From assembly GCF_000758925.1 (NCBI RefSeq), contig NZ_JRNC01000036.1, forward strand, positions 1 to 64,000: DNA of 64,000 nt. Reading direction: 5' to 3'. The notes under the pieces are model-generated. The model ran no database searches. It saw only the letters and a program-made list of their open reading frames with translations, and had not been told where the DNA came from. The translations under genes and the position numbers were made by a program. The DNA comes from Prevotella sp. S7-1-8 (GTDB lineage Bacteria > Bacteroidota > Bacteroidia > Bacteroidales > Bacteroidaceae). Shown here piece by piece: positions 1 to 64,000 of this stretch (position 1 is the stretch's first letter; each line of letters begins with the position of its first letter).

Positions 1-193
1 AAGGATTATCATTTAACCAGTCTGGAAATTTATCTATCGCTTCTGATGTTCCCTCCGCGTCCGTTTCTTCAGCCTTACCCCACTTGTCTATTTTGAAATT
101 TGTTTGGTTTGTACCCCCCGAGCTGCAAATTATCTGCATGGAATCCTCCATTCTTAACACTTCAACTACTGGCTTTTCATACAATCTTTTCAT
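1..193 (-). CDS. Small Bacteroidales peptide, 3' end cut by the window edge
   Basis: Reading leftward from an ATG at 193, 64 codons stay open to the window edge, so the C-terminus is missing. The product starts MKRLYEKPVVEVLRMED and continues with a short polar segment holding one cysteine (IICSSGG). This start (MK-x-Y-x-KP-x-x-x-V) resembles a very common class of short Bacteroidales peptides of unknown function, often found near exported or signalling proteins. A purine-rich stretch lies just upstream of the ATG. No catalytic motif is visible. The gene is probably real because of the conserved N-terminus, but its role and full length cannot be read from this window. Confidence 0.6.
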   Translation of the reverse strand, partial: MKRLYEKPVVEVLRMEDSMQIICSSGGTNQTNFKIDKWGKAEETDAEGTSEAIDKFPDWLNDNP

Positions 194-1296
194 TCTTTTC
201 CTTTCTTTTCTATGTCCTATGAATTATATGGATTAAAATACTCGAATAACTTTATTGGCATTCAAAGGTAATATTTTTTACAAAAACAAGCAACACTTTC
301 TTTCCCATCCTCTCGTGAATTATGTGATTTTAAGATATTTATTGTAATTTGTAACCTTTCTTAATTATTCAGCGATAAAGAACACTTGTAAATTTTTCTC
401 ACGGGAACTTGAATATATTTAAAAAAAATATTCTCAAAAAAGGTCTTCCTTCAAGAAACATGGTGGCCAGGCAGGTCATAAAGGGCATAGACTTTCTTGT
501 ATAGACACTCCGGACAAGGTTGTTGATTGCGCTCAAAACCGCCGAGCCAATCGTGCGGAGTCGGAGACAGATGTCAAACCGAGCCTTGTATGAGGTTTGG
601 CGCTTCTTCGTGCGTTTATCGCCGAACAGTTACAGGCAATAATTGAAATGTTAAAGAAATATCATAAATTTATGCCTGTAAAATCGATCGTTTTAGAACG
701 AGATAAAGCGAATATATTTATAGAAAAATCCTTGAAAAAGAATCAAGAGTTCCGTTCTGTTGCCATTAATATCTATTGACACCGCGATTGAGCCCTCATG
801 ACGCTGTGTTTGGTATCTGTTTATGCTGCCAATGATACTTGTTTGGCACGTGATTAAATAGCGATCACCAAGCAATTAGAAAACTTTTTATTTCTATTTT
901 TTAAAAGATAAGATATAAGTAGTTGCGTTGCAGCAGATTGCAAAAAACTTTCATTTGCCGCGGATTTCGGCCGAATTGTCTCTTCTTTTTGAATTGGCGC
1001 ACTTATGATAATAGTTTTGTTGGATGTTTTCAACGTTTATTTCGCTTATTTAAAAATTGTCTTCGAACAAAAAGTGAGGTATATCTTTTTTAATGACATT
1101 ATTCATTTTAATTATGTATTTTTTGGCGAGCGCGTAAATTTGTCACTTAACAAAATTGGTTTATGTCACGCTTCAAAATACGTGGAGATTTTGTGGCCGT
1201 TTTTAAAAGTGCCTAAAAATGGCAATTTTAAATATAATGAGTGTTATGATAAATAGAAAAGAAAAACATTCAAATACTGTTAAATTCTCTCATAAA
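194..1296. other. AT-rich intergenic region with a G+C-richer patch
   Basis: No convincing gene over about 1.1 kb. Most of it is strongly AT-rich. The patch at about 463-640 is clearly richer in G+C than its flanks; on the minus strand it reads open for about 70 codons after a stop, with basic, hydrophobic protein-like content, as in a decayed transposase end, but no family could be named. Short open frames at 597-779 (+) and 1005-1256 (+) have AT-driven composition and no recognisable domain. Confidence 0.5.
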
Positions 1297-1328
1297 ATTG
1301 ATAAATTCAAAAATAATTCATACATTTG
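1297..1328 (+). promoter_or_regulatory. Bacteroidetes-type promoter for the DUF1573 gene
   Basis: TACATTTG at 1321-1328 matches the TAnnTTTG -7 box of the Bacteroidetes primary sigma factor. ATTG at 1297-1300 is a fair -33 box, 20 bases upstream. A start near 1335 would give a 5' leader of about 33 bases before the ATG at 1368. Confidence 0.6.
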
Positions 1329-1367
1329 TGTTGAATTATACTTTTTAATTAAAACAGGAATAGAAAC

Positions 1368-1763
1368 ATGAAGAAAATCTTAATTATAGCCTTGATGTTT
1401 GTCGCAAGCGTTAATGTCGCATTTGCACAGGCTCAGATTAAGTTTGACAAATTGAGTCACAACTTTGGAACATTCGCGGAGTCTAATTCCGTTCAGAAAT
1501 GTACGTTCAGTTTTACAAACACCGGTGACCAACCCTTGGTTATCAATCAGGCTGTAGCCAGTTGTGGATGCGCGGTTCCATCTTACACCAAGGCACCTAT
1601 CAAGCCTGGTCAAAAAGGTACCATTACCGTTACATATAATGGCAAGGGTAAATTTCCAGGTCATTTCAAGAAGACTATAACCATACGCTCAAACGGCGTT
1701 CCAGAGATGACACGCTTGTATATTGAAGGTAATATGCAAGAAGCCAAAGACGATAAGAAATAG
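1368..1763 (+). CDS. DUF1573 exported protein
   Basis: 131-residue exported protein. Residues 1-20 form a signal peptide (basic MKK, hydrophobic core, cleavage after VAFAQ). The rest matches the DUF1573 pattern: an FDKLSHNFGT strand start, the SFTNTGDQPLVI segment and the conserved ASCGC motif near residue 66, followed by a PGQKGTITVTYN strand. DUF1573 is an Ig-like (ASH/MSP-like) beta-sandwich common in Bacteroidetes; its molecular role is unknown. It has its own promoter and a strong terminator six bases after the stop, so it looks monocistronic. The family call is confident; function is not. Confidence 0.9.
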   Translation: MKKILIIALMFVASVNVAFAQAQIKFDKLSHNFGTFAESNSVQKCTFSFTNTGDQPLVINQAVASCGCAVPSYTKAPIKPGQKGTITVTYNGKGKFPGHFKKTITIRSNGVPEMTRLYIEGNMQEAKDDKK

Positions 1764-1768
1764 AGTTG

Positions 1769-1811
1769 AATTCCACATGCGACATTCGTTGTATGTGGAA
1801 TTTTTTATTTT
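1769..1811 (+). terminator. Intrinsic terminator after the DUF1573 gene
   Basis: Arms ATTCCACAT and ATGTGGAAT pair around a short loop and are followed by TTTTTTATTTT. Confidence 0.8.
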
Positions 1812-1918
1812 CCAAACTGACTTCACTAACCCTGTCTCAAACACTAACAACTATTGTCAGTGCCTGCAAAAGCTTATTTTTTTCTAATCATATAACCTAT
1901 AAAAATCTATCGAATTCT

Positions 1919-3385
1919 ATGCAAGAAACTGTAACAAAAACTCTTACGGGTGATTTTAACAAGAAAAAAGGCTTGTGGTTTTTGCTTGCCGCCATTGTCA
2001 CCCTGATAGTCTGGAATCTTCCAATCTCTTTTTTGGGCATTGCCGGGCTAACCATTGTACAGCAGCGCGTGATAGCTATATTTGTGATGGCTATTATCTT
2101 ATGGCTCACAGAAGCTATCCCTGCTTGGGCAACGTCAGTCACAATTATTTTTGTACTGCTGTTTTGTGTGAGTGACTCGTCCTTTAATTTCCTACAAGGT
2201 AACACTGGCGAATACGGTCAACTTTTAGACTCGGTTGGTATCATGGCATGTTTTGCCGATCCTACCATCATCCTTTTCTTGGGTGGATTTATTTTGGCTA
2301 TTGCGGCCACAAAATCGGGTCTTGATGTATGGATGGCTAAGACGCTCATAAAACCGTTTGGAAATAAGAGCAAGAATGTTCTTTTGGGATTCATGCTTAT
2401 CACCGGCTTATTCTCCATGTTTATCTCCAACACCGCGACTGCTGCCATGATGCTTACTTTTCTTACGCCTGTGTTTAAAGCTCTGCCAGCCAATGGCAAA
2501 GGACGTATAGCACTGACCATGGCAATCCCCATCGGTGCCAACCTTGGCGGTATGGGCACGCCTATCGGAACGCCGCCTAACGCATTCGCTTACAAGGTTT
2601 TAAACGATCCTGCTGGAATGGATATGAATATTGGTTTTGGGCAGTGGATGATGGTGATGGCACCGTTGGTTATCATATTGCTGATCATCGCATGGTTTGT
2701 AATGTGCAAACTATTCCCGTTTTCCAAAGATACTATAGAATTGAAAATAGAGGGAGACATGCGTCACAATTGGCGCACGGTAGTTGTTGGCGCTACTTTT
2801 GCCATAACAATTTTCTTGTGGGTGTTTGGCAAGCAGTTGGGCATCAACGCTAACACCGTGGCTATGCTACCTATCGCGGTGTTTGCCTTTACGGGTGTTA
2901 TCACGTCTAAAGATTTACGTGACATTGATTGGGGCGTTATTTGGATGGTTGCCGGTGGATTTGCGCTTGGCCTTGCCCTTAATGGAACAGGATTGGCAGA
3001 AGTGGCTATCAAATCTATACCGTTTGGAGAATGGAGCCCAATTGTCATTTTGGTCATGGCTGGATTGGTATGCTATTTCCTGTCAAACTTTATCAGCAAT
3101 ACCGCTACCGCAGCCTTGATGATTCCTATCTTGACCGTTGTGTGCGAAGGCATGGGCAACAAGTTGGATATTATCGGAGGTACATCCACCGTCCTCATTG
3201 GTATTGCTATTGCCGCATCCGCTGCAATGTCTCTGCCAATTTCCACTCCACCGAACGCCATAGCCTACTCCACTGGTCTCATAGAGCAGAAAGATATGGC
3301 CAAGACCGGGTTGATAGTTGGTTTTATCACGCTGATAGTTGGTTTCTCATTGTTGATAGTGGTAGGCAAGATGGGTATCTTATAA
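1919..3385 (+). CDS. DASS/SLC13-family anion (dicarboxylate) symporter
   Basis: 488-residue inner-membrane transporter of the divalent anion:Na+ symporter family (SLC13; CitT/SdcS-like). Two inverted halves each carry the family signature: SNTATAAMM in the first and SNTATAALM in the second, the Ser-Asn-Thr motifs that bind sodium and substrate. Each half also has a GTPPNA/STPPNA segment. About 12 hydrophobic segments are visible. An upstream in-frame start at 1766 would overlap the terminator and add 51 residues unlike any family N-terminus, so ATG 1919 is preferred. The likely substrates are C4-dicarboxylates such as succinate, fumarate or malate; exact specificity cannot be read from sequence. 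Confidence 0.88.
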   Translation: MQETVTKTLTGDFNKKKGLWFLLAAIVTLIVWNLPISFLGIAGLTIVQQRVIAIFVMAIILWLTEAIPAWATSVTIIFVLLFCVSDSSFNFLQGNTGEYGQLLDSVGIMACFADPTIILFLGGFILAIAATKSGLDVWMAKTLIKPFGNKSKNVLLGFMLITGLFSMFISNTATAAMMLTFLTPVFKALPANGKGRIALTMAIPIGANLGGMGTPIGTPPNAFAYKVLNDPAGMDMNIGFGQWMMVMAPLVIILLIIAWFVMCKLFPFSKDTIELKIEGDMRHNWRTVVVGATFAITIFLWVFGKQLGINANTVAMLPIAVFAFTGVITSKDLRDIDWGVIWMVAGGFALGLALNGTGLAEVAIKSIPFGEWSPIVILVMAGLVCYFLSNFISNTATAALMIPILTVVCEGMGNKLDIIGGTSTVLIGIAIAASAAMSLPISTPPNAIAYSTGLIEQKDMAKTGLIVGFITLIVGFSLLIVVGKMGIL

Positions 3386-3426
3386 ACGGCATTGAATAAA
3401 CAAACCATTAAATGGTAAAGAAAACG

Positions 3427-3464
3427 AAAGGAGCTGCCAAAAACTATTTGACAGCTCCTTTTGG
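3427..3464. terminator. Bidirectional terminator between convergent genes
   Basis: AAAGGAGCTG and CAGCTCCTTTT arms around an A/T-rich loop, with T-rich tracts on both strands. It sits between the transporter gene and the convergent gene at 3483-4109. Confidence 0.8.
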
Positions 3465-3482
3465 TTGTATATAATTGAAAAC

Positions 3483-4109
3483 TCATTCAAATTTTAATCC
3501 GTTCCACTTCATTGTTATAGTTGGCAACATATTTTTTATCTTATCGTTCTCCTCGCTCGAAAATATAGGAACGGAGCGATGTACAACCATGGTCTGGCTG
3601 GAAACGGATAGAGAGGCACTTACCAATATTACATTGAGTTTCTGACTTATATTTGTAAAATCTTCTTGCGTCATCGTATCCGGCTTGACCAATTGGCAGA
3701 ACTTGGTTTTGTCGGATAATGGGTTTGTCAAATGTATGGGATGCCATTCTTGATTGTAAAAGCAGACCTTACTCTCTTTTTGCGGCGCGCTCCATGTCTG
3801 AACAACACAAATGATGGAATCATTACCTTGATATGGCAGCCGTTTTATGTCCAATTCGACAGCATTATTTAAAGTAATATGGAGATAATCTGCCGTGATC
3901 GTGTCTATCTTGCTCGTTCCTTCCAAGTCATGTCTTACTTCATTTTTGGTGCTCGTGGAAACGCATTTTGTCATTTCCAATCGAGAGTCGTGCCCTATGT
4001 AAGGAATCATTTTGATGGGCATTGACAGCCATAAATCAACCATTGACTTCGAAAATGTAGGTAGGGATATCATAAACGTGCCCAATAACAATGCCGTTTT
4101 AAATTTCAT
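3483..4109 (-). CDS. DUF3256-like exported protein
   Basis: 208 residues. Residues 1-20 look like a signal peptide (MKFKTALLLGTFMISLPTFS). The body matches my memory of the DUF3256 family of Bacteroidales exported proteins: an LSMPIKMIPYI segment near residue 28, DYLHITL near residue 74 and a polar C-terminal half. Length fits the family (about 200 residues). No catalytic motif is visible and the role is unknown. Likely its own unit, ending at the shared bidirectional terminator. The start is the only ATG before the signal peptide. Confidence 0.65.
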   Translation of the reverse strand: MKFKTALLLGTFMISLPTFSKSMVDLWLSMPIKMIPYIGHDSRLEMTKCVSTSTKNEVRHDLEGTSKIDTITADYLHITLNNAVELDIKRLPYQGNDSIICVVQTWSAPQKESKVCFYNQEWHPIHLTNPLSDKTKFCQLVKPDTMTQEDFTNISQKLNVILVSASLSVSSQTMVVHRSVPIFSSEENDKIKNMLPTITMKWNGLKFE

Positions 4110-4177
4110 CTTTGTTTTTTTTGTTGCATTAATAACCTTGCGAACGAAAGAATATTGCCATCAAGTCATTAAAAAAA

Positions 4178-4645
4178 TTAAATAGAGAACGGTCCAAAAC
4201 GCATTTGGGCAGTCCAAATACTATTATAAGGCGAAACGAAGATGGTAAAAAGATGGCCGAATCCCATAGGGGAAACTCCACCGGAATAAAAAACGTCGCC
4301 ATCATCCTCATAGTCCATCGTAATGGAATAATCTTTTTTCATAGTCTTTGCAATGGCGGAAAGTTGGGTGAGCGCTTGCTGTTTGTTTTTTTTATTCATA
4401 TAACAGCGTACTTCACATAACTTTCGTTGTGCAAATTTGAAGGTGATTTTATCCCATTTGAACCCTCTGTAATGGACATTTTGATAAACCACTAAGTTGG
4501 TGTTGGAAGTTGTTGGCTCGCCCAGCGAAGATTTGAGGTTTATAATTGCGTCATCAAAAATAGTTCCGAACTTCAACGTCTTCAAGTCTTGTGCTTGTGC
4601 CAATGTCACAAACATAAGGCATAGTGTCATCAGTATTTTTCTCAT
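4178..4645 (-). CDS. Small exported protein of unknown function
   Basis: 155 residues with a clear N-terminal signal peptide (MRKILMTLCLMFVTLAQAQ, cleavage after AQA). The mature part is mixed alpha/beta in look: FGTIFDDAI followed by LGEPTT, then FAQRKLCEVRCYM and a helix KNKQQALTQLSAIAKTMKKDY. It resembles Bacteroidales periplasmic proteins but I cannot assign a family. It lies in the same direction as the DUF3256-like gene with 68 bases between them, so cotranscription is possible. Confidence 0.6.
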   Translation of the reverse strand: MRKILMTLCLMFVTLAQAQDLKTLKFGTIFDDAIINLKSSLGEPTTSNTNLVVYQNVHYRGFKWDKITFKFAQRKLCEVRCYMNKKNKQQALTQLSAIAKTMKKDYSITMDYEDDGDVFYSGGVSPMGFGHLFTIFVSPYNSIWTAQMRFGPFSI

Positions 4646-4994
4646 TTTGTTTTTCTGTTAACAAATAAAAACATTTTAATAGATCCGTCCACCGTCTATG
4701 TGATTTGAGTAAGCGAAAAATGAAAAAATATCACAAACAGTTAAAAGTCATAATATACTTCAAGCCATTTTTTCCTTGCGCTGCAAAGATAAACAATTTT
4801 ACATATATTACCAAAGAATGGTCCACTTAATATGATTGCTTATACACGAAGATAAACGACGTTGTTTTAAGAGTGTGAGATAGCTTCGCTTTCACAAAAA
4901 CACTTTGCTAAGAGTAATAAAATTTTGGTAATAACGATTGGTGGTATCAAGAGATGCGGACAAGAACGTAGAAGAAGACCATATCGTTCTAAAC
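4646..4994. other. Intergenic region without a visible gene
   Basis: About 350 bases of AT-rich sequence with stops in all frames. No RNA gene or repeat recognised. Confidence 0.5.
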
Positions 4995-5036
4995 GAAAAA
5001 GAAAAGCCAGAGCTGTCTAAAAGACAAGCCCTGGCT
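4995..5036 (-). terminator. Terminator after the DUF2807 lipoprotein gene
   Basis: On the minus strand, AGCCAGGGCT and AGCTCTGGCT arms with an inner GTCT/AGAC pair precede a T-rich run (TTTTCTTTTT). Confidence 0.75.
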
Positions 5037-5071
5037 ATCAACATAAGATTAGAGAAGTTATAAAAGCGTTT

Positions 5072-5761
5072 CTATTGTCCCACGTGCAGCTTGTCAAAGT
5101 TGATATCTCCAGTTCCATGCGCTCTCTTTCGGAAGTTTTTGACGTTGCCAGATAGAAATATATCGCCGACGCCTTGCAAGTCGAGAGACGCATAACCACT
5201 ATTTACAAAATGAATTTTGACATCCCCTACTCCTTTCAATTTGACATCGCTTCGTTTGGCCGTGAGCGACTTTATATCAATGTCCCCAACTCCCAACAAT
5301 GTGGAATGAAACTCGTCGCAAATCACATTTGCCATCTCTATGTCACCACTCCCTTTTAGATAAAGGTTGAGCGTGTCTGTATCAAGCTTGCCATTGATAC
5401 AAAAATCGCCAGAACCTTCCATTGAGATGCCTATTAAATCTGGCGAGGTGACATATATCACAGGAGAGGGATTATTATTAAACAAATTTACATCTGCGAG
5501 TTTTTTTTCAACACTCACAACAAGGGTATTGCCAGAGAAACTTGTTTTTATGGCATTAACACGACTTTCAGGACCTACTACCTTGGCTCCAAACGTGTCG
5601 GATTGTGCAAAAAAAACGTCACATGCTCCTTTAATTTTGATAGCTGTAAATGGCCTTACATGGCGCACGCTGGTAACTTCCGCGCTGTTGAATGTCTTTG
5701 AATAATTGCCACATGAGCATAGCGTAACAACTGAAACAAATAATAATAAAGTTTTTTTCAT
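5072..5761 (-). CDS. DUF2807 (GIN-domain, adhesin-head-like) lipoprotein
   Basis: 229 residues from ATG 5761. A longer frame upstream exists, but the MKKTLLLFVSVVTLCSCG lipoprotein signal marks the true start; cysteine 16 or 18 would be lipidated. The mature part is a right-handed beta-helix-like DUF2807 domain: an RPFTAIKIKGACDVFFAQSD opening, then short repeats with the glycine-aspartate pattern GSGDF, GSGDIE, GVGDID, GVGDVK, GVGDIF and GTGDIN. Proteins of this family are cell-envelope proteins of unknown function, abundant in Bacteroidetes. It is divergent from the large activase gene at 5937. Confidence 0.85.
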   Translation of the reverse strand: MKKTLLLFVSVVTLCSCGNYSKTFNSAEVTSVRHVRPFTAIKIKGACDVFFAQSDTFGAKVVGPESRVNAIKTSFSGNTLVVSVEKKLADVNLFNNNPSPVIYVTSPDLIGISMEGSGDFCINGKLDTDTLNLYLKGSGDIEMANVICDEFHSTLLGVGDIDIKSLTAKRSDVKLKGVGDVKIHFVNSGYASLDLQGVGDIFLSGNVKNFRKRAHGTGDINFDKLHVGQ

Positions 5762-5851
5762 GTCATTTGCATTGTATGTTTTATGTTTGGACGAAATGGA
5801 ATTTAAAAAGGTTGCAAGAATTGTTTTGTTTTTGCAAAAAAACAAAAAATC

Positions 5852-5883
5852 TTTGTTCACTCTCTGTATTTGTCGTATTTTTG
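5852..5883 (+). promoter_or_regulatory. Promoter for the CoA-activase gene
   Basis: TTTG at 5852-5855 and TATTTTTG at 5876-5883 are separated by 20 bases, a good match to the Bacteroidetes -33/-7 consensus. The predicted start near 5890 leaves a leader of about 47 bases. Confidence 0.65.
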
Positions 5884-5936
5884 TAAATTGTAAAAAAGCT
5901 TTTTTCAGAAAAAGATTTATTAATAGATATTGGTAG

Positions 5937-8900
5937 ATGCGCAATATATATCGGATAGGTCTTGACGTGGGGTCGACCACAGCAAAAATTGTCGTTTTGG
6001 ATAACAACCGTCGCTTGGTATTTGCGCGTTATGAGCGGCACAACGCCAAAGTTATGGCATTGGTTTCCAAGTATATTGATGAAATATACCAGCGGTTCGG
6101 CGATATAGAAACGAAACTATGCGTCACGGGGTCGGTAGGTATGCAAACAAAAGAGCAGCTAAAAGTCGATTTTGTGCAAGAGGTAGTGGCGGCCACAGTG
6201 TTTGTGCGCGAACGTTATCCGAAGGTTAAAACACTTGTTGACATTGGTGGCGAAGATGCCAAGGTGGTTTTCTTCAATGGCAAAAGTATGGAGCTGCGCA
6301 TGAATGGTAACTGCGCGGGGGGTACGGGAGCTTTCATAGACCAAATGTCGGTGCTTATGGGTTGTGACAACGCAAAAATGAGCGAGTTGGCCGAAAAGGC
6401 CCGACATGTTTATCCAATGGCAGCGAGATGTGGAGTGTTTGCTAAGACGGACGTTCAAAATCTCATGTCGCGCAATCTGCCAAAAAGTGACATCGCTGCC
6501 AGCATTTTCCATAGTATTGCCGTCCAAACTGTAACAACGCTTAGCCGCGGATGCGACTTCACGCCTCCAATATTGCTCTGTGGCGGCCCTCTCACATTTC
6601 TGCCAGCTCTGCGAAAAGCGTTTTCTGAATACCTTAAGATACCATACGACGATTTGACCGTACCTGAAAATGGCAATCTGATACCCGCGATGGGTTGCGC
6701 ATTTAAATCCGGTGATACAAAACCGAGGAAATTATCCGAGCTCAAAGGATTGTTGGAGCGGTCTGCACAAAAGCTCGTTGACCGCTCTCGAGCGGAGCAA
6801 AAAAAACGCAAAGTGGTCACCGGCACCGGCTCTACGTCAAGGCACGACAAGACTGATGTTCAAGAAGGGCTGCCGCCACTGTTTGAGAATGTGGCACATT
6901 ACCAAAACTGGTTGAAATCTAAGCAACAATATGCCACCCCACTCTATCCCTTAAAACGTGGCGTGGAAGAGGTGGTCATAGGCGTTGATTCTGGTTCCAC
7001 CACAACTAAGATAGTGGCTGTAAGAACGAACAAGGAGGGTAAAGGCCAAATTGTTTTCAAAGATTATGCCATGAATCTTGGCAATCCTATCAAGGCCGTG
7101 TCTGACGGTTTGCTACGCCTGCAAAAAGCGGCGGACAAGGTGGGGGCTGATATACACATTGTGGGTTCTTGCTCCACAGGATATGGAGAGGATCTCATCA
7201 AAACGGCATTCAATTTGGATGACGGAATTATAGAGACGATGGCTCATTATCGCGCGGCTGCTCATCTTATGCCCAACGTGTCGTTCATACTCGACATTGG
7301 TGGCCAAGATATGAAAGCTATCTTCGTGGAGAATGGGGTTGTGGTGCGCATGGAGCTGAACGAGGCGTGCTCGTCAGGATGTGGGACATTCATTCAGACT
7401 TTCGCGCACAACCTTGGTTATGAAGTGGAAGATTTTGCCCGATTGGCCTGCAATGCTCCCAACCCCTGCGATCTCGGCACGAGATGCACGGTGTTTATGA
7501 ACTCCAAGGTGAAACAAGTGATGCGCGAGGGAGTTACAATCGAGGATATAGCATGTGGATTGTCATATTCCGTGGTACGCAATTGCTTATACAAAGTGTT
7601 GAAACTTCATGGGAATGAACATCTTGGCAACAAGATAGTAGTGCAAGGTGGCACTATGAAAAACGACTCTGTAGTACGTGCTTTTGAACTGTTGACTGGC
7701 GCCAAGGTGGCCCGTGGCAACATGCCTGAGATGATGGGGGCGTATGGATGCGCACTCAACGCAATCAATCTGTTTGAGCAAAAAAATGTAAAGTGTTCTC
7801 GAAGCATAGCAGACCTATTATCCGTATCAGCTTATAATACCAAATTGCTCAATTGTAAAGGTTGTGAAAATAACTGCTTCGTAACCCAGTATACATTTGC
7901 CGGCAACCATAAATTTTACTCCGGGAACAAGTGCGAGCGTATTTTCAACAACAAGGGCAAGGGGGCTTCAAAAGGCAAAAACATCTATGTCTACAAATAC
8001 AAGCTGCTTTTTGACAGAAAGTGTGCCGAGAGACCATCTTGCCAACGTGTTGTCGGCATACCTCGCGTGTTGAACATGTATGAGGATTATCCATTTTGGC
8101 ACGCCCTGTTTACAACAGCGGGGTTTGGTGTAACGCTTAGCGATGAATCTACCTTCCATCGCTACGAGGAGGCATTGGGAAGCGTGATGAGCGACAATAT
8201 CTGTTTCCCTGCCAAGCTCGTGCATGCGCATATCCAAGAACTTGATGATAAAATATCGAAACTCAACGGTGACAAAACAGGATTTATCTTTATGCCTTAT
8301 GTTGTTTATGAACAGCAAGACGATAACAGGAACATAAACAGCTACAACTGCCCCATTGTCTCCGCGTACTCTGATGTGATACGAGGCGCCATGAAATTGC
8401 GTACGCATGTGGATTCCCCGGTTATCAATTTTAGGGATAAAGCTCTTTTGAAAAAACAAATTTTCGCTTATCTCAAGAAACTCGGCGTGTGCAAAAGTAC
8501 TATTGACAAAGCTTATAGTGCCGCCATATTGGCACAAGACGCCTATACAAGTGAAGTAAAAAAAATGGCGGAGGAAATTCTCGCGGATGGAAGAGCGAAT
8601 GGTAATTTTACGATCTTGCTGGCTGGTCGCCCCTACCACACCGACCCCTTGGTACAACACAAACTGTCCGAAATGATAGCGTCGTTGGGCGTAAATGTCA
8701 TTTCCGAGGATATAGTGCGCGACGATTTCAATACAAGCGCTGGCGACACATACCTTGTTAAGCAGTGGGCTTACATGAGTCGCATCATCAAAGCGGGCCA
8801 ATGGTGCGCAGAACAACCAAACGATGTACACTTTGTGCAGATGACATCTTTCGGATGTGGACCGGATTCTTTCATACAAGACGAGGTTCGAGGCATTCTG

Positions 8901-10331
8901 AAACGGCATGGAAAACCTTTCACATTGTTAAAAATAGATGATGTAAGCAATATTGGCAGCCTTAAACTTCGCGTAAGGTCTCTTGTCGAATCTCTTCGAG
9001 GGGGGGACAAAGCAGAAAAGTTATCCGCGCATGACAGAAAGGGTGTCATAAAATCAAACACAAGCCATGAAGAGGCAAATGCGCTTCCGCCAATTTCACG
9101 TCACATTTTGGCGCCTTACTTTACGGAGTATCTCACTCCATTGTTGCCATCTCTTTGCCGACTTTTTGGCTGGGATGTCGAGGTGCTTCCTCCGAGCGAT
9201 TCTGAAAGTGCCAAGTATGGATTGAAGTATGCCAATAACGAAGTGTGTTATCCTGCGACACTGATTGTTGGCGATTTTGTCAAAGCATTGCGTTCCGAAC
9301 AATACGACCTCGACAAAATATCTGTGGTTATGACCCAAACGGGTGGACAATGCCGAGCCACTAATTACGCCGCGCTCATTCGACGTGCCATGCAAGCCAA
9401 CGGCTTTGACAAGGTGCCATTAATCACGCTTGGAGTGTCTACGAGCGCTGAGGAGGAGGATAAAAACCAAAGCGGCAAACTTGATGTGCCTTGGATTAAG
9501 TTTGCCCCAATCATTACGACAACATTTCTATATGGTGATACAATCTCAAAATTTTACCACTCATCAGTGGCAAGATTGAAAAGGGATGCCATTGTGGTCG
9601 GAGCGAAATCGAGCAATGCCGCTCTCGCTTTACGCGACAAATATTTAAATTTGGCCTCTACACAAATACTAAAGAACAGCCCCAAGGGACTTATGAACCT
9701 AATTGCCCAAGCAGCAGAGGAATTTGATGCTATCACAGAAGAGCGAGACGTGCAGACTGTTGGGATTGTTGGCGAGATCTTCTTGAAATTTAATCCTTTT
9801 GCGCATCAGTTCTTGGTAGATAAAATATTAGCTAAAAATATTGAGGTGGTGCCCGCTCTTCTGTCACCTTTTTTTCTGCAAAACTTTGTCAATGTTATTG
9901 TTGAGAAACAAATGGGTCTGTGCCATTCGAACGTACCAGACTTTATTGTTAAAAGCATTTATAGCTTGATATGGCGTAGACAAAAGAAAATCAACAAAAT
10001 AGCCTCGCGGTTTAGGTATTTCCGTCCATTTACCAATATATTTGAAGAAGCAAAAGAAGTGGATGGCATCGTTTCATTAGCCGCGCAGTTTGGGGAGGGT
10101 TGGCTGTTGCCGAGTGATGTTATAAGCATGGTAAAGCAAGGTGTTACTAATGTTGTGAGCTTACAACCCTTTGGTTGTATCGCAAACCATATAGTTTCGA
10201 AAGGCATCGAAAAGAAGCTCAAAAACCGATACCCTCAACTTAATCTTCTATCCCTTGATTTTGACGCTGGAGTTTCATCCGTGAACGTTACCAACCGATT
10301 GTTACTCTTTCTCGATAGCATTGCGGTTTGA
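5937..10331 (+). CDS. Large fused CoA-substrate activase / 2-hydroxyacyl-CoA dehydratase-like protein
   Basis: 1464 residues, usual for this Bacteroidetes fusion. Two BadF/BadG/BcrA-type ATPase domains come first. The first has GLDVGSTTAK (about residue 8), GGEDAKVVF, and cysteines in NGNCAGGTG (about 125) and AARCGVF (about 164). The second has GVDSGSTTTK (about 347), GGQDMKAIF, and cysteines in NEACSSGCG (about 474) and LGTRCTVF (about 516). In HgdC-type activases such paired cysteines hold a [4Fe-4S] cluster at the dimer interface. A cysteine-rich linker (KGCENNCFVTQY) and DUF2229/HgdB-like regions follow. Related proteins couple ATP hydrolysis to low-potential electron transfer. The physiological substrate of this long form is not established. 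It stands alone with its own promoter. Confidence 0.88.
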   Translation: MRNIYRIGLDVGSTTAKIVVLDNNRRLVFARYERHNAKVMALVSKYIDEIYQRFGDIETKLCVTGSVGMQTKEQLKVDFVQEVVAATVFVRERYPKVKTLVDIGGEDAKVVFFNGKSMELRMNGNCAGGTGAFIDQMSVLMGCDNAKMSELAEKARHVYPMAARCGVFAKTDVQNLMSRNLPKSDIAASIFHSIAVQTVTTLSRGCDFTPPILLCGGPLTFLPALRKAFSEYLKIPYDDLTVPENGNLIPAMGCAFKSGDTKPRKLSELKGLLERSAQKLVDRSRAEQKKRKVVTGTGSTSRHDKTDVQEGLPPLFENVAHYQNWLKSKQQYATPLYPLKRGVEEVVIGVDSGSTTTKIVAVRTNKEGKGQIVFKDYAMNLGNPIKAVSDGLLRLQKAADKVGADIHIVGSCSTGYGEDLIKTAFNLDDGIIETMAHYRAAAHLMPNVSFILDIGGQDMKAIFVENGVVVRMELNEACSSGCGTFIQTFAHNLGYEVEDFARLACNAPNPCDLGTRCTVFMNSKVKQVMREGVTIEDIACGLSYSVVRNCLYKVLKLHGNEHLGNKIVVQGGTMKNDSVVRAFELLTGAKVARGNMPEMMGAYGCALNAINLFEQKNVKCSRSIADLLSVSAYNTKLLNCKGCENNCFVTQYTFAGNHKFYSGNKCERIFNNKGKGASKGKNIYVYKYKLLFDRKCAERPSCQRVVGIPRVLNMYEDYPFWHALFTTAGFGVTLSDESTFHRYEEALGSVMSDNICFPAKLVHAHIQELDDKISKLNGDKTGFIFMPYVVYEQQDDNRNINSYNCPIVSAYSDVIRGAMKLRTHVDSPVINFRDKALLKKQIFAYLKKLGVCKSTIDKAYSAAILAQDAYTSEVKKMAEEILADGRANGNFTILLAGRPYHTDPLVQHKLSEMIASLGVNVISEDIVRDDFNTSAGDTYLVKQWAYMSRIIKAGQWCAEQPNDVHFVQMTSFGCGPDSFIQDEVRGILKRHGKPFTLLKIDDVSNIGSLKLRVRSLVESLRGGDKAEKLSAHDRKGVIKSNTSHEEANALPPISRHILAPYFTEYLTPLLPSLCRLFGWDVEVLPPSDSESAKYGLKYANNEVCYPATLIVGDFVKALRSEQYDLDKISVVMTQTGGQCRATNYAALIRRAMQANGFDKVPLITLGVSTSAEEEDKNQSGKLDVPWIKFAPIITTTFLYGDTISKFYHSSVARLKRDAIVVGAKSSNAALALRDKYLNLASTQILKNSPKGLMNLIAQAAEEFDAITEERDVQTVGIVGEIFLKFNPFAHQFLVDKILAKNIEVVPALLSPFFLQNFVNVIVEKQMGLCHSNVPDFIVKSIYSLIWRRQKKINKIASRFRYFRPFTNIFEEAKEVDGIVSLAAQFGEGWLLPSDVISMVKQGVTNVVSLQPFGCIANHIVSKGIEKKLKNRYPQLNLLSLDFDAGVSSVNVTNRLLLFLDSIAV

Positions 10332-10335
10332 ACGT

Positions 10336-10392
10336 AACCATTCCGTTTCCAGATTTGCTCAGGGCATAAGCCATATAGGAAACCGAATGGTT
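10336..10392 (+). terminator. Long inverted repeat after the activase gene
   Basis: AACCATTC-C-GTTTCC pairs with GGAAAC-C-GAATGGTT (15-position arms, one C-C mismatch), starting five bases after the stop codon. No T run follows, so it may act as a 3'-end stabiliser or a weak terminator. Confidence 0.5.
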
Positions 10393-10578
10393 GCGTAGGT
10401 TAAAATTACTACGGCGACTCTCTTTCTATCTAATTTCAGGATTTATGGTAAAATAAAAATTATGAATGATTTAAGACGCACACAAAGTATCAAAGCCAAA
10501 TAACTAAAAGGAACTCATAATAAAAGGAATAATTTGTTGATTTTCTCTTTTAGGTATTAGATACTCGATAAAAATAGC

Positions 10579-10586
10579 TAAATTTG
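10579..10586 (+). promoter_or_regulatory. Likely -7 box for the nucleotidyltransferase gene
   Basis: TAAATTTG fits TAnnTTTG, with a start expected near 10593, about 35 bases before the ATG. No good -33 TTTG box is visible at the usual spacing. Confidence 0.4.
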
Positions 10587-10627
10587 CATTTCAGAAATCA
10601 ACTAATATTAAAAACAAACTTTGTATT

Positions 10628-11539
10628 ATGAAACCAACATTGTTACTTCTTGCTGCCGGTATGGGCAGTCGTTACGGAGGTCTCAAACAATTGGATGGAT
10701 TGGGCCCCAATGGTGAGACTATCATGGATTACTCCATTTATGACGCTATCCAAGCAGGATTTGGAAAGATCGTTTTTGTGATACGCAAAGATTTTGAAGA
10801 ACAATTTCGTAAGCAAGTATTATCCAAATATGAAGGTCATATTCCCACAGAACTTGTGTTTCAAGGTATTGACGCCATTCCTGAAGGATTTACGGTGCCC
10901 GATGGACGCGAAAAACCATGGGGAACTAACCATGCGGTGCTGATGGCTAAAGATGTTATTAAAGAGCCGTTTTGTGTAATCAATTGTGACGATTTTTATA
11001 ATCGCGACTGTTTCAAGGTTATCGGGAAATTCTTGGCAGACCTTCCTGAAGATAGTAAGAATCGTTATGCCATGGTAGGCTTTCGCATTGACAACACGTT
11101 GAGCGAGAATGGAACCGTAGCACGAGGAATTTGTACGAAAGATGAGAAAGGAAACCTTGCCACGGTCGTTGAGCGTACTGAGATAGAACGCCATGGTGAG
11201 GACATTCAATACAAGGATGAAAATGAAAAATGGGTAACGGTGGATAAAAACACACCTGTTTCAATGAATGTATGGGGATTTACACCCGATTATTTTGAAT
11301 ACAGCATGGAATATTTCAAAGAGTTCCTTTCGTCCCCAGAAAATATGGAGAACAAAAAAGCTGAGTTTTTCATTCCACTGATGGTTAACAAACTCATTAA
11401 TGAAAACACAGCTACTGTTAAAGTATTAGATACCACAAGCAAGTGGTTTGGCGTAACCTATGCAGCCGATCGTCCTGGAGTGGTGGCCAAGATACGGAAT
11501 TTAGTGAACGAAAGTGTTTATCCAGAAAAATTGTTTTAA
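10628..11539 (+). CDS. Sugar-phosphate nucleotidyltransferase
   Basis: 303-residue cytoplasmic enzyme of the NTP_transferase fold. The N-terminal signature LAAGMGSRYGGLKQLD (from about residue 7) is the nucleotide-binding loop, with the catalytic arginine and lysine. VINCDDFY (about residue 118) supplies a metal-binding aspartate, and a GTNHAVL segment (about 98) helps bind the base. These enzymes transfer a nucleotidyl group from an NTP to a sugar-1-phosphate for envelope polysaccharide or cofactor synthesis. The substrate is not evident: the protein is shorter than and distinct from classical GalU or RmlA. It appears monocistronic and starts at the only sensible ATG. Confidence 0.85.
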   Translation: MKPTLLLLAAGMGSRYGGLKQLDGLGPNGETIMDYSIYDAIQAGFGKIVFVIRKDFEEQFRKQVLSKYEGHIPTELVFQGIDAIPEGFTVPDGREKPWGTNHAVLMAKDVIKEPFCVINCDDFYNRDCFKVIGKFLADLPEDSKNRYAMVGFRIDNTLSENGTVARGICTKDEKGNLATVVERTEIERHGEDIQYKDENEKWVTVDKNTPVSMNVWGFTPDYFEYSMEYFKEFLSSPENMENKKAEFFIPLMVNKLINENTATVKVLDTTSKWFGVTYAADRPGVVAKIRNLVNESVYPEKLF

Positions 11540-11796
11540 CAACACCCCTTTATTTTCTTATGCTGCGTCAGCAGCGAAACTAAATATCTCATTTGCACCT
11601 TCTTTATTTAATGGCTCTCTATTTAATTGGCGTGTTCGGATTTTTCCCGAACACGTCAATAATTCGTTGCGCATAGCAGGCATTGTCCTATTTCACCATA
11701 TTATATTCTATTACCTAGTCGACCCTCAAAAAGGCGAGATGGCATTTTTCATATAAACCTGCGGAAAGAATTGGTGATGAAAATTTAATTCCCGTC
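11540..11796. other. Intergenic region with a GC-rich stem-loop
   Basis: No gene seen. A 13-bp stem at 11627-11659 (TTGGCGTGTTCGG with CCGAACACGTCAA) is closed by a T-rich loop and could end transcription of the nucleotidyltransferase gene, though no T run follows the stem. Confidence 0.5.
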
Positions 11797-13186
11797 TTCC
11801 ACAGCACCACAATATCACCCTTTCAACAAGGCACAAAAAAAAGCCTCATGGCTCTTTTGAAGTTGAATGCGACAGCTGCAAGCATGACGTTGATGGAGTC
11901 TCCGAAGAGACCCTTGTAGAAGTTCCTACCTAACCGATGGTCTGCCTTGCAGTGGCCTATGACAGGCTCTATTCCTGCCCGCTTGCGGAAGAGTTTGTTT
12001 GTTTTGTTTTTGACATACTGTGAGTCTGTTTTCCTTGGTGTGCCCGGAATCATGATTTGTGTCTGCCCGCTCATGCTCTGCCCTCGGCATCCCCTGTCAC
12101 AGGCAAGTGTTTTTATTTTCCTGTCATACAGCCGCCTGACTTGCTCCATTGCCTTATCTATCGTATGACCGTCATACTCGTTGCGGAATGACAGCGCGCC
12201 GATGATGATCCCATCCCACAGCCTGACGTTGGAGACCTTGTTGCCAAACTCGTACTTCTTGCCCTCTTTTTCCTTGCTGTTGCAAAGTACGTCCGGCTCG
12301 TGAAGAGAATAAATCTTATGCCCGTCCAACCGCTCGCCACTGACAAACCTCATGCAGGTGTCAATCCGTTCCCGACAAGCGTTTTTATCAGGCAGCAGGC
12401 GAAGCAGCCCCCCTGAGAAACCTGCCCGCAATGGTGCGCATCCGCTTGTCAGCCTTCCTGACTTTTGCCTTGCCGTTCTTCCGGCCCCTGAAACGTTGCA
12501 CGAGTTTCAGCCCTTTTATCTCCCTGACATAGCTCTGGCGGATCTTGAGGTTTTCCTTGTCCGCCACACCGTGGCAAAAGTCTATCACCTTGTTCAGGAG
12601 TTTCGAGTCCGTTGGGAAGGTCGTGTTCTTCTCCTGCACCGTCGTGTCAATGAAAGCGGTCCGCTCCGCGTCAAGCTTGCGTCCGCAGCCATCCTTGCCG
12701 CCTTTCCCCGTGGTCTCCCCTTTCCTCTGGTCGTCGATTGAAAGATTGATGCCGATGCTCTCCTTGAGTATCAGCCCCATGCCGGATTCCCCGATGCGAC
12801 GACGGAACTCGACAAGCTCGGTGGGAACGCAGGGAACGTCGGTGCGGAAAGCCTCCATTCCACAAAAATACTGGAAGTAAGCGTTCTCCGAGAACTGCTC
12901 CACGACACTCTCGTCTGAAACGTTGCGAAGGTGTTTCAAGATTAGCAGACCCACCATCAGACGGATGGGCTTGGCCATGCGGCCGGTATCCTTACTGTAA
13001 AGAGGAGAAAAAGACTGCTCAAACAAATCCCAATCGATCAAATTGACTAGCTTGTACAGAGAATTCTTGGGAGAGAGCATTGCCTCAAGATCCCAAAATA
13101 ATGATGCCTGACGGACTTTGGATGGAGATTTATACATCGTTGATTTGCAAGGTTTTACTGTACAAAGGAGCAAAAACTTGTGGAAG
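11797..13186 (-). mobile_element. IS5-family-like insertion sequence, transposase frameshifted
   Basis: The element is defined by a frameshifted DDE transposase (next entry). Short candidate inverted ends are CTTCCACA at 11797-11804 and its complement TGTGGAAG at 13179-13186; no flanking target duplication is visible, so the ends are approximate. It appears to have landed in, or next to, an IS982-family element whose 3' part remains immediately to the right. Confidence 0.6.
11823..13137 (-). pseudogene. Frameshifted IS5-family transposase
   Basis: The N-terminal part (from ATG 13137) has the DUF772-type segment LVNLIDWDLFEQSFSPLYS and AKPIRLMVGLLILKHLRNVSDESVVEQ. The C-terminal part, in another frame, carries the DDE-domain pieces CDRGCRG (likely the second aspartate) and KRAGIEPVIGHCKADHRLGRN (the Y-x2-R-x3-E-like end region). 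Protein similarity passes between frames at a run of six G (minus strand) near 12403-12408, so one base has been lost or gained there. A stop follows soon after in the first frame. It could be a true pseudogene, a homopolymer sequencing error, or a frameshifting element. Confidence 0.75.
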
Positions 13187-13249
13187 CATGCAAATTTGCA
13201 AACGATTATTTTATTGATAACCAGATGGTTAAATGGTATTCAAGGAACG

Positions 13250-13592
13250 ACTAATTATCACGACTGTAGCATCTATGGCGACAAGGGGTATGTTGGAGCT
13301 GACGTACAGCTTGACTTGTTCGAGACCGCGCACATAAGACTGGAGTGTCCGTATCGGCACAACCAAAAGAACTGGAAACCGACATTCATTCCGTTTGCAA
13401 AGGCAAGAAAAAAGGATTGAAACACTATTCTCGCAACTTACAGACCAGTTCTTGGTCATTAAAAATTATGCGAAAATAACGAATGGTTTGTTTGCCAGAA
13501 TCATTGGCAAAATTAGAGCACTCACCATTCTGCAGTGCGTAAACTTCATTAACAACAAGCCCATTGGCAGAATTAAGTATGCACTAAATTAA
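13250..13592 (+). pseudogene. IS982-family transposase, 3' fragment with frameshift
   Basis: Only the C-terminal third remains. The first frame reads NYHDCSIYGDKGYVGADVQ and then LECPYRHNQKNWKPTFIPFAKARK, typical of IS982-family transposases in Bacteroides. At a run of A near 13407-13413 the reading shifts to a frame continuing KRIETLFSQLTDQFLVIKNYA and ending in KPIGRIKYALN. The missing 5' part and adjacent IS5-like end suggest interruption followed by decay. No active transposase could be made. Confidence 0.75.
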
Positions 13593-13725
13593 TTCCGCCA
13601 ACGAGTTAAAAAAGTATAGCCTTGCACTTGCTTATGAAATCCGCCCCCCCTTATGCTTTTTGTTAATAAATTATAATGCAGAAAAATTTAAAATAGATTT
13701 AAAGTGATTTTTAGTTTAAAATATG

Positions 13726-13733
13726 TAATTTTG
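13726..13733 (+). promoter_or_regulatory. -7 box upstream of tRNA-Ser
   Basis: TAATTTTG matches TAnnTTTG, 40 bases before the tRNA. The -33 box is weak. Confidence 0.45.
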
Positions 13734-13773
13734 CATTCGGTTTCGATATAAAGATATTCCATATCAAAATTTT

Positions 13774-13858
13774 GGAGAGATGGTAGAGTGGTCGATTACA
13801 ACGGTCTTGAAAACCGTCGCACCGAGAGGTGCCGGGGGTTCGAATCCCTCTCTCTCCG
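13774..13858 (+). tRNA. tRNA-Ser (anticodon TGA)
   Basis: GGAGAGA and TCTCTCC form the acceptor stem. The anticodon stem ACGGT/ACCGT holds loop CTTGAAA, giving anticodon TGA. A long variable arm (GCACCGAGAGGTGC) and a GGTTCGAAT T-loop are typical of a class II serine tRNA. The discriminator base is G, followed by CA. The prophage begins at its 3' end. Confidence 0.95.
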
Positions 13859-13860
13859 CA
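13831..13860. other. Probable left attachment site (attL) in the tRNA-Ser 3' end
   Basis: Phage sequence starts directly after the tRNA, and the phage carries a tyrosine recombinase. The usual core for such integration is the T-arm to acceptor 3' end of the tRNA. The duplicate copy (attR) should lie beyond base 64000, so core limits are inferred. Confidence 0.55.
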
Positions 13861-13893
13861 ATAAACCTTGAAAATCAAGGTTTTATGCAAAAC

Positions 13894-13976
13894 GTACACG
13901 AAAATGTACACGAAACGTCCGAATTTTAACAATTTCGGGCGTTTTTTTATGTCCAAAAACAAGAGAATCCGTGTAC
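13894..13976. repeat. GTACACGAAA repeats beside attL
   Basis: GTACACGAAA occurs at 13894-13903 and 13906-13915 as direct repeats 12 bases apart, and CGTGTAC appears inverted at 13970-13976. Clustered short repeats next to an integration core are typical of integrase arm-type sites; this role is inferred. Confidence 0.4.
13916..13948 (+). terminator. Terminator downstream of tRNA-Ser
   Basis: CGTCCGAA and TTCGGGCG form an 8-bp stem with one G-T pair, followed by seven T. Confidence 0.75.
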
Positions 13977-13982
13977 ACCCAA

Positions 13983-14014
13983 AACTAAAGAAGCCCGGCG
14001 ATGAACCGGGCTTC
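13983..14014 (-). terminator. Terminator of the leftward late operon
   Basis: A perfect GAAGCCCGG/CCGGGCTTC stem on the minus strand is followed by TTTAGTTTT. A second stem-loop (ACATTGTT/AACAATGT with CCCC/GGGG inside, 14017-14055) lies between it and the last phage gene. Confidence 0.8.
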
Positions 14015-14075
14015 AACATTGTTCCCCGTGCGATGCAAGGGGCTTTCGCAACAATGTGGTGCAAAGGTACAAAAT

Positions 14076-15221
14076 TTATTCCAAATCCTTGCGCATGGAT
14101 GCAAGCAACTTGCGCAACCATGCCAATATTGGCTTTCTGTACCGCATGAACAAGACAAGAACGGCAACGATTGATGCGGCGATTGCCCACGTCCATACAT
14201 TTGAACGTCTGCTTGTCTTTGCAACTTCGTTGTGTTTCTTCTCCTTGTGGACGGTCGCTTTGTCCTTGGTCGTGGTGTTGTGTTCCTTTTCCGTTGTCTT
14301 TCCATTCTTCACCACGTTTGACCGGATGGCGGTTTGCTTGATGCTTTTCACGCCCTTTCCGCCCTTGATGGTCATCTTTCCGTCCTTGTCAATAATCAGT
14401 TCGGGCAAATCCGGCGCGCGCGCTGAATCTCCGAAAAAGATTATTTCCGTGATGATGGATTCCCCGGATTCGGTCTTAGTCGTGTCAACGACCTTGAAAA
14501 CATCCGCAACCTTGGAAATGCTTTCCGACACACTATCCGCAACAACCTTGTCGGTGTTCTTCTCCAGCTTGCGCGATGTCGAACACGCGGCAATCAGTAA
14601 CGCGACAAGACAAAGCGCGATGAATTTCAATGCCTGTTTCATATCATATCGCAACTTTTTGATGTCATTCAAGCGGTTCATCCATCCGGGCAAGAAACGC
14701 TTTTGTGTGTACTTCAACAACTCCTTTTCGGTCGCCTTGCGCCCAATCTTCTTTTCGTATGCCACAACGGAACGCGAAACAATCCCATTGATGAACTTCA
14801 CGCGTTCTTTGAATATGGCTTCAAAAAGTTGGTCGGGGTCGGCAAAGTTGACCGCCGACAAGGTTTTGTTGCCAACGATACCATCCGCGACAACGCCAAG
14901 CAATGCTTGTGGCTTCTTGATGCCGTGGATGCCGGATGCCCAAACCCAATCCACAAGGATATTTGCAACCTTTTGGGAATGGATGTCATCGGCGCGCCAT
15001 TTATCCCAAAACATCGTCTTGATGATGTCACGCCAATGGGCATCCGATATGTGCTTCAAGTCCGCCACCGATGGACGGGGCAAACCTTTCTTCTTGCAAT
15101 ACGCTTCATAAGTCGTGATTGTCACGCCTTTGTTGGTTGCGCCGCCCCGGTCGGTCGGGTCGTTCGCAAATCCGCCCTCCCATTTGAGGATGAACGGAAT
15201 CAAGTTCTTAATGTCCGCCAT
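14076..15221 (-). CDS. GH108-type endolysin fused in frame to a spanin-like lipoprotein
   Basis: 381 residues. Residues 1-185 match the GH108 N-acetylmuramidase family: [10 protein letters not shown] with catalytic glutamate 15, then [12 protein letters not shown], and a C-terminal peptidoglycan-binding-like part ([13 protein letters not shown]). Such enzymes cut the glycan backbone of peptidoglycan at lysis. At residue 194 an internal ATG (14642) opens a second module: [21 protein letters not shown], a textbook lipoprotein signal with lipobox, then a charged linker and a C-terminal membrane segment ([16 protein letters not shown]). Lipobox plus C-terminal membrane segment is the layout of unimolecular spanins. 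No stop separates the two parts. Either a fusion is made or the spanin is translated from the internal ATG (14076-14642, 188 residues). Confidence 0.8.
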
Positions 15222-15816
15222 TATCGTTTGTTTTTGGTTTTACATACAATTCACACTTTGGCGGGTCACATGAACCGCCACCACGGAACACGCAAAATGT
15301 ATTGGCACACGGCACGCCATCCATCGGCGGCGTTGGCTTGTGTTCTTTCAGTTCGTGCAAGTCAATGTCAAAATGGCGTTCGGTCTTGTCAACCATGATG
15401 CGTTGGGCGATGATTGCCCATTTTGCATCATTGCAAGATGATTCGTTTTCCAGCATTGACCAAACTTGCCAAAAGCACACCGCCCCGGCTACAATTTGCG
15501 GCAAATGCAAAGACACTTCCGGGAACACCATCACGTCCATCAAGTGAACAAGGACGGTCAAGGCATACACCTTGATAAGTGTTCGGAACACACGCCCGGC
15601 ATAGTTGGATTTGAATTTTCCATCATTCGCACCGGGAAAACGTTTCTTCACTCTCCGGCTCAACGACCATGCGGTGTAACAATCAGCAAGCACTGCAAGC
15701 GTACACACAAAGATGAACGGGAATGTCGGCTTGATGATGGCGAAACACGCGCCGAATGCGGTCATCATGTATCTTGCCAAGATAGGAACTATTGTTGAAT
15801 GAATGTTTGATGTCAT
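15208..15816 (-). CDS. Putative holin
   Basis: 202 residues from ATG 15816; a longer frame starts at 15912 but its extra 32 residues look unlike a real N-terminus. Three hydrophobic segments are visible: [39 protein letters not shown] and [15 protein letters not shown]. The last third is soluble and rich in histidine and cysteine. Layout and position, overlapping the endolysin gene by 14 bases, suit the phage holins that control lysis timing by permeabilising the inner membrane. The family (phage holin 4-like) is inferred from membrane layout rather than a firm motif. Confidence 0.65.
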
Positions 15817-15826
15817 AATCGTAAAA

Positions 15827-16237
15827 TCATGTAAAATGAAACATTTTGCCAACTTTCGCGATTGTCGTATCAAACACAACGAAATCAACGGCGGGCAACC
15901 CTTGGGAAACACGTTCGGTTTTCCATTGCGATTGCACTTGCTTCATTTCCGACATCAAATTGTCGCTCCCGGTGAACACGGAACGCCGCGTTCCGATTGC
16001 CTTTCCGTTGGCATCCTTTTTGAAAAAGTCGCCGTCCGCATCGGGCGTGTCCATAAATTCGGCATTGATGACAACTTGCATTTGCATACGCATACTGGAC
16101 GCATTCTTTCCCGGAAACTTGGTTGGTTCAATCTTGATTTTCTCAATGACAATGCGGCGGTCAAAAAGTTCTTCAAGGTCTATTCCTTTACCAATTATTG
16201 CGTCCGATTCAATGTTAGAATCGCTAAATCGTGGCAT
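15827..16237 (-). CDS. Phage protein of unknown function
   Basis: 136 residues, no signal peptide or membrane segment. It opens MPRFSDSNIESDAIIGKGIDLEELFDRRIVIEK and has a beta-rich middle (MRMQMQVVINAEFMDTPDADG) and a C-terminal VDFVVFDTTIAKVGKMFHFT. No family recognised. It lies between the holin gene (10 bases) and the 129-residue gene in the leftward late operon, beside the DGR. It does not look like the basic helical Avd accessory protein of other DGRs. Confidence 0.6.
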   Translation of the reverse strand: MPRFSDSNIESDAIIGKGIDLEELFDRRIVIEKIKIEPTKFPGKNASSMRMQMQVVINAEFMDTPDADGDFFKKDANGKAIGTRRSVFTGSDNLMSEMKQVQSQWKTERVSQGLPAVDFVVFDTTIAKVGKMFHFT

Positions 16238-16247
16238 TTTCTTCTTT

Positions 16248-16637
16248 TTAGATGTGTGACAAATCCGAAATGATTTGGTTGTCCAAATCTTCGGTAAGCT
16301 TCAAATATTCCTTGTATTCGGCAACCGCCTTTTCATCCGGCGCAATGCCAATGACGTGCTTGTTGTACGAATTTACAAGGTCAAATTCCGCCGTTTCGTC
16401 AATGACTGAACGGATGAACACACGCTTCAAGTTTGCCTTTGTAGGCTTCGCGAACGTGCGCACTTCATAACATGACCAACCAATCGGGCGGGCTTCCTTT
16501 TCACCCTCCGGAATGGCTTTTTCTTCGGCGATGTTCACGCGATAAATCACCGACCCGTCATTGTCCTTTTCCAGCACGGCGGGCATACCATGCGCAATGT
16601 CATAATGCGCGTTTGGTTCGATTGAATTTAATTTCAT
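16248..16637 (-). CDS. Phage protein of unknown function beside the DGR reverse transcriptase
   Basis: 129 residues, acidic, soluble. The N-terminal half contains VIYRVNIAEEK and RPIGWSCYEVRTFAKPTKANLKRVFI; the C-terminal half is helical (KAVAEYKEYLKLTEDLDNQIISDLSHI). Similar small proteins occur near tail-fibre genes of Bacteroidales phages, from memory. It overlaps the 3' end of the reverse transcriptase gene by 38 bases, which suggests translational coupling. It might be a DGR accessory factor by position, but it lacks the basic four-helix look of Avd, so no function is claimed. Confidence 0.6.
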   Translation of the reverse strand: MKLNSIEPNAHYDIAHGMPAVLEKDNDGSVIYRVNIAEEKAIPEGEKEARPIGWSCYEVRTFAKPTKANLKRVFIRSVIDETAEFDLVNSYNKHVIGIAPDEKAVAEYKEYLKLTEDLDNQIISDLSHI

Positions 16638-17697
16638 AAGGAAACGATTTTGAAAGTTTGTCGAATAAATGAATTGAATCCGAACACTTGCACCAACCCC
16701 ACCAACTGCAAATGGCTTGCTTGTAAGCTGCCTTTGTGGGTTGTTTCTTGCGCTTGTTCAACTTCGCCACCCGGCGGCAAAGATTTTGTTTTATGGACTT
16801 GCGCAATAATGTGTGGTCGTGATAGAACACGAATCCAAGGAAATCAATTCCGCGCGCGTCAACCGGGAACACTTGATGATTGCGTTTCACTTTCAGTTGC
16901 AAACGCTTCATGTATGCCCGTATGTCACGCAACAACGCGTGCAAGGATTCCTTGTCCGGTGCAAGAACAACGATGTCATCGGCATAACGCCAATAATACT
17001 TCACGCGTTTTTCTTCTTTCAACCAATGGTCGAAATACGCCAAGAAAAGGTTTGCAAAGTATTGGGAAAGATAGTTGCCAATCGGCACGCCGTTCAAGGA
17101 TGTTGCCACCAATTCCCCGGTGTTCGGGTCGGTGACAAAATTCCGAATTGGAATGTCCGTGTTGATGTTGGAATCAATGATTTCATCCAGCAACGCCAAA
17201 AGGCGACCATCTTTTATTTTCCGCCTTACCACACCTTTCAACACTTCGTGGTTGATTGATGGGTAAAACTTGCGAACGTCAATCTTCAAGCAATATTTCG
17301 TGCCGACCGGGTCTTTTCTCAAAGCCTTTTTCACGCTCATGGCGCACGCATGGGTGCCGCGTTCCTTGATACATGAATACGTGTCGTGCGTGAACACGGA
17401 CACCCATATTGGTTCAAGAATGTTCATCACCGCATGATGCAAGATGCGGTCGGGATAATATGGCAATTGACAGATTTGCCGTTCCTTTGGTTCAAAAATT
17501 GTGAAAACGTGATATTGGGATGTCTTGAAAGTTCCATTTTTCAAACTCTCATGCAATGCAAGAATGTTCGCTTCCCTGTTCTTGTCGTGCTGCTGCACGC
17601 CATAGGAATGCAACTTGCCCTTGCGGGCTTTTTCGTCCGCAAGTTTCAAGTTATCAATCGCGATGACCTTTTCATAAAGGTTTCCAATTCTTTTCAT
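16600..17697 (-). CDS. DGR reverse transcriptase
   Basis: 365 residues. Reverse transcriptase motifs: KIDVRKFYPSI with the first catalytic aspartate (D140), GVPIGNYLSQYFANLFL (residues 203-219), YADD (238-241) and DFLGFVFYH. The IGNYLSQ sequence fits the [I/V/L]GxxxSQ signature of DGR-type reverse transcriptases, where group II intron and retron enzymes have other residues. These enzymes copy a template RNA with errors at adenines, and the cDNA replaces a homologous variable repeat. The template repeat is 167 bases upstream, and a variable protein gene follows in the same orientation, the classic VR-TR-RT order. All catalytic residues are present. Confidence 0.95.
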   Translation of the reverse strand: MKRIGNLYEKVIAIDNLKLADEKARKGKLHSYGVQQHDKNREANILALHESLKNGTFKTSQYHVFTIFEPKERQICQLPYYPDRILHHAVMNILEPIWVSVFTHDTYSCIKERGTHACAMSVKKALRKDPVGTKYCLKIDVRKFYPSINHEVLKGVVRRKIKDGRLLALLDEIIDSNINTDIPIRNFVTDPNTGELVATSLNGVPIGNYLSQYFANLFLAYFDHWLKEEKRVKYYWRYADDIVVLAPDKESLHALLRDIRAYMKRLQLKVKRNHQVFPVDARGIDFLGFVFYHDHTLLRKSIKQNLCRRVAKLNKRKKQPTKAAYKQAICSWWGWCKCSDSIHLFDKLSKSFPYEIKFNRTKRAL

Positions 17698-17863
17698 TCT
17701 TGAAAGTTTTTTGTTTGCTTGAATAATAGGATTCTTCGGGCTTGCGCCCTACCAAAACCGTTCAACATATTCTATTTTTTGCCGCCGGGCTTCCTTTCCC
17801 GACTTACCATCCCCGGATTGGAATGATTGGCATGGTTTCCGATTAGCAACTATAATATTTTAC
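17698..17863 (-). other. Spacer between template repeat and reverse transcriptase (DGR RNA region)
   Basis: No coding potential. On the minus strand it contains a GGGC-GCAA-GCCC tetraloop hairpin (17738-17749) and G/C-rich pairing segments. In studied DGRs the RNA between TR and RT is needed for cDNA priming, so this is a likely functional RNA part. Confidence 0.5.
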
Positions 17864-17973
17864 AAGCATAGCTGAGAACCGATATTCGCATTCGTAGGCG
17901 TGTTATTCGTATTCGCGTACACGCCCCCCCGCATTCGCACCATTATTCGCATTACCGCTGAACAAAACACCAC
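17864..17973 (-). repeat. DGR template repeat (TR)
   Basis: 110 bases matching the variable repeat at 18071-18185 and, over its 3' two thirds, the one at 55689-55758. Read on the minus strand it has many AAT/AAC-like triplets, the adenines that a DGR mutates. Its 3' end reads TCTCAGCTATGCTT, where both targets have TCTCGGCTTTGCTT. It lies outside any gene between the variable protein stop and the reverse transcriptase. A run of seven G makes it one base longer than the coding repeats at that point. Confidence 0.92.
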
Positions 17974-18045
17974 GACATCGGACAACCATTATTTCTTTTT
18001 TCTTTCAAATCCCGTTTATCGGTTTGCGGGTCGATTTACGGCTTT

Positions 18046-19359
18046 TCAATCCTCTTCGATTTGCGGGTCAAAGCAAAGCCGAGAACCGATATTCGCATAC
18101 GTATACGTAGGCGCGTAATACATATTCGCGCACACGACCCCCGCATTCGCACCACTATACGCATTACCGCCGAACAAAACACCACATTCCGATTCTCCGG
18201 ATGCCGGGGTGCTTGTATAAAAGTAGTCGCAAAAATACGTTGTACTTCCAGCACCTGCCGCCAACGGCATGATGTCGCCATCTTCGCCAAGGACAAGTTG
18301 TTTTACATATCCCTCTTTGCGTGCGATGTCGCCGCGATACTCATAATTGCCAACACCCGAATTGGTAAACTTGGATGGGTCATCGCAAATGTACATCTTA
18401 GATAAACCGCCCGCCGCTTCGCTTTGGATGATTAACTTGATTCCGTCCGTCCACTTCCAAATGTGACCAAACGGGTTTTCAATGCCGCGATAACGTGGCA
18501 CGGCAAATGTTTTGCTTATCTTGTCGCCATCGCTCACGGTATAATCAACCGTTCCCGAATGGTTGCCAAGTGAATTTGTAACGCCGCACGGGATGATTGG
18601 ATTGTTGCCATTGTACGTTGGCCAAGAAACCCAATCCCATGTTGTCACGCCATCACCCAATCCGCCTTGATGGAATCCGTTTTCATCCAATTCAGCATTG
18701 AACGCGTCTTGCGAATTGAATGTGCAATATTCAACCACGAACAACCACCAAATCATCTTGTGCATCCTGTAAAGGTTTGCATTCCATTCCACCGAACCAC
18801 GATTGCGCGCCTTTGCGCGGAAATCGTTCAATGAAATGGATGTTGCGGGCAAGCCAAGAAATGAACGATAAGTTCCATCATAACTTGCGTTGTTGTTGCC
18901 ACCACGATAATCAACATCGGTTGAACAAACGGATGCCAGCTCGTTTGTTGAACGCTGAACCGTTGCTTCAACGCTTGAACAATAACCCAAACGCCAAAGA
19001 TGGAATCCGGGCAATGGTTGCGTACTCTGCAAATGGCGGCATTTGTTGCCATCCATTTCAAAACGAACGTACATATCAGGCAATTCCGTTTCCATCATGC
19101 CATCCTCGCCCGTCAAGTCTGCCGCCGCGCCTGTGTCGCGCTTGGTCGAATCGTTGGCGTTAAGGTAATACACAACCTTGCCGTTGTCATCCAAGATGCA
19201 ATTGCGCATCATGTTTTGCAATGGCAATTCCTTGTGCAACTCCATCTTGCCAACGCGTGTTGGCTTGGGATTGGACACCGTGATGTCCCATTCCACGCCA
19301 TAATAATAATCATAAGGAAAGGTCGGCTTTGTGTTGCCGACACCGATTAAAAGTCCCAT
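18046..19359 (-). CDS. DGR variable protein 1, C-type-lectin-like tail or receptor-binding protein
   Basis: 437 residues. The C-terminal half has the look of the formylglycine-enzyme/C-type lectin fold of DGR targets: NPFGHIWKWTDGIKLI near residue 300 and the variable stretch GVLFGGNAY to IGSRLCF at the extreme C-terminus. The N-terminal part resembles a phage fibre module (MGLLIGVGNTKPTFPYDYYYGVEWD). Such proteins bind the host surface, and adenine mutagenesis changes exposed side chains, here at the AYSG, MYYAP and TYTY positions. The gene is one base from the 89-residue gene upstream and ends just before the template repeat. Its late-operon context supports a virion tip location. Confidence 0.9.
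   Translation of the reverse strand: MGLLIGVGNTKPTFPYDYYYGVEWDITVSNPKPTRVGKMELHKELPLQNMMRNCILDDNGKVVYYLNANDSTKRDTGAAADLTGEDGMMETELPDMYVRFEMDGNKCRHLQSTQPLPGFHLWRLGYCSSVEATVQRSTNELASVCSTDVDYRGGNNNASYDGTYRSFLGLPATSISLNDFRAKARNRGSVEWNANLYRMHKMIWWLFVVEYCTFNSQDAFNAELDENGFHQGGLGDGVTTWDWVSWPTYNGNNPIIPCGVTNSLGNHSGTVDYTVSDGDKISKTFAVPRYRGIENPFGHIWKWTDGIKLIIQSEAAGGLSKMYICDDPSKFTNSGVGNYEYRGDIARKEGYVKQLVLGEDGDIMPLAAGAGSTTYFCDYFYTSTPASGESECGVLFGGNAYSGANAGVVCANMYYAPTYTYANIGSRLCFDPQIEED
18071..18185 (-). repeat. DGR variable repeat 1 (VR1) in the C-type-lectin-like protein
   Basis: Aligned to the template on the minus strand, there are 11 substitutions outside the G tract: 10 at template adenines (A to T five times, A to G five times) and one C to T. 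It also has a six-base duplication (ACGTAT ACGTAT where the template has ACGAAT) and one base fewer in the G tract. It encodes the end of the lectin-like domain, from GVLFGG to IGSRLCF, 23 bases before the stop. Confidence 0.92.
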
Positions 19360-19360
19360 A

Positions 19361-19630
19361 TTAGTAACCCCGTTTTAAGTTTATACCCGACAACGATGTT
19401 GCCTTGATTACTTTCACGATTTCTGGATTCCAACCACTTTCAAAGTTGGTTTCGATGAAATCCCCATCATCCATTCCGGCAAGCTGCACCGACAATTTGA
19501 CGGGGCTTGTGGAATCGTTCTTGATGTTGAACGGTTGACCGTCCGAAAGGCTGAAATTGCCGTTCGCAAGGTCAATCACGCCCATCTTTCCGATTTGCGC
19601 GGAAACGCTTTCGCCGCTTCTTGTGTTCAT
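19361..19630 (-). CDS. Small phage tail-fibre-associated protein
   Basis: 89 residues, beta-rich and soluble, no signal. It contains MGVIDLANGNFSLSDGQPFNI and SPVKLSVQLAGMDDGDFIET. It is the first gene after a predicted late promoter and ends one base before the variable protein gene, so the two are almost certainly cotranscribed. Position suggests a collar, linker or chaperone for the DGR-diversified protein. No named family recognised. Confidence 0.6.
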   Translation of the reverse strand: MNTRSGESVSAQIGKMGVIDLANGNFSLSDGQPFNIKNDSTSPVKLSVQLAGMDDGDFIETNFESGWNPEIVKVIKATSLSGINLKRGY

Positions 19631-19661
19631 ACTTCAATTTTTTACGTTAAAAACTTGAATG

Positions 19662-19721
19662 CAAATTTACAATATATGTTTCATAGTGAAACACGCCGTG
19701 GATAAGTTAGGCACAACTTAG
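19662..19721 (-). promoter_or_regulatory. Late promoter A with palindromes, drives fibre/DGR/lysis genes
   Basis: Leftward elements in order: an inverted repeat TAAGTT-N6-AACTTA (19703-19720), a perfect palindrome TGTTTCA-TAG-TGAAACA (19677-19693) and a TAAATTTG -7 box (19669-19662). The start would be about 25 bases before the ATG at 19630. The palindrome replaces the expected -33 TTTG box, so it may bind a phage activator. The same layout is seen at 35553-35615 and 45854-45917. Confidence 0.6.
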
Positions 19722-19735
19722 CCCGGCAATGCGGT

Positions 19736-19963
19736 TTATTGTGGCGCATCTTCAACGACACGCCACGATTGCACCAGCTTTCCATCCACAACATCAAGCG
19801 ATTCAACCACGGACGTTCCCGGTTCGCCCGTTGGCTGCTCGCTTGGCACGAAATCAAGAAACCCCGTATTTCTCAATTCCGTAATATACGCGCCTTGGCT
19901 TTTGTCAACCCGGCGCAAGTCAAGGGGTTCACCTTGAACGTATTTTGCCAATTGATATTCCAT
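19736..19963 (-). CDS. Small phage tail-fibre protein (XkdW-like)
   Basis: 75 residues from ATG 19963; the 14 extra residues of a longer frame would overlap the upstream gene. The C-terminal phrase ESLDVVDGKLVQSWRVVED resembles the short repeat seen in many phage tail-fibre or XkdW-like proteins, from memory. It sits directly after the large tail protein gene (one base apart) and before late promoter A. Function unknown; probably part of the tail tip. Confidence 0.6.
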   Translation of the reverse strand: MEYQLAKYVQGEPLDLRRVDKSQGAYITELRNTGFLDFVPSEQPTGEPGTSVVESLDVVDGKLVQSWRVVEDAPQ

Positions 19964-19964
19964 A

Positions 19965-22900
19965 TTATGTTGTATATTGTTTATTAACAACCATCCATCC
20001 ACCATTGTAATAACGCAATGTCAATGAATCGCCACGCTCCATACCAATTCCACTAATTGAATTTCCATCGTTGTTGTATAACGTGCATCCGCTTTGCGGT
20101 GAAACTCTTATTCGATTTCCCATATTTCGGTCACATACAATTTCGATGTCAAATATTGTTGGAACATTGTTCGTCTGCTTGTTCACCTGTTCCAATGTTG
20201 GCAACTTGACATTCAAATACTTAGTCGTGTTAGCGGTGAAATGGAACTTTTGCGTAATTGCGAACCATTGTTCTATAATGTCCGTGTACGCTTGCCCGAT
20301 GTAACCATTTTCAAATGCCGCAACTTTTCCAATATTGTATTGATTGCCATATACGCCAAGGGCTTTTGGACGATACCAATGTTCATCATTTGCATCACTC
20401 GTTGATGGGTTGTCGTGGCGCAATTCAAGCGTTGTGCCCATTTTGTCGGTCAATGACAAAAAACCATTAAAAGGATAACCAAGTGATGACAGACAACCAA
20501 GCAACACGCGTTGTTTGTCGTTGCAGAATCTTATGAAATCGCGAAACAACGCCAATCCATTTGTCGTGTCCTGTTCGTCTGAACTACCATATCCGATTTG
20601 CCCTTGTTGGATGCGGAATCCGCCGATTGAACCCGTTATGGCATTTATCACGCCCTCCACTTGTGCCTTGGACATAACAACCGAACCATCTTGCATGACG
20701 CGGAAAGGCGCGGTCTTGCGATTCTCGAATGACGCTCCAGCCCAAAAGCGGATGGAATCGGATGCCGTGCCGTTTCCCGTGATTCCGGCAAGGATGGATT
20801 TGTTGTCGCCCGCGACCTGTATTGTTCCGGATGTGACGATTCCGCCATCAATCGTTGTTTGTGTGTTATCGTAATGCACGGCAACAACCCAATCGTTTGT
20901 GTTCCACGAACCGGATTCCCTTGCGGTGATGCAACGGCGCAATTCCTTTCCATCAACCCACAAGTCGCCGACATCATAAGGCGGATAAGGTTGCGCAACG
21001 AACACGCGGCGTTTGCCATCGGCGGTGTCCTGTGCCTTGCTTGCTGCATCATACGCATCAATCGCCTTTTTATCTTCGATGGTTTGCCATATATAAACGA
21101 CCGTTCCCGTACCATTGACAAAGCGGAATGTCTGACGATAGCACTTCAACAACTTCGTGCTTGAATTATACCACATATCGCCAACGTGCTTTGCTTTTTC
21201 CGCGCCCGTTGTCCAACTTGATGCCGGGTCGGATGTCTGAAACCACGTTTCAATCTTTCCGTCAATTTGTTTGGTCATCGTGTCAATGGCATTGGCAAAG
21301 TCGCCGTTGATGAAATTCTTCAACGCTGAATCATCCGTGTATTTGCTTGCCTTTTCCCAATCCGATGACGTGAACGCGCCGGATTCCCTTGCGGTCTTGC
21401 ATCGCATGATGTCCCCGGTCGCACCTTGAACCCACAAGTCGCCGACACCATAAGGTGTCACGGGCGTTGATGTAAAGATGCGGTTCTTTTCCTTGCCAAG
21501 CTCCAACGCTTCATTTGCAATCGCGATGGCTTGCGCAAGTTCTGAATCTTGCAGTTCTTGCCACACATAGAACGTGCCGGGCGCATATCCCGGCTTTGGT
21601 CGCCATTGTATTTTCACATATCGCCAAACCTTGCCGGATGTTGTGTTATAATACAGGTCGCCAAGATGATTTTCTTTCGTGTTGGCATCCGTCCATCCAC
21701 TATTCGGAACACCATCTTCCGCACCCGGCGCGGTTGAAAGTGGGGATGGGTTTATTTGATAGAAATGTTGTTCAATCTGACCATCCAATTGCGCTTTGAT
21801 TTCGTCAAGGATTCCGGGCAATGTGTTGTTGATGAAATCCTTGCTTTCCATCGCTTCGTTGCCAAGTTCTTCAAGCGTTTTTTCTTGCCCGTTTTGCGTG
21901 AACACTATTCGCCCGCCAATTTCGGATTGGTCAAGGTCGAAATATGTTGTACCATCCGCCGATTCGATGCGTCCGGTCTTGATGAAACGTCCGTTGATTG
22001 TCGTAAAACCATACGTCAAGGAAATGGCACGAACCTTTGTGTCCGCGTCAATACTTCCCAAGATTCCAATCAGAAAGAAATACACGTTCGGCGATTCTTC
22101 AACCTTGTGTTGTGTTGCCGAAATGCTCATTGTTCCGGCTGAATTGTCGCGGTTGCAAACTGCATAGATGTAATATGGCACATCCTGTTGCAATGCCGTT
22201 GTTCCATCCGCCAACACCCACGAACGCGCCTTGTCGGGGTCAATGGTGTAATGTGTAAGAACGCCACCTTTCCACTTGAACAAGTTCGGGGTTCCTTGAA
22301 AGTTAGGTTCAAAAACGGTGTTTATCAAACCGAATTGCATTGATTTTGCGCCAACTGACAACATCATCGTGTCCACGGATCCCGGCGTGATTTTGTCCTT
22401 GTAATAACCGCCCGTTTCCGGGTCGAACACCATATTCAAGACTTCACGCGATGAACGCCAATTTGCGCGCGCCTGTGCCGGGTCTTTTAGGTTGTTGATG
22501 GTCAACACCTTGTCAATGTCCACAAGGTCGGAAATCACGCGCGTTGTGATGTCGCCCTTGGTTTGAGTGTCCGAAATGGTCAACGAATAATCGTATGGGT
22601 CAAGCACGTTGCGCGTGAATGACTTGATGCGGATTGACTTGTCAACCCCAATTTCATCATCCTTGATTGGCAAATAATCGCCCGGCGCGAAAACATTCGT
22701 GATGCCATCCGACAACGCAAGTTTTTTTTCGATGAACGCCTTTGTAACGTTCACCGAATATTGAACCTTTGGTTGTGAATTTTGGTCATAATACTTGTTG
22801 CCCTCTTCCGCCAGCTTCTTTTCTGCTGCTTCTTCGATGTCACGCGAATAAGCGATGTCAAGCACCTTGTATGTGTCGTTTTTGCCGATTTGGAACGCGG

Positions 22901-24014
22901 GCGATGTTTCCGATGGGAACACGTTTCCCCGGTCATCGGTTTGCTTTACCAACGTGAACTTGTGTGTCGCGTGGTCGTATGCGTGAACCTCAAATTCATA
23001 TCCGGCAAGGTTTCCGGAATTGAAATGCACCTTGGCGGACACCCCGGAAATCAAATACAGGGTTTCGCCGGATGCGTTCTTTGCGTTGATGTCGAATGGG
23101 AATGACGCGTCAATGAATGACAACACATCGCCATCAACAACGGATGAGACCTTGCCCGTGAATGTCGGCTTGATGTCGAAATTCTTGCGTCCCTCAAATA
23201 TGCCGTATTTCGCCACGGCATCCGCCTTTTCGATGTAAGATGATGCCTTGTCCTTGCCAAACATACAAAGGCGGTCGGCGCGATATTTTGACGTGATGTT
23301 TTCCGTGCTGCCGTACACCTTTAATCGTGTGACAATGTTTGAGGATGAAACATTTTCGCGCGAAATGGAATATAAGCCCTTGCCCTTGCCGTACTCCAGC
23401 ACGAAAGGCAAGGTTTGTCCGATGGTCTTTTTGATGTTGATGACATAAACGCCGTTGACGCGTTCAATCTCAAATTCAACGCCAAACTTATCTTCCGAAC
23501 ACAAGGTTTGCAGCACCGACAAGCAATTGTCGGATTCCGAAAACGTCAAAGTATTGTCGCTATCCGTTTCCGGACATACGCCCAACGCCCATTTGCCGGG
23601 GAATACGCGGTTTGCGTTACTTATCAACACCTCCATGAACCTTTTCAAGTCACCCGTCAAGGAATCGCCTTGGATGTCCTGTAATTGATTGTTTGTGGTG
23701 TTGATGTTCACGTCATACGTCACGCGCATAAGGTCGTATTGGATGCCCTCAAATTCCAAATCGTATTGGTATTCTTGCATTCCGGTTTTGCTGACCTTTG
23801 GCAAACGATTCAAGCGACAGTCACGCCCGAACACGGTTATCACGTCCCCAATCCCGTATGATTGCGGGAATGGGGAAACAACCGTGATGGCAATGGTATC
23901 TTCTGCATTCAACGCCCAAGTCTGCTTTGCGGCGGTGATTGCGGTCGCCGTTGCCCTTGATTCCATAGGCACACGGCTTCCATTCGGTTTTGTGATAATT
24001 ATATTCGCTCCCAT
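19965..24014 (-). CDS. Large tail hub/fibre protein with repeated modules
   Basis: 1349 residues. The N-terminal 450 residues resemble a baseplate-hub protein (ITVVSPFPQSYGIGDVITVFGRDCRLNRL, then NCLSVLQTLCSEDKFGVEFEIE). The middle holds repeated modules: GDLYYNTTSGKVWRY and GDMWYNSSTKLLKCY, alternating with GDLWVQGATGDIMRC and GDLWVDGKELRRC, each followed by ARESG and W-rich segments like carbohydrate-binding repeats. The C-terminus (DSLTLRYYNGGWMVVNKQ) is typical of Bacteroidales phage fibres. It overlaps the upstream tail gene by 16 bases. Likely at the tail tip, contacting host glycans; domain naming is approximate. Confidence 0.75.
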   Translation of the reverse strand: MGANIIITKPNGSRVPMESRATATAITAAKQTWALNAEDTIAITVVSPFPQSYGIGDVITVFGRDCRLNRLPKVSKTGMQEYQYDLEFEGIQYDLMRVTYDVNINTTNNQLQDIQGDSLTGDLKRFMEVLISNANRVFPGKWALGVCPETDSDNTLTFSESDNCLSVLQTLCSEDKFGVEFEIERVNGVYVINIKKTIGQTLPFVLEYGKGKGLYSISRENVSSSNIVTRLKVYGSTENITSKYRADRLCMFGKDKASSYIEKADAVAKYGIFEGRKNFDIKPTFTGKVSSVVDGDVLSFIDASFPFDINAKNASGETLYLISGVSAKVHFNSGNLAGYEFEVHAYDHATHKFTLVKQTDDRGNVFPSETSPAFQIGKNDTYKVLDIAYSRDIEEAAEKKLAEEGNKYYDQNSQPKVQYSVNVTKAFIEKKLALSDGITNVFAPGDYLPIKDDEIGVDKSIRIKSFTRNVLDPYDYSLTISDTQTKGDITTRVISDLVDIDKVLTINNLKDPAQARANWRSSREVLNMVFDPETGGYYKDKITPGSVDTMMLSVGAKSMQFGLINTVFEPNFQGTPNLFKWKGGVLTHYTIDPDKARSWVLADGTTALQQDVPYYIYAVCNRDNSAGTMSISATQHKVEESPNVYFFLIGILGSIDADTKVRAISLTYGFTTINGRFIKTGRIESADGTTYFDLDQSEIGGRIVFTQNGQEKTLEELGNEAMESKDFINNTLPGILDEIKAQLDGQIEQHFYQINPSPLSTAPGAEDGVPNSGWTDANTKENHLGDLYYNTTSGKVWRYVKIQWRPKPGYAPGTFYVWQELQDSELAQAIAIANEALELGKEKNRIFTSTPVTPYGVGDLWVQGATGDIMRCKTARESGAFTSSDWEKASKYTDDSALKNFINGDFANAIDTMTKQIDGKIETWFQTSDPASSWTTGAEKAKHVGDMWYNSSTKLLKCYRQTFRFVNGTGTVVYIWQTIEDKKAIDAYDAASKAQDTADGKRRVFVAQPYPPYDVGDLWVDGKELRRCITARESGSWNTNDWVVAVHYDNTQTTIDGGIVTSGTIQVAGDNKSILAGITGNGTASDSIRFWAGASFENRKTAPFRVMQDGSVVMSKAQVEGVINAITGSIGGFRIQQGQIGYGSSDEQDTTNGLALFRDFIRFCNDKQRVLLGCLSSLGYPFNGFLSLTDKMGTTLELRHDNPSTSDANDEHWYRPKALGVYGNQYNIGKVAAFENGYIGQAYTDIIEQWFAITQKFHFTANTTKYLNVKLPTLEQVNKQTNNVPTIFDIEIVCDRNMGNRIRVSPQSGCTLYNNDGNSISGIGMERGDSLTLRYYNGGWMVVNKQYTT

Positions 24015-25204
24015 ACGATAATGGCATTTGTGGTGAATGATGTGATTTCATCAATGCAACCCGTGACAACGGGGAAATAACCGCCGCTTTCGGTGTATTC
24101 GTGTTGTACTGAAACATCCTTGCCCGCTATGTCATAATCAACATTTCCATCGCCCCAATATATGTTCACATACTTGGTTGAAGTCAATGTGATTTCGCAA
24201 GTCTTTGTCTCTTCGCTTACGCGGATATGCTTCAACACCTTTTTGACGGGTTCGGGTTCGCGCAACTTCAACTTGAACATTCCGACCATCGACGAATCGT
24301 TCCAAGTCTTTGAAACTTCGATTTCATCCTTGATGTAAACTTCGTAAATCAAAGGTTTCACCGGATGCACGTCAACGACAAGGCGATTCGTTCCTTTCTT
24401 GTCGAAAAGATGCGCAAAGTCGTTCACGCGCTTGATGAAATCAATCTTGGATTCTGCCTTAACAAAGCAAGACAACGTGATGTCGCGCGCTTCAATGAAC
24501 TTGTGCATCAAATCCACGCTTTCGCCATGATAGTTGTCCCAATTGACCGTCAATGGGTCTTTCAGTTTCGGACGCGACAACAAACCATCGGATGCCGACA
24601 CATAGATTCCATAATCCTTGAAATCGTGTCCGTCAATGGTGTATGCCTGTTGTTTGGCGGATGATATTTCCGAAATCAAGTCTTGTTGCGACAATGCAAG
24701 ATTGTACATCTTGACATCATCCAGCAAGCCAAAGCCATAATCGCCGCCATAATGGTCTTGGTTAAGCGATACGCCTTGCAACGTGCCGCCGTTCGTCACC
24801 TCCTTAATCAAGGATGAATTGGCATAAAAGCGATATTTCACGCCATGTTTCACCAACGCAAGCGAAAGCCAAGTTCCGGATTTCGCTTCGATGGGAACTT
24901 CAACGTAATTGTCAAGCCCGGCGAAAGCAAGCATCCAAATCAATTGTGTTGGCGTGCCAACCTCGCATTCCGCACCATTCACCCACATCAACATCGAAAA
25001 GTCAACGGAAAGTGTGGGCAATATGCTTTTGTCAACCTCGCAAGTATCATCGCCGGAAAATGAAATGGCGTTGCCGTTTTTTCCTTGAACGAAATGCGCA
25101 CCGGACACAACGCCATCGGTGCGGTTCGATGAATAGTCATAAGCGACAAGCGCGCCATCGTTTTCATCGAATGGCATTTGAAAGATAATATTTTTGTTGT
25201 CCAT
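23999..25204 (-). CDS. Distal-tail-like protein with N-terminal LamG-type domain
   Basis: 401 residues. Residues 1-185 look like a concanavalin/LamG fold: VAYDYSSNRTDGVVSGAHFVQGK at the start and LLDDVKMYNLALSQQDL at the end, the usual closing strand of such domains. Residues 190-335 resemble a siphovirus distal tail protein (DFKDYGIYVSASDGLLSRPKLKDP). The last 65 residues resemble a PKD-like beta domain (VNIYWGDGNVDYDIAGKDVSVQHEY). A LamG domain on a tail-tip protein suggests sugar binding. It lies between a structural gene and the hub gene. Confidence 0.65.
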   Translation of the reverse strand: MDNKNIIFQMPFDENDGALVAYDYSSNRTDGVVSGAHFVQGKNGNAISFSGDDTCEVDKSILPTLSVDFSMLMWVNGAECEVGTPTQLIWMLAFAGLDNYVEVPIEAKSGTWLSLALVKHGVKYRFYANSSLIKEVTNGGTLQGVSLNQDHYGGDYGFGLLDDVKMYNLALSQQDLISEISSAKQQAYTIDGHDFKDYGIYVSASDGLLSRPKLKDPLTVNWDNYHGESVDLMHKFIEARDITLSCFVKAESKIDFIKRVNDFAHLFDKKGTNRLVVDVHPVKPLIYEVYIKDEIEVSKTWNDSSMVGMFKLKLREPEPVKKVLKHIRVSEETKTCEITLTSTKYVNIYWGDGNVDYDIAGKDVSVQHEYTESGGYFPVVTGCIDEITSFTTNAIIVWERI

Positions 25205-25216
25205 AAATGGTTCAAT

Positions 25217-25732
25217 TTACTTGTTTGACTTCTCCCGGATTTTCACCACGGCATCGCCCGTGGCTTTTCGTATCACTTTACCGCCGTGATGGTTCACGCA
25301 AACTTTCGCCCAGTCGCTTGCGATGACATTCACAACGGCGTTGTCGTACACGTCAACCATGACAAAGGCATTGTCCTTTGCAACGATATTCAACGCGGAA
25401 TCATGCTTTGCCCATACTTCCGAAACTGAATATCCGGTTGCCGTGACTTTGCCATTTGTCGTTCCAAGCGCAATGCACTTGGATTGGTTTTGCAATGCAA
25501 TTGCATCATCAAGGAACACGCCGTGTTTCTCCATTACGCCCTTGAAATTCTCACGGATGAAATCGTTGGATGGGTAATCGTGTTCAAGGCAAAAATCAAT
25601 GCCGCGAATGTACATATCCACCAACGCGTCCTTGTCATCAAGACTTTTCAATTCGTTCAACCAAGGCGTGCAAATACCGTTCGCCTGTGCTGCCTTGGCA
25701 AGATGTTTTGTTACTGTGTTATTCATTGTCAT
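25217..25732 (-). CDS. Phage tail-region protein with beta-helix-like repeats
   Basis: 171 residues. The N-terminal 60 residues are helical (MTMNNTVTKHLAKAAQANGICTPW); the C-terminal 100 residues contain short repeated strands (SALNIVAKDNAFVMVDVYDNAVVNVIASDWAKVCV) that look like a small right-handed beta-helix. Similar proteins are common in Bacteroidales prophages between tape measure and tail-tip genes, from memory. No function is known. It is closely packed between the tape measure (12 bases) and the LamG-type gene (12 bases). Confidence 0.65.
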   Translation of the reverse strand: MTMNNTVTKHLAKAAQANGICTPWLNELKSLDDKDALVDMYIRGIDFCLEHDYPSNDFIRENFKGVMEKHGVFLDDAIALQNQSKCIALGTTNGKVTATGYSVSEVWAKHDSALNIVAKDNAFVMVDVYDNAVVNVIASDWAKVCVNHHGGKVIRKATGDAVVKIREKSNK

Positions 25733-25744
25733 TTCTTTTTGAGT

Positions 25745-28700
25745 TTAGGACAAACCTTGCGAACGCAATGCGTTTCCGCCTTGGTTGGATTCCAATATTG
25801 TGATGATGCGTTCAATTCGCGACAAATACTTGTTGTATGACGTATTGATTGCAATCGTGTTCAATGCTTGCAACGATTGGCGCAAGACTTCGTTCGCGTC
25901 AAGCTGATTGATGCGGATGGCGTTCATCTGCCCGGCAAGGATGCTCGCGGATTCCTCGCTTATTCCCTTAGCCGCCCCGGTCAACGATTCATCGGTATCA
26001 TCCAAGCCCATGTCTTTGAATATTTCTTCGTATTGCTTCAAGGCTTGGTTGAAATTGCTTGATGCCGCGCCGACCGCGCTTTTGAATCGGTCAATCTCCG
26101 CTTGTGTCAATCCATCAAAGACGAAATCATCGCCGTTCCAATACCCCATGTCCTTTTCCAATTTATCCAATGCGCCTTGCAATTGGTTTTCCAAGAATTT
26201 CTTCTTCAATTGGTTCACGACAAGGTTTTTCAAAACGGAATTGACGGTTGTTTCCATCGCTTTTGCCGCATCTTCGCCCTTGCTGAATGCTTCAACCAGC
26301 GCATCGCCCAAGTCGTTTGCAAAGTCCTTTGCGGTTGTCTGCAACAAGTCGTTGGATATTTCGTCAATCATATCTTCGATTTGTCGCCCAAGTTCCGCAT
26401 ATTGTTCCTTGAAATCATTCACGCGGCCGTGGTCGGTTTTCTTCTTGCTTTCTTCCGCTTCCCATGATGCTTTCAAGTGTTCTTGTTGTTCTTTCATGTT
26501 GCGGATGGCTGCTTGTTGGTTCTTGTAAACCTCGCCGCCCAACGCCTTGCCAATCTGCCATTCAAGTTGCTTGTAAGCGTTTTCAAGCTGCTTGATTGCG
26601 TTTTGATGCTTCTTGATTTGCTTTTCTGCCTTGCTGTCGCGCGAATTAAACAGGTCAAAGGCGGATGACAACAATTCGATTGAACCTTGAATGACTGAAA
26701 GCGGATTTCCGGTCGCGATGCCTTGCGCAACTTGACTTGCACCATCCATGATGCCACCAAGGTCGCCCAATATGGCTTGGGTTTCTTCATCCATTTCGAT
26801 GCCCATCTTCTGAAATCCATTCGTTACCGCATTGAATGTGCCATTGATTAGGTCAATCGAACTGGAAACGGCGGTTGCAACTTCCTTGGTTGCTTTCTTG
26901 GCTTCATCACTTCCCCAACTCTTGCCATCCTTGGTTGCTTCTTTAAGGCGTTTCCACGCCGCACCAAGGGCGGTGAATGGGTTGCGCTTCTCAACCTCTG
27001 AACGCGCCTTGTTCAATTGGTCGGTCAAGGCTTTCAAGTCTTGCGGGTTCAAGTCAACGCCGATGGTTGCTTTCATGCCCTCAATCTTGGCGAGTAGCTG
27101 CTTGATGGTCTTTGTTGTCAAATCGTCAAGGTTGCCGAAAAGGTTTTGCCAATCCTCGGAATTTTTAATCAAGTCGCTTTGCAACTTGGAAAGCTCGTCT
27201 TGCTCCGCTTTTGCAAGTCTTTCAAGCAAATCTTTATTGCCATTCAATTCTGCAATCCGGCGGCGTTCGGCGTATTGTTCCGCAATGAGTTCCTTTTTCT
27301 GCTCATATCCGCCATATTGGTTCAAGATGGCATCATAATCACCGACCTTGCTTGTGTCCGTGTTATACTTCTTCGTGCGATTGGCGATTGCTTGGTCAAT
27401 TTCGGCTTTTTCCGCGTCCGTGGATGCCTTTGCGCGCTTGCGGTTCAACAACTCCATGTCGGCGTTGAATTGTTCTTCAAGGCGGCGTTTCTGCTCCACA
27501 TAAGATGCGTATTCGGTCAACAATGCGTTCGTTTCTTGCTTCGCCTTTTCCTGTGCTTGCTTTTCGGCATTGTCAAGGGCTTCTTTTTCGGCGTTGTCAA
27601 GTTCCGTTCCATCGTTGGCAAGCTGCTTGCGCTTCGCTTCGATGACGTTCAACATTTCAATGACGGTTTTTGCGTTTGACAGGGAACCCGACAATTCATT
27701 GTTGAATGCTTCAAGGACGGTTTTCTTTGTTTCTTCCGCGATGGCATCATTCAGTTGGCGCAACTGCTTGTTTTGTGTCTTGGAACGATTGGCAACATCA
27801 ACTTGCAAGATGATGTCGCGTTGGTTCTTCAAATAGTCAATATATGTTGCGCCCTGTTTCAAAAGCCCGCCAAATTCCTTTTTCGCCGCTTGCTGAATGA
27901 TTGGGTCGTTGGAATTGACCCATTTCAAAAAGCGGGAATATTCGCTTTTGTATTTCGCCAGCTTTTCAAGGAACGCATCTTTCTTCGTGCCACCTCCACC
28001 GGATGAACGATGATGGCTGCTGCCGCCACCATTCCCGGATGATGTCGTTGTCTTTCCGGTGATTTTGTCGGCTTGCTTCTGCAATTTCTCAATTTCCGCC
28101 ATAGCCTTTTTGTAATCATCGTTATTGGTAAGGTGTTTCAAGGCTTCTTGCTTCAACTGAATGGCTTGTTCAATCGCGCCAAGTGAACTTTTCGTGTATG
28201 TTTGCGTTGCACCAATTCCGGCTTTTTTAAGGATATTCCATCCGTTCCTTTCGGCGTTGGCGGCGTTCTGAAATCCTCTTGATATTTCCGCACGCAAACC
28301 ATCAAGGGCGGTTTTCGCTTTCTTCTTTTCGTTGTTGGCGGTTTCCACCCAATAACCCGTGCCGAACGTTGATGTCTGAACCCACATGGATTTCGTGTCC
28401 GACATCGCGTTGTATTCCTGTTCTTTCTTGATTAGTTCCTTGACCTTTTCTTGTGCTTGCTGCAAATAGATTGTGGCTTTCGCCTTTTCGATTTGCGCAT
28501 TGATGAACGCCGTTTTGTTAGCAACAAGGACATTTTCGGCATCAACCACATCACGAACGGAAACGCCCAAATCCTCAAACGCTTTCTTGTTGTTTTCAAT
28601 GAATTGTTTCTTGGCTTCAAGGTCGTTTCCAAGTGCATTCCACTTGTCGGACAACTCCATGATGGATGCAATGGGCTTGTAAGCGTTTTCCGCAATGGCA

Positions 28701-30160
28701 TTATACCATTCTTCGGTTGCTTTCTTGGATTCGTTTGCATTGCTTACGAAATGTGACACAAGCGCAATCAACGCGGATATTCCGGCAAGAATCCAACCGA
28801 ACACCGGAATGGATTTGATTGCCGCTCCGACCATGCGGAACGCTCCGGCAAGTCCGATGTTCGCCACCGTTCCGGCGGTTGCCGATGCGGTTTGTACTGC
28901 TTGCGCTGCTGCCGCCCCCGTGGATGCTCCAACGCTTGCGGTCTTGGCGGTGTTGCTTGCCTGTTCTGCCGCCGCATTTGCGGTTGTTGCCGCCGTGGAC
29001 GCGATGGTTGCCGTTGTATCTGCCGCCGTTGCTGCCGTGGATGCGATTTGTTCACCACGACCGACCGCCAACAAGTTGTTCCACCATTCCTTTGCCTTGT
29101 TCAATGTGATAAGGGAAAACGCGGAATCCTTGTTCAATGTTTGTGCCACCTGTTGCAATCCCATCGTGATTGACATAAGGGATTGCACTTTCAACATTAT
29201 CTTTTGCAAGTTCTCGTTTTCTCCGGCGAACAAAGCAACCGCGCCTTGTGCCGCCGTGAATCCGCCAACGACACCATTCAATCCGGACAAAACGCCCGCG
29301 AATGTCGCTTCATCGTTTGCAAGAACGCTTCCTTGTGATTGAATGTCACCTTGGATGTCCTGTAAACGACCAAGTTCATTCACCATCCTTTTGTATGCTT
29401 CCGATTGTTCGTCAATGCCGTTGGCAACCGCATTCGCCATTTCTTCTTTCAAGGCGCGAATTTGCTGACGCAACGAAACATGGGCTTGTGCGGTGTTTTC
29501 CGCTGCCGCCCTTGCCTGTTCCATCCGGCTTGCTTCGTCTTCCAGCGCGTTTGATTGCTCGCGCAACTCGTTCAACAAGTATTTGCGGGTTGCGATTTCA
29601 CCCTTGATGGCTTGGGCGCGGTCGCGCAAGGCACGATATTCATTATCGTTGCCGCTTTTCAACGCGCCGTTCATCGTTTGGGTTATTTGCTCATACTCCT
29701 TTTTTAGGGCGGCAATCGCGTTTTCGTGCATTTCACACGCCGCGCCGATTTGGGAAAGTCCGTTGCGGATGTCCTCACTTGCTGATGCTGCACCCTCATT
29801 GGCGCGCTGCAAGTTGTTCAATTCGTTAATCAAGGCGACCATTCCTTGTTTTTCCCCATCAAGTTCCGCACGTGCCGCGTTCGCTTGCTCAATCAACGCG
29901 TCTTGCGCCGTGCCGGGTTCAACGGAATTGATGCGTTCGTTCAAGTCCGCAACGGTCTTTTCCAATTCTTCGATGACGCGCTTTTGAATTTGGATGCTTT
30001 CAACGATTTCTTGCGTTGTGTTGTCCATCGTGTCACCGCTTCCAACAACGGCATCCGAAAAGCCTTGAACACGGCGCAATGTTTCTTCAATCGCCGCGTT
30101 CATTTGGTCGTTGTCCATAATGGACGTAAAGGACAATGCGCCCCCGTTTACATCTGCCAT
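25745..30160 (-). CDS. Tape measure protein
   Basis: 1471 residues, the longest phage gene, as expected for the protein that sets tail length. The N-terminal 280 residues are coiled coil (ELEKTVADLNERINSVEP and later RALKEEMAN stretches). A hydrophobic region follows: alanine-rich TAATAADTTATIASTAATTA, then VGAAIKSIPVFGWILAGISALIALVSHFV, probably membrane-inserting segments used in DNA injection. The second half is again long coiled coil. It begins five bases after the predicted chaperone extension. No lysozyme or peptidase domain is obvious within it. Confidence 0.92.
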   Translation of the reverse strand: MADVNGGALSFTSIMDNDQMNAAIEETLRRVQGFSDAVVGSGDTMDNTTQEIVESIQIQKRVIEELEKTVADLNERINSVEPGTAQDALIEQANAARAELDGEKQGMVALINELNNLQRANEGAASASEDIRNGLSQIGAACEMHENAIAALKKEYEQITQTMNGALKSGNDNEYRALRDRAQAIKGEIATRKYLLNELREQSNALEDEASRMEQARAAAENTAQAHVSLRQQIRALKEEMANAVANGIDEQSEAYKRMVNELGRLQDIQGDIQSQGSVLANDEATFAGVLSGLNGVVGGFTAAQGAVALFAGENENLQKIMLKVQSLMSITMGLQQVAQTLNKDSAFSLITLNKAKEWWNNLLAVGRGEQIASTAATAADTTATIASTAATTANAAAEQASNTAKTASVGASTGAAAAQAVQTASATAGTVANIGLAGAFRMVGAAIKSIPVFGWILAGISALIALVSHFVSNANESKKATEEWYNAIAENAYKPIASIMELSDKWNALGNDLEAKKQFIENNKKAFEDLGVSVRDVVDAENVLVANKTAFINAQIEKAKATIYLQQAQEKVKELIKKEQEYNAMSDTKSMWVQTSTFGTGYWVETANNEKKKAKTALDGLRAEISRGFQNAANAERNGWNILKKAGIGATQTYTKSSLGAIEQAIQLKQEALKHLTNNDDYKKAMAEIEKLQKQADKITGKTTTSSGNGGGSSHHRSSGGGGTKKDAFLEKLAKYKSEYSRFLKWVNSNDPIIQQAAKKEFGGLLKQGATYIDYLKNQRDIILQVDVANRSKTQNKQLRQLNDAIAEETKKTVLEAFNNELSGSLSNAKTVIEMLNVIEAKRKQLANDGTELDNAEKEALDNAEKQAQEKAKQETNALLTEYASYVEQKRRLEEQFNADMELLNRKRAKASTDAEKAEIDQAIANRTKKYNTDTSKVGDYDAILNQYGGYEQKKELIAEQYAERRRIAELNGNKDLLERLAKAEQDELSKLQSDLIKNSEDWQNLFGNLDDLTTKTIKQLLAKIEGMKATIGVDLNPQDLKALTDQLNKARSEVEKRNPFTALGAAWKRLKEATKDGKSWGSDEAKKATKEVATAVSSSIDLINGTFNAVTNGFQKMGIEMDEETQAILGDLGGIMDGASQVAQGIATGNPLSVIQGSIELLSSAFDLFNSRDSKAEKQIKKHQNAIKQLENAYKQLEWQIGKALGGEVYKNQQAAIRNMKEQQEHLKASWEAEESKKKTDHGRVNDFKEQYAELGRQIEDMIDEISNDLLQTTAKDFANDLGDALVEAFSKGEDAAKAMETTVNSVLKNLVVNQLKKKFLENQLQGALDKLEKDMGYWNGDDFVFDGLTQAEIDRFKSAVGAASSNFNQALKQYEEIFKDMGLDDTDESLTGAAKGISEESASILAGQMNAIRINQLDANEVLRQSLQALNTIAINTSYNKYLSRIERIITILESNQGGNALRSQGLS

Positions 30161-30164
30161 ATTT

Positions 30165-30455
30165 CTACATTAAAGAATTTACATAATTCAAAATCGTATC
30201 ACTATTTTCTTGCGTCAACGTGATTTCCTCAACCTCGCCATCCGTGTTGTCGTAACTTGGCGCGTCAATCATCATGCGTTGCACAACCGACCACGCAATG
30301 CCATGTAGCAAATAATCGTATGTCCAACCGAAATGCTCACATATCGCACCCCGGCGACCAAGCGGGGAATTTAGCCCGCTTTGCTTTACTCTATCCGATT
30401 CGGCACGGTGGTTCTTTCGATTGACATCAATCGAATAGAGTTCACAAAATCCCCC
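30165..30455 (-). CDS. -1 frame extension of the tail assembly chaperone (T part of a G/GT pair)
   Basis: This frame is open for about 97 codons, lies in the -1 frame relative to the upstream gene and has no sensible ATG of its own. It reads GGFCELYSIDVNRKNHRAESD and ends EEITLTQENSDTILNYVNSLM, with the stop five bases before the tape measure ATG. The overlap contains G5 (30451-30455) and T4 (30446-30449) runs on the minus strand, codons TTG GGG GAT TTT GTG, where P-site slippage on GGG or TTT is possible. Siphophages commonly make such a frameshifted chaperone just before the tape measure gene. Confidence 0.6.
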   Translation of the reverse strand, partial: GGFCELYSIDVNRKNHRAESDRVKQSGLNSPLGRRGAICEHFGWTYDYLLHGIAWSVVQRMMIDAPSYDNTDGEVEEITLTQENSDTILNYVNSLM

Positions 30456-30949
30456 AAGTTGCTCATGGTGTTCACGATGTTGTAAAGCTGATGCAATCGG
30501 GATGGCTTGATTTTCCGGGCGAACAAGTCCGTCAATTCTTCCAATCTCTTTTCATCCTCAACCCATATCGTGCCAGCTTTGCAAGGCTTGGGAATCAATC
30601 GTTCTTCACCCAATGCGGCGATGGCAACGACCTTTGCCGCGCGTCTTGCGTGGAAATGCGTCAATGTGCGCGCCGCTTTCATGCTTTCGGGCTTCTGCAA
30701 TTCCTGTTCGTCAATTGCAAATTCCACCCATTCAGCCGAAAGGCGGTCAAGCGTTGACAACGTGGGTTCTTGGATTGTGAACTTGCGCGTGACTTCATGC
30801 GGGATGTGTTTCTTGAACAACCCCCAAAAGCGCGTCTTGGTTTCAAATTCCATGTCCTTGACCTCAAAGGAAACGCCCTTGCCGATGATTGTGTTCAACT
30901 CCCGGCGTTCTTGTTCAAGTAGTGTTTTTTCGTCTTTTTCGCTGCTCAT
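30386..30949 (-). CDS. Tail assembly chaperone (G-like)
   Basis: 187 residues from ATG 30949 (MSSEKDEKTLLEQERRELN); a longer frame begins with MGDFLFFIN but overlaps a terminator hairpin. The protein is soluble, helical and charged, with segments RLSAEWVEFAIDEQEL and ARRAAKVVAIAALGEERL. Position between major tail protein and tape measure, together with the overlapping -1 frame, indicates the tail chaperone that coats the tape measure protein during tail assembly. Function is inferred from synteny, not from a sequence motif. Confidence 0.7.
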   Translation of the reverse strand: MSSEKDEKTLLEQERRELNTIIGKGVSFEVKDMEFETKTRFWGLFKKHIPHEVTRKFTIQEPTLSTLDRLSAEWVEFAIDEQELQKPESMKAARTLTHFHARRAAKVVAIAALGEERLIPKPCKAGTIWVEDEKRLEELTDLFARKIKPSRLHQLYNIVNTMSNLGDFVNSIRLMSIERTTVPNRIE

Positions 30950-30959
30950 GTTGATAAAA

Positions 30960-31003
30960 AATAAAAAGTCCCCCAAGGCGTTTTTGTTACCTCCGGGGAC
31001 TTC
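30960..31003 (-). terminator. Terminator after the major tail protein gene
   Basis: On the minus strand, AAGTCCCC and GGGGGACTT arms are followed by TTTTATTTTTT. It separates the abundant tail tube product from the chaperone gene, and would allow partial read-through. Confidence 0.75.
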
Positions 31004-31035
31004 GGGTTTTCTTGTTAGTTATGATGCCCCGCGCC

Positions 31036-31539
31036 TTACCCCTTTTTAGGAACGCCGCGCAAGGCTTTGCCAGCCGTAACCGCGCAAGGTGTGACGGTAA
31101 AATCAACAAGGAAAATTCCCTTTGCGCTCATATCCGCGTTGATTACCGCTTCAATGTCGCCGTTGGGAATCTCAAAGTCAAGTCCCTGTTCGGTTACAAC
31201 CTTGATGGCTTTGTTGGCAACAACCTCGTCACCATCATAACCCCATCCATCTTCACCAACCTTTGCGCCGCCAACGTATGACACAAGGTCATCCACATTG
31301 GCATCCATCATGGAAAACGTCAAGGTCGGCATCTTGCGCGACTTCTTGCGAACCTCCGGGGCGGCTTTGCCCTCCTCGTAATGTTCGGTGACATCGGCGG
31401 CATCTTGTGCCATCTTGCAAGTGTCCTTGTAAGTTTTGCCAATCTTCGCCATCTGCGCGGGCATTGTACCCACCGCGCTTGCCGCGCCAACTTGGATTTC
31501 ACACAAACCAAGTGTTATTACTGATGCTCTATCTGCCAT
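31036..31539 (-). CDS. Major tail (tube) protein
   Basis: 167 residues from ATG 31539. The product starts MADRASVITLGLCEIQVG and ends with KGIFLVDFTVTPCAVTAGKALRGVPKKG. The body has the alternating strand pattern of siphovirus tube proteins (PTLTFSMMDANVDDLVSYVGG, DGDIEAVINADMS). Position after tail-completion genes and before the chaperone and tape measure supports the assignment. A strong terminator follows directly. No direct motif proves it, so the call rests on gene order and length. Confidence 0.75.
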   Translation of the reverse strand: MADRASVITLGLCEIQVGAASAVGTMPAQMAKIGKTYKDTCKMAQDAADVTEHYEEGKAAPEVRKKSRKMPTLTFSMMDANVDDLVSYVGGAKVGEDGWGYDGDEVVANKAIKVVTEQGLDFEIPNGDIEAVINADMSAKGIFLVDFTVTPCAVTAGKALRGVPKKG

Positions 31540-31552
31540 AATTATGAAAAAA

Positions 31553-31954
31553 TTAAATTTGAATATTCCAATCAATGCGGATGTTCGCGAAATGCTGCTT
31601 GGTGTTCGGCTCGTTCATGATTGACATCGTGCCGGGTATTGCTTTGATTCCGTGAATCCGCGAATTACGGATGATTGCCGTGACTTCTCTTGCCAAGGCT
31701 TTCAATCGTGGGTTATTAGCGGACAACATCATCTTGCCTTTTATCTTCTTCGGCGTGTCGCTCACATAGATGTTGACGTTCGATGTACCAATTTGCGGGG
31801 TGGTATCAATCGCCAAATCAACCGTGTTCACGACAATATCTTCTTCCGTTGAATTATCCGGTCGGTCGCCCTCATGGTAACAACCGCCCTTGGCGGATGT
31901 CTTGCCACGCAACAACCCAATCAATATTTCGTTTGTTTCAAATGAATCTATCAT
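31553..31954 (-). CDS. Tail terminator/completion-like protein
   Basis: 133 residues, soluble. Segments include NEILIGLLRGKTSAKGGCYHEGDRP, QIGTSNVNIYVSDTPKK and ANNPRLKALAREVTAIIR. It follows the HK97 gp10-like gene with a four-base overlap and precedes the tube gene by 13 bases, the place of the tail terminator (gpU/gp17-like) in siphophages. The function is by position only. Confidence 0.6.
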   Translation of the reverse strand: MIDSFETNEILIGLLRGKTSAKGGCYHEGDRPDNSTEEDIVVNTVDLAIDTTPQIGTSNVNIYVSDTPKKIKGKMMLSANNPRLKALAREVTAIIRNSRIHGIKAIPGTMSIMNEPNTKQHFANIRIDWNIQI

Positions 31955-32418
31955 TCTGCCGCACGTTTGATGTTTGAAATAAGTTTCTCCAACATTCGGG
32001 GCAATTCCCGTTCTGCAAGGTGTTCCGCGCTTGACAACACGTTATATCCTTTCGCTTCGACATAGGCGGCATAATTCATTCCAGCTACAACCACAAGGGC
32101 GATTCCCTTTGTCCCCTTTCCGATGGTTTCCGCGATGCTTTGTCCGGACTTGATGCCCATTTCGGCTGCGTTGCTTTCCGCGCCGCTTGCCGCATCGAAT
32201 TGGGAATGGATGGCAACGCCATCAACAAAGACTTCGTAACCCGTTGACGAAAGCAACGCGCCCGTCTGCATCATGTAGCCCTTGTTTGTCCTTGCTTCGA
32301 CCAAGCACATTTCGCCAAGTCTTTGCAACCGGGCAATCTGCTTTTTCTCAATCTCATTCAAGAACGCATCGAATCGCTTGCGCACATCGTCTTTGGTGAA
32401 ATTCGGTTTTATAGCCAT
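31951..32418 (-). CDS. HK97 gp10-like neck/tail completion protein
   Basis: 155 residues. The N-terminal helix FLNEIEKKQIARLQRLGEMCLVEAR is followed by MMQTGALLSSTGYEVFVDG and the family-typical VVVAGMNYAAYVEAKGYNVLSSAE, matching HK97 gp10-type proteins that join head and tail. Length (about 150) is normal. It overlaps the downstream gene by four bases and the upstream gene by ten, as in a tightly coupled head-tail operon. Confidence 0.75.
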   Translation of the reverse strand: MAIKPNFTKDDVRKRFDAFLNEIEKKQIARLQRLGEMCLVEARTNKGYMMQTGALLSSTGYEVFVDGVAIHSQFDAASGAESNAAEMGIKSGQSIAETIGKGTKGIALVVVAGMNYAAYVEAKGYNVLSSAEHLAERELPRMLEKLISNIKRAAE

Positions 32419-32744
32419 AAGCGTGAATGTAATTGTGCCGCATCAAAGTTCAAGCATATTCCGGTAATGCGGATGTCCGAACAATCAATGTCGTTTGCAA
32501 TGATGACTTTTGCGCCCTTGCTTACCGTTGGGCAAGACTTAGGCAACTGAATGACGGATGTTGCCTTATAGGTTTTACCCCCGGCAACTTGAAACTCCGT
32601 TCCTCTGCCATCGCTTTCTTCCCGACATCGGGAAAGATACTTGCGCGATGATTCGCTTTCCGACCAATAACCCTGTTCATCCTGTACGGCATCCGGGGTT
32701 TCCTCAATGAATAGGAAATGCGGGTATTGAACAATCTTTGCCAT
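32409..32744 (-). CDS. Small head-tail connector-region protein
   Basis: 111 residues from ATG 32744; the 35 upstream in-frame residues overlap the previous gene and look non-native. The product starts MAKIVQYPHFLFIEE and has a compact beta-rich body with several cysteines (LSRCREESDGRG, DIDCSDIRITGICLNFD). It lies in the slot of a head-tail adaptor or stopper between the connector-like gene and the gp10-like gene. No family recognised. Confidence 0.6.
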   Translation of the reverse strand: MAKIVQYPHFLFIEETPDAVQDEQGYWSESESSRKYLSRCREESDGRGTEFQVAGGKTYKATSVIQLPKSCPTVSKGAKVIIANDIDCSDIRITGICLNFDAAQLHSRLWL

Positions 32745-32745
32745 A

Positions 32746-33060
32746 TTACCACATATTAGAACGGTTGCGAATCTTCGGACGGTTGACAAGCACATTTTCC
32801 TTGCCAAGTTCGTTGCAAAGGGCGTTGTAAAACAACTTGATGGCATCAATGTTCCACGAAACGGAATATCCGCCCTCGCTCACATTCTGCATCGTACCTT
32901 TGAGGATGACCGAAAAGCGTTTATAAACCGCCGTGTCGCACGCCTTGATGTCAAGGTCTGCATCGCCATCCAATCCGGCTTTTACCAAGATGATGTCAAT
33001 GTCATCATCCGAAAGGTTCATGCCGTTCAACGACTTAATTAAGTATTCTTTGTTTGTCAT
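32746..33060 (-). CDS. DUF6706-like head-tail connector protein
   Basis: 104 residues, helical: MTNKEYLIKSLNGMNLSDDDIDIILVKAGLD, then AVYKRFSVILKGTMQNVSEGGYSVSW and AIKLFYNALCNELGKEN. This resembles small phage connector proteins of the DUF6706 type in Bacteroidales phages. It is the first gene after the major capsid gene, as expected for the gp6-type head completion protein. One base separates it from the next gene. Confidence is moderate because the family was recalled, not searched. Confidence 0.65.
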   Translation of the reverse strand: MTNKEYLIKSLNGMNLSDDDIDIILVKAGLDGDADLDIKACDTAVYKRFSVILKGTMQNVSEGGYSVSWNIDAIKLFYNALCNELGKENVLVNRPKIRNRSNMW

Positions 33061-33079
33061 ATTTCCATCTTGCTTTTAT

Positions 33080-33111
33080 GCCGCCGGGGTGTTATGCGCA
33101 CGCCCGGCGGC
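33080..33111 (-). promoter_or_regulatory. Very stable stem-loop after the capsid gene
   Basis: GCCGCCGGG pairs perfectly with CCCGGCGGC, with an inner GTG/CAC, five bases after the capsid stop. No T run follows, so it is more likely an RNA end-protection or partial-termination element raising capsid yield than a full terminator. Confidence 0.5.
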
Positions 33112-33116
33112 GAATG

Positions 33117-34223
33117 TTAGTTTTTGTTCCAACTTGTCGCATTGGTCTGCATCAACACGGAACGTCCGGCAAGATTCCACGCGGGGAAAAGGTTTGCAAT
33201 TCCCTCCGTTACCTCTTGAACGGGCGATTCATTGGAATACTTCTTGACAAGCGTATGTCCGTGCATAACCTTTTCGGCTACGCTTCCGGACATTGCCTTT
33301 GCGTCAATTGGCTTCTTCCAATAAGTGTTGCCAAGAACCTTGCTTTCGCTGAACAATATCACGTCATCCTCAAACGGATTTTCCGTCAAGCGTGAACCGT
33401 CCGCAAGTTCAAGTGTGATGTCTTGGTCAATCACAATGATTTGCAAACCGCGATAAAGTTCTTTCTTCTTGGCAAGGTACGCATTGACCGTTGCAAGGTC
33501 GGGCGCATCCTGTGAACCGACAGCGTTCTGAACGAATGACGCACACTTCTTGTAAACTTCCTCTTGGGATGCAAACTTCTCGAATGTGTCAACGTTCATA
33601 AAAAGGAATTTGTAAGTTGCGCCATAGAGTTTCTTGCCCAACTTCAAGGCTTTTGGAATGTCCACGGTCAAAGGCTTTGCGCCCGTGCCTGTTGAATACG
33701 AAACGGGAACGCCGATTTTCTGCTCCGCCGGGATAAGGTAATCAACGTCATATTCGGTGACGATAGCCGCGTTGTTTGAATTGGTGAACTTCACCTTGCC
33801 AAGCGAAATTTGCTTCAATGCAATCCATTCGGCACGGGCGGCAACGCCATCCCAACAATACTTGGTATCTTCCGCCCAAAACTCCACAAGGGCTTTCAAG
33901 TCTGGATTGTTTGACGACATGGCAACCATGATGTCATATTCGGTCAATTCATCCTCGTTCTTCTCGCGCGAAATGGTAATCTTGGGGATGTCACCTTGGA
34001 TGCGTGAAATGGCTTCACGGGTCTTGCGTGGAATTGTCGCGCCACGACTAACAAGGTCGGCGGCAATCTTCAAGCCCGATTGTGCTTCCAGCATCTTCCA
34101 CTTCAAGAAATTGGTTTCCTTGAGTGGGAAAAGGGTTGGATAATAATAATCTTTAAGGTCATAGGTACGGATGACCGCGCCCATGTCCTTTTCATTAAGT
34201 CCAACCATTAACGATTTCTGCAT
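33117..34223 (-). CDS. Major capsid protein
   Basis: 368 residues, the usual size. It resembles the lambda gpE (phage major capsid E) group: the start MQKSLMVGLNEKDMGAVIRTYDLKDYYYPTLFPLKET, the middle segment SNNPDLKALVEFWAEDTKYCWDGVAARAEW and the typical FMNVDTFEKFASQEEVYK. The protein forms the icosahedral shell. Upstream genes give a decoration-like and a scaffold-like protein; downstream genes give connectors. The strong hairpin after the stop fits high expression. Confidence 0.85.
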   Translation of the reverse strand: MQKSLMVGLNEKDMGAVIRTYDLKDYYYPTLFPLKETNFLKWKMLEAQSGLKIAADLVSRGATIPRKTREAISRIQGDIPKITISREKNEDELTEYDIMVAMSSNNPDLKALVEFWAEDTKYCWDGVAARAEWIALKQISLGKVKFTNSNNAAIVTEYDVDYLIPAEQKIGVPVSYSTGTGAKPLTVDIPKALKLGKKLYGATYKFLFMNVDTFEKFASQEEVYKKCASFVQNAVGSQDAPDLATVNAYLAKKKELYRGLQIIVIDQDITLELADGSRLTENPFEDDVILFSESKVLGNTYWKKPIDAKAMSGSVAEKVMHGHTLVKKYSNESPVQEVTEGIANLFPAWNLAGRSVLMQTNATSWNKN

Positions 34224-34242
34224 ATCGAATACGTTTTAAGGG

Positions 34243-34809
34243 TTAAACATAAGAAACACATGCAATGGATGCCTTGATTGTGGCATTCACGATAGGCGCG
34301 TTGCTCTCTCTTACAACGGCGTGAACCCAAGCGGAAACGAAAAGGTTGCTTCCCTGTTCCACATCCTCGTTGCTTCCAGCGATTGCGCACGGAACAACTT
34401 TCAAGGTCTTGTTCTCGCCGCTTGATTCAAACGCGCAAGTTCCAACCTTGACAATTGCGCCAAGCGTTGTGTCTACGGTGATGATGTCCTTTGCGGGATT
34501 GGACTTGTCAATGGCGGTGATGGTCTGACCATCGCAATCTGCGGTCGCAAAGCGGTCGCCAACCTTGAAATGATGACCTTTCGCAACCTCATAGGTCTTG
34601 GCGGCTGCATCCGCTTTGGTGATAACCCGTGCGGTCTTGCATACCTCAAACGCACCATTCTTGCCCTTGCCAATTGGCGTTCCCTCAAACAATGATGAAC
34701 CGCCAAGGTTGGCGACTGATACCGTCACGCCGCCGGGGATGTCCGCGATTCGGTGCAAAATGCACTTGACAACGCGGTTGTCCTTTGCTCTTTTAATTGT
34801 CAACGACAT
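34243..34809 (-). CDS. Capsid decoration-like protein
   Basis: 188 residues from ATG 34809 (MSLTIKRAKDNRVV; an ATG three codons earlier is possible). Beta-rich: GGVTVSVANLGGSSLFEGTPIGKG, GHHFKVGDRFATADCDGQTIT, VPCAIAGSNEDVEQGSNLFVSAWVHAVVRE. Position between scaffold-like and capsid genes, plus beta composition, suits a head decoration (gpD/Hoc-like) protein. No lectin or Ig motif could be named with confidence. Confidence 0.6.
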   Translation of the reverse strand: MSLTIKRAKDNRVVKCILHRIADIPGGVTVSVANLGGSSLFEGTPIGKGKNGAFEVCKTARVITKADAAAKTYEVAKGHHFKVGDRFATADCDGQTITAIDKSNPAKDIITVDTTLGAIVKVGTCAFESSGENKTLKVVPCAIAGSNEDVEQGSNLFVSAWVHAVVRESNAPIVNATIKASIACVSYV

Positions 34810-34827
34810 AATTTGCAATTTAATGGG

Positions 34828-35517
34828 TTAAACTTCTTTGCCCGATAACTCGTTGTTTTCGGGTTTAAGGCTTGCCACATAATCGGCAACGCCCTTGGAA
34901 ATACCATCTTCGTTCTTCTGCGCGAACATGGGCTTTCCGCTTGCGCCACCAAGGGCGGCATTCGCCACGTTTTGATTTGCGGTTTCGATGTCCGCCGCCT
35001 TGTCGTTCAAGTATTGCGTGAAATCATCATCGGTTGCGAATGACATTCTGGCGAAATCTTTCAAGGTTTGCGCCTTGAACGTTTCGTCCTTGCATCCGGA
35101 CAACTTCTCTTTGAGTGCCGCAAGCCTTGTTTCGGCAATGTTCTTGGTTTCGTAACCGGACAATTTTTCTTCAAAGGGCTTCACGGCTGCTGCCACGGCT
35201 TCTTTGACAATTGCGGCAATGTCGTTCGGATTCTCGGTTGGCGGGATGCCGGGTTCATTCTGCTTCTCCTTGAAATCGTACTTCTTGCGCAAGTTGGTTT
35301 CAAACGTCTTGTTACTTTCGGACACTTCTTTGTCCACATCGGCGCGATAGTCCTTTGCAAATTCCGTCACTTGCGCATCGGTGACTTTCTCAACAAGGGC
35401 TTTCGCTTCATCCTCGTTGGTTGCCTGTAAAGCAAGAACGCCCGCCAGCACGCCCAACGCATCCTTTCGCACGCCTTGGAACTTCGCCACAAGTAATGCC
35501 AAAATGGTTTTCTTCAT
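34828..35517 (-). CDS. Scaffold-like head assembly protein
   Basis: 229 residues. The N-terminus (MKKTILALLVAKFQGVRKDALGVLAGVLAL) is amphipathic, not a cleavable signal. The rest is acidic and helical with a proline-rich hinge (GIPPTENPND) and a coiled coil (KPFEEKLSGYETKNIAETRLAALKEKLSG). This is how internal scaffold proteins look, and it is the first gene of the leftward head operon, followed by decoration and capsid genes. No protease motif is visible. Transcription is likely from late promoter B. Confidence 0.65.
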   Translation of the reverse strand: MKKTILALLVAKFQGVRKDALGVLAGVLALQATNEDEAKALVEKVTDAQVTEFAKDYRADVDKEVSESNKTFETNLRKKYDFKEKQNEPGIPPTENPNDIAAIVKEAVAAAVKPFEEKLSGYETKNIAETRLAALKEKLSGCKDETFKAQTLKDFARMSFATDDDFTQYLNDKAADIETANQNVANAALGGASGKPMFAQKNEDGISKGVADYVASLKPENNELSGKEV

Positions 35518-35552
35518 ACGAACAAATTTTTATTTAGTAAATCAAATCGTGG

Positions 35553-35615
35553 CAAAGATAATGTGTTTTATAGTAAAACATACCGAAAAATTCCCCAAGT
35601 TATGCCCGACTTATC
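35553..35615 (-). promoter_or_regulatory. Late promoter B with palindromes, drives head and tail genes
   Basis: Leftward order: inverted repeat ATAAGT/AACTT (35597-35615), palindrome TGTTTTA-TAG-TAAAACA (35564-35580), then -7 box TATCTTTG (35560-35553). The start would be about 30 bases before the ATG at 35517. Same layout as promoters at 19662-19721 and 45854-45917; no standard -33 box. Confidence 0.6.
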
Positions 35616-35678
35616 AACAAATTTGCATTGCAAGTGCATTTTTCCGGTGTATAAGTTAGTTTTATTAAATAAATCTAT

Positions 35679-35708
35679 TATCTTTGCAGCGTGTTTCATA
35701 GTGGAACA
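35679..35708 (+). promoter_or_regulatory. Promoter and operator of the rightward small-gene cassette
   Basis: TATCTTTG (35679-35686) is a -7 box for rightward transcription. The palindrome TGTTTCATAGTGGAACA lies downstream (35692-35708), over the expected start site. In the leftward promoters the palindrome is upstream of the -7 box, so here the same protein could repress instead of activate. Confidence 0.5.
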
Positions 35709-35746
35709 CACCCAAATGGGTAAACAAATAAAACTTTCGCAACAAT

Positions 35747-36127
35747 ATGGCAACTGAAAAGCAAGTAAAACAGGCAATCAAACAAGTTCTTGATTCTGAA
35801 TACATGAACAAGATGATGACTTTTGACAAGGGATGGAAATTCAAGGTCAAGTCCTATAACATCCGCACACGTTCAAGATTCATCCCCAAGGATGAACGCG
35901 ATGACTACGGATGCGATGTTGACGCAAACAAGTTCTTCATCATTGAGTTCAACAACGCCAAGGATGAAATGGACGCGACCGATGCCGCCACCATCTGCTT
36001 GACCCTTAATCCCGCCGGACAAATCGGAACAACGGGCATTCCTTATGACTACGAAATCGAATCGGTAACATCCGACCTTGATTTGGACATTTACGAAAAG
36101 GTATTGGCAATCATCAACAACAAGTAA
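35747..36127 (+). CDS. Unknown phage protein, first gene of the rightward cassette
   Basis: 126 residues, soluble. N-terminal helix MATEKQVKQAIKQVLDSEYMNKMM, then strands WKFKVKSYNIRTRSRF and FFIIEFNNAKDEMDA. No family recognised. The start follows the leader ACTTTCGCAACAAT shared by several other phage genes. It is the promoter-proximal gene of eight on the plus strand that interrupt the leftward phage operons. Confidence 0.65.
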   Translation: MATEKQVKQAIKQVLDSEYMNKMMTFDKGWKFKVKSYNIRTRSRFIPKDERDDYGCDVDANKFFIIEFNNAKDEMDATDAATICLTLNPAGQIGTTGIPYDYEIESVTSDLDLDIYEKVLAIINNK

Positions 36128-36128
36128 T

Positions 36129-36392
36129 ATGAAATTGATAACACCCAAGCAAAAGGAACTTATCATCAAGCTAAAGTCTTTTTGCGACAACAAGGATTTC
36201 GGAAATCCGCTTGATAAGGTCAATTTGGACGCGTTCACCATCGGCGATGCAAGCACGTTGATAAAAGGGTTGCTTGGCTTGCAAAAGTGCAACCACCTTG
36301 CATTCCGTGGCGTTGTGGTTTCCAATTCATACGCGTTCCAATGCGCGCTGGATGATGTGTTTGACACCATCGAAAAATATCAAAACAAATAA
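36129..36392 (+). CDS. Unknown phage protein in the rightward cassette
   Basis: 87 residues from ATG 36129, one base after the previous stop. Content is helical: MKLITPKQKELIIKLKSFCDNKDF, then TIGDASTLIKGLLGLQK. The first segment (TPKQKELI with KLKSF) resembles small helical DNA-binding modules of phage genes, but this is weak. It is cotranscribed with its neighbours. No function is claimed. Confidence 0.6.
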   Translation: MKLITPKQKELIIKLKSFCDNKDFGNPLDKVNLDAFTIGDASTLIKGLLGLQKCNHLAFRGVVVSNSYAFQCALDDVFDTIEKYQNK

Positions 36393-36434
36393 TAATCCGC
36401 TGGGGCATTGTCCACGGCATAATCTTTCGCAACA

Positions 36435-36701
36435 ATGAACAAGAATATCGAACAAGCCCTTTCGGGTTTCAGTTATGACGAACAACGCCGGATGCGCGAT
36501 GTTATCACCGCGCTTGACAATGGCAAGGTGTATTCGGTTGAATTTTATAGTGATGGTTCGGGCGTTGCCTTTGAATACCATCATCCAACCGCCGACCACG
36601 GATTGCCATGCACAATGCGTTCTTCGTTCTACATTAAGCAAGCGCAAATCATTCTTGCCGGACATAGGTTGTGTTCGCATAAGATTCCAAAGTGTTGTTG
36701 A
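36435..36701 (+). CDS. Unknown phage protein in the rightward cassette
   Basis: 88 residues. It starts MNKNIEQALSGFSYDEQRRMRDVITALDNGK and continues with strands VYSVEFYSDGSGVAFEYHHP; the C-terminal part holds three cysteines and a basic patch (GHRLCSHKIPKCC). The start is preceded by CTTTCGCAACA, the shared phage leader, which supports this ATG. No family recognised. Confidence 0.6.
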   Translation: MNKNIEQALSGFSYDEQRRMRDVITALDNGKVYSVEFYSDGSGVAFEYHHPTADHGLPCTMRSSFYIKQAQIILAGHRLCSHKIPKCC

Positions 36702-36707
36702 TAAAAA

Positions 36708-36724
36708 TGTTTCACTATAAAACG
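36708..36724. promoter_or_regulatory. Phage palindrome upstream of the fourth cassette gene
   Basis: TGTTTCACTATAAAACG is a near-palindrome of the same family as TGTTTCATAGTGAAACA, ending eight bases before the ATG at 36733. No -7 box is visible next to it, so it may act as an internal operator or RNA element. Confidence 0.5.
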
Positions 36725-36732
36725 CAAGTGGT

Positions 36733-37098
36733 ATGGCAAAATCAAGTTATTACACGCCGCGTTGCATGGCGTTCAAGGCTGCTTTTAAGGGTATGCCGGG
36801 CGTTACAACGTTTGGACATGAATTGGTCACATACGATGGACAATGCACGGACTTTGGCGGTTCGGCTTACGTTGATAAGCTGGAATGGGTTGCCATCATC
36901 GCAACCGATGGCAAATTCATGGTGTACATCAACAATCCCGGATGCCCGGTTGATGCCGATGGTTGCCCAATCTTCACCAAGGAACACCCACGACAACAAT
37001 GGGTGTTCGGATATTACAAATCGTTTAACCGGGCTTTGAATCGTGCTGTTGCAATTACCAAGGCACGCAAATATCCAAAGCCCATTGAAATATGGTAA
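36733..37098 (+). CDS. Unknown phage protein in the rightward cassette
   Basis: 121 residues, soluble, mixed alpha/beta. Segments: MAKSSYYTPRCMAFKAAFKGMPGVTTFGHE, FGGSAYVDKLEWVAIIATDGKFMVYINNP, then HPRQQWVFGYYKSFNRALNRAVAITKARKYPKP. No known motif. The palindromic element just upstream suggests separate control within the cassette. Its stop overlaps the possible early ATG of the next gene. Confidence 0.6.
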   Translation: MAKSSYYTPRCMAFKAAFKGMPGVTTFGHELVTYDGQCTDFGGSAYVDKLEWVAIIATDGKFMVYINNPGCPVDADGCPIFTKEHPRQQWVFGYYKSFNRALNRAVAITKARKYPKPIEIW

Positions 37099-37106
37099 TT
37101 AAGAAC

Positions 37107-37679
37107 ATGGATAAAAGACAAGAAATTGAATCCATCGCAAGCCGATATGACTTGGATGTTGATTTCGTGCAACAATTGCACGACAAAGTGACGGACAAAG
37201 AAAACTTTGCCCGTGCCGTGAAAATGTTCGTGGATGGCACATTGTCATTCGCCATTGCAACCGGGGATGCGCCAATCAATGTTGCATCCATCCGGCATGA
37301 TGTCGCCGTGAATCTTCTTGAACTTCGCAAGATGCGCGCGGATAAAGTCAAGGAACAAATGGAAATGCAACGCCGGATTGTTGAATATTACAACGGATGC
37401 CACCATGTCACGATGACGCACAAGGGCAACAAAAGCATCCGGGAAACAGTGTTCATCAAGGACGGGTTGATTGTGGCGTTCGGTCACTTTGAACCCAAGC
37501 AAGGCGGCATCTATTCCGCCAACAACCCGGTGATGCCGGATTTCCGTTGGCAACCGCACGATGTGTTGGGTCGTTTGCGCAAGCTGGACAAAGGCTTTTA
37601 TCGCAAGGTCAAAAAGGCGGCGACCGCTTCACCGCGCGAATGGTTTGATTTCACGAGTTCAACAATAAAAAATGAATAA
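37107..37679 (+). CDS. Unknown phage protein in the rightward cassette
   Basis: 190 residues from ATG 37107 (an in-frame ATG at 37092 would overlap the previous stop). Helical N-terminal 100 residues (MDKRQEIESIASRYDLDVDFVQQLHDKV, LLELRKMRADKVKEQMEMQRRIVEYY) followed by a compact strand-rich part (GNKSIRETVFIKDGLIVAFGHFEPKQGG). It is the largest gene of the cassette. No family or catalytic motif recognised. Confidence 0.6.
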   Translation: MDKRQEIESIASRYDLDVDFVQQLHDKVTDKENFARAVKMFVDGTLSFAIATGDAPINVASIRHDVAVNLLELRKMRADKVKEQMEMQRRIVEYYNGCHHVTMTHKGNKSIRETVFIKDGLIVAFGHFEPKQGGIYSANNPVMPDFRWQPHDVLGRLRKLDKGFYRKVKKAATASPREWFDFTSSTIKNE

Positions 37680-37680
37680 T

Positions 37681-37875
37681 ATGGATTTTCAATATGATTG
37701 TGCCGGGGCTATAATTTGCCCCATCCAACCACCAAGATTTGGTATCAATGGGCAAAGAACGAAAGCAAGGTGTATTGGATGCCCACACGCTGCGTTTTGC
37801 ACCACAAGGAATGACGTAATGGCGCACATGGATGAAATAAGGCAAAGCATAACAAACGAAACCCCAAAAGAATGA
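37681..37875 (+). CDS. Small cysteine-rich phage protein
   Basis: 64 residues from ATG 37681 (an ATG three codons earlier is possible). Five cysteines, including a CIGCPHAAFC cluster, suggest zinc or iron-sulfur binding. The rest is short and polar (MDEIRQSITNETPKE). It overlaps the next gene by four bases. A small metal-binding regulator or inhibitor is plausible but not shown. Confidence 0.55.
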   Translation: MDFQYDCAGAIICPIQPPRFGINGQRTKARCIGCPHAAFCTTRNDVMAHMDEIRQSITNETPKE

Positions 37876-38114
37876 ATGGCAATACGATATATCACGTTTC
37901 TTTCAGTGACGATGACAATCATTACTTCGGTTCAATCGCCGCCATATATGACCATTTCACGCCGCATGAACTTGGCGTGTCTGCTTCAAGGTTGTGGAAT
38001 TATGGCATCACGGAACAAAAGCCATACCGCAACAATAAGGTAATCATCCGCCGTGGGTTGATTCAACGCAAGAAAACAAACCGCAAAAATCCAAATTCAA
38101 ATGGCAAACAATGA
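37872..38114 (+). CDS. Small basic phage protein in the rightward cassette
   Basis: 80 residues. The first 50 (MNGNTIYHVSFSDDDNHYFGSIAAIYDHFTP, ELGVSASRLWNYGI) resemble a small helix-turn-helix-like or adaptor fold, and the last 25 are strongly basic (RRGLIQRKKTNRKNPNSNGKQ), suggesting nucleic-acid contact. It overlaps both neighbours (4 and 14 bases), which indicates translational coupling. No family recognised. Confidence 0.55.
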   Translation: MNGNTIYHVSFSDDDNHYFGSIAAIYDHFTPHELGVSASRLWNYGITEQKPYRNNKVIIRRGLIQRKKTNRKNPNSNGKQ

Positions 38115-38343
38115 CACAATCACCGCGACCATTTTCGCAAGGCGGAATGGCTTTCGCTCCGGTGTTGATTTCGTTGGTTTTTGGGAACCAAAAGGATTCA
38201 ACGTGTTTAAGGTGAAAACACAAGTCGGGAATGATGGCAATGTAACTATCGGATTGCCAACTTTCGTATTGGTAAAGCAAGGGAAAGCGCGTTTTGCTTC
38301 CCCGGATTCAATCAATTCGATAATTGGTTATTTCAATGATTAA
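38101..38343 (+). CDS. Small phage protein ending the rightward cassette
   Basis: 80 residues, strand-rich, soluble: MANNDTITATIFARRNGFRSGVDFVGFWEPKG, FKVKTQVGNDGNVTIGLPTFVLVKQGKARF, and the helix SPDSINSIIGYFND. It is the last gene before a strong bidirectional terminator. No family or function recognised. Confidence 0.55.
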   Translation: MANNDTITATIFARRNGFRSGVDFVGFWEPKGFNVFKVKTQVGNDGNVTIGLPTFVLVKQGKARFASPDSINSIIGYFND

Positions 38344-38345
38344 AC

Positions 38346-38380
38346 AAACGCGGATGGTTCTTAATGCGCCATCCGCGTTT
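38346..38380. terminator. Bidirectional terminator closing the cassette
   Basis: AAACGCGGATGG pairs perfectly with CCATCCGCGTTT (12 bp). It lies between the rightward cassette and the leftward head protein gene and would stop transcription from both sides. Confidence 0.85.
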
Positions 38381-38381
38381 C

Positions 38382-40841
38382 TTATTGTCGTTTGCGAACA
38401 ATTCCATCTATCATGTCAAGATTGATTGCCATCTTGTCAACACGTTGGATTCCGCAAGTCCTGTAAGTTCCCCAATTCAACGTTTTGCAAATATCCTCCA
38501 AGGTTCTTATGCGTCCCGTTTGTGGGTCATACACTCGCAATGTTCCATCCGCAAGACGCTCGGCAACGATGATGTGTCCGCCTTTCCATCGTTGAACTTT
38601 CCAACGATAAGTCAACGAATAACGACCGGGTGTTTTTGTCATTTCTTCGTACCACTTAACGGCGGATGCTGCCGCCTTCGCGGAATTTCGCGTGAATTGG
38701 TTTGTCATCCATTCACACAAAGGTTCTTTCCCTGTTTCCGGGTCTATCCATATTTTGTTCGTGTCATGAGACAATTCGGTTGGTTTCGTTCCACTACGGT
38801 CATAATTCGGTTGGGCTTCAACATCAAGTCCACGCATACGCAATTCATGTGCAACAACGCAAGATTGGCAATTGATGTGATATGGGTTGTCATCGTTCTT
38901 CTTCATCGCGAATGTTGTTTGTTCTTTCCATGCTTCAATTCTACCTTTATTGTAACTTTCATTCGCACGATGATTGTCTGCTTCCTCAAACGTCATCGGT
39001 GTTCCTTTTTCAATTCCAAGCATTTGCGCGGTTTCGTTGTCGTTCTTAGCAACCAAATCTTTGTTGTTTGCAAATGTTTCCACCCTTTCAATCTCTTTTA
39101 TGATGTCCGTTGTGATGACCTTTGCATTGCGTGATGTCGTGCGGTTTTCGTTTATCAACGCTTTCAAACTGGACACATCGACATTCCCGTCATACTTCGC
39201 CACACACGCCTTTGCATCTGCGATTGCCTTGTTATAATCCGTCTTTGCCTTGTCAACGGATGCGCGCAACTTGGAAACATCCAACGCGCCACCATTTGCA
39301 GATTTGAGAATGAATTTATAATTCGGGTATTGCTCGGATGCTTCATCGTTGAATGTGTCATGCGCATAACGCACAATGCTTGTTGTGTCGCCAACCCATT
39401 CTTCCGCGCTTTTGGCTGCTGCTTCATACTCGGACAATATCTTTTGCGCCATCATCCGGGTTTCCTCAATCTTTGCCATCAATTGCGCTTTCAGTCGGTC
39501 ACGGGCTGCATTCAGTTCCGGAACGCGCCAATATTGGTGTTGAATGCTTATTTCATCCGTCATTTGGTCGTACCATGCCGCATCAATGCCATACAAACGA
39601 CAAGCATCAATCAAATCGCAATCATCATTGACGCGGTTTGTCATTTCATTGTTGAACTTGATACTTTCATCAACGGACAATTGTTCAAATGGGATATGGA
39701 AATCAACCTTTCCGGATGGTTCGATTGTCGGCATTGCGATTTTTAATCCCTTGCCAAGTCGCCCATCAACAAAGTTGTCCCGGATGAAATATGGCGTTGA
39801 TGACCATCCTTTTTGCGCTTCGATATGGTCTTTTACCCATTCCATGAACTCCTTTGGCATTTCGGACACGGCGTTCTTTGCTTGCAAATGCTTGTATTCC
39901 GTGCCGCGCAATGCCGCCTTTAGGTCGCCAAGTTCATTTGCATCGAAAGTTTCTTCATCCATCAAGATGGGCGTGGCGTAACACATACATTGTGGATGCC
40001 ACCCTTTGAATTTGAATGTCTTGGGGTAACGCCCAACCAACTTTGAACAAATTGCACACTTGCACAATGGTTCGTGGTTGCTCCGGTGTATTTCAAAGCC
40101 AACAACGAAATCCAATTGTTGCCATCGTTGGTAATCGCTTTCCCGGTACGCCATATTGATTTCCGAACGTGTCAAGCGCGTCGCGTTCTTGTAGCTGGAA
40201 CGATAAACGCCTTGTCCGGGATGATAGGCACGTGCGTTCTTGGACAACACAAGGTTTCCGCGCTTGTCACGAACACGCCGGAACAATCGGTTCGGTTCGC
40301 TCAAGTTCTGCCGGACATCGCGGGAAAGTTCATCCGCGCTTCTTCCCTCACCAAGTCCGACATCAAGGGCGGATTCCATTTGCGCCTTGTATTGGTCAAC
40401 GTACTTCCATACGCGTTGCGAAAGATTCATTCCCTCCACCTTGCGACTTTGGAACGCCGAAAGCGCATCCAAGTTGCGGTCTTGCATCTTCTTCAAGCGC
40501 ACCTTGCTCAACTTGGATGTGTCCATGATGGATGAAATGAACCCGTCATTCTTGGCACAAGCAAAAAGCCATTGTTTCTTTGAACCGGATTCGATGACGG
40601 TTGTCACACGGGATGCCAATTGTTCCGTGATGCGCTGCATCTCCTTTTTTACGGACGGGTACATATCGAACGAAAAAGGCTTGTCGGGGTCAATCTTGCC
40701 ACGCGCTGCCGCCCTTGTGATTGCCGTTGTCGCCTTGTCATACAGGCTTTGCACGGCTTGAACATACGCGTCCGTTGTCCTGTAATGCCTTGCGTCCCAT
40801 CCTTGTATGGAAAATCGTGTTGTTTTCTGCCTTTTTGCCAT
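38382..40841 (-). CDS. MuF-type minor head protein with C-terminal papain-like toxin domain
   Basis: 819 residues from ATG 40841, which overlaps the upstream stop as TAATG. The N-terminal 320 residues fit the Mu gpF/SPP1 gp7 minor head family: basic helices, then KFKGWHPQCMCYATPIL with the paired cysteines, preceded by CAICSKLVGRYP. The middle is long coiled coil. The last 180 residues resemble the Tox-PL papain-fold toxin domain: NCQSCVVAHELRMRGLDVEA (cysteine nucleophile), GGHIIVAERLADG (histidine) and VYDPQTGRIRT (aspartate). MuF proteins fused to polymorphic toxins are known in temperate phages; such a domain could enter the cell with the DNA. Substrate unknown. Confidence 0.75.
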   Translation of the reverse strand: MAKRQKTTRFSIQGWDARHYRTTDAYVQAVQSLYDKATTAITRAAARGKIDPDKPFSFDMYPSVKKEMQRITEQLASRVTTVIESGSKKQWLFACAKNDGFISSIMDTSKLSKVRLKKMQDRNLDALSAFQSRKVEGMNLSQRVWKYVDQYKAQMESALDVGLGEGRSADELSRDVRQNLSEPNRLFRRVRDKRGNLVLSKNARAYHPGQGVYRSSYKNATRLTRSEINMAYRESDYQRWQQLDFVVGFEIHRSNHEPLCKCAICSKLVGRYPKTFKFKGWHPQCMCYATPILMDEETFDANELGDLKAALRGTEYKHLQAKNAVSEMPKEFMEWVKDHIEAQKGWSSTPYFIRDNFVDGRLGKGLKIAMPTIEPSGKVDFHIPFEQLSVDESIKFNNEMTNRVNDDCDLIDACRLYGIDAAWYDQMTDEISIQHQYWRVPELNAARDRLKAQLMAKIEETRMMAQKILSEYEAAAKSAEEWVGDTTSIVRYAHDTFNDEASEQYPNYKFILKSANGGALDVSKLRASVDKAKTDYNKAIADAKACVAKYDGNVDVSSLKALINENRTTSRNAKVITTDIIKEIERVETFANNKDLVAKNDNETAQMLGIEKGTPMTFEEADNHRANESYNKGRIEAWKEQTTFAMKKNDDNPYHINCQSCVVAHELRMRGLDVEAQPNYDRSGTKPTELSHDTNKIWIDPETGKEPLCEWMTNQFTRNSAKAAASAVKWYEEMTKTPGRYSLTYRWKVQRWKGGHIIVAERLADGTLRVYDPQTGRIRTLEDICKTLNWGTYRTCGIQRVDKMAINLDMIDGIVRKRQ

Positions 40842-40975
40842 TACTTCTTGGTGTAATAGCGACAATGCCAAACCCCATCATCCCCCGGATGACATTTGGC
40901 GCATACGCAACAATAAAAATTGTCAAACGCACGCGCCCAATATTTGCAGTTGTCGCAAAGGTTCGTTTTACTCAT
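40841..40975 (-). CDS. Tiny cysteine-rich phage protein
   Basis: 44 residues: starts MSKTNLCDNCKYWARAFDN and holds cysteine clusters CDNC, CCVCAKC and a later C, the pattern of a small zinc-binding protein. The stop overlaps the next ATG as TAATG, and the start lies eight bases inside the upstream gene, so translation is tightly coupled with the neighbouring genes. It is easily missed because of its length. Function unknown. Confidence 0.6.
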   Translation of the reverse strand: MSKTNLCDNCKYWARAFDNFYCCVCAKCHPGDDGVWHCRYYTKK

Positions 40976-41195
40976 TCTTTCTTGGTTTGAAATGTTCACA
41001 TTGTAGGTCATTGAGGAACTTGCACCATCGCCCGTGTTCCGTCTTGTGGTCTTGCTTGCAACGGCACAATATCAAATGCCCATCAATCGCCTTGGAATGC
41101 CAATCGTATGATTCCGCGCATTCCCGGCATCGGAATTGTGGCTTCTTCGCCTGTTCCTTTGCCGGGGTTCGTGTTGTTCTTGGATAACGTGGCAT
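40968..41195 (-). CDS. Small zinc-finger-like phage protein
   Basis: 75 residues with three paired cysteines: FRCRECAESYDWH, LILCRCKQDHKTEHGRWC, and a final C. The basic N-terminus (MPRYPRTTRTPAKEQAKK) suggests nucleic-acid binding. It starts directly at the portal gene stop and is followed by a second cysteine-rich small gene, so two such proteins separate portal and minor head genes. No family recognised. Confidence 0.6.
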   Translation of the reverse strand: MPRYPRTTRTPAKEQAKKPQFRCRECAESYDWHSKAIDGHLILCRCKQDHKTEHGRWCKFLNDLQCEHFKPRKNE

Positions 41196-42682
41196 TACGC
41201 ATCGCCCTCCAATTGCGGTTCACCGATGATGAATGAATTGTCGCGCGTGTCCTGTTCTTCCAACTTCTTCATGGTCATTTCCGGATTCTTGGAAATACCC
41301 GCACCGATGATGGATTCTTCTTGCGACACAACGGGTTTGTCTCCGTTTGCGGTCATCCAATAATTCAAATCGTCAATTTCTGACGTAATCATGTAAGGGA
41401 TGATTTCGGGTTCAATCATAATGGATTCGCACGCATCCGACAAGCTGGTGTTCATCTGCGCGATATACTCCAAGATGACATTCACACGGCGTTGCAAGTA
41501 ATCATCAAAGATTTCGCACTTGTCTTGCACCTTTAGATGGGCATCCATGAAAAGCAACTTCAACGCCACACCGGACATCGCGCCCAATCCCTTGACCGCT
41601 TCAAAGGAAATGTCGGGCGTTTGCGTGATGGTATAAATCAGTTTCAACAACGTGTCAATCTCCAACTTGACCGCTTCCGGTGCTTGCTGCCATGACACAT
41701 ATTGCATGGTTGCGCCCTCCTCGCCCTCAATAACCGCACCGGATTCGCCTTTTTGCGCCCATCCGTTGACTTGTCCGGTCGTGAAAATCTTCGGGCTTGC
41801 GTGATAATCGTTCGTGTCGGCAAAGTTTGACAACAAGGTTTCCAATCGGTCAATCAACGCGTTCACATCCTCGGTTTCGAACTCCGTTTGATGTCCGTAT
41901 ATTACAGGTATTTTGTTGATGCCCGTCTTTTTGGGATAACCATCAACGCAATCAAATCCATTCGCGCCGTTTATCCACAACCAATGTTCGGTGTCCGTGA
42001 ACGTTTCAAAATAGTTTGTGACAACGCCATCACGGGTTCGGGCAAAGGAGCGTGAAAACGCCACCATGTCGCCCGTTTCATCGAAATACGGGTAAAGCGT
42101 ATCACCATAGGCGGGCGAAAAGATGGTACAACGCATCTTGAATTGCGATGGAAAGCCATATTTCGTGTTGGGGCTTTCAACCGGATACCAATATTCGGCG
42201 GCTTCCTTATGCCCGAAAATGGAACGTCCAATCTTGCGATTCAACGACTTGCACTTCACTCCATACAAAATGCGGCCAAGGGCGCGCGCAACGGCTTCTT
42301 CCTGTTCGTTCTCCGGCGTTGAATTGTAAGCCGGGGAATTACCGAACACGAATGATACCGCACGTTTGATTATCAACTTTTGAATGGCAACGGCGACACG
42401 CGCCACGCGTACCGTCTTGAAATTGGTGCTTTCTCCATCGGTTGAAATAACCTTTTGCGCGGAATCCGCTTCATTGTCCGCCGAAACTTGAACGCGCTTA
42501 TCCGGGCGCAATATCGGCGACATAATATCATGCGACTTTATGTCAAGTGCTTTGTTTGCACTCTCCACATCGGGTTGTGGTATGAAACGGCAAGACTTCA
42601 ATTCGGAAATCACATCGTTTGCCGTTGCAAGCTGAAAAATTTCTTGTATTGTCATATCGTTTTTATTGTTTTGAATTATCAT
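41195..42682 (-). CDS. Portal protein (SPP1 gp6-like)
   Basis: 495 residues, normal for the family. The middle carries the DNA-tunnel helix region (LNYWMTANGDKPVVSQEES near the end) and the stem segment ALIDRLETLLSNFADTNDY; the wing domain includes KFGHKEAAEYWYPVES-type strands. Portals form the dodecameric ring through which DNA enters. The ATG at 42682 overlaps the terminase stop as ATGA, which settles the start. Gene order terminase-portal-minor head is canonical. Confidence 0.85.
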   Translation of the reverse strand: MIIQNNKNDMTIQEIFQLATANDVISELKSCRFIPQPDVESANKALDIKSHDIMSPILRPDKRVQVSADNEADSAQKVISTDGESTNFKTVRVARVAVAIQKLIIKRAVSFVFGNSPAYNSTPENEQEEAVARALGRILYGVKCKSLNRKIGRSIFGHKEAAEYWYPVESPNTKYGFPSQFKMRCTIFSPAYGDTLYPYFDETGDMVAFSRSFARTRDGVVTNYFETFTDTEHWLWINGANGFDCVDGYPKKTGINKIPVIYGHQTEFETEDVNALIDRLETLLSNFADTNDYHASPKIFTTGQVNGWAQKGESGAVIEGEEGATMQYVSWQQAPEAVKLEIDTLLKLIYTITQTPDISFEAVKGLGAMSGVALKLLFMDAHLKVQDKCEIFDDYLQRRVNVILEYIAQMNTSLSDACESIMIEPEIIPYMITSEIDDLNYWMTANGDKPVVSQEESIIGAGISKNPEMTMKKLEEQDTRDNSFIIGEPQLEGDA

Positions 42683-44157
42683 ACTTGACCAAACAGGGCG
42701 GCAACGCTCGTTTGCTTGCCTTGCTTGCGTTTCTCAATCGTTCCGGTCAATGCGTCCGGCGCGTCATCATGTTCGTTGCGTCCGGCTTTCAGATAGCCAC
42801 AAATCGCCTTTGCAAACTCCGGGAACAAACGTTTCCATCCTTGCGGCATGAACGTCAAGTTCTGAACCATCGCCGAATGGGAATAAATGCGCGTGTCCTT
42901 GTTCTCGCGCTGGGCAAAGGATGTGAACTTTGTCTTTCCGTTGCCAAGCAAACGGCATTGCCTTTCAACGTTGTTCTTGAATAGGCGACCGCCGTTGTTC
43001 GCTTCGACAATACATTGCGCCACGCCGTGCTTAGTCAACATCTTGGCAAGGGCGGGTTCGGTGAACTCAACGGGCTTTGTCGTGTAAAGCACATCCACGA
43101 TGTAATTGCCAATTTCCGTTTCGTCATACACGATGGCGCAAAGGTAGTCCGCGCCCGTGTCGGCGGTGTCCACATAGCAACGGCGTTGCAATTGCAGCGT
43201 TGCCGGGCGCACAAGGTATTCAACGAATCCGGCTTCATACATCAATCCGGCGCGCGGTTGCGGGTTTTGTTGATACAGGGATTCAAACACTTGTGGATTG
43301 CGCTTCCGTATGGCTTGCAATTTTTCAAGGTTGTGTCGTTCCGCCCATAATGGTTCACCCTCTTGTCTTGGGTCATATTCGGTCGGCGCGCCCTCCTTGA
43401 TGGCTTGATACACCACGACAACCCATCCGTTCGGGTTGTCCTTGGCATCATAAACGCCTTGTTCGCGTAACAACTTGCCCGCAAGGTCATCTTCATGCCA
43501 TCGGGTAAATACAATCAATTGGCGCGAATCGTTGTGCAAACGTGTTTCGGCAACGGTATCGTACCAATCGGATATGTTTTCACGGACAATGGACGACCAT
43601 GCCGTTTTCGCGTCCTTGTAAATGTCATCCATGATTAGAATGTCCACGGGTTCACCTGTCAACGCACCACCAACGCCCACCGTCTTGAATCCGCCGACAT
43701 GGTTCACAATCTCGCATTCTTCCGTTGTACGGATGTAACCACGTCCGGAATCATCGGCAAAGCTGGATTGACCAAGCGTTGTTTCCGGGAATATGTTGTG
43801 ATACTCCGGCGTGTCAATCACACGTTGGATTTCGCGGTTGAATTTCTTTGCCTTTGTCGCCGAATAGGAAACGACCGCCAAGCGCAAGTCCGGGTTGCGC
43901 CCTAACAGATACGCGGGCAAACGGCGCGTTGACCCCTCGGATTTTCCATGCTGCGGCGGCATGAACACCATCAACTTTTTCACGCCACCATCCGCGAATT
44001 TGGATAATACATGATAATATCGGCGATGGAAATCAGCCGGGCGGAATGTCGGCATCGTGGCAAGCGTAAAGCGCAACAAATCGGAACGACTTTCACGATA
44101 AAGCCGTTCTTGCATCGCTTGGATAAGTTGTATTCGTTCGCTTCTTGTTGCTGCCAT
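42679..44157 (-). CDS. Terminase large subunit
   Basis: 492 residues. ATPase: Walker A-like PPQHGKS (67-73), Walker B DILIMDD (172-178), and FTRWHEDDLAG as a coupling motif. The C-terminal RNase H-like nuclease has YVDTADTGADY (about residue 330) and the closing acidic DDAPDALTG, metal-binding residues for cutting the DNA concatemer. It packages DNA into the procapsid through the portal encoded next. TAATG overlap with the small subunit gene. Confidence 0.93.
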   Translation of the reverse strand: MAATRSERIQLIQAMQERLYRESRSDLLRFTLATMPTFRPADFHRRYYHVLSKFADGGVKKLMVFMPPQHGKSEGSTRRLPAYLLGRNPDLRLAVVSYSATKAKKFNREIQRVIDTPEYHNIFPETTLGQSSFADDSGRGYIRTTEECEIVNHVGGFKTVGVGGALTGEPVDILIMDDIYKDAKTAWSSIVRENISDWYDTVAETRLHNDSRQLIVFTRWHEDDLAGKLLREQGVYDAKDNPNGWVVVVYQAIKEGAPTEYDPRQEGEPLWAERHNLEKLQAIRKRNPQVFESLYQQNPQPRAGLMYEAGFVEYLVRPATLQLQRRCYVDTADTGADYLCAIVYDETEIGNYIVDVLYTTKPVEFTEPALAKMLTKHGVAQCIVEANNGGRLFKNNVERQCRLLGNGKTKFTSFAQRENKDTRIYSHSAMVQNLTFMPQGWKRLFPEFAKAICGYLKAGRNEHDDAPDALTGTIEKRKQGKQTSVAALFGQV

Positions 44158-44663
44158 TACTCCAATTTCCTTTGAAGTTCTTCAATTGTGCTTGCCAATT
44201 CCTCATCGGTCTTGCCCGCAAACAAATCCTTTCCATCTTTCCCGGTCACTTCCGTTGATTGCTTGTTCTTCCAATGTTCCGGGTCGCCATTGGTCAACGT
44301 GAATATGATTGCCGCCGTGTCCGCTTGGATATGCTTCTTTGTGTTCGTCTGCTCCTTGATAATCGGTTTCGGGTTGTCTTCCTCGCCTTTCACCTTGCCG
44401 GGAACGGTGACAACCTTTGTTTCCGTAACGTCATACCCTTGTATCTTCTTCAACAATGATTTCTTGGCTTCCTGCACAAAGAATTGCATCCGTTCATCCT
44501 TGGCATCCACAATCATTTGCCCAAACTCCGGATGTTCTTCTTTCCATTGATGGAATGTCTTTGGTGTTATTCCCACTTGGCGGCAAATCTCGGCGATGGT
44601 GTATGTGTCCGACTTGATAAGCCCGACAATTTTGTCAACAATCTTTTTTCCGTACTTTGCCAT
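44157..44663 (-). CDS. Terminase small subunit
   Basis: 168 residues. The N-terminal helix-turn-helix (IVGLIKSDTYTIAEICRQVGITPKTFHQWKEE) binds phage DNA at the packaging start. The middle is coiled coil, and the C-terminal part (AAIIFTLTNGDPEHWKNKQSTEVTGKDG) is a known signature of small terminase subunits in this type of phage. It directly precedes the large subunit gene. The assignment combines motif and gene order. Confidence 0.85.
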   Translation of the reverse strand: MAKYGKKIVDKIVGLIKSDTYTIAEICRQVGITPKTFHQWKEEHPEFGQMIVDAKDERMQFFVQEAKKSLLKKIQGYDVTETKVVTVPGKVKGEEDNPKPIIKEQTNTKKHIQADTAAIIFTLTNGDPEHWKNKQSTEVTGKDGKDLFAGKTDEELASTIEELQRKLE

Positions 44664-44697
44664 AATTGCCTTTTTTAGTTGATTTTTATCACTTTAA

Positions 44698-45249
44698 TCA
44701 CTCTTTCAGTTCGACCGAAAAGCCACGGTCTTGCAGTTCACTAAACAACAACGACAACTTTGTGACATCTCCACATTCAACAATCAACCGGGTTGATATT
44801 TCCTTTTTCCCGGATGGTTCTTCTTGTTCGGGTTCTTCTTGTTGGAAAACATCAACGCCCCAATCTTGCGGTTCAAAACCCCATTGTTGCGAAACTTCTT
44901 CAATCAAAGATTCATCCCATGCAAGGTTCGCTTTGCCTGTTGCGTTGTCAGCAATGGCAAGTTCACGACCCTTGGCGGAATCAAGGTCAATATCCTTTCG
45001 CTTCACGGCAACAAGTTGGTTCCCGTCCACTTCAACCACCACAACATCGGTAAAGCCAATGTCGGCGGCTTTTTCGGCGGTCTTGTTTCCGGCAATGATG
45101 CGGTTGTTCTTGTCAATTAGGATGGAACGCCCCAAGCCAAAACGGCGCAACGATTCATCCATAAGATGGTCGCCGTATTGTGTTCCCTTGTTGAAATTCT
45201 TGTTGTCGGGAACAAGGGATTCAATATTTGTTTCAATTACCTTTGCCAT
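44698..45249 (-). CDS. ParB/sulfiredoxin-like nuclease-domain protein
   Basis: 183 residues. The N-terminal 100 residues match the ParB N-terminal fold: NIESLVPDNKNFNKGTQYGDHLMDESLRRFGLGRSILIDKNNRIIAGNKTAEKA with the GN-x-T segment typical of the family. The C-terminal 60 residues are acidic and low in complexity. In phages such proteins often lie near the terminase and may be involved in DNA processing or transfer reactions on DNA. Specific role unknown. No CTPase partner is nearby. Confidence 0.75.
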   Translation of the reverse strand: MAKVIETNIESLVPDNKNFNKGTQYGDHLMDESLRRFGLGRSILIDKNNRIIAGNKTAEKAADIGFTDVVVVEVDGNQLVAVKRKDIDLDSAKGRELAIADNATGKANLAWDESLIEEVSQQWGFEPQDWGVDVFQQEEPEQEEPSGKKEISTRLIVECGDVTKLSLLFSELQDRGFSVELKE

Positions 45250-45820
45250 ATAGTTCGATGATTAAGTGATACAATATGATTGCCGGGATGGAAAGGAACG
45301 CACCGCACAATGCCCCAATGGCGGTGAAAATGAAATCCATGATTTCAACCGTGCCGTGTCCTTTGGAATCCCACCATTCCTTGATTGCCCCGGCAAGACA
45401 TCCGGCGGCAAAACCTATTGAAACGCCGAAAAGACACCCGAACACCAAGCCAATCACAATGCCGACATACAAATGCTTGCGCTTGTCGGGCATTTTGGCG
45501 GCTTCTGCAAGGTTTTTCCACGCTTCCGCGATAACTTCAACCCACTTCAACCCCAAACGCCCTAAAACGGGCAAAAACGGCGTTTTTTCAAATACTCTTT
45601 CCCCTGCGACAAATACGGGCGGTTGTGTCTTACCGGACATAACACCAAGCCACACATTCCCGCCGAATAATATGTTGATGCGTTCCTTGATTGATGGTTT
45701 CCAACACGAAACGCATTGTTTGCCATCACACCACACGGGCAACGCACCACATTGTGAATCCGACAACGTGCCGGGTTTCTGCAATACCTTTGTGGATTGC
45801 TCAAAATCAATTGGTTTCAT
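45233..45820 (-). CDS. Phage protein with soluble N-terminal part and C-terminal membrane segments
   Basis: 195 residues. The first 75 residues resemble a small soluble phage protein (MKPIDFEQSTKVLQKPGTL, GKQCVSCWKPSIKERINILFGGNVWLG). The rest has three or more hydrophobic stretches (YVGIVIGLVFGCLFGVSIGFAAG, FIFTAIGALCGAFLSIPAIIL). The two parts may be a fusion. Transcription probably starts at late promoter F. A membrane role such as superinfection exclusion is only a guess from membrane localisation. Confidence 0.6.
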   Translation of the reverse strand: MKPIDFEQSTKVLQKPGTLSDSQCGALPVWCDGKQCVSCWKPSIKERINILFGGNVWLGVMSGKTQPPVFVAGERVFEKTPFLPVLGRLGLKWVEVIAEAWKNLAEAAKMPDKRKHLYVGIVIGLVFGCLFGVSIGFAAGCLAGAIKEWWDSKGHGTVEIMDFIFTAIGALCGAFLSIPAIILYHLIIELYGKGN

Positions 45821-45853
45821 ACGATTTTCTTATTAAATTATGCAATTGCAATG

Positions 45854-45917
45854 CAAAGTTAGGGGGGTATCACTATAATACACCCCCTTTTGCCCGATAA
45901 GTTATTCCAAAGTTATC
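45854..45917 (-). promoter_or_regulatory. Late promoter F with palindromes, upstream of packaging genes
   Basis: Leftward order: inverted repeat GATAA...TTATC (45896-45917), palindrome TGTATTATAGTGATACC (45882-45866) and -7 box TAACTTTG (45861-45854). Compared with TGTTTCATAGTGAAACA, both halves carry matching changes (TGTAT/ATAC) that keep the palindrome. A start about 30 bases before the ATG at 45820 fits. Confidence 0.6.
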
Positions 45918-45920
45918 CAC

Positions 45921-46409
45921 CTACGGTTTTATGCGGATGGGCAATCCGGCAAATGTCCACGCCAACAATCCGGCATCCCTTGCATCTTGGTTCGTGCGTC
46001 CCATGATGCCCGTAAACGATGCCAATTCATCATGTGTAATCTTCCGGTCTTTGCCTTTCCAACACTTCACCAAAGGCGCGTGCGGCGTTACTTCGATGCC
46101 GTAATGCTTGCACATTTCAATGATTTTTCGCCCGGTTTCATGGTTCGCGCCGACATCCTTTGCAATCTTTTCCGCCTGTTTGCCTTGGGCGGCGTGAAAG
46201 CATGATTTGGCGTTCATCCATCCGGCTTCAACAACGACAATCAACGATTCGTGCGTTTCCTCGCCCTTTTTCTTGGCGTGCTGCAAGTAATCAAGCAACA
46301 ACGGGAACGCAAGATTGGTCAATTCCAATTGCCGTGTGCTTCGCTTCAAAAACGCCACCCCGGACTTTTCCTTATCCGGGTCAATGCCAATCACATTTTG
46401 ATACTTCAT
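45921..46409 (-). CDS. RuvC-like Holliday junction resolvase
   Basis: 162 residues of the RNase H fold. The first strand IGIDPDKEKSGVAF carries the first catalytic aspartate (D10), VVVEAGWMN the glutamate, and the C-terminal RTNQDARDAGLLAW the closing aspartates. This order fits RuvC-type resolvases that cut branched DNA in phage recombination or packaging. It lies between SSB and the packaging genes. Confidence 0.8.
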   Translation of the reverse strand: MKYQNVIGIDPDKEKSGVAFLKRSTRQLELTNLAFPLLLDYLQHAKKKGEETHESLIVVVEAGWMNAKSCFHAAQGKQAEKIAKDVGANHETGRKIIEMCKHYGIEVTPHAPLVKCWKGKDRKITHDELASFTGIMGRTNQDARDAGLLAWTFAGLPIRIKP

Positions 46410-46422
46410 AAGGCATCAGGAA

Positions 46423-46821
46423 CTAAAATGGCAAATCATCGTTATCTTGCCCCGCAAGGGTGGATGGCTGTTGTGTTGCCGAACTTGCCGCCGTGGATTG
46501 TTCGCCCTTGAAGCCGCACAAGTTCACTTCGTTGGCATTCACATTTACCGCAACTTGGGTGTTGCCGTTCCTGTCTTGATAGGGCTTAACGGACAAGCGA
46601 CCACGGACGAACACTTTGCAACCTTTTTTGAGGTATTGAGTAAGACCGCCGCCATCACCGTACCACAAGACGGAAACCCATGTTGTTGATTCCACCATTG
46701 CACCGTTGGCATCTTTCCTTTTCTCCGAATGTGCGACATTGAAAGATACATACTTTTTGCCGCCAAACTCCTTGATTTCGGCATCCGCGCCGATGTTTCC
46801 GATTACTTCAATTTGTAACAT
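46423..46821 (-). CDS. ssb: Single-stranded DNA-binding protein
   Basis: 132 residues. OB-fold core: MLQIEVIGNIGADAEIKEFGGKKYVSFNVA, TTWVSVLWYGDG and the aromatic stack residues of KKGCKVFVRGRLSVKPYQDR. The tail ends in the acidic DNDDLPF that recruits partner proteins in bacterial SSBs. It coats ssDNA during phage replication and recombination and lies next to a RuvC-like nuclease gene. Confidence 0.93.
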   Translation of the reverse strand: MLQIEVIGNIGADAEIKEFGGKKYVSFNVAHSEKRKDANGAMVESTTWVSVLWYGDGGGLTQYLKKGCKVFVRGRLSVKPYQDRNGNTQVAVNVNANEVNLCGFKGEQSTAASSATQQPSTLAGQDNDDLPF

Positions 46822-46835
46822 AATGATTTTTTGAA

Positions 46836-47018
46836 TTAAGTGTTATATACTTTTTCGTAACTGCACCACGTTTCCCCGTCATAAGTCACTTGCTGGTCTG
46901 ATTTGTCAACGATGGCAACAATTTGGGATTGGTCAATCCGCAAGGATTCAAAATTCTTGGTTTAAACCGTTGTGCGTTCCCCTGCAATTGGGTTTTCAAT
47001 TATGACGATATACCGCAT
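46836..47018 (-). pseudogene. Small gene interrupted by an in-frame stop
   Basis: One frame runs 60 codons from ATG 47018 to TAA 46836 but has a TAA at codon 19 (46962-46964). Before it the product reads MRYIVIIENPIAGERTTV; after it, ESLRIDQSQIVAIVDKSDQQ and YDGETWCSYEKVYNT. Both parts look protein-like and resemble a small phage protein. Either it is a decayed gene, a sequencing error, or two small products are made. Confidence 0.45.
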
Positions 47019-47055
47019 AAGCAATGCTTTTGTTGTACACTTGCATTGCACTTGG

Positions 47056-47583
47056 TTAATACGCCTTGCCGTGTTTCGGCGGTCGCGTTGCGTTATACTT
47101 CATCTTCTCGCCAATGTGCCAAGCCAAATCAATTCCTAAGGAATGCGCCCACTTCGTAATGTATTCCAATCCGAATTGGATGCGCTTTTCAATGCCTATG
47201 ATGTCACGGCACAAACCTTTGGTCAAGGCAAATGCGTTTTCCGTGAATGTGAACTTGTCAAACGCGCGATGATACTTGCAAGGATTCATCTTGTCAAAGT
47301 CCACGCCCAACGCTCCTGCAAGGTCGCCAAGACGAATTGCAACGTCCGCCATTTCATCTTCCAAGGCGTCCTTGATTAGAACTTTGAAATTCTCGCTACT
47401 GTTGAACGTTCCATCATTGTACACTTCAAGGTTGGCGCGCTTCCCGGCTCGATGCGCTTCAACCATTTCGCCAATCTCCGAAACGACAAGCATCAAACAA
47501 TGTTCGTTGCTCTCTCGCTTTTCCCAAAATCCATGCCTTACGGCATTGGCATGGGATTCTTTTGCCAATTTGTTGAAATTCAT
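47056..47583 (-). CDS. MazG-like nucleotide pyrophosphohydrolase
   Basis: 175 residues. The central helices contain the family acidic pattern: LVVSEIGEMVEAHRAGKRA and LIKDALEDEMADVAIRLGDLAG, an EExxE...ExxD arrangement that binds magnesium. MazG-type enzymes hydrolyse nucleoside triphosphates; in phages they adjust nucleotide pools or alarmones. The C-terminal 65 residues (HSLGIDLAWHIGEKMKYNATRPPKHGK) are typical of the phage form. Located between SSB and the 369-residue unknown gene. Confidence 0.85.
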   Translation of the reverse strand: MNFNKLAKESHANAVRHGFWEKRESNEHCLMLVVSEIGEMVEAHRAGKRANLEVYNDGTFNSSENFKVLIKDALEDEMADVAIRLGDLAGALGVDFDKMNPCKYHRAFDKFTFTENAFALTKGLCRDIIGIEKRIQFGLEYITKWAHSLGIDLAWHIGEKMKYNATRPPKHGKAY

Positions 47584-47608
47584 GTTTTCAAAATTTATTG
47601 TGTTAAAC

Positions 47609-48718
47609 TTACCCGGTTATTTCAAAATCAATCTCATTGATGTTCTTTTCAAACACTTTCAAACACGCCTTGATGTTGGTGTCGCATTCGATGACTTGGT
47701 TTCCGCAATACGCATCCAAACAGGTTTTCAACTTGTCCATGTATGGGTTTTTGATGCTTTGGGCAAATCCAATCTTGGATTCGATTATCTTGTCCATGCG
47801 CTTGTTGTGGTCAACAAGGAAACGACACATAAGCACACCAAGGAACGCATCCGTTTTCATATCCTTGTAGATGTCGCCCGGAAACTGCTTTTTATACTGC
47901 GAATTGACACAATACCAAAATATCGTGAAATCGCTTGTGTACTCCTTGAAAAATTCTTCCGTCTGCTTTTCTATACGCTGGATATGCCTTGCATCCAAAT
48001 CCTTTTTCAAGGAACCAACGTATTCTTGGCGGACGTGCTTCACGGTGCGGGACAACTTGACGGTTTCCGGAATCTTGTGTTTGGCGCAATACTTCATCAC
48101 CTTGTCGGCATACATCCACGCCAAATGCGAAATGACCAATGGAACGAAAGCAATCATCATGTTTTCGTTGAACGTGAATGTTTTCATCATCCAATCGGTA
48201 TCATGGCGCACACTTTCCTTGAATTGCTTTTCCGTCATCATCGGTGACAAACCATTGATGTTGTTCACAATCTCCTTTTCAAAGATGGTGTCATACATCC
48301 TTTTTTCCGCCGCTTTCAGTTCTTCCGGCGTTGGCTTGTGTTCCGGTGCTGGCGTTGGTTCGTGTCCGTGTTCAATTTCCGGGGCTTGTTCAATTTTATT
48401 GAACACGGTTGTTTCATTGAACATGGATTCGCCCTTTGAGAAATCAAGAACTTCATTGCCCGGCGCGGATTCCTGTTCCTTTGGCTTGATGAAAGGGCAA
48501 GTCTTGTCGTTGTGGCACGTGTTGAATGACCTTTCGTTGATTTCCATGTTCCCGGCTGCTTGCGCTTCCATGTCGCGTTGCAAGGCGCATTTGTATTTCG
48601 GGCATCTGCCAAGCTGGGCATTGTACCATACCGCCTTGGCGCACCTCATGCAATTGTCTTGTTGCCAATATGACATCTTGATGTCGTTGGCGAATATCCT
48701 TTCACTTGTTGTTTTCAT
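47609..48718 (-). CDS. Unknown phage protein with cysteine-rich N-terminus
   Basis: 369 residues from ATG 48718, chosen because a GCAACA leader precedes it; an upstream frame extends to 48847. The N-terminus has cysteines MRCAKAVWYNAQLGRCPKYKCAL and CHNDKTCPF, possibly metal-binding. Then a charged proline-rich stretch and a helical domain with PLVISHLAWMYADKVMKYCAKH. It may be a replication-linked protein, given its neighbours. No family recognised. Confidence 0.65.
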   Translation of the reverse strand: MKTTSERIFANDIKMSYWQQDNCMRCAKAVWYNAQLGRCPKYKCALQRDMEAQAAGNMEINERSFNTCHNDKTCPFIKPKEQESAPGNEVLDFSKGESMFNETTVFNKIEQAPEIEHGHEPTPAPEHKPTPEELKAAEKRMYDTIFEKEIVNNINGLSPMMTEKQFKESVRHDTDWMMKTFTFNENMMIAFVPLVISHLAWMYADKVMKYCAKHKIPETVKLSRTVKHVRQEYVGSLKKDLDARHIQRIEKQTEEFFKEYTSDFTIFWYCVNSQYKKQFPGDIYKDMKTDAFLGVLMCRFLVDHNKRMDKIIESKIGFAQSIKNPYMDKLKTCLDAYCGNQVIECDTNIKACLKVFEKNINEIDFEITG

Positions 48719-48729
48719 TGTTGCGAATA

Positions 48730-48891
48730 TTAGAATGCAATTCGATAATCTTTGCCCTTTAACGATGGGCGTTTGCTTTCGATGAACTTCTTCAAGTCGC
48801 CAAGTTCGATTGGGAACAATGGACAAAACTTGTATTTCAACGTGCAAACAAATCGGTCATTCAACATGACATCAAGGAATAAAGTTTTCAT
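48730..48891 (-). CDS. Small phage protein of unknown function
   Basis: 53 residues (MKTLFLDVMLNDRFVCTLKYKFCPLFPIE, then GDLKKFIESKRPSLKGKDYRIAF). It resembles short proteins seen often in Bacteroidales prophages, from memory. The ATG is preceded by the shared CTTTCGCAACA leader, which supports its reality despite its size. No function known. It lies between the exonuclease gene and the 369-residue gene. Confidence 0.6.
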   Translation of the reverse strand: MKTLFLDVMLNDRFVCTLKYKFCPLFPIELGDLKKFIESKRPSLKGKDYRIAF

Positions 48892-48907
48892 TGTTGCGAA
48901 AGTTGTT

Positions 48908-49477
48908 CTAAACATTACCCGTCACGATGTCAAACACCGCCTTTGTCAATTCGATGTCATACATTGCATTGTGCAACGAATCACCATCCACTTGCACGCC
49001 AAGCGTTGCCGCAACCGTTGACAACTTGAAATTCTCCATTTCCGTGCGCTTGCTTGCAAGATACACGGTCGCAAGAACCATCACGTCCATTGAATTTGCC
49101 CAAAACCATGAACCAAAGAACTTGTCGTTGTTCTGCAAGAAAAATCCGCGCAAGAATTGATTGTCGAATGCGGCGTTGTTGTACCCAACCAAAAAGAACT
49201 TGTCCTTTGAATTGTACTTGTCAACGTACTTGTCAAGCATTGCGACAAATTGACGGTACACCGTACCCATCGCCGGATATTTCGCGATTTGTTCACGGGT
49301 AACACCCGCAACCGCCAAGGCTTCATCCTCAATGGCTGCTTTCGGGTTTGGCTGGACGTGAAAATCAAACGATTCTTTCACGATTCCGTCAATTACGACT
49401 TGACCGGAAATTTGATGGATTCCGTTTCTTCCGGGGTTTGTTCCTGTTGTTTCAAGGTCGAAAAATAATAACTTCAT
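48908..49477 (-). CDS. DEDDh 3'-5' exonuclease (DnaQ-like)
   Basis: 189 residues. The three exonuclease motifs are clear: FFDLETTGT (ExoI, D7 and E9), VGYNNAAFDNQFL (ExoII aspartate) and HNAMYDIELT (ExoIII, the conserved H and D). The fold is that of DNA polymerase III epsilon proofreading domains. In a phage it may proofread, trim DNA ends or degrade nucleic acid. The gene lies beside methyltransferase and replication genes. Confidence 0.88.
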   Translation of the reverse strand: MKLLFFDLETTGTNPGRNGIHQISGQVVIDGIVKESFDFHVQPNPKAAIEDEALAVAGVTREQIAKYPAMGTVYRQFVAMLDKYVDKYNSKDKFFLVGYNNAAFDNQFLRGFFLQNNDKFFGSWFWANSMDVMVLATVYLASKRTEMENFKLSTVAATLGVQVDGDSLHNAMYDIELTKAVFDIVTGNV

Positions 49478-49490
49478 AATTTTATATTTA

Positions 49491-50255
49491 TTAGAATAAA
49501 CTTGGTTGGATAGCGCGGTTCAAAACTTTGTCTTGTGCCGCCTTGAAAAAGTCCTTTTTGATTTCAAATCCGTATGCGCGCCGCCCAAGTTCTTTTGCTG
49601 CGAAAAGCGTTGAACCGCTCCCGGCGCACGGGTCAATGACAACATCGCCGGGGTCGGTGAAAATGCGGATAAGGTATTGCAGCAATGGCACGGGCTTTTG
49701 TGTCGGATGTACCTTTGGCGTTTTCGTGTCACGTCCCCAATCAATGCAATTGAACACCATCCCACCACCAACGGCATCATTGTTGAACTTTGGCAATTTG
49801 TCGCGATAAAGCAACACGCCATATTCGCAATTACCAACAATCTTCATGTTCGCTTTCAGAACTTGCGCGGAAAAGTTCTTTCGGAACACAAGGTTGATGT
49901 AATGGTTGAAACCATACCTTTTGCCCAATTCAATGTATTTGAATTGTTGCTCAAACTCGCAAAACACAATCATGCAAGGGGCTTTCCCGGCTTCCTTTGG
50001 CTCTTTGATAAGCATTTGCGAACAAAAGTGCATAAATTCAGCCGGGCGGAAATCCTTGTCGGTGTCGAAAAACTCTCGCCCTGCAAGTTCGCTTTCTCCA
50101 TTCTTGTTGTCCCCATCAATATACCACGATGGATTGCTTGCGTATGCGTTCTTGCCAAGGTTATATGGCGGGTCGGCAATAATCAATTGCGCCTTTGGTA
50201 TGCCATACACCTTGAAATTTTGGAAATGGTCATTGAATAATTCAACTTTGTTCAT
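49491..50255 (-). CDS. DNA methyltransferase, N6-adenine/N4-cytosine type
   Basis: 254 residues from ATG 50255. The DPPY catalytic motif (residues 28-31, in IIADPPYNLGKNAY) precedes the SAM-binding DPCAGSGSTLFAA motif near the C-terminus, the motif IV-before-I (beta-class) order. It transfers a methyl group to exocyclic amino groups in DNA. No restriction endonuclease gene is adjacent, so it probably protects phage DNA. The next gene encodes a C5 methyltransferase. Confidence 0.88.
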   Translation of the reverse strand: MNKVELFNDHFQNFKVYGIPKAQLIIADPPYNLGKNAYASNPSWYIDGDNKNGESELAGREFFDTDKDFRPAEFMHFCSQMLIKEPKEAGKAPCMIVFCEFEQQFKYIELGKRYGFNHYINLVFRKNFSAQVLKANMKIVGNCEYGVLLYRDKLPKFNNDAVGGGMVFNCIDWGRDTKTPKVHPTQKPVPLLQYLIRIFTDPGDVVIDPCAGSGSTLFAAKELGRRAYGFEIKKDFFKAAQDKVLNRAIQPSLF

Positions 50256-50259
50256 AATC

Positions 50260-51330
50260 CTATTTTCTAATTTTTGATAACCATTGGTCATATATACGGG
50301 ATGCCACTTGTGCCATCATCACGGGTGGCACTGACATTCCGCAAATGTAATGTGGTATTTGTCCGCCGAAATTATAGTCTTGTGGAAATGACGAAATGCA
50401 ACAAACTTCGGATGCGCTCAAATACTTTGGTATGTCAAAACGTATCAAGCAATCCTTTCGCGCTGCAAGCGTTGGCGAAACCTTGTCCGGATAGACATAT
50501 TGATTGTTGAACATTCCACTTTTCCCAAACTCTCGTTCATTTGCGTTTGACAAATCCGAATCGCCATCCATGCGTAATTCCCAACATTTGCGCATTTTCG
50601 GTGAATCAACGCCATCGCCCATGCCATCGGCAACATCCTTGAAAGGTATCACCGCTTCGTTGAAATTCATATTCAATCTTGGCAAGGTTTCAAACAACGT
50701 TTGTTCGCAAGGAACGAAACCGACCAAATCTTTGCGCAAGCACACGAAAAACACACGTTGCCGCCTTTGAGGAACACCCATCATTTGGGCATCAAGCAAG
50801 TAATGGTTCATATAATATCCGGCATCATCAAAGCCACGATAAATGTTTGTCATATACTCTTTCGCGCTGCCAAGCAACAATCCTTTCACGTTTTCCGCAA
50901 CAACGACTTTCGGTTGCAACCGCTTTGCAAGCTGGATGAAATCGAAAAACAACGTGTCAAGAACTTGTTCGGCTTGTCCCTCCCGGAACTTTTTCATCTT
51001 TCCCCATGCTTCTTCACGGCTTCCCGCCATGCTGAATGTGGAACAAGGCGGTGAACCATCCAAGATGTCAAGGTTGAATAACTCCGGCGGCAAATCCTGT
51101 TTATCCTTGAATGTCTGAATCGGTTCAAGGAAAGGGAAACGCGGATTGTGATTCTTGCAATATGTGAACATCATGCGGTGGTCTATTTCGTTGCATCCTA
51201 TCACATCGAATCCGGCTAACTTGTAGCCCATAGAACTACCCCCCCCACAAGCAAAGCACGAAAAAACCGTGCCTTTGTCTTTGGCGAAATGGGCATCCGC
51301 CAAAGTCCAACGATAATCAAATTTTTGCAT
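50260..51330 (-). CDS. C5-cytosine DNA methyltransferase
   Basis: 356 residues. SAM-binding motif I FSCFACGGGSSMGYKLAG, catalytic PPC motif GSPPCSTFSMAG (C96), ENV motif VVAENVKGLL and motif VIII PQRRQRVFFVCL are all present, and the target recognition region lies between about 230 and 300. All core residues are intact, so it should methylate cytosine C5 in a specific site. Together with the adjacent amino-methyltransferase it forms a two-enzyme protection set without visible nuclease. Confidence 0.92.
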   Translation of the reverse strand: MQKFDYRWTLADAHFAKDKGTVFSCFACGGGSSMGYKLAGFDVIGCNEIDHRMMFTYCKNHNPRFPFLEPIQTFKDKQDLPPELFNLDILDGSPPCSTFSMAGSREEAWGKMKKFREGQAEQVLDTLFFDFIQLAKRLQPKVVVAENVKGLLLGSAKEYMTNIYRGFDDAGYYMNHYLLDAQMMGVPQRRQRVFFVCLRKDLVGFVPCEQTLFETLPRLNMNFNEAVIPFKDVADGMGDGVDSPKMRKCWELRMDGDSDLSNANEREFGKSGMFNNQYVYPDKVSPTLAARKDCLIRFDIPKYLSASEVCCISSFPQDYNFGGQIPHYICGMSVPPVMMAQVASRIYDQWLSKIRK

Positions 51331-51919
51331 TGTAACTTATTAATATATCATTCACTTTCGTGGCTAAATCTCTAAACGGCGGGTTGAATCGCATATCATC
51401 GTTGTACTTCTTCAACAAGTGCAACATGGATGAATGGTCGCGGTGGACATATTGCGCAATCTTCGTCAACTTCATCTTCATTGCCCGGCAATGGTGAACG
51501 AATATCATGCGCGCATAAAACCCATCACGCTTGCGCGACTTAGTGATATAATCCGAAAACTTCAAGCCTATAACTTCGTGGATGGCGTTTTGGATGCGCA
51601 TCACGTTCTGGTTTTCACGGGCAAAGATGGATTCAAACCAAATGTCCTTTCCAAGACGAAAGGCGATGTCGTATTCAATGCCCGCGCCCGTGCTTCCCGT
51701 CCAATTGTCCATCATGTAAATGGCATCACAACCAAACAACAATTTGATGCCCTTGACCATGTGCGATTCCCAAGATGCCTTTTCGTCACACAACCCAAAT
51801 TCCAACGGGTTCACAACTTCAAACCCAATTGATTCAAGCAACGCTTGCGAATTGGCGAACCGTTGCTTTGCTTCTTCGATTGGCAAGCCCGAAATCTTGC
51901 CCGATACATAAATTTTCAT
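51317..51919 (-). CDS. DUF4406 domain fused to a DnaA domain IV-like module
   Basis: 200 residues. Residues 1-105 match DUF4406, a nucleoside deoxyribosyltransferase-like fold (MKIYVSGKISGLPIEEAKQRF, DAIYMMDNWTGSTGAGIEYDIAFRLGK). Residues 130-200 resemble DnaA domain IV: ARMIFVHHCRAMKMKLTKIAQYVHRDHSSMLHLLKKYND, with the DHSS-x-LH signature that reads DnaA boxes. The protein lies between the Rha gene and the methyltransferases. It may bind origin-like DNA or steer host initiator sites. The combination is unusual and the role is inferred. Confidence 0.75.
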   Translation of the reverse strand: MKIYVSGKISGLPIEEAKQRFANSQALLESIGFEVVNPLEFGLCDEKASWESHMVKGIKLLFGCDAIYMMDNWTGSTGAGIEYDIAFRLGKDIWFESIFARENQNVMRIQNAIHEVIGLKFSDYITKSRKRDGFYARMIFVHHCRAMKMKLTKIAQYVHRDHSSMLHLLKKYNDDMRFNPPFRDLATKVNDILISYNAKI

Positions 51920-52695
51920 TGGCTTTTCTTCCTCTCTGCATTATAGATGAATTTATTGATGAAATATTCCTTGCCTTTTCCCGTCACCATCGTTCGCGTG
52001 GTGGTCATCACTTCATCCGTCCGTGGGTTTGTCCACGTTTGCGGTTTCAGTTCAAACAAGCCAAGGTCAAGGGCTTTTTGTGTTGGCTGGTTTCGTGCCG
52101 TTCCAACGCTGCACAAATAATCGTTGTCGCGCAACCATTGGAAAAGCCGGATTTCCCCGAAATCCACGCCGTTTTGTTTCAGAATCTTTGCAAGTTCATC
52201 AATCCCGCACGATGACGGGGAATTGATGATGGCGGTCGCGAATGCCACTTTCGGGGCTTGTGCTTCAATCTGCTTTTGTTGGCTTTCGATTGTTTCCGCC
52301 TGTTCCGCCGCAAGGCGCAAAGCCTGTGCGAACGTTTGAGGAATCGCCGGGGATGCTGGCGCAAGTTCCTTTATTGTTTCCTCCATCTTGTTGAATGCGT
52401 TGATGAATGCCACCTTGAATGCCATCGCCTTTTCTCCGGTCAATGACATCGTAAGCAAGGAAAAGCCATCGCGGTTCATCAAGAACATGGGTTGCCGCTT
52501 CCCTTGTGCATCCGTGTATGTGGTTTCGGCAAACCAATGTTCGTTGGCTAAATTTTGAGCCGACCCCATGATGTTGCGGATGGACTTCATTATGTTCTTG
52601 TGCATCTTGCCGAACACCTGTGCAACCTTGACGGAATCGGTCACGGGCGTTCCCTTTTGCGTTTTGTAAACGCTTGATTGGATGATTTCATTCAT
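51916..52695 (-). CDS. Rha-family phage antirepressor
   Basis: 259 residues. The N-terminal Rha (pRha) domain is clear: TDSVKVAQVFGKMHKNIMKSIRNI, then YTDAQGKRQPMFLMNRDGFSLLTMSLTGEKAMAFKVAFINAFN. The C-terminal half looks like a KilAC/ANT-type module (LRLAAEQAETIESQQKQIEAQAPKVAFATAI, RLFQWLRDNDYLCSVG, EYFINKF). Such proteins regulate phage lytic-lysogenic choice by acting against repressors. It overlaps the next gene by four bases. Confidence 0.88.
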   Translation of the reverse strand: MNEIIQSSVYKTQKGTPVTDSVKVAQVFGKMHKNIMKSIRNIMGSAQNLANEHWFAETTYTDAQGKRQPMFLMNRDGFSLLTMSLTGEKAMAFKVAFINAFNKMEETIKELAPASPAIPQTFAQALRLAAEQAETIESQQKQIEAQAPKVAFATAIINSPSSCGIDELAKILKQNGVDFGEIRLFQWLRDNDYLCSVGTARNQPTQKALDLGLFELKPQTWTNPRTDEVMTTTRTMVTGKGKEYFINKFIYNAERKKSQ

Positions 52696-52726
52696 AATTG
52701 TAAATTTTCATTGTTAGTAATCCAAA

Positions 52727-53479
52727 TCAAAGTTTGCGGCGGTCTTTGCCCTTTATCACAAGATAGTTGCACATTTCTTGCAATCGGCTTGATACGCGGT
52801 CGCCATACCGTTCTTTGAGGATTTCGCCGCCCATCCTCAAATTCGATGTGATGAAAGTCATTTCGGCGTGCATATCACCCCGGTATTCGATGATGTAACG
52901 CACCACGTCAAGACGGTTGCCCATGTAAAGCGTTTCCGGCGGTTCGTTGCCAAGGTCTTGAATGGCAAGCATCGGCGCGGTCTTGTATTGCTGAATGTTG
53001 CCGGATTCCGCCCACACGTCACACAAGCCATCGGCGCGTATTGTGCGCCAATACAACGGGCGCGGGTCGTTGTCGGTATGCCATAAAACCTTGATTCCGA
53101 TGGCTTGGATGTACGCTTGCATGATTTCCATGCACCACGTTTTGCCCGTTCCGGCGTTTCCGGCGATATAGATTCCGCGTTTCAGTCTGCCGGGGATGAC
53201 TTGTCCCGATACAGGGTCAAGACACTTCATTGACGTGTCGCAATGCGCCCATTTGATGAAATTTTCAAATGCAAATCGGTTTTCATCGTCAATGACGAAC
53301 GCCGGATTCCGGCTTTTTCCGATTGCTTCAATTATCTTCATCGCGTTGTCAAGGTCGTACCAACCCGGCTTTGTGTATTGGTAACGCTGGAATCCGGAAA
53401 ACATATCGCGTTGCCGAATCGCGTTCAACACCTGTTCGATGCTTGGCATTGTCGGTTTCTTGTTCTCGTTGTTCACCAT
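52727..53479 (-). CDS. DnaC-like replication ATPase (helicase loader)
   Basis: 250 residues. Walker A RGIYIAGNAGTGKTWCMEI near residue 110, Walker B-like MLAIQDLGNEP near residue 165, then MTFITSNLRMGGEILKERYGDRVSSRLQEM with the sensor region and arginine finger typical of DnaC/IstB-like AAA+ proteins. It likely loads the replicative helicase at the phage origin. It overlaps the upstream DUF4373 gene by seven bases, a common pair in Bacteroidales phages. Confidence 0.85.
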   Translation of the reverse strand: MVNNENKKPTMPSIEQVLNAIRQRDMFSGFQRYQYTKPGWYDLDNAMKIIEAIGKSRNPAFVIDDENRFAFENFIKWAHCDTSMKCLDPVSGQVIPGRLKRGIYIAGNAGTGKTWCMEIMQAYIQAIGIKVLWHTDNDPRPLYWRTIRADGLCDVWAESGNIQQYKTAPMLAIQDLGNEPPETLYMGNRLDVVRYIIEYRGDMHAEMTFITSNLRMGGEILKERYGDRVSSRLQEMCNYLVIKGKDRRKL

Positions 53480-54330
53480 TCTTCGTTTGTTCTTTTATCG
53501 TTTCCGCCGGGGCGGTCTATATAGTTGCCATCTTCAACCTTGCGCCAATTGGTCGCGTTCGTGAATATCCATCGGAATGTACACCATTTCCCTCTTTTGC
53601 AGAAATCGGATGCGTTGACGGTTTGGAATATCGCCTTGATGCGCTGGTATGCCGTTTCCGGGTCTTTTGCGGTCATCATTTCGCCGAACCTTTGCCGAAT
53701 CTTGCGTTTGTCATCATCAGCAAGGGAACGTGGTTGTGGGAATGACGGGCATTGTTCTTTCCATAATGCCAACAATCTTGAATAATCAACCGAAAATTCC
53801 TTTTTTTGCTCCGGCGCGTCAACGAAAGTTGACGTATCTACGTTAGTAGATATATTATTCTTTTCTTTTCTTTCCTTTTCTTTATGTTCTGCATTTGCAT
53901 TGCTTGTGCTTTGCGTTTGTATTGCTTGTGTATCTCCGGACGTTTCTTCATTACCATCTTGAATTGCCGCTTTCCGTTGATTGTCAAGGTTTTGCCGCCA
54001 TCTTTCGATTGCCGCTTGCTTGCGTTTGTCGGAAATATCCTTTCGCTTGTCTAAACGCTTCAAAACACTATCCGACCACATATTTTCACCATCATTGGCG
54101 AATAATCCGTAATTGTTCACAAGTCGCTCAACGGTCTTGCAATCCACGTGCAATGCAAATGCAATGCTTTTGCAGTAACGCAATGGCAACGTTCCGCCTT
54201 GCTCATATAGTTGTTCGATGATACACCAATAAATGCCGATGCCCTCAACGCCCAATTCAATCAACACGTCTTGCAACTTGGGGTCGTTTCTCGCGTTGTA
54301 ATCATGCTGGAAATAATATGAATCTTTCAT
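53473..54330 (-). CDS. DUF4373 replication protein (initiator-like)
   Basis: 285 residues. The N-terminal part (YYFQHDYNARNDPKLQDVLIELGVEGIGIYWCIIEQLYEQGG) is the DUF4373 winged-helix signature found in phage replication proteins. A low-complexity linker follows, and the C-terminal DnaD-like part has ARLLALWKEQCPSFP-type segments and MMTAKDPETAYQRIKAIF. It probably recognises the phage origin and recruits the DnaC-like ATPase encoded next. Confidence 0.82.
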   Translation of the reverse strand: MKDSYYFQHDYNARNDPKLQDVLIELGVEGIGIYWCIIEQLYEQGGTLPLRYCKSIAFALHVDCKTVERLVNNYGLFANDGENMWSDSVLKRLDKRKDISDKRKQAAIERWRQNLDNQRKAAIQDGNEETSGDTQAIQTQSTSNANAEHKEKERKEKNNISTNVDTSTFVDAPEQKKEFSVDYSRLLALWKEQCPSFPQPRSLADDDKRKIRQRFGEMMTAKDPETAYQRIKAIFQTVNASDFCKRGKWCTFRWIFTNATNWRKVEDGNYIDRPGGNDKRTNEEW

Positions 54331-54397
54331 GCCGAATGCGTTTTAATGGCTTTCCCGCCACCCAACCGGATGGAAAGGCGGCGGGGTTGCCTTGTTG

Positions 54398-55132
54398 TTA
54401 GATTTCGATGATTGCGATTTCCGGGGCAATCTCTTTGATTGCTTCAAGTTCCTTGTCAATCGCGGTGTCACGCAATGTTTCAAGCGTTTCTTCCGCACCC
54501 GGCGACATCAACACGAATGCAACGTTGCGTCCGTCAATCTTGGCGAATGTTTCCACCTCCAAGTTCTCTTTGTCGCCACCCTTGAAAACAGGGATTGAAA
54601 GCGTGAACGATTCCGGCAAGCTGGAATTGACCACTTGGGCGAAATTGTCCGTTCGGTCGCCGTTCTCCTTGATGCTTCTTTCGATGGCGTTGTTCACGGT
54701 TGCCGTGAAATTCTTGCAAGCCGAAACTAAGGTCATGTTTGCGTTCTTGTCCGCAAAGAACGCGCGGTTCATCTTGCAGAACATCGAAAATTCAAACGGC
54801 GACCACACCTTGCCCGTGTTGATGCCAAATTCAATGAACTTGGGATGGAATCGCAATGTTCCCTTGATTGTGCCGCGTGTGTATTCATCGGATTCGTTCA
54901 CCACAAGTTCGATAGAGATGTTCTCGCGGTCAACGATGATGTGGCAATTCTTCTGCTCAAATTGTCCGGCGTTGATACGCTTCTTCAAGAACCCCACGGG
55001 TGCGCCGATTGTTCCGTTGATTTCCATCTTAACCGGGGCTTTCGGGTCAAGAACTTTGGGTGCTGCACCCTCGCGGATGATGATTTCATTCATTCCCGGT
55101 GCAAGATTGATGTTCATTTTCTCGTTGTTCAT
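54398..55132 (-). CDS. Conserved phage protein, possibly DUF2303-like
   Basis: 244 residues, no signal. Features: INGTIGAPVGFLKKRINAGQFEQKNCHIIVDRENISIELVVNES, a beta-rich centre, and RFHPKFIEFGINTGKVWSPFEFSMFCKMNRAFF. This resembles my memory of DUF2303 proteins in early regions of temperate phages, though not firmly. It is followed by the coiled-coil gene (3 bases). Role unknown; position is among replication genes. Confidence 0.55.
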   Translation of the reverse strand: MNNEKMNINLAPGMNEIIIREGAAPKVLDPKAPVKMEINGTIGAPVGFLKKRINAGQFEQKNCHIIVDRENISIELVVNESDEYTRGTIKGTLRFHPKFIEFGINTGKVWSPFEFSMFCKMNRAFFADKNANMTLVSACKNFTATVNNAIERSIKENGDRTDNFAQVVNSSLPESFTLSIPVFKGGDKENLEVETFAKIDGRNVAFVLMSPGAEETLETLRDTAIDKELEAIKEIAPEIAIIEI

Positions 55133-55135
55133 ATT

Positions 55136-55591
55136 TTAATCGTTTGTGCCATCCTTTACGGCGGCGGTGTTCATATATTGTGCGTTCATAAATAGTGTTG
55201 GCTGCAACTCTTCGGCGGTTGCCGGGCGCATTTCCACAAGGTCGCCATCGCGGTTGTAATACTCCGTCATCTTGGCATCGCGGTCGGTGAAACGATAACA
55301 AACTTCGTTCACACATTCGGCTTTCGCCTTGATGTTGGAAACCATGTTTTCGCGTGCCTCTTTCAAGGGCTTCAAGCGTTCGGCGTACTCCTTTTTGATT
55401 TCCTTAATCTCGTTTTCGATTTCGGAAATCTCAATGGAAACGTTCACAAGTTTCTCTTTGTGTCCTTGCAGTTCTTCCGGGGTGTACGCTTTCATGTAAC
55501 CCTTGTTCTCACACGCATCCGCGTTGTCCTTGATGAACTGTTCACGCTGGATTGGGTTGGCAATATCCTTGCCCATTGTCTTGTTGTTCAT
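55136..55591 (-). CDS. Coiled-coil phage protein of unknown function
   Basis: 151 residues with a central coiled coil (HKEKLVNVSIEISEIENEIKEIKKEYAERLKPLKEARENM) and a small C-terminal strand-rich part (VCYRFTDRDAKMTEYYNRDGDLVEMRPATAEELQ). The start lies nine bases after a TGTTTCACTATAAAACA palindrome. No family recognised. It follows the remote DGR target gene in the same direction. Confidence 0.6.
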   Translation of the reverse strand: MNNKTMGKDIANPIQREQFIKDNADACENKGYMKAYTPEELQGHKEKLVNVSIEISEIENEIKEIKKEYAERLKPLKEARENMVSNIKAKAECVNEVCYRFTDRDAKMTEYYNRDGDLVEMRPATAEELQPTLFMNAQYMNTAAVKDGTND

Positions 55592-55599
55592 TGTTACTT

Positions 55600-55616
55600 T
55601 GTTTTATAGTGAAACA
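55600..55616. promoter_or_regulatory. Phage palindrome between the remote DGR target and the coiled-coil gene
   Basis: TGTTTTATAGTGAAACA (plus strand) belongs to the same palindrome family as the late-promoter sites. It lies nine bases before the ATG at 55591 and two bases before the 55619 stop, with no -7 box in between. Confidence 0.5.
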
Positions 55617-55618
55617 CA

Positions 55619-56236
55619 TTACAAGAAAACCTTGTTGTAAAGGTCGGCGAATTGCTTGCCGAATTGCGCGGCGCGCGCGGACGATTTGAAGCAAAGCCGA
55701 GAACCGATATTCGCATTCGTAGGCGAGTAATACGTATTCGCGCACACGAACCCCGCATCATCCTTGTCATACACGAACCAAGGAAAACACTTGTCTTGTT
55801 CCCAATCCGAGAAATCGGGTACAAAGCCATCTTCCTTGTTCCATGCCTGTGCGATGGTGAACAACTTGTTCAAGGCAATCAATGCTTCAATGTGCTTGGG
55901 GTTGATGTCGGTCACAAGTCTTGCGACATCTTCAAGCTGGACAACGTTTCCGGAAAGAATCTTCTTTGCAACGGTAAAGTCCGCGTTCGGCTTGCCGCCA
56001 AGGGCTTTTCTTGCGCTCTCAAAGTCCGTGATAACTTCGTTCACTTCCGTGCATTCAACTTCTTCAAGGGCGAAATCAAACGGCGACAAATAATCGTCAT
56101 CGTCAACGTCCAAATCTTCGTTGTGGTCGCAAATGTAGTCCATCAAGGTTTCCCCGGCTTCTTTGCGTGATTCGTGGATGGCTTGCATTTCGCTTTGCTC
56201 GCTTCCATCCGCGTTTTTGATAATGTACTTTTTCAT
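55619..56236 (-). CDS. Remote DGR target, early-region protein with C-terminal variable repeat
   Basis: 205 residues. The N-terminal 140 residues are acidic and helical (ADGSEQSEMQAIHESRKEAG, NPKHIEALIALNKLFTIAQAW). The C-terminal part begins FVPDFSDWEQDKCFPWFVYDKDD and then carries the variable stretch AGFVCANTYYSPTNANIGSRLCF, nearly the same as in the structural variable protein at 18046-19359. After the repeat it continues for 22 residues (KSSARAAQFGKQFADLYNKVFL). No signal or membrane segment. It lies between the MBL-fold and coiled-coil genes in the early block, so it is likely cytoplasmic. A DGR target outside the virion genes would diversify an internal binding protein; this is inferred from the repeat. 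Confidence 0.75.
   Translation of the reverse strand: MKKYIIKNADGSEQSEMQAIHESRKEAGETLMDYICDHNEDLDVDDDDYLSPFDFALEEVECTEVNEVITDFESARKALGGKPNADFTVAKKILSGNVVQLEDVARLVTDINPKHIEALIALNKLFTIAQAWNKEDGFVPDFSDWEQDKCFPWFVYDKDDAGFVCANTYYSPTNANIGSRLCFKSSARAAQFGKQFADLYNKVFL
55689..55758 (-). repeat. DGR variable repeat 2 (VR2), about 38 kb from the template
   Basis: 70 bases matching the 3' two thirds of the template repeat at 17864-17973. After the G tract there are six differences, all at template adenines (A to G twice, A to T four times). It carries the same target-type 3' end, TCTCGGCTTTGCTT, as VR1. No other copy of the conserved segment was seen in the window. Confidence 0.88.
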
Positions 56237-56248
56237 TTTTCTTTGTTG

Positions 56249-56989
56249 TTAAAATGGTGACTTGTTGAAATTGATAGTCATTCCCGAACGGGCAACGGTG
56301 ACAATCTTGTGTGTCAAGTCCGCGATTCCTTGCTGGAACTCAACGGCGTTTGAATTGCCATCGGAAAGGTGAATCAACACGATGTTGTGGACTTCTGAAA
56401 GGTCGTTCGCTTGCAATATCTCCTTGCACGTTTCAAAGCTGCAATGGCTTTTCATCGTTCTTGCCCGCAACTTTGCCGGAATCAACCCGGCTTCCACGTT
56501 GGCATCCAAGATGTCTTGGCGATAGTTGCACTCAATAAGAATGTTGTTCAAACCATCGAACGTGTATTGCAGATAATATGTGTCGGTCGCGAATAACACC
56601 GTGCCACATTCGGGATGCGCTATCAGAAACCCGAAAGGCTGGGCGGCATCGTGTTCGGTGTCAAATGGTAAAACACCGAAATTTCCTATTTTGTGCAACA
56701 CGTTTTCGGTCATTGCGTGTGCCAATGGATGCGATGCCAACCCAAGGGCGTTTCTTGTACCGTCTGACATATAGCAAGGAATCATGGCATCAAGGCAACG
56801 TTTGACGTGCTTTGCATGGTCGCCGTGTTCGTGCGATATGATACAAGCCTTGATTCGTGTGATGTCGAAATCAACCGCCTTTTGTACGTTTTTGAAAGCG
56901 ATTCCACATTCAATCATCAACGCTTCTTTGCCATTGTCAAGCAAGTAACAATTGCCCTTGCTGGATGAACCCAATATTTTCAATTCCAT
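56249..56989 (-). CDS. MBL-fold metallohydrolase
   Basis: 246 residues. The metal-binding motif SHEHGDHAKH (about residue 53) and further histidines and aspartate (DTEHDA, FATDTYYL, LIHLSDGNSNA) mark a metallo-beta-lactamase fold enzyme. In many temperate phages an MBL-fold protein lies beside RecT and may act as a nuclease in recombination. Here it directly follows RecT. The substrate is inferred from this context. Confidence 0.85.
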   Translation of the reverse strand: MELKILGSSSKGNCYLLDNGKEALMIECGIAFKNVQKAVDFDITRIKACIISHEHGDHAKHVKRCLDAMIPCYMSDGTRNALGLASHPLAHAMTENVLHKIGNFGVLPFDTEHDAAQPFGFLIAHPECGTVLFATDTYYLQYTFDGLNNILIECNYRQDILDANVEAGLIPAKLRARTMKSHCSFETCKEILQANDLSEVHNIVLIHLSDGNSNAVEFQQGIADLTHKIVTVARSGMTINFNKSPF

Positions 56990-57009
56990 TTGCCTTTCGG
57001 TTTAAGTGA

Positions 57010-57966
57010 TTAAAACCCCGGATTTGGGGCGTTATTTGCGTTTTCCGCCACTTTCGCGTTATCGGTGGGCGTTTCCCTTGTCGCGTTATTATCGTGGTTT
57101 ATTTCGCCCGTTTCCGGCTTTTCGCTTCCCGTACCAAGTGAAATGCGTTTCTTGTTCGCATTTGCTTCCTTTTCGGCGGAAACTTCACTTGCGGTTACAT
57201 CCTCATATTCGGTGTAAATGTCCTGTTGTTCCTCAACGGTACGCATACCCATCGAAAGTTCTGGCGCATAAGCGTTTGTCCACATGGACGCGGCGCGATA
57301 CATCAACATTTGCTTTGTCATAGTTTGCCACTTTGAACCGCTTTTTGTGTACCAACCCTCTTGAATCGCAAGCCGGATTGAAACCGGGGATGATTCCAAA
57401 ATTCCGTCCGAACCACGCTTGGTTGTGTATGCAACACATTCGATTTCGTGGATGTTCTTTCCATCGAATTGTTTCTTTACGGATTCCTTGCAACGCTTTT
57501 GTTGATTCCAAACATAATCGGTGTAATCAACCATTCCCAACGCGCCCTTGTCCGTGAAACGGAATTGCAATGGTTCAAAGCGACCGCACGAATTGACGGT
57601 TGCAATCAAGAACTTGGATGACCATGATGGGCGACCATAAATCACCGCCATGTTCTGCATAACCATCAACGGGCTTGCGCCAATGCGCGTTGCCACCTCA
57701 ACGGCAATCATGCAATTTGCAATCGCCTTGGTTTTGATTGCCGTGTTTTCCGCCCTTATAGCCTTGATGGTTTCTTCATTTGCTCCGGGTGGGATAGGCT
57801 TCAAAGTCGCCTTGTAATTCTCCGGAACAAGGTCGGATGATGCAAAGAAACTGCAAACACGTTGCATGGTTTCAAATTGTACCGGGTCAAAGAAATTGAA
57901 CGCCGGGGTTGTTGTGGCTGGCTGCATTACAACCGCGCCACCATTCGGTTTTTGTAATTCGTTCAT
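57010..57966 (-). CDS. recT: RecT-family single-strand annealing protein
   Basis: 318 residues. RecT core: AIANCMIAVEVATRIGASPLMVMQNMAVIYGRPSWSSKFLIATVNSCGRF, followed by EGWYTKSGSKWQTMTKQMLMYRAASMWTNAYAPELSMGMRTVEE. The C-terminal 70 residues are a low-complexity tail. It anneals complementary ssDNA in phage recombination. Its ATG overlaps the stop of the SMC-like ATPase gene by four bases (ATGA), so the two are translationally coupled. Confidence 0.9.
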   Translation of the reverse strand: MNELQKPNGGAVVMQPATTTPAFNFFDPVQFETMQRVCSFFASSDLVPENYKATLKPIPPGANEETIKAIRAENTAIKTKAIANCMIAVEVATRIGASPLMVMQNMAVIYGRPSWSSKFLIATVNSCGRFEPLQFRFTDKGALGMVDYTDYVWNQQKRCKESVKKQFDGKNIHEIECVAYTTKRGSDGILESSPVSIRLAIQEGWYTKSGSKWQTMTKQMLMYRAASMWTNAYAPELSMGMRTVEEQQDIYTEYEDVTASEVSAEKEANANKKRISLGTGSEKPETGEINHDNNATRETPTDNAKVAENANNAPNPGF

Positions 57967-59921
57967 TGTATTGTTAATTTATTGTCGTTTGTCACGACAA
58001 GGTTTATCACTTGCGATTGAACCGGGATTATTTCATTCACCGATTCGCGGTTGTCAATGAATATCGGCGCACATACACCATAGAACGCGCACAAAGCGTT
58101 GATGATGTCAAGTCCGGCATTCACTTGGCTTGCAGTGTTCGCGCTGCCATACGGAACGCCATTGCATAATGGGATGCACGTTTCAACCGGATTGCCATCC
58201 AAGGTGTAATCGAACAACCGGAAAGTCACGAAATGGAACTTGGCGTTGATGCGCTTTTCGCATTCCAAAACCTTTGTCTTGTTGAATTGTTCAACCGTGT
58301 ATTCTTCGCGTTCGATGTCGGCGATTTGCTGGGCAACATCTTTGCCATGTGCTTCAAGGTCGGCAATCTCGTTGTTGCATCTTTCGATTGCGCCACGCTT
58401 GGCAAGACGTGTTGAAACATCGTTGCGCTTGGTCATCCATTCTTTCTTGGATGCTTGCAACGCGCTTGTGTCAACGCCCGTGTTGTCGGTTGTGATGGTC
58501 GCCTTGATGTCGGCAATCTGCTTTTGCAGTTTCACCCATTCCGGGATATTGTCGGGGACAACTTCGGCGGTCGCCTTTTCCGGCAAGGTTTCAAGCGTTG
58601 CTTGTGCGGATTTTATGCGTTCATCCAATCCGTTGTTTTCCTCGCGATACGCGTCAACGGACTTTTGCTTTTCGGCTGCATCCGCTTCAAGTTGCGCAAT
58701 CTTTTCGCCAAGGTGCTTTCCCTTGTTCGTGATGTCGGTCAAGTTGCCCATCTTGGCTTTGTCGAAAACGTCCTTTGCTTTCGCAATCATATCATCCGGC
58801 AATGCTTGTCCGCAATGTGGGCAAGTTGTTTCGCCGGAATACTCCTTGGCGTTCTCCTTGTGCCATGATTCGCGCAACGTGTCTTGTTCTCCCTTGCACT
58901 TGTCAATGTCACGATGGATGCGGGCGATGTCAACTTGTATTGTGGCGCAATTGCGCTTGTTCGTGTCAAGTTGTGATTGCAACGTCTTGATTTCATTGGC
59001 AATCTCGCGGCGTTGTGCGTTGGCTTCAAACGCGGCATCCTGTGCCTTTGTCTTTGCGTCAAACACTACTTGTTGCGCCTGTGTGGTCAACTCGTTCACG
59101 CGGGCTTGCTTGGCTTGTTCCGCTTCATATTGCTTGCGAATCGCCTTGTTCACATCTGCAATCGCGTTGTCGGTGTCGGCGATTTCCTTGTCAATGTCGG
59201 CAAGCTGGGATTCAAGGGCGGCGAAATCTTCCGGTTCTGGCATCATCTTGTGCGTTTGGTCAATACGCGGTTGAATCTGCTTCAATTCCTCATTCAAGCG
59301 TTTCTTGCGCGCTGCCATTTCCTTTTTGTAGTCCGCAAGCGACTTGCCGGATATGGCATCCAACAACTTGACGAAATCGGGGTTGTCCGCGGCGATTTCT
59401 TCATCGGTCACACTTCCGGCAAGCTGGAATAATTGTTCACGCTGCAATTGCCACTTCATGCCGACAAAGAACGCCGGATTGGTTATCATCTTGAAAACGG
59501 ATGAATCAACGATGGCTTGGATGCGCTTGTCATACTCGCCGACATTGACCGGGGTTTCGTTCCACCAACATTCCGTGTGGTTGCCCTTGTACACCTGTTC
59601 AACCTGTCCGCGTGGCTTTACCCAATCTTCAACGAAAGCGCGCTTCAAGGTGATTTCTTCACCATCCACGATGATGACACCCGTCACGCTGCATTCGCAC
59701 TTGTGCAATTCTTCGCCGTTGACACGGGTTTTGATTTCGTAATCCTTGCGGTCGTGCGCGTCCTTGCCGAACAAAAGCCAAATGAACGCGTCAAAATGTC
59801 TTGACTTACCAAGTCCGTTTCCGCCGGAAATGGTCGTGACATCCGGATTGAATGTCGTTGTCCGTTCCTGTTCACCTTTGAAATTGCAAAAGGTGATGGA
59901 TTTCAATGTTACTTGTTTCAT
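57963..59921 (-). CDS. SMC/SbcC/Rad50-like ATPase
   Basis: 652 residues from ATG 59921; a longer frame adds 18 residues but the GCAACA leader sits just before this ATG. N-terminal ATP-binding half: FKGEQERTTTFNPDVTTISGGNGLGKSRHFDAFIW, with Walker A GGNGLGKS. Long coiled coil flanks a zinc-hook-like CPHCGQ motif (in GETTCPHCGQALPDD), as in Rad50/SbcC. The C-terminal half has the closing ATPase segment (NAGLDIINALCAFYGVCAPIFIDNRESVNEII). With RecT and the MBL-fold protein it forms a recombination module. Confidence 0.85.
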   Translation of the reverse strand: MKQVTLKSITFCNFKGEQERTTTFNPDVTTISGGNGLGKSRHFDAFIWLLFGKDAHDRKDYEIKTRVNGEELHKCECSVTGVIIVDGEEITLKRAFVEDWVKPRGQVEQVYKGNHTECWWNETPVNVGEYDKRIQAIVDSSVFKMITNPAFFVGMKWQLQREQLFQLAGSVTDEEIAADNPDFVKLLDAISGKSLADYKKEMAARKKRLNEELKQIQPRIDQTHKMMPEPEDFAALESQLADIDKEIADTDNAIADVNKAIRKQYEAEQAKQARVNELTTQAQQVVFDAKTKAQDAAFEANAQRREIANEIKTLQSQLDTNKRNCATIQVDIARIHRDIDKCKGEQDTLRESWHKENAKEYSGETTCPHCGQALPDDMIAKAKDVFDKAKMGNLTDITNKGKHLGEKIAQLEADAAEKQKSVDAYREENNGLDERIKSAQATLETLPEKATAEVVPDNIPEWVKLQKQIADIKATITTDNTGVDTSALQASKKEWMTKRNDVSTRLAKRGAIERCNNEIADLEAHGKDVAQQIADIEREEYTVEQFNKTKVLECEKRINAKFHFVTFRLFDYTLDGNPVETCIPLCNGVPYGSANTASQVNAGLDIINALCAFYGVCAPIFIDNRESVNEIIPVQSQVINLVVTNDNKLTIQ

Positions 59922-59931
59922 TGTTGCGATA

Positions 59932-60210
59932 TTATTTATTGTTGAATAATTGTAACGCTTTGTTGGCATCCACAACGATGATGCGCCCGTGCTGGGTTAT
60001 CGCATCATCTATTCGCCCGGATGCTTTGATTCGGTTTGCCGTTGTCATGCTGCAATTGAATATTTGTGCGATTCCGGCGATACCATACACAAGGCGTTTT
60101 TCTTCTTTCGGTTGCGCTTGTGTCGCTGGTGCTTGCGCCTTGGCGAACAAATCCATCAGTTGCCCAACGGTTAAATCAATGATTCGTGTGTCGCTTGTAA
60201 TCTCCATCAT
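59932..60210 (-). CDS. DUF3853 helix-turn-helix protein
   Basis: 92 residues. Helix-turn-helix near residue 45: EKRLVYGIAGIAQIFNCSMTTANRIKASGRIDDAI, similar to excisionase-type winged helices, which fits DUF3853. It starts as an ATGA overlap with the small membrane protein gene. The N-terminal 35 residues are flexible. It may control phage gene expression or assist excision. Confidence 0.7.
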   Translation of the reverse strand: MMEITSDTRIIDLTVGQLMDLFAKAQAPATQAQPKEEKRLVYGIAGIAQIFNCSMTTANRIKASGRIDDAITQHGRIIVVDANKALQLFNNK

Positions 60211-60395
60211 TTCGCTTCCTTGTATTCTTTAAGCAAAACCCGGAACATTGCGCGTCCGATGAATCCCATCAACGCAAACATGATGATATAGAAGAAATCA
60301 CTTCCGGCGATGATGCAACGAATCATTGTGCCAAATCCAAACAGGACGATGAACGCGGCGAACACCAATTGAATTGCTGAATTAAACTTTTCCAT
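60207..60395 (-). CDS. Small membrane protein
   Basis: 62 residues with two predicted membrane segments (AIQLVFAAFIVLFGFGTMI and FFYIIMFALMGFIGRAMF) and charged ends. Size and layout match holin-like or small inner-membrane proteins, but it sits among early genes, far from lysis genes. Function unknown. Confidence 0.6.
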   Translation of the reverse strand: MEKFNSAIQLVFAAFIVLFGFGTMIRCIIAGSDFFYIIMFALMGFIGRAMFRVLLKEYKEAK

Positions 60396-60406
60396 ATTAT
60401 GCGTAT

Positions 60407-60793
60407 TTATAAGATTTGAAAATCTGCCGTTCCATTGTCGTTGTCACGGCGTGAACGTTGAACGCGGGTTGTTCTGCATCGTGCGGTTCGCACTCTTACA
60501 ACCACATTGTCGTTGTTGAATATCGTTGGCATAAGCATCGCAAGGAAACAAAGCGAGATGAACTTGCGTTTGATGGGCGACAAGCTGAATGATATGTGGA
60601 ATGTTGTGCAAAACCACCACGCGGATAACTCGTTGACCTTAGAACATCCGGTTTTCTCAAAGATTCGCCGGGCGTGATTCTCAACGGTTCGTTCCGAAAT
60701 AAACAGGCGATTTGCAATTTCCTTTTTGCTTGCGCCCCATGCGAACAATTCCGCGATTTCGGATTCGCGTTTGGTAAGTTTCACGGCATCCAT
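60407..60793 (-). CDS. LuxR-type HTH protein with a hydrophobic C-terminal part
   Basis: 128 residues from ATG 60793. Residues 1-60 match the GerE/LuxR C-terminal helix-turn-helix: LTKRESEIAELFAWGASKKEIANRLFISERTVENHARRIFEKTGC. The rest has a hydrophobic stretch (FISLCFLAMLMPTIF) and a basic tail (RVRTARCRTTRVQRSRRDN), probably a membrane-anchored or tail-modified regulator. A small regulator of phage early genes is plausible; no binding site is known. Confidence 0.7.
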   Translation of the reverse strand: MDAVKLTKRESEIAELFAWGASKKEIANRLFISERTVENHARRIFEKTGCSKVNELSAWWFCTTFHISFSLSPIKRKFISLCFLAMLMPTIFNNDNVVVRVRTARCRTTRVQRSRRDNDNGTADFQIL

Positions 60794-60795
60794 AA

Positions 60796-61014
60796 TCAAG
60801 CCCCCCACACGTCTTTGATGCCATACTTGGCAAACACCTTTTCCACGTTGTGCGCTTCAAGCACGTTTGGGATGACGTTGCCTTTCAATCGCTGCAAGAA
60901 CGCGGCGCGTGTTGTCACGTTGAACACGACCATCAATTCTTTGCGGCACGCTGCAATATCGCCTTGGCGTAACTGCAACCATCCTTTGTTGAATGAAAAT
61001 TGTTCTTTACTCAT
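60796..61014 (-). CDS. Small phage protein of unknown function
   Basis: 72 residues: MSKEQFSFNKGWLQLRQGDIAACRKELMVVFNVTTRAAFLQRLKGN, then VIPNVLEAHNVEKVFAKYGIKDVWGA. The middle looks like a helix-turn-helix (GDIAACRKELMVVFNVTTRAAF). It sits two bases from the LuxR-type gene. It may be a DNA-binding regulator of the phage, like other small HTH proteins in this area. Confidence 0.55.
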   Translation of the reverse strand: MSKEQFSFNKGWLQLRQGDIAACRKELMVVFNVTTRAAFLQRLKGNVIPNVLEAHNVEKVFAKYGIKDVWGA

Positions 61015-61054
61015 ATATATGTGATTTATGGGCGGCGTGAACCGCCCGTGATTA

Positions 61055-61453
61055 TTATGCGTTTTTCAAGAATGCGTTGATTTCCGGACGCAATTCACTA
61101 AATCTTTTGAAATGACGGAATCCGTTGTTGTCCGGTTCGCTTTCAAGCGAAATGCCGATTGATTCAATCAAGGCTTTGTCCTTTCTGGATAGAACGACAA
61201 CGGCGATGTCGTTGTAATGTTCAATGTCCGTCCACTCCGGATTTGCCATCACCATTGAAAACACCTTGTCAATGGTTTGTTGTTTCTTGGCTTGCTCCTT
61301 TGCAACCATCACGCATGTTGCGTTCATCTTGCGCCACATCTTGCAAAATGTGTCCTTGTCAACATCGGATTGCATATACACCGTGTTGATGGATTCAAAT
61401 TCGGAAACATCCACCGAAACTTGTGTTCTTGATTGAAATTCTTGGATTGTCAT
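61055..61453 (-). CDS. Unknown phage protein, first leftward early gene
   Basis: 132 residues, soluble. Segments: MTIQEFQSRTQVSVDVSEFESINTVYMQSD, the helical KMWRKMNATCVMVAKEQAKKQQTIDKVF and a strand-rich C-terminus. The ATG follows CTTTCGCAACA, the shared leader. It is the first gene of the leftward early block, next to the divergent repressor region. No family recognised. Confidence 0.6.
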   Translation of the reverse strand: MTIQEFQSRTQVSVDVSEFESINTVYMQSDVDKDTFCKMWRKMNATCVMVAKEQAKKQQTIDKVFSMVMANPEWTDIEHYNDIAVVVLSRKDKALIESIGISLESEPDNNGFRHFKRFSELRPEINAFLKNA

Positions 61454-61679
61454 TGTTGCGAAAGTTTTATTTTGTTTATATTTCGGGGTTCTTGCTGGTA
61501 TTTCGTGAAAAATGACGTAAATTTGCTATTGTTTTGTGTTCATATTTGCTTTACCTTTGCAATGTTTTCCGTTTACGTTTGCAAAAATACGCAATATTTC
61601 GCGAAATCACGCAATATTTCATGATAAAATTTCGCTTTACGCGTGTTAAAAAATGTTTCATTCGAATAATTCATTGATT
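61454..61679. promoter_or_regulatory. Divergent immunity control region
   Basis: Between the repressor (+) and the first early gene (-). Rightward -7 boxes: TAAATTTG (61518-61525) and TACCTTTG (61552-61559). A leftward -7 box TATTTTTG is at 61589-61582. Direct repeats ACGCAATATTTC start at 61589 and 61609, 20 bases apart and overlapping the leftward promoter; ATTTCGCGAAAT palindrome lies between. These are likely repressor operators. Confidence 0.6.
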
Positions 61680-62036
61680 ATGAACGATTTAGATATTAAG
61701 GAAATTCGCGCATATTTGGGCGTTACGCAAGCCGAACTTGCAAAAAGGCTTGGTGTAAGTGAAAGGACGGTTCAAAATTGGGAATCCGGCACGACAATTC
61801 CCGAAAGCAAGCACGCATTATTGCGTGGTTTGAAACCGCAAACGTATTTCGGCGGCAACGTTGAACAAACGAACGTGATGGGCAACAACAACATCCAAGG
61901 CGGAAACGCCGGGTTTACTGCTGAACTCTCCAAGCTGGTTGAATTGCTTGCGGCAAAGGAAACATCTTTGCAGAACGCGCAAGCGCACATTGACCGCCTG
62001 TTGGCTATAATTGACAATCTAACAAAACAACAATGA
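61680..62036 (+). CDS. XRE-family repressor (CI-like)
   Basis: 118 residues from ATG 61680. The helix-turn-helix is clear: DIKEIRAYLGVTQAELAKRLGVSERTVQNWESGTTIPESKHALLRGL. The C-terminal 70 residues look like a short oligomerisation region (NVMGNNNIQGGNAGF, LSKLVELLAAKETSLQNAQAHIDRL). It transcribes divergently from the early block and controls lysogeny. There is no S24-type autoprotease domain, so induction must occur in another way, possibly through the Rha antirepressor. Confidence 0.8.
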   Translation: MNDLDIKEIRAYLGVTQAELAKRLGVSERTVQNWESGTTIPESKHALLRGLKPQTYFGGNVEQTNVMGNNNIQGGNAGFTAELSKLVELLAAKETSLQNAQAHIDRLLAIIDNLTKQQ

Positions 62037-62037
62037 T

Positions 62038-62229
62038 ATGGATGCAACAAAAATCAAGGTCACCGATTATTACGGCAACCCGTCTTATTATTCGGTTATG
62101 CCGAATGAAATCTTTGATGCGTTGGAATTGGCTTCGCTGAAAGGCGAAACGGAAACGGACGTGGACAAGATATTGTTCGCGCAAATGGTTGATAACTACA
62201 AAAAGAAAATGGCGTTATGCGAAAGGTGA
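62038..62229 (+). CDS. Small phage protein after the repressor
   Basis: 63 residues: MDATKIKVTDYYGNPSYYSVMPNEIFDALEL, then LKGETETDVDKILFAQMVDNYKKKMALCER. It starts one base after the repressor stop and overlaps the lipoprotein gene by 13 bases. Probably cotranscribed with the repressor in the lysogen. No family recognised. Confidence 0.55.
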   Translation: MDATKIKVTDYYGNPSYYSVMPNEIFDALELASLKGETETDVDKILFAQMVDNYKKKMALCER

Positions 62230-62657
62230 AATATACATGGTTGGTGTTCGCCTTGATGCTGGTGAACATGGCTTGTTCTTGTTCGTCATCCTTGAACGAT
62301 GATGGCGATGACGAACCGCAAGTTGTATTGTCGGACATATCCGGCACATGGACGGAATATGCTTATAAATGTTCCGATGGTTACTTTGTGGATATATCCG
62401 GCACGGGTTGCGTTTATGAATTTGCACGCCCGGACGCGTTCACGAAATATCAAATCAAGGATGGGGAAAAGGAAATATTGACGCAAGGAAAATGGAATTA
62501 CCATCCCGAAACACGCACGGCGGAAATCAAGGAACCGCGCGGATGGGATTTGACCATCAAATTTGATTTTGCCGTAAACGAAAACGCCACCTTATATATA
62601 ATTGGGAAAACCGCGAATCAGAATCAAACAATAAAAGTCAAGCGAACAAGCAAATGA
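62217..62657 (+). CDS. Phage-encoded lipoprotein beside the repressor
   Basis: 146 residues. The signal has a lipobox (MRKVKYTWLVFALMLVNMACSCSS, cysteine 20 or 22), and the mature domain looks like a small lipocalin-like beta barrel (SDISGTWTEYAYKCSDGYFVDIS, GKWNYHPETRTAEIKEP). Position in the lysogeny-expressed block suggests a lysogenic-conversion protein, possibly superinfection exclusion. This role is inferred. Confidence 0.7.
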   Translation: MRKVKYTWLVFALMLVNMACSCSSSLNDDGDDEPQVVLSDISGTWTEYAYKCSDGYFVDISGTGCVYEFARPDAFTKYQIKDGEKEILTQGKWNYHPETRTAEIKEPRGWDLTIKFDFAVNENATLYIIGKTANQNQTIKVKRTSK

Positions 62658-62965
62658 AAAAATACATCAACCCACAAGCAAACGCAATCCAAGCGCGCTT
62701 TTTCCAAGCCCTTGAATTGGCGATTCAATCCGGCAAGATTTCCGGGTTGAAAGGCTTTTGCCGCGACCATAATTTCAACCGCACCAAATATTCGTTGTTG
62801 CGCAACACATTGGGAACGGACGCGATGACGTACCGGGTTATTGATTTGGATGCGCTTTCTGCAATCTGCAAAGATGGCGGCGTGAATCCGGCGTGGCTGC
62901 TGCTTGGTGTTGGTGATATGCTATCAAATAAAGATTCATCAAAATGCACATCAAAAAAGGAATAA
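62654..62965 (+). CDS. Helix-turn-helix-like phage regulator
   Basis: 103 residues. The central segment ISGLKGFCRDHNFNRTKYSLLRNTLGTDAM resembles a DNA-binding helix-turn-helix, followed by YRVIDLDALSAICKDGGVNPAWLLLGVGDML, a phrase typical of CI-type repressor N-terminal domains. It overlaps the lipoprotein gene by four bases and the integrase gene by 22 bases. Confidence 0.65.
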   Translation: MKKYINPQANAIQARFFQALELAIQSGKISGLKGFCRDHNFNRTKYSLLRNTLGTDAMTYRVIDLDALSAICKDGGVNPAWLLLGVGDMLSNKDSSKCTSKKE

Positions 62966-64000
62966 AATTCTTGTTGCACAAGCGCGCCGCCGGGCAAACG
63001 ACAAATCTTGCCATCCGGATGCGCGTCACGTTGCATGGCGAACGCCCGTTGGATTTCCCGTTGCGGCAAAACATTGATGCCGCCGATTGGAACACCGACA
63101 CCATGCGCGCGTTGCCATCGTGTCCGGTGTGCGATGACATCAACCGAACCATTGACGAATGGACATCCGTTTGCAACGAAATCTTTGCGCGTTACGAACT
63201 CATTGAAAAGCGCATGCCGACACCGGGCGAAATCAAAGACTTGTTCAATGATATGGTTGGGCGCAAAACGCAATTGAACGACACATTGCCATCGCCGGAT
63301 GAAAATTTCTTCAAGGTGTTCGATATGTTCACGCGCGAAATGGGCAAGAAAAACCAATGGACGGACGGGACGTTTGAAAAGTTTGCCGCCCTCCGGCATC
63401 ACATCGCAACGTATGATGCCAAGTTGTCGTTTCCATCGTTGACCGAACAAAAGATGCAAGGGTATGTTGACGCGCTTTTGCGAAAGGATATGCGCAACAC
63501 GACCATTGCAAAGAACCTTGCGTTCTTCCGGTGGTTTTTGCGCTGGGCGCATCAAAAAGGATATTATCAAGGCAACTTGCATGAAACATTCAAACCAAAG
63601 ATGAAAGGCGTTGACGGGAACAAGGAAATCATATATTTAACCCGTGACGAAATATCACGTCTTGAATCATGGGAATTTGCCGCGACACAACAAAGCCTTG
63701 CGCGTGTGCGCGATGTGTTCTTGTTCTGCTGCTTCACCGGGTTGCGATATTCGGACGTTGCAAAGCTGAAACGCACCGACATCAAGGATGGATTCTTTGA
63801 TGTGGTCACACAAAAGACGCATGACGGATTGCGCATCGAACTCAACGACCACGCACAAGCCATCCTTGACAAATACAAGAATGACAACATCAAAGGCGAT
63901 TTGGCGTTGCCTGTAATCTCCAACGTCAAGATGAACGCACAATTGAAAGTTATGGGGCAAGTTTGCGGAATTGACGAACCGACACGAATCGTGTACTTTC
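62944..64000 (+). CDS. Tyrosine recombinase (phage integrase), 3' end beyond the window
   Basis: 352 residues are visible from ATG 62944 before the window ends. The N-terminal SAM-like arm-binding part (FDMFTREMGKKNQWTDGTFEKF) and core-binding region precede the catalytic domain, where the first arginine lies in CCFTGLRYSDVAKL (about residue 267). The second arginine, histidines and tyrosine lie beyond the edge. It catalyses integration at the tRNA-Ser site at the left end. Start overlaps the upstream gene. Confidence 0.88.
   Translation, partial: MHIKKGIKFLLHKRAAGQTTNLAIRMRVTLHGERPLDFPLRQNIDAADWNTDTMRALPSCPVCDDINRTIDEWTSVCNEIFARYELIEKRMPTPGEIKDLFNDMVGRKTQLNDTLPSPDENFFKVFDMFTREMGKKNQWTDGTFEKFAALRHHIATYDAKLSFPSLTEQKMQGYVDALLRKDMRNTTIAKNLAFFRWFLRWAHQKGYYQGNLHETFKPKMKGVDGNKEIIYLTRDEISRLESWEFAATQQSLARVRDVFLFCCFTGLRYSDVAKLKRTDIKDGFFDVVTQKTHDGLRIELNDHAQAILDKYKNDNIKGDLALPVISNVKMNAQLKVMGQVCGIDEPTRIVYF

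Follow-up and report, generated by a model that had tools for sequence, protein, structure and literature searches.

A putative second, remote DGR target in a probably non-structural, early gene of a Prevotella phage

The target gene, the DGR cassette and their genomic setting

The window analysed in this study is a stretch of 64,000 nucleotides of Prevotella sp. S7-1-8 DNA. The gene of interest (55619..56236, minus strand) encodes a protein of 205 amino acids, which has been assigned to the phrog_11581 family from its ORF, a profile match and homology outside the VR. The profile match (E 3.5e-16) has its best stretch in the C-terminal part including the VR, and relatives of the gene match phrog_11581, an unnamed family with thousands of homologues, over most of their length. 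Repeat search and alignment placed in this gene a repeat, VR2 (55689..55758, minus strand), which corresponds to the 3' half of the template repeat (TR) only and is followed by 22 codons of the gene. The 3' recognition end of VR2, at the IMH position (55689..55705, minus strand), was found in the alignment to be the same as that of VR1, as an earlier sequence-only reading of this DNA had stated.

The DGR cassette lies 38 kb away from VR2, with its RT, TR and VR1 on the minus strand throughout. The reverse transcriptase (16600..17697, 365 amino acids) matches PF00078 (E 2.4e-19) and phrog_1423 and carries the motifs IGNYLSQ and YADD; an [LIVM]GxxxSQ motif in the RT is what we take as DGR-type. 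The TR (17864..17973, minus strand) was delimited by TR/VR alignment and by comparison with the TRs of relatives, and its 3' recognition end occupies the IMH* position (17864..17880, minus strand). The recognition ends presumably play their functional role in TR and VR as IMH* and IMH. VR1 (18071..18185, minus strand, by TR/VR alignment) forms the 3' end of a tail protein gene (18046..19359, minus strand; phrog_5302, E 7.7e-115) and aligns to the whole TR, whereas VR2 aligns to its 3' half. One 66-nt unit is present in three copies in the window according to the repeat search, at 17864 (TR), 18071 (VR1) and 55689 (VR2). At E <= 0.01 the TR matched itself, VR1 (E 1.7e-23) and VR2 (E 3.0e-18), and no further match was found in the 64-kb window or the last 5.9 kb of the contig. 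In comparison to the TRs of most relatives, the window TR has an expanded G tract and a deletion of two codons. The tract of seven G residues lies at 17923-17930 (GGGGGGGC), where relatives have GGGTTC-like sequences. Other features observed in the window are a tRNA gene (13774-13858, plus strand) and a 49-nt direct repeat (20888-20936 and 21356-21404, 73% identical, 468 nt apart) within the long ORF 19965-24014.

The neighbours of the VR2 gene, all on the minus strand, are genes of recombination and replication, as had been claimed earlier. On one side are found a metallo-beta-lactamase-fold hydrolase as the immediate neighbour (56249..56989; PF00753, phrog_392), a RecT-like ssDNA annealing protein (57010..57966; phrog_561) and an SbcC-like ATPase (57963..59975; phrog_77). 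On the other side, a Gp157/Gam-like protein (55136..55591; PF05565 below the cut-off, phrog_12688, phrog_491 weakly) is followed by a DUF2303 protein (54398..55132; PF10065 just below the cut-off) and a replication initiation protein (53473..54330; phrog_2562). The placement was compared over 24 loci, comprising 14 close relatives, six distant members and four cassette pieces. In all 14 close-relative loci the gene lies within this SbcC/RecT/hydrolase/Gp157/DUF2303/replication block, so that the non-structural placement is kept throughout; the next matched gene is the hydrolase in 13 of them and RecT was matched in 12. Among the six distant members, SbcC lies beside or near the gene in G013, G109 and G212, together with the hydrolase in G013 and G109; G261 and G352 have only other block genes some kilobases off, and no block gene was matched in G077. 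VR2 is separated from the cassette by about 34-55 kb in G685, G481, G530, G730, G013 and G261. From its position, the window gene would be an early gene.

The protein is acidic (pI 4.46) and hydrophilic (GRAVY -0.40), with no hydrophobic N-terminus or stretch, which bears out the earlier description of an acidic protein without signal. The AlphaFold model, built from 41 sequences, reaches an overall pLDDT of 76, which drops under 50 within the variable loop, at residues 163-177. No solved structure was matched at E <= 0.001, and searches of Pfam with 41 members, of NCBIfam with 5 and of PADLOC with 3 gave no named family at significance. In several members of the phrog_11581 family, the VR region is matched by the tail family phrog_5302. 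The member in LoVEphage, discussed below, has a longer VR, which suggests that the short VR2 may be a contracted form of a longer one; the variable part might be a C-type lectin in shortened form.

The adenine footprint in the window and in relatives

Six substitutions separate VR2 from the TR on the 3' side of the G tract, and all six are at TR adenines, as the sequence-only reading had counted. Two of these lie inside the recognition end (TR CAGCTATGC, VR CGGCTTTGC), and the same two differences between TR and VR are present in L003, L023 and L039, the phages with inspected TRs; since they are common to other phages, the window alone provides four informative changes. In the core, bounded by G tract and recognition end, changes in VR2 affect 4/15 adenines and 0/25 other sites, and at three of the four changed sites VR1 and VR2 carry the identical new base. 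By itself this footprint is weak, as four of four changes falling on 15 adenines among 40 sites is expected by chance in about 2% of cases, and hence the weight of the adenine footprint comes from the relatives and not from the window alone. Loci retrieved by the recognition-end sequence itself were not counted as a test of recognition-end sharing.

The history of the repeats can be followed from two further features. VR2 reads GGGGTTC at the G tract where the TR reads GGGGGGGC, and the TR is the odd one, with one extra base in comparison to both VR1 and VR2; homing therefore probably crosses over 3' of the G tract. A 6-nt (two-codon) deletion relative to most relatives is common to the window TR and VR2, while VR1 keeps both codons, and for this reason VR2 has most likely been rewritten from its own TR after the deletion. 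Folding of the segment 3' of VR2 gave -10.8 kcal/mol (z -0.53), and no stem-loop beyond chance was found there. In the BPP-1 system, a hairpin 3' of the IMH helps but is not strictly required, according to the part of PMC12875486 drawn on here. Taken together, the window has substitutions between VR and TR confined to adenines, a TR beside an RT, a shared 3' end and a DGR-type RT, the features by which DGR targets are recognised.

Relatives were sampled through DNA patterns and through sets of 399 and 393 genomes, and the sample includes the near-duplicate loci L002/G379, L052/L058/L061 and L056/L062/L063. In 10 phages including the window (and including G365, a chimeric gene), comparison of VR2 with the TR of the same phage showed changes at 87/168 adenines and 1/286 other sites (Fisher 1.4e-44, with the sites treated as independent). 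The framework of VR2 also follows its own TR, with six mismatches in total against a mean of 59 for the TRs of the other phages; the permutation p of 5e-5 is the floor of 20,000 shuffles, and the window deletion and G tract contribute much to it. For 12 further VR2/TR pairs from more distant relatives, cut by hand to the core that precedes the recognition end, 124/198 adenines and 3/391 other sites were changed. This set leaves out G530b (no TR match), the members without a TR, LoVEphage and Versailles. The phage of IMG record 2890733146_000003 and G379 are near-identical and could be aligned over 11,066 nt; their TR cores are identical, and they have 11 differences in the 46-nt VR2 core, 11/11 at TR adenines, against six differences elsewhere, and VR1 differs too.

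At the protein level, the homologue search with the window gene gave 5,171 proteins at E <= 0.001 among 5,325 candidates, and that with the gene of a relative, which has named matches in Parabacteroides distasonis and Bacteroides fragilis and served as the query for a second subfamily, gave 7,954 at this threshold of the 7,999 candidates taken forward. Residue spectra were obtained from the best 120 homologues of each query (240 in total), and in both sets the variation is found at codons containing template adenines. In the first subfamily, for which a typical TR of the relatives and not that of the window served as template, 115-120 of the 120 residues fit the A-to-N sets at 13 of 17 positions, and the four worse-fitting positions gave 99, 111, 112 and 113 of 120. 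In the second subfamily 115-120 of 120 fit at 16 of 17 positions and one position gave 45/120. Wherever a TR was found, the homologues vary almost only at template adenines, the pattern that the sequence-only reading had proposed to look for.

Family members, their templates and variant arrangements

Among IMG/VR contigs of at least 40 kb, all six retrieved through the VR2 pattern also contain a TR and all seven retrieved through the TR pattern contain a VR2-type gene. Matches to the gene were found in 10 of the 399 host-family genomes and 12 of the 393 host-order genomes, the window genome being in both sets, which gives 20 distinct genomes. A TR was located for 13 of these (the window's, G379, G091, G365, G013, G261, G685, G481, G530, G730, G528, G772 and G727), and G352 was outside the TR search. 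For the other six, no TR was found on the searched stretches, namely G109 (60 kb), G212 (40 kb), G077 (its 20.9-kb contig), G495 (its 7.4-kb contig), G692 (14.6 kb) and G712 (16 kb); the window RT had no match anywhere in the genomes of G212, G495 and G692. At the level of loci, the distant members without a TR on the searched stretch are L013, L014, L011, L017, L123, L131, L125 and L126, and in these the DGR may be absent or sited elsewhere. Family members without any DGR may therefore exist, judging from these sequences. According to the sequence-only reading, simple duplication would be indicated by homologues that carry the repeat in phages with no DGR and show no preference for adenines in their variation. 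The adenine bias was present wherever a TR was found; against this stand the six distant-member genomes without a visible TR.

In G528 and G772 the RT and TR lie directly beside two tandem family genes, near a DUF3164 gene; tandem family genes flanked by TR and RT were observed at L166:10268-11274 and L165:2847-3859. An AAA ATPase of G528 matches MuB below threshold, and the 49-kb contig of G772 has matches to tail sheath, tape measure and baseplate hub; both contigs are probably Mu-like. Over the whole 49-kb G772 contig (L166) the TR matches only itself and the two tandem family genes, which indicates that a DGR template can serve the phrog_11581 family alone. Two family genes of G727 each match a different TR 44-46 kb off on the same contig, and this contig (C3) probably holds two prophages; at L167, L168 and L178 on it, the TRs lie close to an RT and to an additional VR-like copy. 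In G013, G530, G109 and G212 the variable domain is followed by a second domain in a fusion, and in G261 this second domain is encoded just downstream of the family gene, which suggests that it may be a working partner of the variable domain. Sites of the second domain were also noted downstream of the family gene in L034 and at L012:1753-2136.

Two arrangements stand apart. On Prevotella sp. MGM2 contig 299 (L003/L010/L186), the VR2 gene runs into the 3' end of a VR1 gene and a TR, and the RT was matched over its first 69 residues only; this fusion either arose in assembly, as a chimera across the repeat that the genes have in common, or reflects genuine recombination. In G406 (IMG/VR 3300000304_000103), two VR1-type repeats lie near one TR at about 42.4-42.9 kb, and this phage may have three DGR targets.

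The family is also found in phages with names. In the Bacteroides phage Versailles the family gene (ON453897.1 10181-10762; L193:7965-8546) lies in the order SbcC, RecT, hydrolase, NinB, small ORF, family gene, two ORFs and replisome organizer, with the RT at 54082. In LoVEphage, the family gene (phrog_11581, E 3.6e-47) is placed among methyltransferases and RtcB, with the RT at 48292; with the VR removed, it aligns to the window subfamily by hhalign (92.4%, E 5e-7). In both phages, the family gene matches the TR beside the phage's own RT with differences at adenines, except that Versailles has a single non-A difference, located at the 3' end. A distant family member was also found in the crAss-like phage cr60_1.

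Function of the diversified protein and its meaning

From this sequence evidence, the gene 55619-56236 is almost certainly a second, remote DGR target, one TR serving VR1 and VR2 with an adenine bias in the window and in relatives, as the sequence-only reading had proposed. In the proposed mechanism the TR RNA would be copied with errors at adenines, and the cDNA would take the place of roughly 60 nt at VR2 (the 3' half) by way of the recognition end common to both repeats and of a short 5' homology at the G tract. The 205-aa protein would be made early, in the cytoplasm, and with its variable loop the phage could keep pace with changes in a host partner. The protein is likely non-structural and intracellular, and the wider picture, in which this remote target is an early intracellular binder whose variable loop tracks such a partner, most probably a defence protein, is considered reasonably probable. 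Against it speak the looser neighbourhood of the distant members, the six genomes without a visible TR, the three of four new bases common to VR1 and VR2 in the window, the failure to match a named family, the chance-level folding 3' of VR2 and the pLDDT below 50 in the variable loop. A counter-defence binder is the likeliest single reading, owing to the DNA end-processing neighbours here and the methyltransferases in LoVEphage, and is put forward tentatively.

Among the other readings, the protein could be made by a prophage to bind the proteins of incoming phages, with the variable loop following them. Several carriers lie in long host contigs, hence are prophage-like, and the LoVEphage record contains a repressor and integrases; however, the gene of close relatives lies in the replication/recombination block, and this exclusion function appears unlikely. 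It is rather improbable that the protein acts in DNA metabolism or retrohoming and that its diversification adjusts how it meets a rapidly changing nuclease or replication protein of the host, as opposed to a dedicated defence system. Its neighbours (SbcC, RecT, hydrolase, Gp157/Gam-like and replication initiation), the NinB neighbour in Versailles and a sub-threshold NinB match in G692 would suit such a role, but the contexts in LoVEphage, G528 and G772 are different and core replication contacts have no obvious need for so many variants.

A virion or ejected protein meeting an outside or envelope partner, with the second target as a further means of host recognition, is very improbable. The variable segment does resemble a tail family, phrog_5302 matching the VR region, and the GenBank label of the Versailles copy is 'tail protein' though the gene is sited in a recombination block; this label probably stems from the variable segment, a shared repeat, matching a tail profile. 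Against a place in the virion stand the absence of a hydrophobic N-terminus or stretch and the siting away from structural genes in 14/14 close-relative loci. Moreover, VR1 and VR2 vary independently in seven relatives, where the A-site likeness of VR1 and VR2 of one phage is 0.389 in comparison to 0.391 for VRs across phages, which argues against one shared ligand for the two. A simple duplication of the C-terminal segment with no involvement of a DGR, by which a repeat common to two genes can arise and to which the distant members without a visible TR would conform, is contradicted for this lineage by near-exclusive adenine differences (87/168 vs 1/286; 124/198 vs 3/391), own-TR tracking and the near-identical phage pair (11/11 at adenines), and can practically be discarded.

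The DGR of BPP-1 is different in having the tail fibre as its target, to our knowledge the sole one. It is similar in its adenine-specific retrohoming with IMH/IMH*, as described in the sections of PMC12875486 used. In the portions of the literature consulted, non-structural remote DGR targets are already known: Benler 2021 (PMC8008677) has described that the DGR of a Quimbyvirus has another target, which is non-structural and close to methyltransferases and a tRNA ligase, and a Nature 2025 paper (PMC12629997) has reported four species of human gut prophages in which counter-defence genes lie near a second, distal VR. Quimbyvirus and LoVEphage resemble the window phage in having two VRs for one DGR, one near tail genes and one remote and non-structural, as far as the passages of these sources go. 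LoVEphage appears to belong to the Quimbyvirus lineage, given the matching neighbours and the citing of reference 9 for both in the part of PMC12629997 used, and Quimbyvirus has been compared here via the LoVEphage record. The remote gene of LoVEphage is of the same family and has its TR in common with a tail target, but it lies in a methyltransferase/RtcB context and has a longer VR, whereas the window gene lies in a RecT/replication block and matches the TR 3' half only. C-type lectin domains were reported for the Quimbyvirus target in the relevant part of PMC8008677 and were not confirmed in the present analysis. In the four gut prophage species, too, the second VR is far from the RT cassette and near, for example, a DNA methyltransferase; the sections of PMC12629997 used differ in that they mention neither a protein family nor homologues, nor a placement in a replication block. 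Bacuni phages of Bacteroides uniformis also have two targets of one DGR, one of them remote, but both are adhesion proteins resembling the fimbrial tip in the part of PMC8143477 used. Tentaclin phages nd4 and nd12 have two targets, one TR and one shorter VR; unlike here, both targets lie in the DGR cassette, have a C-type lectin domain and are described as receptor-binding in the pages of PMC10743442 used. No description of a phrog_11581-type family or of siting in a RecT/replication block was found in the literature, bioRxiv, supplements and figures being outside the scope of this search. The survey method of Roux 2021 would miss remote DGR targets, going by the part of PMC8144416 used, and such targets are therefore probably undercounted.

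Phage DGRs have mainly been read as receptor-switching devices. The present analysis has highlighted a diversified family which is conserved in its block and is the sole TR target in one contig, so that phages hypermutate something most likely used intracellularly. Phages of Bacteroidales may possess a large DGR-diversified family of intracellular binders, which some Mu-like DGRs would serve alone and not the tail, and DGRs would then be an engine of the intracellular arms race in addition to receptor switching; this broader proposal is offered with some reserve. The system is present in named phages with named hosts, Versailles and LoVEphage, and the partner of the 205-aa protein, once found, would be a fast-moving intracellular target in gut bacteria.
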